A stretch of DNA of 25,019 bases from a virus. Positions 1 through 25,019 of the stretch are shown here, piece by piece. The position numbers and the translations under genes were made by a program. Positions within the stretch are counted from its first letter, which is position 1; each line of letters starts with the position of its first letter. The DNA lies in IMG/VR virus record IMGVR_UViG_3300020165_000141, positions 1 to 25,019 of that record; one strand, 5' to 3'. Under the pieces are notes generated by a model. It had not been told where the DNA came from. It worked only from the letters and a program-made list of their open reading frames with translations, and searched no databases.

Positions 1-3000
1 AATTCTAATTTACCACTAGCAAATGTTAAATTAGCTTCCGCATCTAATTCTGTCGTGGTTGCACCTACTGTTACAAGTTCATTCTCAGTTGCATTATTTA
101 AAGCAGTTATTGGTGATGAAGTTAATTCCGTTCCATTAACCTCAACTCTACCAAACGAACCGGTTGAGGTTGCTGAACCGCTTATGTTTCCACTAGCGGT
201 TACATGCAGTATATTTTTTATAGAATTACTATCTAAATTTATATCTTGCGTTGCTGTATGGTTTCCTAAGTTATCACCACCAGCTACTGCGGCAGCTAAT
301 GAGGCTGATACATTCGATATATTAGGTAATGAAAGCTTACCACCTATCGTTGCGGTATCCGATACCTCTAACTTGCCGAATGAGCCGGTTGAGGTTGATG
401 AACCACTTATGTTACCAGTTGAAGTAATTCCTGTTGTTGTAATTGCGGCAGTTGTTAATGTATCAGTAAATCTACCAGTTCCACTTACATCTAATTTACG
501 TGCTGGACTTGTATTTCCGATGCCAACACCAGTACTATTCATATAAAAATTATTAGTAGAATCACCAATAAAAAATGCAATATCCGAAGTAGCGTTTAAT
601 ACTGTCCTTGTAGCATTAGCAACTAAAGCATAATTACTAGTTGCGGGAGTAACAGCACCACTCCATAGTCCACCGAATGAAGCATTATATGCTCCAATTT
701 TAAGTCCACCTGCTGATGTACTCGTTCCACCTACAATATTAAATGGTGTTGATACTCCACTTGTTGATACACCAAAAACTTTACCACTTGACACTTGTAC
801 TCTACCAAACGAACCTGTTGAGGTTGATGAACCACTTATTAGATTTGAACCACCACCTTGAAAAGAACCACTAATACCAGCCGCAGTAAATGAACCACCG
901 CCACCACCTTCAGCCTCTTCAACGGTTATCCTAGCCGCTAATGAGGATGATACGGAAGTGAATGAACCGCTTATGTCAGTTGCTAATTGAGCAGATGAAC
1001 TAACTACAGAACCCTCTGCTTCTCCCTCTTCTGAGGTTAATCTAGCAGATAAGCTAGCACTAACAGACGTAAATGAACCGCTTATTCCTGCAGCGGTAAA
1101 TGAACTACCACCACCGCCACCGCTTCCAAAACCAGCAGCTGCAACCGATGCTGATATGTTAGCATAGAATCCGAATGAAGCGGTTGAGCTTGATGAACCT
1201 GATATTGTTAAGTTTGTGTTGTCCCATTGTATGTATTGATTTGCATCTCCTAGCTTAAAATGTCCTGTGTTATACCAATAGTTATTTGCATCTCTTACTA
1301 AACCATCACCTGTGGTTAGAAAGTTTTCATTTCCATCTTCATCGACAGTTATAAATCCTATATCTACTACCGAACCATCAGAACCTGTTACAAATCTAGA
1401 CATATTAGCTGAACCGCTTACAGGTATTCCTTTACTATTTTTACCAACAAACATACTACCTTGTTGATTATTTATATGCATTTCTCCAAAGTATGAACCT
1501 GTCGTAGCTTCTAATTCACCCCTAGCCTTTAAAGTATTTAATCCCGGATCATATTGAACATATTTACTATTACTACCTACCTTAAAGAAGTTGTTATTAT
1601 ACCAATAGTTATTAGAATCAGAATGTATACCATCTCCTATTGTTGTTAATACAGTAACACCTGAATCATCAACTGATGTAAATCCTAAATCAATTAGAGA
1701 ACCATCACCAGCAGTAACATATCTAGAAGCATTAGCAGAACCGCTTACAACTATTCCGCCTGAATACTTACCAATAAACATTTTACTCTCATTGGTATCG
1801 ATGTAAACCTCACCTTCTAAGGAACCTGATGGTATAAAAAGAGAACCTGTGAATGAGTGTCTATCATCGGAACTATCTCCAAAATTCGTTGAACCGCTTA
1901 CATCAATTGTTGTGATATTTGTAACCGAAGAGGATATGACAAATCTTTGAGCCTCTACAACATCAACCTCAATTCTACCAAAAGAACCGGTTGAGGTTGC
2001 TGAACCGCTTATTACATTTAAACTACCAGATAAAGCTCCCTGCCACGAACCACTTACAATGGCTGGACTTAGGGCAGCTGCGAATCCTGAAGAGCCACTA
2101 ATACTAGCTGCTGTCAAAGTTCTTATTAAATCAGCATTATCTCCTAAAGAACCGCTTATGTCTGTCGATATCTGAGCAGAACTACTTATTAATGTGTTAT
2201 TTAATTCATCTTCTGCGGTAGTTAGTCTTGTTGAAAAGCTAGCGCTCGGGGATGTAAATGAACCACTAATTCCTGTTTGAAAATCAGAATCGGAAAAGTC
2301 AATAGCTAATGTTCTATCGCCGGTTAAATTACCACCTCCGCTTAATCCTAATCCCGTATTTATATTCCTTGCTTGTAAAACATCTACATTGGATTCCTCA
2401 GTTGTAACTCTCGTTGAAAAACTAGCACTAGCTGCTTCTAATGTTGTTGTTCTCGTAGAAAAAGAACCACTGTCTGCAACTAAATTAACAGCGGTTAAGC
2501 TACCGCTAATAAAAGCAGAACCTGTAAATTGATGTGTATCATCTATTGTATCACCGAATATTGTTGAACCACTACTGAATGATGATGTTAATCTTGTTAT
2601 GGAAGAAGAAACTATATAGGTTTCAGCAATTATATTTCCCTGAACTGTTACATCGCCGGTGGTATTTATAGCATCAAATATTACACTATCGGTAGTTCCT
2701 AAACTCTGTACTTTTGAAAAATCATTTATTAAGGATGAAGCGGTTGTTTCTGTATCGGTTACCCTTACGGAAAAGCTTCCACTATCCACCTGTAAAGCAT
2801 CGACATTGGCCTCTTCCGTAGTTAGTCTTGTGGAAATTGAACCGCTATCGGCGATTAATCCTGCTATGCTTGCTGTCGCATTTGTAATTCTTGTTGAAAA
2901 TGAAGCACTAACATCGGTAAAAGAACCACTTATATCCGAAGCAATCTGAGCACTACCACTTATCATTCCAACAAATGTTGTAGCAGTTAATGGACCAGTT

Positions 3001-3074
3001 ACTCCGAATGAACCACTAACAGCAAAAGAACCTGTTAGGTTAGGATTTAATTGTTTTGATTTAAATGTTGCCAT
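1..3074 (-). CDS. Tail fibre-like repeat protein, C-terminus off the window
   Basis: The frame is open from an ATG at 3074 to the left edge, giving 1024 residues with no stop; the C-terminus is missing. The start has an AGAGAG ribosome-binding stretch and overlaps the previous gene by 28 bases. The protein is rich in Ser, Gly and Thr and built of short beta-type repeats such as ISGSFTSVSASFSTRLTTEE and SGSATSTGSFGRVEV. Near residue 850 there is a VGIGNTSPARKLDVSG motif, a form common in phage fibres just ahead of a C-terminal region. Residues 421-510 and 529-620 are a diverged tandem duplication. Two copies of a FGD-DD-FTGS module (near 148-196 and 374-420) are shared with the gp15-like protein upstream. 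The role is inferred to be a trimeric tail or side fibre in host recognition. A self-cleaving chaperone (peptidase S74 type) often ends such fibres, but that part is not visible. Confidence 0.85.
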   Translation of the reverse strand, partial: MATFKSKQLNPNLTGSFAVSGSFGVTGPLTATTFVGMISGSAQIASDISGSFTDVSASFSTRITNATASIAGLIADSGSISTRLTTEEANVDALQVDSGSFSVRVTDTETTASSLINDFSKVQSLGTTDSVIFDAINTTGDVTVQGNIIAETYIVSSSITRLTSSFSSGSTIFGDTIDDTHQFTGSAFISGSLTAVNLVADSGSFSTRTTTLEAASASFSTRVTTEESNVDVLQARNINTGLGLSGGGNLTGDRTLAIDFSDSDFQTGISGSFTSPSASFSTRLTTAEDELNNTLISSSAQISTDISGSLGDNADLIRTLTAASISGSSGFAAALSPAIVSGSWQGALSGSLNVISGSATSTGSFGRIEVDVVEAQRFVISSSVTNITTIDVSGSTNFGDSSDDRHSFTGSLFIPSGSLEGEVYIDTNESKMFIGKYSGGIVVSGSANASRYVTAGDGSLIDLGFTSVDDSGVTVLTTIGDGIHSDSNNYWYNNNFFKVGSNSKYVQYDPGLNTLKARGELEATTGSYFGEMHINNQQGSMFVGKNSKGIPVSGSANMSRFVTGSDGSVVDIGFITVDEDGNENFLTTGDGLVRDANNYWYNTGHFKLGDANQYIQWDNTNLTISGSSSSTASFGFYANISASVAAAGFGSGGGGGSSFTAAGISGSFTSVSASLSARLTSEEGEAEGSVVSSSAQLATDISGSFTSVSSSLAARITVEEAEGGGGGSFTAAGISGSFQGGGSNLISGSSTSTGSFGRVQVSSGKVFGVSTSGVSTPFNIVGGTSTSAGGLKIGAYNASFGGLWSGAVTPATSNYALVANATRTVLNATSDIAFFIGDSTNNFYMNSTGVGIGNTSPARKLDVSGTGRFTDTLTTAAITTTGITSTGNISGSSTSTGSFGKLEVSDTATIGGKLSLPNISNVSASLAAAVAGGDNLGNHTATQDINLDSNSIKNILHVTASGNISGSATSTGSFGRVEVNGTELTSSPITALNNATENELVTVGATTTELDAEANLTFASGKLE
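1215..1490 (-). repeat. Fibre internal duplication, copy 2
   Basis: This encodes fibre residues 529-620, with MFVGKNSKGIPVSGSAN, DGSVVDIGFITVDEDG and NNYWYNTGHFKLG matching the blocks of copy 1. The repeat period is about 108 residues. Confidence 0.8.
1545..1814 (-). repeat. Fibre internal duplication, copy 1
   Basis: This encodes fibre residues 421-510. It contains the blocks MFIGKYSGGIVVSGSAN, DGSLIDLGFTSVDDSG and NNYWYNNNFFKVG, each of which recurs in the same order in copy 2 at 1215-1490. The copies have diverged, so the duplication is old rather than an assembly artefact. Confidence 0.8.
1815..1955 (-). repeat. FGD-DD-FTGS module, fibre copy B
   Basis: This encodes fibre residues about 374-420. 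The core is RFVISSSVTNITT followed by FGDSSDDRHSFTGS. It aligns with copy A and with the copy at 3686-3832 in the gp15-like gene. Confidence 0.75.
2487..2633 (-). repeat. FGD-DD-FTGS module, fibre copy A
   Basis: This encodes fibre residues about 148-196. The core is IVSSSITRLTSSFSSGST followed by FGDTIDDTHQFTGS. The same module occurs once more in the fibre and once in the gp15-like protein, so two separate structural proteins share it. Confidence 0.75.
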
Positions 3075-3340
3075 TCATCATCTCTCTTATTATCCCACCA
3101 CTTCTTTACGCTTTGTGAGATTTTCTGTTTATGTTGTACAGTCTTAGGTTGTTTCATCTTTTCAATCGTATCCATAGTTAGCTTTCTATCCGATTGAGCA
3201 CATGATTTACATACACTATTATTACCGATTGCTCTATCAAAGGAATCTTTTCTTGTATAGTAAATTACCCTATTACAATCGGGACATTTTCTATTTTTCC
3301 TATCTTTCCAATGCCTTTTTCTCATAACAATAAATATCAT
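3047..3340 (-). CDS. Small zinc-finger protein with NUMOD3-like helix, homing-endonuclease-associated type
   Basis: This is a basic protein of 97 residues. Two cysteine pairs, CPDC and CKSC, lie about 25 residues apart and should bind one zinc ion. They are followed by a Lys-rich stretch ending in HKQKISQSVKKWW, which resembles the NUMOD3 DNA-binding helix found in phage homing endonucleases and related free-standing proteins. No catalytic HNH or GIY-YIG motif is visible, so nuclease activity is not supported. The gene sits alone between the gp15-like gene and the fibre and overlaps the fibre start, a typical place for a small selfish insertion. Neither the ATG at 3340 nor the in-frame ATG at 3325 has a clear ribosome binding site. 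I kept the longer form; the shorter one (MRKRHWKDRK) is equally plausible. Confidence 0.6.
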   Translation of the reverse strand: MIFIVMRKRHWKDRKNRKCPDCNRVIYYTRKDSFDRAIGNNSVCKSCAQSDRKLTMDTIEKMKQPKTVQHKQKISQSVKKWWDNKRDDEWQHLNQNN

Positions 3341-3364
3341 AAAATGGTAAAAGAAAAGTGGGAT

Positions 3365-4921
3365 TTACGAATTAAATTTACCTTGTGCGATTATTTCATC
3401 GTCACTTTCTAAAATATACCCAATACTATCAGTATCAACTTTTAATAGAAAATTGGAAGCAGCCTGTTGTATTGTTAGTGCATCATGTTCCATATATTGT
3501 CCATTTAAGAAAAATATAAAATCATTTTCGCTTGTAGCGGTTAATTGTGTTGGAGCAGAAGCGGTAATTGCTGTAAAGCTGGCTGTTGAGTTTCCTGTTA
3601 TTGATGAAGCCTTCTTAACAAATGATTTTCTTAAATAGGTATCCATAGGTCTTAATGAGTCCTCACTTATTAAAGTTTTACCCACTAAATTTATAGAGCC
3701 GGTTACGTCAAGAGAACCTGTAAATCTATGTAAGTCATCTAAGCTATCACCAAACTGAGTATTACCTTGGCTAAAGGATGTTGTCATATGAGTAACCGAT
3801 GATGAAATAATATAATTTTCTGCTATTATATCTCCTAAAACAACCCAATCAGTATTTACCTGAGCTTTATTATCCTCTCTTTGAGATATTTCAAATGAGG
3901 TAGGACCTATGTGAAGTGCGCTTGAAGCACTAACATTTGCAAATTGAACTGTGCTGCTTGTACCAACATCCTGTCCTATGCTAAAAGTAAAGGTTTGAGG
4001 AACTCCACCATTAAATGAACCAGCACCACCGATTGAAACACCAGTTCCCTCTGATATTGTGAGTGGATTAGCTAAACTGCTAGCACCACCAGCCTGCTGA
4101 GAAACAGAAACTCTAACATCCTTTCCACCATCTGTTAAATCTCCTAAATCTATCCCAATACCATCATTTATTATTATTCTTTTTGGAGTTAATTTCTTTT
4201 GAGTTGTTACAACATTATTGAATTCTTCGGGTATTAAATAGCCATTTAGCGTTACTGTAAAATTAGTTCTTATTAATCTTTCTGTATTTACGCTTACCTC
4301 ACTAGCATCTGTGTAATTATCTATCGATGTTCTAAATTTAAACTTACCATCTTCTCCCCAATAAGAACCTTCTGAATAGATTATCTGTTCAACAATTTTA
4401 TTCATCTGTTCTATGTAGGATGTCCAAATAATAAATTCATATTGTAATGTAACATAATCAGGTACAGCAACACTGTACAATTCTTTTGTTTTATTTAAAC
4501 CCTGTTGAACTGAAAATTTATCGTATCTATTTTTTTCAGTATATTGTTTTTGGAATGTATAAAACAACTTTGGATCTTTTGCATTTAATTTATCTGCACC
4601 AATACTAGCATCTTTTTCTATTGAAGTTCTTTTAAATACAATTAAGGGAATAACTAATTGTTTTTTATTATCTAAAAGATAACCACGTTTTTGTACCATA
4701 TCCCATCTTTCAGGGTTAGAATACATAATAGGCACTTTTACAATATCACCATTTTCTTCTATTTTTGGTTGAAGCACATTATTAAACCAATACATTATTG
4801 TTGCATCGATATCCATCAAACCAATGGAAAAATTCTTTACATTATCATCATCCCTTGAACGAATCAGTCCTCTATTAAACAACTTTCTTCTATTACGTGG
4901 TATCGGTTTTTCTCGAGCCAT
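3365..4921 (-). CDS. gp15-like tail terminator / sheath stabiliser with fibre-like extension
   Basis: The protein has 518 residues. Residues about 30-245 follow the layout of T4 gp15, the ring closing the tail tube and sheath and joining them to the neck: VKVPIMYSNPERW resembles the T4 IRVPITYASKEHF segment, YEFIIWTSYIEQMNKIVEQI resembles its YELSIFTRYEDDMFQIVEQI, and RTNFTVTLNGYLIPEE its SLTFEVNGWMYPP. T4 gp15 is only about 270 residues. The rest here is unusual: residues 270-415 are Gly/Ser-rich fibre-like sequence, including one FGD-DD-FTGS module shared with the tail fibre, and residues 430-518 form another domain containing FFLNGQYMEHD. The ATG overlaps the stop of the gp14-like gene (TAATG) and has AGGAG six bases upstream. 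The gp15 assignment is by pattern recall, without an alignment; the extension may act as a neck whisker. Confidence 0.75.
   Translation of the reverse strand: MAREKPIPRNRRKLFNRGLIRSRDDDNVKNFSIGLMDIDATIMYWFNNVLQPKIEENGDIVKVPIMYSNPERWDMVQKRGYLLDNKKQLVIPLIVFKRTSIEKDASIGADKLNAKDPKLFYTFQKQYTEKNRYDKFSVQQGLNKTKELYSVAVPDYVTLQYEFIIWTSYIEQMNKIVEQIIYSEGSYWGEDGKFKFRTSIDNYTDASEVSVNTERLIRTNFTVTLNGYLIPEEFNNVVTTQKKLTPKRIIINDGIGIDLGDLTDGGKDVRVSVSQQAGGASSLANPLTISEGTGVSIGGAGSFNGGVPQTFTFSIGQDVGTSSTVQFANVSASSALHIGPTSFEISQREDNKAQVNTDWVVLGDIIAENYIISSSVTHMTTSFSQGNTQFGDSLDDLHRFTGSLDVTGSINLVGKTLISEDSLRPMDTYLRKSFVKKASSITGNSTASFTAITASAPTQLTATSENDFIFFLNGQYMEHDALTIQQAASNFLLKVDTDSIGYILESDDEIIAQGKFNS
3686..3832 (-). repeat. 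FGD-DD-FTGS module in the gp15-like protein
   Basis: This encodes residues about 364-412, with IIAENYIISSSVTHMTTSFS followed by FGDSLDDLHRFTGSLDVTGS. It is the third copy in the window of the module seen twice in the tail fibre. Confidence 0.75.
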
Positions 4922-5409
4922 TAAATACTCCTAACCCTTTCTATTTGAATAGAGCTTTTTCTTATTAAAAATGCGTTAGCTATAACAGAATAGTTTTGGT
5001 CGAACTGACCACCTATCAACTGATTTTCATTTATTGTGCCAACCTCAAAATATCCATAGTTCCAATCTATCAAATCTCCTAATTCTAAAACCATAGAAGC
5101 ATCTATAAAGGATTGTCGTATGAATGAGAATGTAGCCGTCTGATTATTATCAGGTCCAAAATCATCTTGATTGTAATCAAAATCCTGAGCCTCAACTAAA
5201 GCAGCCATCTGCACACCATTCTTATATATCTTCTTACCACCAGCACTCTCACCATACATATTTGTAGCTGATTCCTGTAATGATGGTTTGTATATAACAA
5301 CCTCTTGATTAATTATACCATCTTTGTTGTTCTGTTTATCACCAACCAACTCTTTACTAACCCTTGTAATAAGGTTAATATCACGTTGAGGTAAAAATCT
5401 ACCTGCCAT
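4921..5409 (-). CDS. gp14-like neck / head completion protein
   Basis: The protein has 162 residues. The second half shows a pattern I associate with gp14-type neck proteins of T4-like phages: FSFIRQSFIDASMVLELGDL, then a WNYGYFEVGTINENQ segment and a final beta strand. This would be a beta-rich adaptor between portal/gp13 and the tail. It is shorter than T4 gp14 (about 256 residues). It lies between the gp13-like and gp15-like genes, the same 13-14-15 order as in T4, and this context carries much of the assignment. The start ATG follows the gp13-like stop by four bases and has AGG upstream. The stop overlaps the next start (TAATG), so the two are probably translated together. Confidence 0.65.
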   Translation of the reverse strand: MAGRFLPQRDINLITRVSKELVGDKQNNKDGIINQEVVIYKPSLQESATNMYGESAGGKKIYKNGVQMAALVEAQDFDYNQDDFGPDNNQTATFSFIRQSFIDASMVLELGDLIDWNYGYFEVGTINENQLIGGQFDQNYSVIANAFLIRKSSIQIERVRSI

Positions 5410-5413
5410 ATTA

Positions 5414-6565
5414 TTATCCTATGAATATAGGTATCGGAACTTTACCTAATTTATCCTGTAAATGTTGAGCCTCTTCCTTATCAGCTTCTAAAAGAGTCTT
5501 TCTGCTTGTTAATTCTAACATCTCTCTTAATTGAGTCATTAACACTTCCTTTTCTGCGGTAGCCTCTCCTCTTAATGTATCACCATCCATAGTGGTTTCA
5601 GCACCTGGTATTGGAAGAGAAGCGTACTTACTGCGAATTGTACCTAATAGTTCTTTACAGAGGGCTAAAGCATATTTTTTTATCCACTGTTTTCCAACAT
5701 CATTTATATGTACGAATTTCATATTATCATATGGAGCATTTGAAAAATCAGAAACAACTGCTGTAGTAGTTCCTTGACCTGTATTACTCCTATCATTTTT
5801 TAATATGTAATTAAAATGTAAAGTATAATTTGATTCTGGATTTGGAAATATTCTTAATTTATTATTTTGTAATTCAAAAGAATATGCAGATTTTCTTATT
5901 TGGTCATTAAATTCAATAGCTTGAACCTTTAATATATCAGCATACATCGGCATCATCATAAACTGAACCGCTGGAGAATTATTTCCAAAACCAAATGAAT
6001 CTAACATATTATAAGAACCATCACCTGTTCCAGCATAGGGATCAAAATATCTAGTTATCGCAGGAGCGCTCTCATAATGAATTTTTCTAATCTCTATAGC
6101 GTTACCGCTTTCAGATACGTCAGCCCATAAAGCATTTAAATCATACACCTGTGAACCGCTTGTTATTTCTATAGAGCCTGTCTTAAAATCTATCGTACCA
6201 CCAACACCTGCCTCTGTACCGTATTGTTCAGCTAATTCTATATTTCTACCGAATGTAGGAGTAACTTTAGTATGAGTTATGTTAGAACCTGTTGTTTGTC
6301 CTTGAAGAGACAACATATTGTCCCTGATATTAAATTGATTTACTTGAGCTGAGTATTCTGTGATAGCTTCTTCATAACATGCATAAAATTGAGTTTCTTG
6401 CATCTCTACAGCAATTATAGGAAACCCTAATCTTTTAGCTGCCCAATCAGCAAATTTATCTACGGAATGATTACTTGAGCCTGAAAACTCTGTATCTGCA
6501 TCATAAAATCCATAGGGAGTTTCACCGGCTGTAAATGAACTACTTCCTGGCCAAATTGCTTCCAT
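5414..6565 (-). CDS. gp13-like neck / head-tail connector protein
   Basis: The protein has 383 residues. The N-terminal part, with FADWAAKRLGFPIIAVEM and the helix FYACYEEAITEYSAQVNQFN, looks like the helical bundle of connector proteins that sit under the portal. A central beta region contains QFMMMPMYADILKVQAIEFN, and the C-terminal helices include WIKKYALALCKELLGTIRSK. T4 gp13 has this role, but at about 309 residues it is shorter. The gene is the first after the capsid terminator. Its start has TAGGAG nine bases upstream, and the motif AATAACTATAC lies 17 bases before the ATG, so it probably opens a new transcription unit for the neck and tail genes. The gp13 name rests on architecture and gene order rather than on strong sequence identity. 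Confidence 0.65.
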   Translation of the reverse strand: MEAIWPGSSSFTAGETPYGFYDADTEFSGSSNHSVDKFADWAAKRLGFPIIAVEMQETQFYACYEEAITEYSAQVNQFNIRDNMLSLQGQTTGSNITHTKVTPTFGRNIELAEQYGTEAGVGGTIDFKTGSIEITSGSQVYDLNALWADVSESGNAIEIRKIHYESAPAITRYFDPYAGTGDGSYNMLDSFGFGNNSPAVQFMMMPMYADILKVQAIEFNDQIRKSAYSFELQNNKLRIFPNPESNYTLHFNYILKNDRSNTGQGTTTAVVSDFSNAPYDNMKFVHINDVGKQWIKKYALALCKELLGTIRSKYASLPIPGAETTMDGDTLRGEATAEKEVLMTQLREMLELTSRKTLLEADKEEAQHLQDKLGKVPIPIFIG

Positions 6566-6582
6566 TATATTCTCCTAAAAAG

Positions 6583-6593
6583 GTATAGTTATT
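6583..6593 (-). promoter_or_regulatory. Candidate promoter element before the neck gene unit
   Basis: On the minus strand this reads AATAACTATAC and ends 17 bases before the gp13-like ATG, just past the capsid terminator. The identical 11 bases occur in the leader of the scaffold gene (9407-9417), also followed by a TAGGAGAATA ribosome binding region. TATACC may serve as a -10 element, with a weak TTGTAT 17 bases upstream. This is inferred from repetition and position only. Confidence 0.4.
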
Positions 6594-6615
6594 CAATAAT
6601 AAATATACAAGGCAC

Positions 6616-6645
6616 AAAAAAAGGGTGAGAAAACTCACCCTTTTT
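6616..6645 (-). terminator. Intrinsic terminator after the major capsid gene
   Basis: A perfect stem of 12 base pairs has GGGTGAG against CTCACCC at its heart, extended by five A-T pairs, with a 4-base loop. On the minus strand it is followed by a run of T. It starts 22 bases after the capsid stop codon. Because A-T tracts flank both sides it could also terminate plus-strand transcripts. It separates the scaffold-capsid unit from the neck genes. Confidence 0.9.
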
Positions 6646-6667
6646 AAGTTGTTCAATTGTTATTCAA

Positions 6668-8284
6668 TTAAACTTGATCGATATCAGTAACGATAACTTT
6701 ACCATAGAATTCTGGACGAACCATCTTCTTAGCATAGCGTGTCATTACACCTTTACGTGGAGTAAAGTTCTTCGGATCATAAACCAATGGAGTCATAATC
6801 ATCGGTACATATGGAGCATAAACAGCACCAGTTTCTAAGAAATTACTTCCTCTGAAACCCATAAGGATGCTATTATCTAACATATAAGGATTCTTATAAA
6901 TCGTAAATCGGTTATTGATTGATCCAACTGCTTCAACACCCATTGAATAGGTTTTAGCAGATGCATCACCTGTATTCTGTAGATATCCTGTTACAGACTC
7001 TAAGATTGTTGCGGTTTCAGGAGAAACAACAGCAAAATTAGCACCACCACGTAGTGTTTTCTGATGGATAGCATTAGAAACAGATTGCATTTTGATACCT
7101 AATGTTTGAAACCATTGAGATTTCGTATAAGCATTAGAAGCACCACTTATCTGTGAAAAAGCACTAGCGCCTGTTCCGGAACCATCATACTCATATCCCA
7201 CCTTAGCGGACCAGTAGTTGGTTTTAGCAGCTGCATTAGCCTTTAACATATCGATTATTTCTAAATCAATTTCCATAGCGATATATTCACTTAACATAGC
7301 AGTTAATTCAGCTTCAGCATCAACAGAGTGATAAGCGTTAAGATCTTGAGCAAGCTCAGGAGTCCAAACAGCTTTCAACTTACGTGTCTTAGCAACGATA
7401 GCTTCACTCTTTAACTGAATGTCAATTTCTGGAATATCAATATCAGTTTCAGGATTAGCATCTATGTTAGCGGCTGTGGCTTCAAAATCACCACGGTTTG
7501 TAGCAACTGGCTGTTCATGATATCTTACACCAAACAACTGACCATCAGCTGCTGTAATTTTAGCAAAGAAACTAGCAGTTGTCTCTGCAGCATTTACACT
7601 AGAGTATGCTGGGAATGTAGCGGTTATACCTGAACCACTAAGTTCGAAAGCACGGATACCATTATAATCAGGTCTAGTAAGTCCACCTGTACCAACTTGA
7701 ACTTTTAATAGAGTTCCATCGGCTACGGAAGCACTTAAATCCGGCTCAAATTCTACTTCTTTCCAAGTAGCAGAACCTGTTGTCATTCCAAGAGGTGTTA
7801 TTCCTGTTAAGGATTTGTCGTTAATTGAATATCCAAATTTACCAGCACCATACAAACCACCACTAGCATCAGCGTTAGATGCAGAAGTATTACCAAATAC
7901 ATCTGTATTCTCTGTATGATTAGTTTGGTCTGCTGTACCATATTTGAAATCCAAAAAGAAAATTAGACCAGAAGGTAAGTTCATCGGCTGAACACTAACA
8001 AACTCTTGTGCTGATAATTCACCGAAGATTCTACGAACCAATGGTAAAGCAACACCAGACCATTCTTCTTTAGATCCACCAGTGCCTGTCTGTGACGCCT
8101 CTTTGATAAGCTGCGTAGCCTGGTTTTCTAAAAGAACAGCCATTCCTGTTTTCTTAGTGGAGTCATCGATTCCGTCTAACAATCCGGTTGGCTCCCATTT
8201 GCCGACTAATTTACGAGTCTGCTTTAGAAGCTCTTGATGAGGGTTATGACCACCCATCAAATCGTTTATTTTTAAATCTGACAT
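6668..8284 (-). CDS. Major capsid protein, gp23-like
   Basis: The protein has 538 residues, close to T4 gp23 (521). It forms the hexamers of the head shell with the HK97 fold. Residues about 78-118 (LPLVRRIFGELSAQEFVSVQ, then PMNLPSGLIFFLDFKYG) match the T4 region with MVRRAIPNL and GVQPMNSPTGQVFAL. The C-terminal part has ETGAVYAPYVPMIMTPLVYD and a TPRKGVMTRYAKKMVRPEFY block typical of this family. An N-terminal propeptide is expected: LIKE62-A63 matches the T4 site after FLTE65 in sequence type and position, so mature protein probably starts at Ala63. The start has GGGAG upstream and lies 15 bases after the scaffold stop. A strong terminator follows the stop. Confidence 0.95.
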   Translation of the reverse strand: MSDLKINDLMGGHNPHQELLKQTRKLVGKWEPTGLLDGIDDSTKKTGMAVLLENQATQLIKEASQTGTGGSKEEWSGVALPLVRRIFGELSAQEFVSVQPMNLPSGLIFFLDFKYGTADQTNHTENTDVFGNTSASNADASGGLYGAGKFGYSINDKSLTGITPLGMTTGSATWKEVEFEPDLSASVADGTLLKVQVGTGGLTRPDYNGIRAFELSGSGITATFPAYSSVNAAETTASFFAKITAADGQLFGVRYHEQPVATNRGDFEATAANIDANPETDIDIPEIDIQLKSEAIVAKTRKLKAVWTPELAQDLNAYHSVDAEAELTAMLSEYIAMEIDLEIIDMLKANAAAKTNYWSAKVGYEYDGSGTGASAFSQISGASNAYTKSQWFQTLGIKMQSVSNAIHQKTLRGGANFAVVSPETATILESVTGYLQNTGDASAKTYSMGVEAVGSINNRFTIYKNPYMLDNSILMGFRGSNFLETGAVYAPYVPMIMTPLVYDPKNFTPRKGVMTRYAKKMVRPEFYGKVIVTDIDQV

Positions 8285-8299
8285 TATATGTCTCCCAAT

Positions 8300-9382
8300 T
8301 TAAATAAGGTTAGCTAATTTCTTAAACCTATCTCTCAACTCAGTACTTTCAGAAATTACTTTCTTTTCAGACTTTGTTGAAGCAACCGGCTTAGAAGCGC
8401 TTCCCTTAGATTCATTAATATTATTTCTAACAGAAATGAAAGATTCACCAAGTGTGGAATAAACCAACTTGACTTCTCTTAGACTTCCTGCTCTGTCGAA
8501 TTGCTCAACGACTTTCATCTTCTGTTCATTGTTTAGACCATACTTACGGAACAACTTATTTGTAAATAATAGTTTAGCATTTAGCAGATTGACTTCATTT
8601 AGCTTTCCACGAAGTGTTTCGATTACGGAGCGATGTTCTTCAAGATCAGATTTAAGTTCTTTGACTTCATCTTTCTTTTCATCTTCATCTTCTTCCTCAG
8701 AAAGAGCTGCAAGAACTTCATCAAGATCGATATCTTCATCAACATCATCTTTGTCCTTATCCTCACCTTCTTTAAGTTTAGCACCTTGAGGATCTTCCTC
8801 ATCTTTATTAGAAGCTAGTTTTACACCAGTACCTTTACCGATGCCAGAAGAAGTAGATTGTTCATCCATATCATCTTTTTTATCTTTTTCTTCAGCTTCA
8901 TCTATTTCAGATTCTAACTCTTTGATTACAGATTCTAAATCAAGATCTTCATTTTTCTCATCTTCATCGTCTTTCATCATTTCATCTTTCATTTCATCTT
9001 CATCTTCTTCCTCAGAAACGACAGGTGCATACTTCACACCATTAATTTCAATGACACCTTCCATTTCCATTTCTTCTGAATCTTCATCAGATGGGTCCAT
9101 ATCGGCATCATCCATCTTAGCCATCTCATCTTTTGAATCTTCATCGGAAGGATCTTCATCAGCATCATACATCTTAGCCATTTCTTCCGGATCTTCGTCA
9201 GGCTCTTCCATCGCTTCCTTTTCCATCTCATCTTCATCTTCCATTTCTGTCTGAATCTTCTGTGATAGCATATTCTGTAAGCGTGGAGTAAAAGCCTCTT
9301 CTAAAGCCATCTTTGCGTTTTCTAAAGCAGTCTCACGAACAGCTTTTGCGTCAGCAATTGCGTCTTTTAAGAGATCATCCAT
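8300..9382 (-). CDS. Acidic prohead scaffold protein, gp22-like
   Basis: The protein has 360 residues and is extremely rich in Asp, Glu, Lys and Met in its middle (about 45-245), where a 19-residue unit is repeated. Residues about 250-310 form a conserved-looking helical part, VNLLNAKLLFTNKLFRKYGL followed by EQKMKVVEQFDRAGSLREVK, seen in scaffold proteins of T4-like marine phages as I recall them. The scaffold directs assembly of the capsid protein and is then degraded. Several Leu/Ile-x-Glu-Ala/Ser/Gly sites (ALEEA, INES, ISES, LKEG) fit digestion by the prohead protease. The gene directly precedes the capsid gene, as gp22 precedes gp23 in T4. A leader of about 120 bases with hairpins and a promoter-like motif precedes the ATG, which has AGGAG at an ideal distance. 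Confidence 0.87.
   Translation of the reverse strand: MDDLLKDAIADAKAVRETALENAKMALEEAFTPRLQNMLSQKIQTEMEDEDEMEKEAMEEPDEDPEEMAKMYDADEDPSDEDSKDEMAKMDDADMDPSDEDSEEMEMEGVIEINGVKYAPVVSEEEDEDEMKDEMMKDDEDEKNEDLDLESVIKELESEIDEAEEKDKKDDMDEQSTSSGIGKGTGVKLASNKDEEDPQGAKLKEGEDKDKDDVDEDIDLDEVLAALSEEEDEDEKKDEVKELKSDLEEHRSVIETLRGKLNEVNLLNAKLLFTNKLFRKYGLNNEQKMKVVEQFDRAGSLREVKLVYSTLGESFISVRNNINESKGSASKPVASTKSEKKVISESTELRDRFKKLANLI
9074..9187 (-). repeat. Tandem 19-codon repeat in the scaffold
   Basis: Residues 66-84 and 85-103 are a tandem duplication with the core EMAKM, DAD, DPSDEDS. The DNA is equally repetitive, so length variation between related phages is likely here. Confidence 0.8.
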
Positions 9383-9406
9383 TATTATTCTCCTATTTAG
9401 GATTTA

Positions 9407-9427
9407 GTATAGTTATTGGGAACTATA
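9407..9427 (-). promoter_or_regulatory. Candidate promoter element and small hairpin before the scaffold gene
   Basis: Positions 9407-9417 read AATAACTATAC on the minus strand, identical to the element before the gp13-like gene, and end 24 bases before the scaffold ATG. TATACT is a good -10 hexamer, but no -35 box is seen. The same bases form one arm of a 7-bp hairpin (9408-9414 with 9421-9427, 6-base loop). Whether it acts as a promoter, an RNA structure or both cannot be decided from the sequence. Confidence 0.4.
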
Positions 9428-9449
9428 ATAGAATTATTACATTTCGATT

Positions 9450-9478
9450 ACACCGTATGCGGTAGGAACGGTGTTTTT
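9450..9478. promoter_or_regulatory. Hairpin in the scaffold leader
   Basis: A 7-bp GC-containing stem (ACACCGT with ACGGTGT) encloses an 11-base loop between bS21 and the scaffold gene. On the plus strand it is followed by five T, so it resembles a terminator for antisense transcripts. On the coding minus strand there is no T tract, so there it would be a leader or processing structure. Confidence 0.4.
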
Positions 9479-9490
9479 AGTTTAGATATA

Positions 9491-9498
9491 TATAAATA
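9491..9498. promoter_or_regulatory. Intergenic TATAAATA motif, plus-strand orientation
   Basis: A perfect match to the T4 late-promoter box lies eight bases past the bS21 stop, but it points against the genes. The same motif recurs at 10520-10527 and 14530-14537, always in a gap between minus-strand genes. On the coding strand it reads TATTTATA. Function unknown. Confidence 0.3.
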
Positions 9499-9505
9499 TA
9501 AGAAA

Positions 9506-9733
9506 TTAAAATTTTCTTCCTCTTTGTCGTGAATCTTCCTCTGCAAGTTTAATTTTCTTCCAATGATTACGAGCCTTAGCCTTATTTTTCATCTCTTTTT
9601 TAATTTCGGACTTCTTTTTGTAAAACTCTCTTTCTCTCAACTCATACATCATACCTGAGTCTTTTACTTTTCTTTTAAAAATACTGATAGCTTTTTCGTA
9701 ATTATTATTCTTTACAATAACCTTTATTGACAT
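9506..9733 (-). CDS. rpsU: Phage-encoded ribosomal protein bS21
   Basis: The protein has 75 residues and is strongly basic. It follows the bS21 pattern along its length: a short beta strand (IKVIVKNNNYEKAISIFKRK), then VKDSGMMYELREREFYKK, which corresponds to the cellular RREFYEKP region, then a Lys/Arg-rich helix. E. coli S21 is 71 residues. Cellular bS21 sits by the 3' end of 16S rRNA near the anti-Shine-Dalgarno sequence and helps initiation. Phage copies are known from marine phages, and they are thought to replace the host protein and favour phage messages. Here the gene lies among head genes, one base after the previous stop, with AGAGG five bases before the ATG, so it would be made late with the virion proteins. 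It could also have a structural role, but nothing in the sequence points to one. Confidence 0.88.
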   Translation of the reverse strand: MSIKVIVKNNNYEKAISIFKRKVKDSGMMYELREREFYKKKSEIKKEMKNKAKARNHWKKIKLAEEDSRQRGRKF

Positions 9734-9734
9734 A

Positions 9735-10502
9735 TTAACCTCTATCTCTTAATTTAATCGCTGCAGCAATCTTTTTTGAAAGTTGTGCTTTTTTCTTTGG
9801 ATCTTTCGTCTTTAACTTCTGATCTCTCATTCTGTTTATAAGAATGTTTTGGTTGTATTTCAAACTTTTAGTGGAGGGATCATCTGCTTCATTTTTTGCT
9901 TTATAATTTCTATCCACATAATTATAAAAATCCTTTTCATCCTCTGGTTTTAATTCATCAGGTGAACTAATTCCAAATTTTTTCATAGCCTTCTTAAAAA
10001 ATTCTTTGTATCCATCATCCTCTTTAAACATCATATCCTTACTTTCATTAGCTTCACTATCCTCATCATCGTGACCAGGCACATGCTTTTCACCGATTGA
10101 ATAGTATCTACCCAAGATGTTTCCCATATCCTCATATAGTCCTGTCATTCTTTCTTGTAGTGAGTTAGCCTCTTGAGCAACCTTAGAGAACTGACCTGAA
10201 AGACCTTTAAGCTCTTTCATATTACGACTTACAGTAACCTTATCAAACATATCCTCAGTTTCGGATAACGTATGTTGAGCAGCACCCTCAGCAATAGATG
10301 ATAGTGACTCTGCCACTTCCTTTAGATTTCCGCTTCCGTATATGTTTTCGCCTATAGAATTATAGTTATTGATTTTCTCAACCAATTCATTAACATTTAC
10401 CTTTGGAGTATCATCCTCTTCCTTTAACCAAGGATTATTAGATACCATACCACCAGCGGTAGCTACTTCTTTTAGTAAATCTTTTAACTTTATGTTTGCC
10501 AT
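9735..10502 (-). CDS. Head-cluster protein with EFFKK-type C-terminal domain
   Basis: The protein has 255 residues and is not a family I can name. The first 20 residues (MANIKLKDLLKEVATAGG) look like the capsid-targeting leaders of T4 internal proteins, a short helix ending in Glu. The middle (about 60-140) is helical with a likely coiled coil. Residues 162-204 hold DGYKEFFKKAMKKFGISSPD and YNYVDRNYK, a small helical domain I recall in marine phage virion proteins. A SIAEG motif near residue 71 fits a prohead-protease site. The gene has AAGGAG before its ATG, follows a gap of 41 bases, and is coupled to bS21. A prohead core or internal head protein is the best guess. Confidence 0.6.
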   Translation of the reverse strand: MANIKLKDLLKEVATAGGMVSNNPWLKEEDDTPKVNVNELVEKINNYNSIGENIYGSGNLKEVAESLSSIAEGAAQHTLSETEDMFDKVTVSRNMKELKGLSGQFSKVAQEANSLQERMTGLYEDMGNILGRYYSIGEKHVPGHDDEDSEANESKDMMFKEDDGYKEFFKKAMKKFGISSPDELKPEDEKDFYNYVDRNYKAKNEADDPSTKSLKYNQNILINRMRDQKLKTKDPKKKAQLSKKIAAAIKLRDRG

Positions 10503-10519
10503 AATATTGTCTCCTTAGA

Positions 10520-10527
10520 TATAAATA
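10520..10527. promoter_or_regulatory. Intergenic TATAAATA motif within an inverted repeat
   Basis: TATAAATA on the plus strand is flanked by AGATAT and ATATCT, forming a small inverted repeat between the HNH-like gene and the EFFKK-type gene, 17 bases past the stop of the former. Orientation is opposite to the genes. It could be a protein-binding site. Confidence 0.3.
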
Positions 10528-10543
10528 TCTAATTTTTAATTTT

Positions 10544-11395
10544 TTACTTTACAAATTTAAATGCTATCTTAGCCATTTTCATCAGGGGTTGTGAGGTAAA
10601 TTTCTTTTTATTTGATGTATTAATAGCATCATATACCTTCACAATAGCATTAGCAGTATATCCATCTACCCTCATTTTCTTACCAGATACAGGATCCTTC
10701 ATAACTTTATTCTGTTTTTTCTTTACGATATCCCTAAGATCAACTATTACAGGTGGTTCTTTAACTTCATTCACACCTTCTTTCTTAACTTTGGTGCCCT
10801 TGTGCTTTTTAATTTTTTTAGCCATTTTGTCACCCAAGCCCTCATTAGCTTTTCTAAGAGCATATTCTACTCTACCATTTTTAGATAATCCCTTAGCCAT
10901 CTTTTCAATCTTCTTTACAGCGGATGTCATATTACCACCCATTCTCTTAGCTAACTTAACTGCGGCATCAACCTTTGCCGATGGAAACATTTTTGTAGTA
11001 CCTTCTTTAATTTTTTTACCACCCATCTTGTTATAAACTTTTATTAATCTTTCTAAATGATCTTCATCTCTAGCATTCTTAACCATTCCTTGCTTTTCAA
11101 TTTTCTTTTTAAACATAAGAATTGCATCTCTTAGCTTACCAATTTCAAGCGGATTACCTTCGTTTATCGATTCTTTCTTTAGACGACTCTTTTCAGCTCT
11201 ACCACGATTTTTAGATTGTGATTCAAATCCCACGATTTTTCCCCTTTTATGTGAGGCGTCCTTGCCATCACCGTTACCATAAGTACCCTTCTTTCGATTG
11301 TACTGATTTAATTCTGCTCTGTACTTCTTAGACTTTGTAGAAGATTGAAATTTCTTGTACTCTGCCTTGTAATCTCTTTTTTTAGCCTCATCCAC
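10544..11395 (-). CDS. Basic protein with degenerate HNH-like N-terminal domain
   Basis: The protein has 283 residues and is very Lys-rich. Residues 1-75, with RDYKAEYKKFQSSTKSKKYR, GDGKDASHKRGK and SKNRGRAEKSRLKK, resemble the small HNH-type domain (DHKDGN...NLR...SKNR) that occurs in many phage proteins. Here the usual Asp-His pair and Asn are not intact, so catalysis is doubtful. The rest is helical, with INEGN and KIKEGTTK matching prohead-protease sites, which suggests a core protein processed in the prohead. The only usable start is GTG at 11395, with a poor ribosome binding site. The frame is open upstream to the TGA that ends the DUF3008-like gene, so the two reading frames are in phase and separated by that one stop. 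Readthrough giving a fusion is possible. Confidence 0.65.
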   Translation of the reverse strand: MDEAKKRDYKAEYKKFQSSTKSKKYRAELNQYNRKKGTYGNGDGKDASHKRGKIVGFESQSKNRGRAEKSRLKKESINEGNPLEIGKLRDAILMFKKKIEKQGMVKNARDEDHLERLIKVYNKMGGKKIKEGTTKMFPSAKVDAAVKLAKRMGGNMTSAVKKIEKMAKGLSKNGRVEYALRKANEGLGDKMAKKIKKHKGTKVKKEGVNEVKEPPVIVDLRDIVKKKQNKVMKDPVSGKKMRVDGYTANAIVKVYDAINTSNKKKFTSQPLMKMAKIAFKFVK

Positions 11396-11416
11396 CGGAT
11401 TCTCTTTCGTATATCC

Positions 11417-11617
11417 TCAGGTTTCACAAATTTTTTGTTCTTTCTTTACAGGCAAATCATCATGCTTTGTTTTAGCATACTTCCTCACACTACTCTTCTT
11501 CATAGACTTAGCAGCCTTTTGAGCTGCCTTTGAAAACTTTCCAGCGGGTGCTTCACCCTTCTGTATTGACCTTACTATACCCATAAACTTTTGTTGTTGT
11601 TTGGATTTAGATGGCAC
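11417..11617 (-). CDS. DUF3008-like small basic protein
   Basis: The protein has 66 residues. MPSKSKQQQKFMGIV and AAKSMKKSSVRKYAKTKHDD, ending near LPVKK, fit the DUF3008 pattern (MPAKSxAQQRFMG...FAxTKHxGLP) known from phages and bacteria; its function is unknown. The start is GTG at 11617, directly after the protease stop (TAAGTG), with AGAGG upstream inside the protease gene, so translation is probably coupled. The stop is TGA, rare in this window, and the next gene continues in the same frame. Its place next to the prohead protease suggests a minor head or DNA-binding protein packaged with the core, which is inference only. Confidence 0.8.
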   Translation of the reverse strand: MPSKSKQQQKFMGIVRSIQKGEAPAGKFSKAAQKAAKSMKKSSVRKYAKTKHDDLPVKKEQKICET

Positions 11618-12223
11618 TTATCCTCTCAGTATATCATTAATTACCGATTCAACCTTACCATACTTTGAATCACGGACAGTTGAGTGTTCCACACTCTCAT
11701 TCATTCCGCCAGCAGGATACATAAAAGCACCATGCGTAGATGGATTGGATACGAAATCAAATGCAATCAATTCAAAATCATCCTGTACCTCACTAGCACC
11801 CTCAGTTACGGATTCAACCGAACCCATACCACGGGAGCTGATACCTAACTTAATACCGCTCTTAAATAATTCTTTTAGTATGTTACCGCTTGGAGTTGGT
11901 AGAACCTCTACAGTTCCAACCAAATCATCACCATTCCAATTCATCTCTGTAATATTATGTGATACATTGGCTAGGTTCACAACGGATGATTCAGGGTGAT
12001 CTAATTCACCCATAGCCCTTTTCTGATTAATAAAATTCTGAAAATACTTCTTAGCCTCACGCATTAGTATTTCTTTTGGGTATACCCTACCATTCTGATT
12101 TTTGGTGTCTGCTCTTTGGAGAACACCCTTAACAACTAACTTTCCGTTGTTCTCTTTCATAGCCTCACTTATTTGGTTAGGCTGTATTTCAAATGGTAGA
12201 TAATCTACTATTAGTTGTTTCAT
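11618..12223 (-). CDS. Prohead core protease, gp21-like
   Basis: The protein has 201 residues, close to T4 gp21 (212). This serine protease sits in the prohead core, cleaves the capsid protein, digests scaffold and core proteins, and finally itself. The family motifs are in order: NQNGRVYPKEIL (about 42-53), GELDHPES with the catalytic His76, GISSRGMGS with the nucleophile at Ser129 or Ser130, and FDFVSNPST with Asp156. Likely self-cleavage sites are ISE20-A and VTE-G near residue 141. The ATG directly follows the preceding stop. The gene stands upstream of scaffold and capsid as in T4, but five genes, including bS21, are inserted between. The cleavage specificity known for this family is what makes the linker motifs of the 1616-residue protein worth noting. 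Confidence 0.94.
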   Translation of the reverse strand: MKQLIVDYLPFEIQPNQISEAMKENNGKLVVKGVLQRADTKNQNGRVYPKEILMREAKKYFQNFINQKRAMGELDHPESSVVNLANVSHNITEMNWNGDDLVGTVEVLPTPSGNILKELFKSGIKLGISSRGMGSVESVTEGASEVQDDFELIAFDFVSNPSTHGAFMYPAGGMNESVEHSTVRDSKYGKVESVINDILRG

Positions 12224-13027
12224 TTACTTTTCTCCAAAAAATCTATCATAATTTTCTTTTAGAATGTGCTGTTTGGATTCTTTAATTGGTTTATATTTTT
12301 TTCCATTGATTGTGACTGTTTCGTCTTTACCGTTCATAATAGATTCTATTTCATCTTTCATACCCTCAAGACTCTCACCATTATTCAATGCATTTTTAAT
12401 TTTTTCGTTACCTAAAAGTTTATCTAATGCAGATTCCATTTCTTCTTTAGTATCAAACATTTTACCTACAATTGGACCACCCATCGCATCAGGACCATTT
12501 GCAGCGATTGAGTATTGTATTCCTTTGTTAGCTCCACCTGTACCAGAACCATCACCAAAATCATTTGCAGCAACTGTAATTTGATTGTCTCCTTCATAGT
12601 CACCACCTTTACCGATATTGATGTAACTCATACCTTGATCGTTCCCAGCTATATCGCTTTCTATTCCGTACTTATCGGATATTTTTTCAGCACTATCCGC
12701 AGCTTGCTTTCTAGCTTCTTCTTCTGTGTCTTTTTCATTAGAGAACACTCTATCTACCTTATCCGAACCACCACGATCATCTCCACCATCTCTATCAAAA
12801 TCACCACCGCCCATAGCTTGTCCTTTTGGCTTTTCCTCACCATCACCATCATCCTGCATCTTATCCCAAGCTATTTTAGCTGGATGGTCTTTGTCCATCT
12901 TTTTAGCTGAACCGGCTTTCATTTCACCTTGCTCACCATCCTTCTTTTTATATTTGATAATTTTATCATCATCAACCTCGTTGACAAGTTCCATCATCAT
13001 ATCTTTATAGGATTCTAGTATTTTCAT
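12224..13027 (-). CDS. Acidic, Gly/Asp-rich prohead core-like protein
   Basis: The protein has 267 residues and no named family that I recognise. The N-terminus (MKILESYKDMMMELVNEVDD) is an amphipathic helix ending in a V-N-E motif, like capsid-targeting leaders. Residues about 30-100 are low-complexity Asp/Lys/Gly-rich, and the middle has beta-type segments (INIGKGGDYEGDNQITVAAN, KGIQYSIAANGPD). The end contains VTINGKKYKPIKESKQ, with IKE-S another protease-type site. In T4 the small core proteins gp67 and gp68 lie between portal and protease, so a core role is the best guess from place and composition. The ATG overlaps the preceding stop (TAATG), GGAG is eight bases upstream, and the stop abuts the protease start. 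Confidence 0.6.
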   Translation of the reverse strand: MKILESYKDMMMELVNEVDDDKIIKYKKKDGEQGEMKAGSAKKMDKDHPAKIAWDKMQDDGDGEEKPKGQAMGGGDFDRDGGDDRGGSDKVDRVFSNEKDTEEEARKQAADSAEKISDKYGIESDIAGNDQGMSYINIGKGGDYEGDNQITVAANDFGDGSGTGGANKGIQYSIAANGPDAMGGPIVGKMFDTKEEMESALDKLLGNEKIKNALNNGESLEGMKDEIESIMNGKDETVTINGKKYKPIKESKQHILKENYDRFFGEK

Positions 13028-13212
13028 TAGTCTTTCTCCATCATAATTTCGGTTCTAAGACTCTCCAACTCTTCTATCCATTGGTTGAGCCTTGTTAACA
13101 TATAATTCTTTGTCACATCCTTTCTCTGTATCTCAATCTGCCATCTCTTTAGCAAAGTAGAAATACTGAAAAGAGTGTCCATATAGGACTTCTTCTTATC
13201 TTCAAACGGCAT
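13027..13212 (-). CDS. Small helical protein, unknown
   Basis: The protein has 61 residues, predicted almost entirely helical and highly charged (KKSYMDTLFSISTLLKRWQI, WIEELESLRTEIMMEKD). I do not recognise it. It is kept as a gene because it fills the space between two genes exactly, starts 12 bases after the preceding stop with GAG upstream, and ends with a TAATG overlap onto the next gene. Size and place recall T4 gp68 or gp67, but there is no sequence evidence for that. Confidence 0.65.
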   Translation of the reverse strand: MPFEDKKKSYMDTLFSISTLLKRWQIEIQRKDVTKNYMLTRLNQWIEELESLRTEIMMEKD

Positions 13213-13223
13213 AATGTTCTCGG

Positions 13224-13652
13224 TTACTGTAACTGACCTACTTTATTCGCTAGTTTTACTAACCTCTCACTTATTTTGTTTAAAGCCTTATGTGTATTCT
13301 TCCAATAAGAATGTGAATCCACTTTTAATTCATTTTTAAGACGAACATTCATCTTAACTAATCTATTTAATTCATTGAGACTATCTCTAATCTCTCTCAT
13401 TGACCTACCAATTTTTTGTTTCGGAGACAAAGATTCATCATTTCTGTAATCGTGATACCTTCCCTCTTTAACTACATCATATCCGGTAGAATTGGTGGAT
13501 ATTTTTTTCTTTTTCTTCTTATCCTTACTTCTCCCACCGCTAAAAGCCATCGGCGTCTGATATCCTGGTGTAGCAGAAGAGGTAGAAGCTTCTTCAAGCT
13601 CATTTCTAATCAATTCTCTGATAATCTCTTTGAGCTTATCTATCTTTGACAT
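13224..13652 (-). CDS. Small head-cluster protein with TPGYQTPMAF motif
   Basis: The protein has 142 residues. It starts with a charged amphipathic helix (MSKIDKLKEIIRELIRNELE) ending in LEE-AS, a possible prohead-protease site like the leaders of T4 internal proteins. The segment SATPGYQTPMAFSGG follows, a motif I recall from uncharacterised proteins of T4-like marine phages. After a Lys run (about 46-51) the C-terminal half is helical, with a likely coiled coil. The ATG has AAGGAG upstream and overlaps the end of the previous gene by 17 bases. Function is unknown; a core or minor capsid protein is plausible from the context. Confidence 0.65.
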   Translation of the reverse strand: MSKIDKLKEIIRELIRNELEEASTSSATPGYQTPMAFSGGRSKDKKKKKKISTNSTGYDVVKEGRYHDYRNDESLSPKQKIGRSMREIRDSLNELNRLVKMNVRLKNELKVDSHSYWKNTHKALNKISERLVKLANKVGQLQ

Positions 13653-14499
13653 TTTTTAGCTCCTTAACCAATTCATAATATCGCATAAGTGTAACTACCT
13701 GTTTATCTTCGACTATTCTACCTTTCATTAAGGTACCTGCTTGATTAACAGCCTCATTAAGCTTAATCTTAGTGATTTTATCGTCAACTGTAGGAAGAAT
13801 TGATTGGAGTTGCTTCTTTACCTTTACAGTTTCCTCTTCTATGAACCCTTTTAAAGAATTTGTGTTTGAAATGTTGTTTATATACTCTTTAAGCAGTTTT
13901 TTCTGTGAGCCGCTTAAGTTTTTGTACTTTTTATTAAATTTTTCGACTAATATACCATAAGCAAGCAATCGTAAATCTTTTTCCTGCTTTCTATACCCCT
14001 CTACTAGCTCCTTATCCTTTGTTTTGGTAGAAACATTTTTTCTTGTGATGTGTTCTACTATTGTAAATAGATTTTGGGTTTTATTTGTAGGATGTTCTGT
14101 ATTTTTGTTTTCAAATAGCTTATAGATGGATGCACTTACCTTATAGTTTGATATTCTAGCCATAAAGAAGTCATTTACATTGTAATTTTTCTTAATTTCT
14201 TTAATTAGATTATATTTTTCTCTTCTTAAAGATGAAGCATTTAACTTTTGGTGTGCTTTAACAACAGCCTCTACCAAATGGTTAGCCTTTGCTTCTGATT
14301 TATAATTTTCGGTTGTTAAAACCCTATATAAATCATATTCCTTTCCCAATTCTGTCTTTTTATTAAAAAAAGACTTTAAAATATCAGCAGCCTCCGCTTT
14401 TTTATTATTATTTAACACATCCACTGTTATCTGCCGTGTTAATAATTCAAACAATATGCCTGTATTGCGAATTTTCGAGTGCTTTGTTTGTGAACTCAT
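13636..14499 (-). CDS. Helical protein after the portal, unknown
   Basis: The protein has 287 residues, Lys-rich and largely helical. It begins MSSQTKHSKIRNTGILFELL, followed by TRQITVDVLNNNKKAEAADI; I recall similar openings in uncharacterised marine phage proteins next to the portal but know no function. I chose the ATG at 14499 because GGAG lies seven bases upstream; a TTG at 14520 in the same frame would lie over that site. No transmembrane segment or catalytic motif is visible. It follows the portal after a 47-base gap containing a TATAAATA motif. It could be a prohead core or portal-associated assembly factor. Confidence 0.65.
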   Translation of the reverse strand: MSSQTKHSKIRNTGILFELLTRQITVDVLNNNKKAEAADILKSFFNKKTELGKEYDLYRVLTTENYKSEAKANHLVEAVVKAHQKLNASSLRREKYNLIKEIKKNYNVNDFFMARISNYKVSASIYKLFENKNTEHPTNKTQNLFTIVEHITRKNVSTKTKDKELVEGYRKQEKDLRLLAYGILVEKFNKKYKNLSGSQKKLLKEYINNISNTNSLKGFIEEETVKVKKQLQSILPTVDDKITKIKLNEAVNQAGTLMKGRIVEDKQVVTLMRYYELVKELKNVKDR

Positions 14500-14529
14500 A
14501 TTAAACTCCAATTTATACAATTCTTCATA

Positions 14530-14537
14530 TATAAATA
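14530..14537. promoter_or_regulatory. Intergenic TATAAATA motif after the portal gene
   Basis: TATAAATA on the plus strand lies in the 47-base gap between portal and the following gene, ten bases past the portal stop. It is the third copy of this box in a gap, again in antisense orientation to the genes. Confidence 0.3.
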
Positions 14538-14546
14538 TATGATTAC

Positions 14547-16352
14547 TTAATTTTTGTTAGTATTAAGAGAAGAAACTTCTTCCTTATACTGTTGTTCTAA
14601 CTCATTTGACTCAGATAATAAAGATTTAGCACCATTACCTAAATGTTTATATAGGTTTTCGTAGTGAGCCTTAGCAATTCCACCATAAGCCTTCTTCTTA
14701 TCATGCGCTCCTAACGGATCTCTACCCCTTGCGCTACCATCCTTACTATATTTCTGAGCTTCTTTAGGACGACCAGCCCCATCGAACCCACCTTCGGGTG
14801 AACCACCATTATTATCCAACTCATGACCTGTTCTACCAGCCGCCATATCTGATGGTGTTCCTTGCGACTCACCGCTCTTAGCAGGATCATTACCCTCTGC
14901 CTCTATTTGAGAGCGTCTGAACTTATTCTTATAGTCAAAGATAATCTGTTCATCATTTTTCTTAATATCCTCATCAGTAAAACTAAATATATTCTTATAA
15001 ATCCATTCAGAAGATACCAAACCATCGCTTAACATAGATGATGCGAGAGATGTTTTGTTATTCCATAACTCTACTTTCTCCTGTTCGTATATCGTAGATG
15101 GATTTGTTAATCCTAAGTCAAAGTTTACAAGCTCTTGATCCCTAAATCCCTGCGCATATAGATGAACTACAGCAATCTTAGTCAATTCACTTACCACAAT
15201 CCTCTGTATTCTTTCTATTGTACGAGCAAATCTTACATCCTCAGCAGCTAATGTAGCCTTAGAGCCTAATCCTTCCTCATATCCTAAGAAAGCCTTTGGC
15301 ACTCTTAGAGATGCAAGTAATCTGTTCTTTAGATACTCAATATCATCAACAGCCTCATAGGTTAAACCAGCCATATTCTCAATATTAGTTCCACTATCCC
15401 CACCACGAACCGGTAAGAAAAAATCTTCCGTTAAATTCTGTATGTTATATCTAAGATTATAGTCACCTGTTTTTTCATCAATGACAGGAGCTTTCTTCAT
15501 CTTATTAATTACCTGTTGCATATAGTTATCAACTTCTGCTGGTGGTATATTACCAATGTCTAACTTAAATACCCTCTTTTCAGGTGCTCTCATAATTCTG
15601 TGAATCAACATAGCATCTTCCATAAGGGTTAATTGTTTCCAAACCTTTCTACCAGCCTCTAACATAGAACGACCATAGGGTACATAGTTAGAATCCGATA
15701 GTAATCTGAAATGAGCAACCTCATAATTCTCAAATGTTTGTGATTCTTGCTTTTGCATTGTGTGTCTATTACTATCTCCTTGGGGAGTTAACATAAATTG
15801 TACATTTTGTGGGTTGGATTCATCGTGATTTTCCAATCTAGCTACATCATATGCGGACATAGGAGTTACATTTACAATTCCATATTTCTCAGCAACTTCT
15901 AATTGTAAAAAAAAGTCACCATATTTGGTCATATTACGAATCCAAGGCCATAGATTAAATTCAATGTTAATTACATCATAAAAAAGGTTATGTAGCACAT
16001 CATATACCTGATTATTATCGGTTCTTATATCCAATACCTTACCATACTCATTCTTCATTGTCGATTCATCCGAATAGATATCTAATGCTGAAGCAACAAT
16101 TGAATCCGAATCCATTGTTTCATAATCCCTAAATAATCCCAAACGTAATTGCTGTGCATATAATTGGTCATTATAACCACCCTGCATCATATTTGAATAT
16201 AATTTTTGATACCTATCAACTAAGTTAGTCTGAACATTTGATTGTAACTGTCCTGTATCTACTATCTTTAGTTTTTTACCACCGATGTTTCTTACTATTG
16301 TATTAGTAGAAAATAATCGTTTTAGTCTTGAAAATATGTCTTTGTCAGCCAT
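14547..16352 (-). CDS. Portal protein, gp20-like
   Basis: The protein has 601 residues (T4 gp20 has 524). The portal is the 12-subunit ring at one head vertex through which DNA enters and leaves. The family signature RAPEKRVFKLDIGNIPPAEV (255-274) corresponds to T4 APERRVFYVDTGNMPA, and DYNLRYNIQNLTEDFFLPVR with the later LASLRVPKAFLGYEEGLGSK (346-365) match the wing and stem region, including the LRVP motif. The C-terminus from about 480 is Gly/Asp/Lys-rich and disordered-looking, with GHELDNNGGSPEGG, an extension I associate with marine relatives. LSE-S near residue 579 fits a prohead-protease site that would trim the end. The start has AAGGA upstream and lies ten bases after the terminase stop. 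Confidence 0.96.
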   Translation of the reverse strand: MADKDIFSRLKRLFSTNTIVRNIGGKKLKIVDTGQLQSNVQTNLVDRYQKLYSNMMQGGYNDQLYAQQLRLGLFRDYETMDSDSIVASALDIYSDESTMKNEYGKVLDIRTDNNQVYDVLHNLFYDVINIEFNLWPWIRNMTKYGDFFLQLEVAEKYGIVNVTPMSAYDVARLENHDESNPQNVQFMLTPQGDSNRHTMQKQESQTFENYEVAHFRLLSDSNYVPYGRSMLEAGRKVWKQLTLMEDAMLIHRIMRAPEKRVFKLDIGNIPPAEVDNYMQQVINKMKKAPVIDEKTGDYNLRYNIQNLTEDFFLPVRGGDSGTNIENMAGLTYEAVDDIEYLKNRLLASLRVPKAFLGYEEGLGSKATLAAEDVRFARTIERIQRIVVSELTKIAVVHLYAQGFRDQELVNFDLGLTNPSTIYEQEKVELWNNKTSLASSMLSDGLVSSEWIYKNIFSFTDEDIKKNDEQIIFDYKNKFRRSQIEAEGNDPAKSGESQGTPSDMAAGRTGHELDNNGGSPEGGFDGAGRPKEAQKYSKDGSARGRDPLGAHDKKKAYGGIAKAHYENLYKHLGNGAKSLLSESNELEQQYKEEVSSLNTNKN

Positions 16353-16362
16353 AATATTGTCC

Positions 16363-17934
16363 TTATTTAATTAACCAATCCAATGATTCTTTTTTACCTT
16401 TGACATCCCACTCCCAACTATTGTTCTCATTCGTTGGCTTTTGAGGGACCATCTGAGAAGAAACCCCACTCAAAGTCCTTCTCTGTAAATCTATACCCTC
16501 ATTCCTTAATCTTAATGCGGTATCCCTAACCCAAAGCGTAATAGCAAAGCTCATCACCAAATCATCGTTGTATCCCTGCATCGCTTCAGCTTTATTATTG
16601 TTATATATAAATACAAAAAGTTCATCAATTAATCTATTTGAACGAACAATAACAGATTTTTCTCTAAAATACTCTTCTAATTTAGCAACAACCAATGGTC
16701 TTGTTTTCATCGTCATACTAAATCCAGCCACCATATTTCTGTCTTGATTTCTGTATCGGTTTGTTATTTGATGTTGTGTATCCACATACTTTAAATCTTT
16801 GCTCATATAGAATAAATTTTCGTATCCTCTATCGATACATTGTTGAAGAGCCGCCCAACCTATATTATTATTTTCAACAACTAATAAGGCGTTGTTATAT
16901 TCTGTAGCGGTATTTACTAATAGGTTACCGAAGTCCTTTGTGGATATTTTCCCTTTATATTCTGCTACCTGCTCCATAGTTTCTACATCCATTATGTGAA
17001 ATGCAGAAAAATCCGAACCATCTCCCCTACTGACATCAGCACATAGTATATAATCCTTTGTATAGTTTGCTGGTTGCCATACCCAAAAACAGCTATCTAT
17101 ACCCCTTTTCTCTAATGGATTTTGAACGTGTGTTTGTCTGTATTCTTCCAATATAACACCATCAATTACATTCTGTCCAGAAGTTAGGAAGTCACAATCA
17201 CATTCTTGAGCAGCTAATGAAGGACCTAAGAGCCTATCCTGCTCCGTTCTCCATTCATCATCCCTTTCGGGATGCAAATTCCAATGAAGTTTAATAAAAT
17301 TCCAATCATTTGAACCATCCTCAGCACCAACCCAAGTCTTATGAAACCAATTACCTATACCATTCGGTGTTGATAGAGCAATACATTGTCCACCAGTAGA
17401 TAGTGTCTGTGAAGCAGCAGCCCATATCGGTTCAATCTTATCAATGAAAGCAGCCTCATCTAATATTAGCAGCGATAGTGCTTCTGAACGACCACTATCC
17501 TCACCGCTTGACACAGCTTTTACCTGTGAACCATTATTATACCTCAAAGATAATTTATTATCCTCTGTACATTTCTGTTTCAACCAACTCGGTAAGTTAG
17601 CGTGCATCACCCTAACCTTAGTAACTAAATTTTTAGCAGTATCTTGTTTAGTGGCAATCACTAATATATTCTTATCTGCATGAAATGTCATCATCCATAA
17701 CGAATATCCAGCAGTTAATGTTGATAAACCTAATTGTCTAGCCTTTAAAATGATATTAAACCTGTGTTCTTCAAAAGTTTGTAATGATTTTTCTTGATAC
17801 TCATATAGATGAAATGGTACTTTACCCTTTATTGGATGTTGAACTACACAATACTTCTTCATAAAGTATACGGGATCCTTAGCACACTTAACGTATTCTT
17901 TTTTTATTACTTCCTTTATCGGAGCTGGTTTCAT
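16363..17934 (-). CDS. Terminase large subunit, gp17-like
   Basis: The protein has 523 residues and is the ATPase and nuclease motor that packages DNA through the portal. Motor domain: a Q-type segment (LYEYQEKSL), Walker A ARQLGLST (65-72) and Walker B LLILDEAAFI (155-164), with LSTPNG (188-193) as the coupling motif. Nuclease domain of RNase H fold: CADVSRGDGSD with Asp300, VVENNN with Glu354, and NDDLVMS with Asp458. I chose the ATG at 17934 because it overlaps the preceding stop (TAATG) and the protein begins in family style (MKPAPIKEVIKKEYVKC); the 19 extra codons upstream fall in the previous gene. It is shorter than T4 gp17 (610). No small terminase subunit is recognisable nearby. Confidence 0.97.
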   Translation of the reverse strand: MKPAPIKEVIKKEYVKCAKDPVYFMKKYCVVQHPIKGKVPFHLYEYQEKSLQTFEEHRFNIILKARQLGLSTLTAGYSLWMMTFHADKNILVIATKQDTAKNLVTKVRVMHANLPSWLKQKCTEDNKLSLRYNNGSQVKAVSSGEDSGRSEALSLLILDEAAFIDKIEPIWAAASQTLSTGGQCIALSTPNGIGNWFHKTWVGAEDGSNDWNFIKLHWNLHPERDDEWRTEQDRLLGPSLAAQECDCDFLTSGQNVIDGVILEEYRQTHVQNPLEKRGIDSCFWVWQPANYTKDYILCADVSRGDGSDFSAFHIMDVETMEQVAEYKGKISTKDFGNLLVNTATEYNNALLVVENNNIGWAALQQCIDRGYENLFYMSKDLKYVDTQHQITNRYRNQDRNMVAGFSMTMKTRPLVVAKLEEYFREKSVIVRSNRLIDELFVFIYNNNKAEAMQGYNDDLVMSFAITLWVRDTALRLRNEGIDLQRRTLSGVSSQMVPQKPTNENNSWEWDVKGKKESLDWLIK

Positions 17935-18272
17935 TATATTTTTCCTAAAACAAATCCGGCTATCAACCAAATATAAGAGTTTTCGTACCACTTAGGTTTA
18001 ACTAACTCTACCATTTTCTCATTCATCTCATCACGAGCTTTTAGTAGATTAATCTGAGAATCCTTAGCAATAAGTAACAAAGAATCTACATTAGATTGTT
18101 CTTCCATTTTAAAAACTAATTCCTCACATATAGATAGAGATTCAGCTACCCTTTGACTATCTGCTTGCATCTGTTTTATGTTATTGGCAATCTGTAAATA
18201 TTCTTCTCTCGTAAAGGTTACATCTTGTGCAAATAAAGGAAATATTAATAATAAATACAAAAAATATTTCAT
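17934..18272 (-). CDS. Small exported/membrane protein with signal peptide, coiled coil and C-terminal membrane segment
   Basis: The protein has 112 residues from the ATG at 18272, four bases after the previous stop; a start further upstream would only read into that gene. MKYFLYLLLIFPLFAQDV is a clear signal sequence with a likely cleavage after FA. Residues about 20-90 are a helical coiled coil, and the end, NSYIWLIAGFVLGKI, is a membrane segment. A periplasmic helix tied to a membrane suggests a role in lysis (spanin-like) or in the cell envelope during infection, but the layout is not the classical Rz arrangement and there is no lipobox. The stop overlaps the terminase start. I do not recognise a family. 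Confidence 0.6.
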   Translation of the reverse strand: MKYFLYLLLIFPLFAQDVTFTREEYLQIANNIKQMQADSQRVAESLSICEELVFKMEEQSNVDSLLLIAKDSQINLLKARDEMNEKMVELVKPKWYENSYIWLIAGFVLGKI

Positions 18273-18276
18273 TAAA

Positions 18277-18570
18277 TTAACCGCTCTTTTTAAGAACATA
18301 CACAACTTTAGCATTACAAGCTACTTCTTTAATTGACAAATCGTACTGAATACCGACAGTTAATTTGGCAAGATCAATATCTCCTCCCTCCGATAATCTT
18401 ACATGACCAGTAGTTGAAGATTCTGCTACAATAATACCCCCAGCTCCATAATTTGATCCTGTAAAAGATGCAGTTGTATTATTTACAACATGTACCTGTT
18501 TAAATCTACCTGGATGTCCTTTTTTTTGAAAATCAGAATAATCTGATGGTGTTTCATGCATATTTGCCAT
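18277..18570 (-). CDS. Small beta-rich protein, possible virion component
   Basis: The protein has 97 residues. After a polar start (MANMHETPSDYSDFQKKGHP) it has VVNNTTASFTGSNYGAGGII, GHVRLSEGGDIDLAKLTVG and a final strand with AKVVYVLKKSG. The run of short strands and Gly turns suggests a small beta sandwich. I recall similar small proteins in marine phage genomes without known function. The TASFTGS wording also resembles the fibre repeats of this phage, so a decoration or fibre-associated role is possible. GGGAG lies upstream of the ATG. Confidence 0.6.
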   Translation of the reverse strand: MANMHETPSDYSDFQKKGHPGRFKQVHVVNNTTASFTGSNYGAGGIIVAESSTTGHVRLSEGGDIDLAKLTVGIQYDLSIKEVACNAKVVYVLKKSG

Positions 18571-18581
18571 TTTTTTTCTCC

Positions 18582-18890
18582 CTATTTTTTAGCAAATTTT
18601 CTAAGGAAATCTACTGCTTCATCAGCATTATCCTCATCAAATACCTTTTCCATTTTTTGAGTTTTCTTTTTACTATTGGTAAGTTTTCTTTTTAGGTTAC
18701 CAATCTCTTTTTTGGAAGCCTTTTTAGTGACTTCTAATTCTTTAATTTCTTTTTCTACTTTTTTTTCTTCTTTTTTGTTTTCTTTAATAACCTTTTCAAG
18801 TTCCTTAACTTCTTTACTCTTAACAGCTTTAGCTGCAAAAAGACCACCAACGATACCAAAAAATCCAAGTATTACTTTCCATAACTTCAT
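18582..18890 (-). CDS. Membrane-anchored coiled-coil protein
   Basis: The protein has 102 residues. MKLWKVILGFFGIVGGLFAA is one N-terminal membrane segment. Residues about 25-80 are an almost uninterrupted Lys/Glu coiled coil (KELEKVIKENKKEEKKVEKE), and a charged tail ends in FAKK. One anchor plus a long helix recalls inner-membrane spanins or membrane-shaping phage proteins, but nothing specific identifies it. The ATG overlaps the previous stop (TAATG) and the gene ends with TAG. With the secreted protein two genes downstream it may form a pair acting on the envelope. Confidence 0.6.
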   Translation of the reverse strand: MKLWKVILGFFGIVGGLFAAKAVKSKEVKELEKVIKENKKEEKKVEKEIKELEVTKKASKKEIGNLKRKLTNSKKKTQKMEKVFDEDNADEAVDFLRKFAKK

Positions 18891-19417
18891 TATTCGCTCT
18901 CCAATTGTTCTAAAACTTCTTCATATTTTTTTAAAGCTTCATCTGCTTCTTTGTGAACTTTTTTCATATCAATATCCCATTTTTCCTTTTCTAATTCGGG
19001 ATAATTAACACCTACTTGATTAAAAAATTCTGGAGCACTTTGATTTCTAAATTCTTCTATCTTTTGAATAGAATCTTTTATAAAAGATATTTTGTTTTTT
19101 TTAATTTTTTCTTTAGCCCATTCCTCATACCTACCGTCAATACGAAGTTTATTTTCTACTTTTATTTGACAATCAAAACAATGTCCAAATAGTTTCCACA
19201 TCTTATCGTCTAATTTTTGTTTCATAACTTTTTTACAATTTGGACAAAACCAAGGCATTCTAACATCCTGCATTAATTCTGTCATTCTAGAAATGTTATC
19301 TTTCTTTTTTTCTTTAGGCTCATTATATCCAACCATTATTCTTTTTTCTGGTTCTCTACCGGCTAACAAATCACCTAATACTTTATTTTGTCTTTCTGTT
19401 TCTTTACTGTATCCCAT
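18890..19417 (-). CDS. Zinc-ribbon protein with helical tail
   Basis: The protein has 175 residues. MPWFCPNCKKVMKQ followed by GHCFDCQIKVENKL forms a CxxC...CxxC zinc ribbon at about residues 57-85. The rest is charged and helical (IKDSIQKIEEFRNQ, EADEALKKYEEVLEQLE). Such ribbons bind nucleic acid or other proteins. I recall similar short proteins near terminase or enzyme genes of marine myoviruses, without known role. The ATG has GAGGT upstream, inside the end of the 1616-codon gene. Its position ahead of terminase raises the idea of a packaging or transcription helper, which is speculative. Confidence 0.6.
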   Translation of the reverse strand: MGYSKETERQNKVLGDLLAGREPEKRIMVGYNEPKEKKKDNISRMTELMQDVRMPWFCPNCKKVMKQKLDDKMWKLFGHCFDCQIKVENKLRIDGRYEEWAKEKIKKNKISFIKDSIQKIEEFRNQSAPEFFNQVGVNYPELEKEKWDIDMKKVHKEADEALKKYEEVLEQLESE

Positions 19418-19419
19418 GC

Positions 19420-22400
19420 TTACCTCGTAAACTTTAATATTCCTAATATCTGATTAACAGGTGCAAATGCGCCTGTGTATTTGTAAACCTTACCCTTAAA
19501 CACAAATGTAATTCCTTCGCTTGGTACAATAGCATCAAACCCACCTAATGCTTGTAACCTATCTAATTGAGTTTTTAGTAGTCCCATCTGTTTTGGGTCC
19601 TTTGCATTTTTTATTTTTTTAATAGCAGTAGTTAAATCCTTCTTCATCTTTTGTACAGCTTTGTCGGGGTTAGCTGCTATAAAATCCTTCATATTCTTTA
19701 GTATCTCAGCTCCTAACTCAAAGAAAAGAACTTCCCAATCTCTGATATGTTTTTTCTGTAACTTAGCGTGGTCGTTTTTATCGGTAGATAAAACCCACTC
19801 TAAAAACTTAGGATGTTCCTTTAAATCTTTTTTAATCTGTGGTATCTTATATGATTTATCAAAGAAAGCCCATCTTTTTAAAAGTCCACCCATTACATTA
19901 TTTGTTACATTAGGATTATCTGTCTGTTTTCCAGCATTAAAGATATACTCATACCAATATGCTTGATGATAATCTGATAATGTATCCGTATTTTTTAACC
20001 CATATGTTTTTTGTAATTTATTTAGTTTACCTAAAAAGTAGCTTTGTCTAGCAGAAAAATTCTTTACCTTTGGTAAGTTAGCAACAAATGGTTGGGTTAT
20101 GCTGTATGTCTTTTGTATGTCTTGATTTATCTGTTTTATCATACCAGCCAACATTCTAGCACTACCTCTATCCTCTCCTTGTGGAGTACCAGCCGCATCG
20201 TATTCTATAGTTCCGTGAAATTGTAAAAGTGCTTTATTATATGGTATTACATTTGTTGTCTTTGGATACATAACCTCTAAAGACATAAATTTCTTACCCT
20301 CTGCAAATATCTTATCCTTTTGTTTTTTACTTAAACCTTTAAGAGCTATCTGTAAATCAAACATAGCAGATACAAAAGCCTTTTCTATATCACCTCTACC
20401 AGCAAACATATTCTTTATGCCACCGATATCTAATGCTGCTGCACCAAAGTTTTTAATATGTCCTTTATTTCTAGCAGCAATAAGTTTATTATTCTTCCAA
20501 CTTATCATTATATTCTGACCATCAGTTTTTTCTGTAACTGCGCCTTCACTACTAAGATTACCCTGTAATGTGTTAATAATTAGTGTTTTAAAATCTGAAA
20601 ATGTAAGATTTTTATTGTCAAACGGATGACTTAAATGTCCGTATGCACCACCCATAAGCAGTAGCTCCTTTCCTTTATTTCTTTGTGTTAAAATATTTCT
20701 TGCATTAATACTCTCATAAAATGTATCTTTAGTAACCTCATATGAGTCACCATCAGCACCTGTTATCATTAGGTCACCTATAATATTATCGATAGCGGCT
20801 TCCGTACCCATCCAACTTACTATTTCCCAACCTAAAGGTTTTACCACCTCTTCCATCCAAGCTTTGTATTTATTTATAGCGCCTCTGGATCTTTTTGCTT
20901 CACCATGGTCTAAGTGAGTTACATCAACTGAACGATAGTGTTCTTCTCCAACCTTTCTTCTTTTATGTACATCATCAGCCGCTGAAACATTATCCTTTGG
21001 ATCTATTGCGTTTTTATTTATTGCATAATCGACAACCTTCCACCCAGCGCCACCATATATAGAATCTATCCAATCGGTAGCATCCTTTTTGTATTTAGCT
21101 AAACTCCTATAATATGTTGAAGGTCCATCATCTAAATTACCATCAGGAGTTCCTGAAGCTTCTAATAAGAATTCCTCAATAAGTTCATCTGATAAGGTAT
21201 ATGTTTCAAATAGCTTCTTAAAACTATTGGTCATCATAGTATACACACTCTTATCATAGTATCCAAATGATTTTTTAAATAGTTTTTGCCTTTCACTATC
21301 ATCAATTTTTGGGTCTCCCAATAATTGTCTCATCTTAGTACCGCTAACATTACCCGATGGTGGAGCGGTTACAAAGTATCCATGCTTTTCAAATCCAACC
21401 AAATCATTCTTATTTTTATTATAGTCTTGATAGTAAGATTTGCTACCATCCTTCTTAGTTCCTGATTTTAATCTACCAGCATCCTTTGAACCGAAAGCAT
21501 ACACAACTGCAGTTTTATCTGAATTAAATTTCTTTAATAGGTTGACAGCCACATATGGAGACTTTTCATTTACAATACGATTTTTTGGAATACCCATTTT
21601 AGACATATGTAGAGCCTTTTCCTTAAAATTTAATGGATGTCTCGGTGGCTGCTTTATGTTAGATGTTGTTATGTACACCTCATTAAACTTTGACTTTAAC
21701 CATTTATAGGTAGCCATATGTCCCGAATGAAATGGTTGAAATCTACCACCATATATAGCAATAGTTTTTTTGACTTCTGAAGCCTCATTTATACCTCTAC
21801 CACCCTTATCCATCTTAGAAAATTTCTTTAACTTATCAAATGCTCTAAACTTCTTCATCTTATTCTGTTTATGCCATTTCATCTTATCAAAAACTTTCAT
21901 TCTCATATGCTGTTTTACGATGTAATAGATATCAGTTGGATTACCACCCATTGACCTTATCCAAGTTCTATACTTCTTAACCAACTTAGCAGATACATGC
22001 TCGTGTCCATAATGAGTCCAAAAACCTTTCTTTGGATGTATCTTTGCTGTTGAGTCCTTTCCTATATCGTGAAACAATGCTGATAAAGCAAAGTCTATAT
22101 CACCTGTTTTCAATGCTCTGTTTGTTACGGCAATCGTATGTTTTAAAACATTACCCTCCGGATGAGCATCCCTTCGTTGGTCATAGTTTTTTAAATTCAT
22201 AACCCTCTTCTTTAAATCACTTGGAAGAGCATCATAGATATCTCTGAATTTCTTAGGTTTAGGTCGAACTGCTATTTCTTTTAATTTTTTACCAGTATCG
22301 GTTTTTGTAAATGGACCTCTTCGTAATGTTGAAAATTTTACAGGTGTTTCAATACCAAATAATTTTTTAGGTGCTATGATTTTTAACTTAATCATCTTTG

Positions 22401-24270
22401 AACTATTATCAACACCCAATGTTTCAAATTCTATTTCTTTATACTTCTTACCCTTCATAGTAAGATTGTGACCTGTAATAAACTTTTCTACTTTACTACC
22501 CCTTACGGCATTCGCTTCATTTAAGAAATTATCCTTCTCCATCTTCTGTATGGCTTTACCGATTTCCTTTCCCTTTACATCTTTAGGAACATCACTTCCC
22601 TTTACAGATAGTTTAAACTTAACCATCTTTTTTAAATCTTTTTTAATATACTTACCCCATTGAATAATTTGATCATCAGTTAAGGATGTTCTTTCTTGAA
22701 ACTTTTTGGTTAGAAATATATTCTCAGGCTTAAAGCTCTGTAATACATTTAAGAATTGAATGTTCTGTGCTTCATCTCTTGGGTATTTTAATTTGTTTAA
22801 TTTACCACCCAATGAATTAGCATCATTCTTTCTTAAAATCCAAGCCAATAATAATATATGGTCATTCTCATCTATATATGGTTTACTCACCTTTAAACCT
22901 GGTAGGATTTGGTCTGTAAACTTTAACTCATCTGTTTTCTGTAGGTAGTTTTTGGTTGACTTTGCTTTCTTAATCGACTTAACAAACTCATCCCTAATTC
23001 TTTCACCACTAATACCTTTAAGACTTGGATTATCCATTAGAGCCTGCTTGGTATCCTTTGACATCTTACCACCAAGAGCACCGTGAAATCTAAGGGCTCT
23101 CATCTTTCTTAGTGGGTCCTCATCAAATCTATCACTAGCTTTTCCAACAGTTCTTATCTTTCTCTTCTTTAAATCTGCTATACCACCAACCAAATCAACT
23201 ATATCCTTTCTATCTATATCGTAGAAAAGAGCGTTTATGGTTAAATCCCTTCTCTTTACATCACCCTCAATATCCGTATAATCAACAGCACTCGGTCTCC
23301 TACCCTTTCCGATATCCTTTCTAAATGTTGCTATCTCGTGTCCACCTACTATCACGACACCGAATTGTTTTCCAACCTCTACGGTTTTCAATCCACCCTT
23401 TTTAGCTATCGCCAATACCTCATCAGGTTTAGCATCTGTAGCTAAATCAAAATCTTTTGGGCTTTTTCCTAATATTGCATCCCTTACGGCGCCACCAACC
23501 ACGAATAGTTTCTTACCGCTCTTCTTAAAGAGTTTGTGTATTTTTTTAATATCACCTGGAATATTAAGTTTAAGTTTCTTTTCTTCTTTCAAAAAGGTCG
23601 TATTATCCCCATTATCAACTATAGAATATACAAACTTTTTAGTATACAAGTCAAGACTTTCTTTTATTTTTTTATAACCGCTTCCGTATGGTACAGATGT
23701 GTTACCCTTTCTTTTCATCTTCTTTACACCCTTACGGCTTGGTGATGGTAATGTGCCAGCTGGCGCTCCGAACTCTTCGTTCTTAGCCTTAGTTTTCTTT
23801 TTCATCTTATTGATGTAAGCACGATATATTGCTGCTTCCGAACTCTTACCCATTTCACGGGCTCTCTGTTCCATAGCAACTGCTGCTTGTATCTTATGTG
23901 CGTGTTTTTTACCGCTACCCTTAATCTTACTGACAGATGCCTTAGCATCCTTAACTGTAGCAAACTTTAATCCCTTAATTGTTCCCTTTGGATTTTCATC
24001 TGTGTATAAATCTGAATGAGATGATGAACCACGATGTTGCCCTTTCTTCCGTGGTTTTCTCGGTGCCTCATTTACCTTCTTAACCATCCTAAATTTTAGA
24101 GCAGGTCTACCATTTATAAGCAAATCACCCTTTTCATTGTAATCTATGTCTTTGACAACAACCTTCTTATTCTTAAACCTACCCATAAGAATAGTATCGC
24201 CTATATCTATAGGCAATTCTATGGTTTCTTCTATTATTGGATTAACTAAACTATCTATTAATGATTTCAT
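19420..24270 (-). CDS. Multi-enzyme polyprotein: CCA/PAP-like, HD, NMNAT-like and ligase domains
   Basis: One uninterrupted frame of 1616 residues. Order: a small beta domain (about 20-62); an LYTDENP-type domain (86-160); a Pol-beta type tRNA nucleotidyltransferase/poly(A) polymerase head with VVGGAVRDAI (257-266), DFDLATDA (273-280), RRDLTINAL (340-348) and RFDEDPLRKMRALRF (381-395); helices and a beta region to 670; an HD domain with His703, His711 and FHDIGKDS (733-740); a Rossmann nucleotidyltransferase with GGRFQPFHSGH (841-851) and SGTKMR (976-981); an unrecognised domain (1045-1180); and a covalent nucleotidyltransferase/ligase domain with KTDG (1248-1251), SLEVMYP (1330-1336), EGITFVF (1585-1591) and KVYKYTG (1594-1600). 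The start overlaps the kinase stop (ATGA). Linkers carry VNEA, IKES, LNEA, INEA and LLEA. RNA or tRNA repair, possibly with NAD synthesis, is inferred from the domains; polyprotein processing is a hypothesis. Confidence 0.88.
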   Translation of the reverse strand: MKSLIDSLVNPIIEETIELPIDIGDTILMGRFKNKKVVVKDIDYNEKGDLLINGRPALKFRMVKKVNEAPRKPRKKGQHRGSSSHSDLYTDENPKGTIKGLKFATVKDAKASVSKIKGSGKKHAHKIQAAVAMEQRAREMGKSSEAAIYRAYINKMKKKTKAKNEEFGAPAGTLPSPSRKGVKKMKRKGNTSVPYGSGYKKIKESLDLYTKKFVYSIVDNGDNTTFLKEEKKLKLNIPGDIKKIHKLFKKSGKKLFVVGGAVRDAILGKSPKDFDLATDAKPDEVLAIAKKGGLKTVEVGKQFGVVIVGGHEIATFRKDIGKGRRPSAVDYTDIEGDVKRRDLTINALFYDIDRKDIVDLVGGIADLKKRKIRTVGKASDRFDEDPLRKMRALRFHGALGGKMSKDTKQALMDNPSLKGISGERIRDEFVKSIKKAKSTKNYLQKTDELKFTDQILPGLKVSKPYIDENDHILLLAWILRKNDANSLGGKLNKLKYPRDEAQNIQFLNVLQSFKPENIFLTKKFQERTSLTDDQIIQWGKYIKKDLKKMVKFKLSVKGSDVPKDVKGKEIGKAIQKMEKDNFLNEANAVRGSKVEKFITGHNLTMKGKKYKEIEFETLGVDNSSKMIKLKIIAPKKLFGIETPVKFSTLRRGPFTKTDTGKKLKEIAVRPKPKKFRDIYDALPSDLKKRVMNLKNYDQRRDAHPEGNVLKHTIAVTNRALKTGDIDFALSALFHDIGKDSTAKIHPKKGFWTHYGHEHVSAKLVKKYRTWIRSMGGNPTDIYYIVKQHMRMKVFDKMKWHKQNKMKKFRAFDKLKKFSKMDKGGRGINEASEVKKTIAIYGGRFQPFHSGHMATYKWLKSKFNEVYITTSNIKQPPRHPLNFKEKALHMSKMGIPKNRIVNEKSPYVAVNLLKKFNSDKTAVVYAFGSKDAGRLKSGTKKDGSKSYYQDYNKNKNDLVGFEKHGYFVTAPPSGNVSGTKMRQLLGDPKIDDSERQKLFKKSFGYYDKSVYTMMTNSFKKLFETYTLSDELIEEFLLEASGTPDGNLDDGPSTYYRSLAKYKKDATDWIDSIYGGAGWKVVDYAINKNAIDPKDNVSAADDVHKRRKVGEEHYRSVDVTHLDHGEAKRSRGAINKYKAWMEEVVKPLGWEIVSWMGTEAAIDNIIGDLMITGADGDSYEVTKDTFYESINARNILTQRNKGKELLLMGGAYGHLSHPFDNKNLTFSDFKTLIINTLQGNLSSEGAVTEKTDGQNIMISWKNNKLIAARNKGHIKNFGAAALDIGGIKNMFAGRGDIEKAFVSAMFDLQIALKGLSKKQKDKIFAEGKKFMSLEVMYPKTTNVIPYNKALLQFHGTIEYDAAGTPQGEDRGSARMLAGMIKQINQDIQKTYSITQPFVANLPKVKNFSARQSYFLGKLNKLQKTYGLKNTDTLSDYHQAYWYEYIFNAGKQTDNPNVTNNVMGGLLKRWAFFDKSYKIPQIKKDLKEHPKFLEWVLSTDKNDHAKLQKKHIRDWEVLFFELGAEILKNMKDFIAANPDKAVQKMKKDLTTAIKKIKNAKDPKQMGLLKTQLDRLQALGGFDAIVPSEGITFVFKGKVYKYTGAFAPVNQILGILKFTR

Positions 24271-25019
24271 TTAAGTCGCTTAGACCTTTTTTGTCGTGAT
24301 TTAAAAAATTGAGATTGGCCTGGATCTTTAAATACTTTTTGAAATTTCTTTTCTTTTCTTAACCAAGCCTTTCCAACCTTACTCTTAATTGGTTTTTTAA
24401 GGAACTTATCAATACCCTTACCAACCAACATCTTAAATCTTTTCTGAGCGGTTTCCACATCTAAGAATTTATTATTATCAACTATTAAAAAGTTAGAACC
24501 ACCGAATAACCCCTGAAAGAATGCTAGATTTGATTGAACATCCAACCAACTCTGCTTAACAATTTTCTCAGGAACAACCCTAGCCCTTTCCTCATTTCTC
24601 TGCAAAGCAACCGCCATAGATGTATTGACAAATACCATATAGGTATCATATCCTAACTTAATTAAATCTTTTCTCTTTTTTGCTACAGAATCATATTTAT
24701 GACCGGTTCCATCAATGATAACTCCCAGCCTACCCTCAGTATATAATCTTAATCTTTCTTGACTTAGAGACTTTGCATATTTTCTCAAACCGCTTGTATC
24801 GTAATTAACTTCATTTCCATCCCTATCCACACCCGTTAGGTCCTGAAACAGTTCATCCGGCATAATATCTAAATCGGTAGTACCATAATATTTCTTTAAT
24901 AACAATTCCAATTCGGAGTCCTGATTTACCATCTTTAAACCTGTTTTGGATACATTTATCTTATCAGGTATACCGAATAGCTTACCAGCGACATATGACT
25001 TACCACTACCTGGTCCGCC
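24267..25019 (-). CDS. P-loop kinase, polynucleotide kinase / zeta-toxin-like, N-terminus off the window
   Basis: The frame is open to the right edge, giving 250 codons; the true start lies outside. The first visible residues are the Walker A loop GGPGSGKS, so only a few N-terminal residues are probably missing. LGVIIDGTGH (Walker B-like) and RNEERARVVP (an Arg-rich lid) follow in the order of small kinases of the polynucleotide kinase, zeta toxin and AAA_33 group. The last 50 residues are very basic (KAWLRKEKKFQKVF, SRQKRSKRLK), suggesting nucleic acid binding. The stop TGA overlaps the ATG of the 1616-codon gene, so the two are translationally coupled. A 5' end-healing kinase acting with the downstream ligase and HD domains is the most economical reading; the substrate cannot be told from sequence. 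Confidence 0.78.
   Translation of the reverse strand, partial: GGPGSGKSYVAGKLFGIPDKINVSKTGLKMVNQDSELELLLKKYYGTTDLDIMPDELFQDLTGVDRDGNEVNYDTSGLRKYAKSLSQERLRLYTEGRLGVIIDGTGHKYDSVAKKRKDLIKLGYDTYMVFVNTSMAVALQRNEERARVVPEKIVKQSWLDVQSNLAFFQGLFGGSNFLIVDNNKFLDVETAQKRFKMLVGKGIDKFLKKPIKSKVGKAWLRKEKKFQKVFKDPGQSQFFKSRQKRSKRLK

Follow-up and report, generated by a model that had tools for sequence, protein, structure and literature searches.

A covarying RNA leader at the putative scaffold gene, beside a conserved bS21 gene in the head cluster of T4-like phages

We found that the short gap between a phage-encoded bS21 gene and the putative scaffold gene of a T4-like myovirus contains a conserved structured RNA with compensatory helix changes, placed as a 5' leader of the scaffold gene. 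The DNA analyzed, referred to here as the window, is a stretch of 25,019 bases (positions 1 to 25,019 of IMG/VR record IMGVR_UViG_3300020165_000141). Among ribosomal proteins encoded by viruses, bS21 is the most common, and its benefit to the phage is unproven. An earlier, sequence-only reading of the window had drawn attention to the bS21 gene and said nothing of the 123 nt that separate it from the scaffold gene, where the covarying leader lies; of the two, the leader is the newer element and more worth following than bS21 itself. The explanation that we favor for the whole, at a probability of roughly 0.6, is that a selected head-cluster bS21 would be made late, swap with the host bS21 and favor Shine-Dalgarno (SD)-led phage mRNA, with a separate leader acting on the scaffold mRNA.

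The bS21 gene and its head-cluster setting

The window covers the head region of the phage, and almost every gene lies on the minus strand. In the order of transcription, the genes for terminase, portal, several small products, a 267-aa protein and the Peptidase_S77 protease are followed by a DUF3008-like 66-aa gene, two conserved unknowns, bS21, the putative scaffold and the gp23 capsid gene:

16363-17991, minus strand: terminase
14547-16352, minus strand: T4 portal
11618-12223, minus strand: prohead protease, Peptidase_S77 (PF03420, 6.2e-30)
9735-10502, minus strand: conserved 255-aa protein, function unassigned, directly before bS21 and kept by relatives
9506-9733, minus strand: bS21 gene, 75 aa plus stop, ATG start
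8300-9382, minus strand: putative scaffold, 360 aa, acidic, named from its position before gp23 and its acidic composition only
6668-8284, minus strand: major capsid protein gp23 (PF07068, 1.2e-72)

The bS21 gene shares its strand with the head genes, its SD site (AGAGG) falls inside the 3' end of the preceding gene, and 123 nt separate it from the putative scaffold gene. Its placement among head genes, just before a scaffold-capsid unit, was thus borne out for the protease and gp23, the scaffold being recognized by position and acidity. Family searches gave no match for the putative scaffold or for the 255-aa protein.

The profile search named earlier as a possible refutation returned bS21 above the cut-offs of both Pfam PF01165 (residues 4-56 with E 2.7e-12 and 46.7 bits, the cut-off being 27) and the NCBIfam equivalog TIGR00030 (5.9e-11, 42 bits against 28.95). 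The open reading frame also matched PHROG 21469 "ribosomal protein S21" (1.2e-12, residues 1-67) and, in a PDB sequence search, bS21 chains (from 8e-7). The claim that the 75-residue product follows bS21 from end to end therefore holds as to the family and needs trimming as to the extent, since the last 8-19 residues fall beyond the profile matches. The predicted fold has three helices (mean pLDDT 81, pTM 0.37); Foldseek with this model gave mitoribosome chains in 13 of 15 rows, none with E < 0.001, and mitochondrial S21 was a weak match (best E 0.09). A strongly basic product encoded between two head-cluster genes might instead be a packaged protein or a basic assembly factor of the head and not ribosomal, and packaging of bS21 is raised as a possibility in passages of Chen et al. 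(2022; PMC9723584). We consider such a role improbable, as the bS21 profile scores stay over the curated cut-offs and bS21 lies away from head genes in other phages, e.g., HTVC008M (CobS, Hsp20).

A structured RNA leader of the scaffold gene

The gap at 9383-9505 (minus strand) holds a leader core of 76 nt, together with the following elements:

9491-9500, minus strand: TATATTTATA, late-promoter-like motif before the leader, a putative promoter
9400-9475, minus strand: structured 5' leader of the putative scaffold gene, match to leader model R1 (E 3.7e-10, the window being included in the model)
9450-9474, minus strand: hairpin H1, 7 bp (ACACCGT/ACGGTGT)
9408-9427, minus strand: hairpin H2, 7 bp (TATAGTT/AACTATA), loop CCCAAT
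9390-9394, minus strand: AGGAG site of the scaffold gene, which may pair with UCCU just upstream in the predicted fold

In relatives, the bS21-scaffold gap is mostly 121-164 nt long and contains, in this order, a TATATTTATA-like motif, two hairpins, UCC and an SD site. The motif, recognized by eye in most relatives, is weak alone (2 window matches where 0.72 are expected, as many being found in 14 of 100 shuffles). An extra hairpin between UCC and the SD site was seen by eye in the leaders of L111, L082, L094, L117, L119, L213, and L226.

For the covariation analysis, 31 distinct leaders were aligned with MAFFT. The 177 loci contained 82 distinct sequences, for which 50 representatives were picked, and the 31 were chosen among these; locus L088 and loci without a recognizable scaffold start, or with <135 nt before it, were excluded. 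In the helices, 99.8% of 418 cells are paired, and 13 of the 14 pairs have changed on both sides (63 such cells). None of 500 shuffles, a control that disregards relatedness, reached these values, and slid partners, a control that retains it, paired in 17-47%. RNAalifold, unaided, returned the identical 14 pairs. Folded by itself, the window leader has a minimum-energy structure with H1 and the SD hairpin (z -2.87), with H2 absent and a competing hairpin present; this fold, the compactness of the cluster and the opening of the gap directly after a gene would be in keeping with a mere terminator of the preceding gene block or a chance pair of hairpins. Such an origin is scarcely tenable in view of the covariation and the agreement of RNAalifold, and also because neither window hairpin has a T run after it and each record holds one strong copy, at the scaffold gene. 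An Rfam search of the window gave 0 matches above the gathering cut-off, the best weak match being freshwater-2 (15.8 vs 49.9 bits). A switch in which an upstream copy of an H2 arm would compete with H2 was also considered and rejected (mean longest helix 4.44 vs 4.69 in shuffled sequences, 50 leaders).

Distribution of the leader

Among the long records, the leader model found a single strong copy in each of G001, G002, G003, G005, G006, G008, G009, and G010, and one copy in G007, which has no bS21 (E 4.5e-5). There was no match to the model in G004 or in immuto, although two hairpins are visible by eye in the latter. Other matches in this search, Mel-JY01 and LR756508 apart, had E values of 0.48 or above. 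With the putative scaffold as query, the leader was present in 62 of 80 loci, many of these matches being close to the sequences used for building the model. The 18 leaderless loci comprise four that are truncated where the gene begins (L128, L131, L138, and L172) and the remote L189-L191 and L193-L203. Leaders located at the scaffold gene and not included in the model were those of L192 (E 0.0005), Mel-JY01 (0.006), LR756508 (0.013), and L041 (0.016). In HTVC008M, Mosig and Melnitz, the best leader match reached only E 0.19 and lay inside a gene.

A tie between the leader and bS21 was rejected: of the 17 scaffold-query loci that lack bS21, 15 carry the leader (the exceptions are L193 and L198), five of the 15 having served in building the model. 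At L088, where genes other than the scaffold come after bS21, the leader is absent. Since it also occurs in phages devoid of bS21, the leader belongs to the scaffold mRNA and not to bS21, and its occurrence irrespective of bS21 and of SD sites argues against action through the phage bS21. We found no published description of this RNA in the open-access literature, including passages of PMC2864571 and PMC3014915. Quite likely, it represents a type of cis-acting phage RNA not described before, occurring once in each genome where the scaffold-capsid mRNA begins. It would be shared by diverse myoviruses (SD-rich environmental phages, SD-less phages and one that infects Microcystis) and be recognized by a phage or ribosomal factor via the kept AAU-ended loop of H2; it may cooperate with the adjacent bS21 on late initiation without needing it. 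Its role is most likely to set the stability or controlled initiation of the scaffold-capsid mRNA. It would be a new handle on how the supply of scaffold and capsid is tuned in large phages.

Conservation of bS21 in the phage lineage

A bS21 protein scan of viral contigs yielded 40 loci, in which bS21 is conserved. With the protease as query, which is blind to bS21, the gene was found in 20 of the 20 loci with at least 4.5 kb downstream; these loci come from the best 80 of 588 relatives and are not a broad sample. The scaffold query gave 65 of 80 loci with at least 800 nt upstream, in which bS21 is adjacent on the same strand (38), in the same orientation at a distance of about 525 nt (3), on the opposite strand (7) or absent (17). 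The median dN/dS of bS21 is about 0.10 (12 distinct close sequences forming 66 pairs, of which the 45 with a usable dS were counted). Its start codon is ATG near the window; several loci at greater distance seem to start with TTG or GTG. On a capsid-protein tree (66 rows from 152 candidates), the presence of bS21 needs three changes, and a single 50-row clade carries the gene in every row. In the huge-phage record LR756508, bS21 also immediately precedes the scaffold-capsid pair. These comparisons indicate that bS21 is a fixed gene of the lineage, under strong purifying selection. The lineage offers a comparison: among sister phages whose head genes and leader are the same, some carry bS21 and others do not.

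A bS21 scan of genome contigs returned two contigs only, both of the same phage group. Contigs L121, L316, and L122 of this group, which carry the leader and bS21, are binned in Flavobacteriales (two contigs) and archaeal (one) MAGs and represent either misbinning or infected cells. As for other translation genes, the 164.8-kb relative G001 encodes a tmRNA (L280, 9378-9797; Rfam RF00023, 85.7 bits) and a tRNA-Gly. The predicted tag of this tmRNA, VNDEPTYAYAA, differs from the Bacteroidia tags examined, and comparison with 198 Bacteroidia genomes gave only matches of ~30 nt, in 4 of them, which name no host. G007 (L306-L308), with neither bS21 nor SD sites, has a tmRNA and >30 tRNA genes in about 60 kb.

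Shine-Dalgarno sites

SD sites were defined by a duplex energy with the 16S tail of <= -4.5 kcal/mol, the mechanical choice of ORF starts blurring all groups. By this measure, SD-like sites precede 14 of the 21 window genes, compared with a fraction of 0.24 for 532 internal ATGs. The SD fraction is 0.40 to 0.91 in bS21-bearing relatives of the same head group and 0.00 to 0.27 in the bS21-less immuto, L176, L178, L180, L182, L183, L187, and L192. Exceptions exist on both sides, i.e., LR756508 (0.12), L189 (0.13) and L199 (0.00) with bS21 and L193 (0.38) without it; the SD-poor rows with bS21 are LR756508, L189, L195, L199, and L204 (5 genes only). Among the long bS21-bearing records, the fraction is 0.63 of 115 genes in G001, 0.46 of 182 in G003, 0.57 of 117 in G006 and 0.46 of 87 in G005, versus 0.10 of 87 genes in the bS21-less G007. 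A causal link between bS21 and SD use found no support (sign test p = 1, with 2 independent pairs when starred branches alone are counted and 3 when all are).

Taken per 20-kb piece on the coding strand, SD fractions range over 0.50-0.81 in G001, 0.20-0.91 in G003 and 0.30-0.85 in G006; in G005, the first 40 kb (0-40 kb, L309-L310) are SD-poor (0.33 and 0.13) beside an SD-rich remainder. Strong AGGAG-like sites of late genes had been put forward as fitting bS21 action; SD-led genes do prevail in the window, but the relatives use SD sites genome-wide and the sign test gives that argument no backing. As SD sites extend over most sampled 20-kb segments and not late genes alone, their simplest reading is the initiation habit of the host, which is thus probably SD-using; this argues against a Bacteroidetes host.

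Residue 54 and the proposed action of phage bS21

In the profile alignment, the window bS21 has Ala54, and its near relatives have Ala, Leu, Ile, Val, or Met; the column was equated with Tyr54 through PDB chain 9i5v_9, in whose printed alignment Tyr is residue 54. Among 29 distinct chromosomal Bacteroidia bS21 sequences, 24 have Tyr, one His and one Arg, and three do not reach the column. Tyr also occurs in phage loci L195, L196, L197, L199-L201, and L203, the same seven in which bS21 lies on the opposite strand, and these look like the type described by Chen et al. The split is imperfect, as L041 has Tyr and L158 His with the strand the same or unchecked. In the window protein, His57 and Trp58 sit near Ala54 and may provide an aromatic contact at a shifted position.

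In Flavobacterium, bS21 helps to mask the anti-SD, and Y54A ribosomes are better at translating an SD-led mRNA (passages of McNutt et al., 2023; PMC9976891). By extension, a Bacteroidia host might hide its anti-SD via Tyr54 of its bS21, and a phage protein with Ala54 might replace it and thereby enable the SD-led phage genes. The Y54A result, the Tyr in 24 of the 29 Bacteroidia sequences, the SD-poor Bacteroidia genes (0.16 of 128 in pooled loci) and the two SD-rich contigs of the phage group (0.63 and 0.44) in a Flavobacteriales MAG speak for such unlocking. Yet SD sites occur genome-wide, and early genes could then not be read until bS21 had been made; the predicted restriction of SD use to late genes was not found in the 20-kb pieces of G001, G003, and G006. 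Furthermore, the Flavobacterium relative immuto has neither SD sites nor bS21, and binning of phage contigs is weak evidence of host, another contig of the group being in an archaeal MAG. We regard this scenario as very improbable.

Late replacement on the ribosome is plausible and, as ribosome takeover, had been proposed for phage bS21 in the earlier reading and in the literature (passages of PMC9723584 and PMC6375957). As bS21 shares its strand with the head genes, its product should appear with the head proteins, late. It would then exchange with the loosely held host bS21 on the 30S platform, beside the 16S 3' end, and the resulting ribosomes may start well on the abundant SD-led phage mRNA. 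Observed are the family, its conservation, selection and position, the lack of a Bacteroidia-type aromatic residue 54 and the SD-rich genes. Against this reading stand the sister phages that manage without bS21 (17 of 65 scaffold loci), the drop of E. coli translation to about 5% with the HTVC008M bS21, the genome-wide SD use, which shows no particular tie to late genes, and the weak structural matches of the predicted fold. Homologues of bS21 alter gene expression in another bacterium (passages of PMC9578407), which makes ribosome tuning a reasonable idea, without proving it for the window bS21. Alternatively, the phage copy would merely top up bS21 lost from stressed or new ribosomes, with no choice of mRNA. 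Neither purifying selection nor the wide placement among head genes requires selectivity, and relatives have further translation parts, e.g., tmRNA and tRNAs; on the other hand, the conserved late-gene position suggests that timing matters, and loss of bS21 in sister phages would be unexplained. We consider this supply role possible but unlikely, and retain late replacement as the preferred reading.

Comparison with known systems

RNA structures in the initiation region are described for T4 genes e and soc in passages of the review PMC3014915, and they resemble the leader in being 5' structures near an initiation site with a late promoter close by. The T4 structures lie at other genes, and the gene e late transcript loses the 5' half of its structure, whereas in the window the promoter-like motif precedes both hairpins.

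HTVC008M, a marine T4-like phage of Pelagibacter, likewise encodes a bS21, which was incorporated into Escherichia coli 70S ribosomes, E. coli translation falling to about 5% with it (passages of Mizuno et al., 2019; PMC6375957). Unlike that of the window, its gene adjoins CobS and Hsp20 genes, outside the head block, and no leader match above chance was found in this phage. The closest isolate is the Microcystis phage Mel-JY01 (PP395634; terminase 57%, capsid 51.5%), which, like the window, has RpsU (bS21) between protease and capsid on the same strand. It differs in having three genes between bS21 and the capsid gene, with bS21 not beside the scaffold, and its sequence is distant.

According to passages of Chen et al. 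(2022; PMC9723584), a prohead protease lies within ten genes of bS21 in 310 of 900 published bS21 phages, and in freshwater Bacteroidetes phages the bS21 gene lies within the head block and is encoded on the other strand; residue 54 is aromatic in all 61 of these bS21, and the gene is co-expressed with late genes. A phage bS21 next to head genes and expressed late was therefore already published, and the window bS21 is of a known kind. Both are myovirus proteins, constrained in sequence, encoded inside a terminase-portal-protease-capsid block and proposed to be used late. In contrast to these phages, with their opposite strand, aromatic residue 54 and SD-poor hosts, the window combines a same-strand bS21, Ala54 and SD-rich genes, and in the window bS21 is followed by the structured leader.

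Follow-up and report, generated by a model that had tools for sequence, protein, structure and literature searches.

A 1616-residue multi-enzyme protein of a marine T4-like virus with predicted prohead protease sites between its modules

Gene content and module organization

The window, that is, the whole stretch of DNA analysed (25,019 nt; positions 1 to 25,019 of IMG/VR record IMGVR_UViG_3300020165_000141), comes from a marine T4-like virus and carries a long gene for a polyprotein made up of several enzyme-like modules. The features are given below, with all residue numbers being those of the encoded protein and slashes marking the bond after Glu.

19420-24270 (-): polyprotein gene, 1616 aa; ORF confirmed, 79 homologous loci
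24226-24270 (-): N-terminal leader MKSLIDSLVNPIIEE, capsid-targeting-like, probable cut at IIE/E or IEE/T (residues 12-16); from homologue starts and T4 ipII/ipIII
24085-24225 (-): module D1, residues 16-62 (DIGDTIL...GRFKNKK); shared block, position changed in locus L060
24064-24075 (-): predicted cleavage site VNE/A, residues 66-69; motif scan, breakpoint 65
23782-24057 (-): module D2, residues 72-163, mobile cassette in many phage proteins; 68 distinct contexts
23773-23784 (-): junction KNE/E, residues 163-166; breakpoint 165
23671-23772 (-): module D3, residues 167-200; homologue alignments
23656-23667 (-): predicted cleavage site IKE/S, residues 202-205; motif scan, breakpoint 205
23581-23592 (-): possible site LKE/E, residues 227-230; breakpoint 231
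22546-23553 (-): CCA-adding/poly(A)-polymerase-type tRNA nucleotidyltransferase module, residues 240-575; PF01743 1e-29, PF12627, phrog_2244 4e-62
22513-22524 (-): predicted cleavage site LNE/A, residues 583-586; motif scan, breakpoint 583
22297-22506 (-): module D6, residues 589-658, no function assigned; moves independently in L019, L038 and L060
22273-22284 (-): possible site LKE/I, residues 663-666; breakpoint 663
21811-22218 (-): HD phosphohydrolase-type module, residues 685-820; PF01966 5e-7, confident model
21781-21792 (-): predicted cleavage site INE/A, residues 827-830; breakpoint 826 (40 alignment ends), ORF split in L024/L025
21217-21771 (-): NMN/nicotinate-mononucleotide adenylyltransferase-like module, residues 834-1018; PF01467 1e-9, Foldseek top NadM/NadD
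21202-21213 (-): possible site LFE/T, residues 1020-1023; LFE/S in many homologues
21157-21168 (-): predicted cleavage site LLE/A, residues 1035-1038; motif scan, low-confidence linker
20731-21144 (-): module D9, residues 1043-1180, no function assigned; family alignment
20710-20721 (-): predicted cleavage site FYE/S, residues 1184-1187; motif scan, low-confidence linker
19423-20673 (-): RNA-ligase-like module, residues 1200-1616, with KTDGQN nucleotidyl motif; alignment, weak RNA_ligase Pfam match, fold search
24267-25019 (-): P-loop kinase gene (Zeta/PNK-like), cut off at the window end; PF06414 6e-6, GGPGSGKS at the window end
11618-12223 (-): gp21-type prohead protease; Peptidase_S77 6e-30, GELDHP and ISSRG aligned with T4 gp21
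10544-11395 (-): second candidate multi-module core protein, with INE/G and IKE/G between blocks; motif scan
8096-8107 (-): gp23 propeptide cleavage site IKE/A, gp23 residues 60-63; I[KD]E/[AS] in homologues

A structure model of the C-terminal half (mean pLDDT 71) contains confident units at about residues 834-1018 and 1214-1614, with low confidence between them. The model of the N-terminal half was poor (mean pLDDT 49.5) and was therefore used for the HD module only. In a fold search, the first of the confident units matched NMN/nicotinate-mononucleotide adenylyltransferases, and for the second, viral RNA ligases were listed weakly; the family alignment contains the ligase-type motifs KTDGQN, SLEV and SEGITF. 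A profile search against PDB sequences gave no credible match for D9 and, for the ligase, returned ribosomal protein eS6 only, at a helical region and judged spurious. The motifs of the enzyme modules look intact (GRFQPFHSGH, KTDGQN, HD and the nucleotidyltransferase DFD) and are conserved across divergent loci. Several of the activities are predicted from sequence or fold. Judging from the CCA enzyme, the HD module, the adjacent P-loop kinase and the other domain identities, the likeliest role would be that of an RNA-repair and NAD-related kit.

In many homologues, the polyprotein opens with a kinase leader block, RDPGIFKAIFLAGGP, similar to the kinase at 24267-25019, and in many the first module after the leader also starts like the window kinase (DPGIFKAIFLAGGP). 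The product of 10544-11395 (283 aa, in the core region) opens with VDEA when read from its called GTG start and may therefore begin further upstream.

Position of glutamate motifs relative to modules

The first-pass annotation had listed five matches to [ILV]xE[ASG] in the 1616 residues. A motif scan gave the same number, VNEA (66-69, rather than 67-70 as first given), IKES (202-205), LNEA (583-586), INEA (827-830) and LLEA (1035-1038), and all five lie between domains and none inside one, as had been claimed. Two related motifs, FYES (1184-1187) and FAEG (1322-1325), are likewise where they were said to be, the former at a junction and the latter within the ligase. In the model of the C-terminal half, INEA, LLEA and FYES fall in low-confidence stretches and FAEG in a confidently predicted helix. 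Five such motifs are not unusual for the composition of the window protein (shuffle mean 2.8, P(>=5) = 0.14); an argument from their number was therefore dropped, and the signal lies in their position.

Further Glu sites, which had been overlooked, occur at the end of the leader and at residues 163-166, 227-230, 663-666 and 1020-1023. In the last four (KNE/E, LKE/E, LKE/I and LFE/T), Glu is followed by a residue other than A, S or G. The position behind Glu is thus freer than in the original pattern, and several junctions fall outside it.

Whether linkers carry such sites across the family was assessed with 60 non-redundant homologous ORFs, which contain 194 short module junctions. Every one of the 194 has a Glu, and 151 have [ILVF]xE; the other 43 are mostly K-N-E at the D2/D3 boundary. 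The first-pass annotation had named linkers without the motif in homologues as evidence against its proposal, and this outcome supports the proposal. Judged by T4, sites are poorer at those junctions where P3 is not hydrophobic (K-N-E) or where Glu is followed by E, F, Q or N. In short linkers, with leaders counted among them, the density of [ILV]xE[ASG] is 20.6 per 1000 residues vs 1.38 in modules, an odds ratio of 15 (p 5e-60, relatedness ignored), and in seven divergent representatives it is 24 vs 1.1 per 1000 aa (p 2e-11). Substitute residues in place of the Glu gave no comparable linker enrichment in the non-redundant ORFs. The density comparison is partly circular, since module edges were set on the window protein with the motif known; the breakpoint and D2 tests described below are free of this circularity. 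Matches inside modules nearly all lie at the very start of the ligase block, within ten residues, apart from a VDEA that recurs within the adenylyltransferase block of many homologues, where the window protein has FNEV. Confinement of the motif to junctions therefore describes the window protein but not the family as a whole.

Module shuffling in homologous loci

A single scan of IMG/VR provided 79 related loci, and their ORFs, when aligned to the window protein, show that the blocks vary in set and order. Modules D1, D2 and D3 are accompanied by the CCA, D6 and HD blocks in some ORFs and not in others, and in L060, D2 precedes D1. In L024 and L025, two ORFs encode the protein, separated at residue 825/827, and both products have a leader of their own; in four other loci (L064, L065, L075 and L078) about 12 residues are followed directly by a block starting at 827. 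In L054, L055 and L058, the ligase block is spread over two ORFs, with its N-terminal part downstream of its C-terminal part.

Breakpoints were defined solely by the ends of alignments against differently arranged homologues, and in the window protein they fall at residues 65, 165, 205, 231, 583, 663, 826 and 1198. Four of the five motif Glu residues are within 6 residues of a breakpoint, a distance at which 6.4% of residues qualify (P 8e-5). The fifth follows the folded adenylyltransferase, ahead of the next module, where the confidence of the model is low. Over 371 breakpoints in 58 ORFs, a Glu motif is present within 5 residues of 19% of breakpoints vs 3.9% of residues (4.8-fold), and when D, K, N, Q, S, T, R, A, G or P stood in for the Glu, the value at these breakpoints was 0-0.9-fold.

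Module D2 was also searched alone, as an independent cassette test. It was found in 68 distinct protein contexts, of which 64 have a Glu within the four residues upstream (20% background in the same ORFs). The sequences flanking D2 on both sides are very diverse, and some of those upstream are very short leaders (MKTFKQYIEA and MKTFRQFVE, for example). Similar Glu boundaries surround D2, or another small module (GWSDKYKKSIDCNNPKGFSQKAHCAGKKK), in the cultured cyanophages P-TIM68 and S-SM2, the exception being S-SM2_109, in which D2 opens the protein.

At the nucleotide level, 105 junction sites are encoded by 81 distinct 12-base sequences, codon use is near background (Glu GAA/GAG), and Ser is coded by both TCN and AGY. 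This variety indicates that selection acts on the protein rather than the DNA, and a DNA recombination signal was rejected on these grounds.

Prohead protease, gp23 and leader sequences

The gp21-type protease of the window (201 aa) retains the His and Ser motifs of the S77 family. All 18 gp23 homologues that cover the site have I[KD]E/[AS] at the end of the propeptide, close to the position of LTE/A in T4 gp23, and this is the same kind of site as found at the polyprotein junctions. In T4, cleavage by gp21 takes place behind L/I-x-E, and a leader of ten residues is enough for IPIII to be packaged (PMC9026906).

Most complete homologues of the polyprotein begin with M[ND]KLTE[FW]LTKPFLxE or close variants. 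For comparison, T4 ipII and ipIII start with MKTYQEFIAE/A, and the leaders of cyanophage proteins S-SM1_190, P-SSM2_199 and S-CREM2 gp154 are MKKFSAFLNE/A, MKSFSQFLTE/T and MKNFSSFLTE/A, respectively. The window leader is longer than those of IPII and IPIII (Glu at 14-15, not 10) and falls outside the T4-derived pattern, so its support for packaging is by analogy.

Two of these cyanophage proteins are cytidylyltransferases reported from virions: GC190 of S-SM1 (PMC3037559) and gp154 of S-CREM2, one of the 52 proteins of its virion proteome (PMC10665884). Only four ATG-initiated ORFs in 150 kb of S-CREM2 match the T4-like leader pattern, namely gp6 (SAM hydrolase), gp13, gp136 and gp154, and all four are within those 52 proteins, the annotated features numbering 221. 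The pattern was written after the S-CREM2 leaders had been seen, so the test was not blind, but it shows that T4-like leaders seldom occur beyond the virion proteins. The kinase gp14, with the leader KRFDAFLTE/E, is listed in the same proteome. The virion enzymes gp6, gp14 and gp154, reported by mass spectrometry, and the small proteins gp13 and gp136 (L249:3837-13331 and L251) have a common leader resembling those of T4 internal proteins, of which the accessible text of the source paper makes no mention. The Cas9-like gp12 of S-CREM2 has a similar FASFMAE/A near residues 19-26.

Proposed processing and alternatives

We consider it probable (roughly 0.8) that the gene specifies a virion polyprotein of RNA-repair and NMN-adenylyltransferase-like enzymes that is packed in the prohead, cut by gp21 and delivered with the DNA. 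The capsid-targeting-like leader would take the polyprotein into the prohead core, and during head maturation, the phage's own gp21-type protease would cleave after Glu at the hydrophobic-x-Glu sites between modules. Such cleavage would remove the leader and free the small basic modules, the CCA-type nucleotidyltransferase, the HD hydrolase, the NMN-adenylyltransferase-like enzyme, one functionally unassigned module and the RNA ligase. Carried into the cell together with the DNA, the freed enzymes would be active at once, most likely in the repair of tRNA or other RNA and the recovery of nucleotide cofactors that host defence had damaged. Packaging is supported, by analogy, by the leader and by the cyanophage virion proteomes with a related cytidylyltransferase. 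The sequences show the modular architecture, the placement of the sites, a site type that matches the gp23 site of the same phage, the similarity of the leader and the presence of gp21, whereas we infer packaging of the polyprotein, its cleavage, its delivery and the counter-defence role. The first-pass proposal of a packed, cut and delivered protein is strongly supported by comparative evidence.

A polyprotein that is packaged and cut could instead be a sacrificial scaffold or core protein like T4 gp22, its fragments having no enzymatic role after infection. Its gene lies in the head gene block, and the gp22-like core protein of the window likewise has many such sites; however, the sites of the polyprotein avoid folded modules, and a scaffold would need no intact enzymes, so the conserved, intact-looking motifs count against this explanation, which we regard as improbable. 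Slightly less probable is that the Glu sites serve as signals for recombination in the DNA or are left over from gene fusions, with the whole multi-enzyme acting in the infected cell. Modules are indeed shuffled exactly at the Glu sites, but the codons vary freely, which points to a conserved protein motif, gp23 uses the same motif, and the products of gene fission bear new leaders. Least probable of all is that flexible linkers are rich in hydrophobic-x-Glu through composition, with no processing. The linkers are charged and the count of five is within chance, yet linkers are enriched weakly or not at all when the Glu of the pattern is replaced by Asp, Lys, Asn, Gln, Ser or Thr, and moving the linker mask by 60-100 residues reduces the density from 20.6 to 0.8-4 per 1000.

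On balance, although with less confidence than for the window protein itself, we favor a wider reading of cleavage by gp21, in which the prohead protease of marine T4-like phages would have a general role in unpacking: a leader-led chain of Glu-bounded cassettes would be packed, cut in the head and injected as a counter-defence kit, with cassettes crossing lineages, including cyanophages.

Comparison with known systems

The polyprotein resembles the gp21-matured internal proteins of T4 (IPI-III and Alt) in its head gene context and the presence of a gp21-type protease in the same genome, the cut after Glu being a prediction here; its short leader ending in hydrophobic-x-Glu is similar in kind but longer and outside the T4-derived pattern. 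In contrast to those proteins, most of which consist of one unit and lose a propeptide, it has at least six modules per precursor and a site at every junction. The nearest published concept is that of polyvalent proteins with an embedded peptidase, which are large multidomain phage proteins with several enzymatic domains and shuffled architectures, for which delivery with the DNA and release by proteolysis through embedded peptidase domains have been proposed (Iyer et al. 2017, PMC5512222). Unlike these, the 1616-aa protein has no peptidase domain among its Pfam matches, and its sites match a trans-acting prohead protease. Many head proteins of phiKZ, 201phi2-1 and SPN3US are cut after Glu by distant gp21 relatives, and some are ejected, but the reported cuts remove propeptides (S/A-x-E in phiKZ), and a shuffled enzyme polyprotein was not found in the literature searched. 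Nor did we find a phage polyprotein cut by a prohead protease in the open-access literature, although there may be an earlier report elsewhere. The cyanophage cytidylyltransferases (S-SM1 GC190 and S-CREM2 gp154) are also nucleotidyltransferases, with a leader ending in LNE/A or LTE/A and detection in virions by mass spectrometry, but they are encoded by stand-alone genes, and the window module is distant from them (blastp 3e-4 to S-SM1 and 6e-7 to the P-SSM2 homologue, gp154 being left out).

If processing by gp21 is correct, the head protease would be both a maturation enzyme and the releaser of injected enzymes from a chain of exchangeable cassettes, and RNA repair and NAD metabolism would be among the activities supplied as soon as infection begins. 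The proteins that T4-like phages bring into cells could then be recognized by a sequence rule, a leader followed by Glu-bounded modules, which would reach many hypothetical genes. The polyprotein reading can be tested in cultured relatives.

Among cultured phages, the nearest portal proteins (about 49-50% identity) are those of Flavobacterium phage immuto and Microcystis phage Mel-JY01. The latter encodes a 639-aa adenylyltransferase-ligase protein, and immuto gp088 (L168:7132-9855) is a 907-aa adenylyltransferase protein with Glu-bounded blocks, in which nucleotidyltransferase-like, NMN-adenylyltransferase and metallopeptidase-like (HEMIHH) segments lie between hydrophobic-x-Glu sites. In Pelagibacter phage HTVC008M (L161:4583-8776), adjoining genes code for ligase-like, D1-containing, kinase and cytidylyltransferase proteins, the same kinds of function as in the polyprotein but in separate genes; the kinase has the leader MIPFILKE/G, and the cytidylyltransferase starts with MKTLKE/L.
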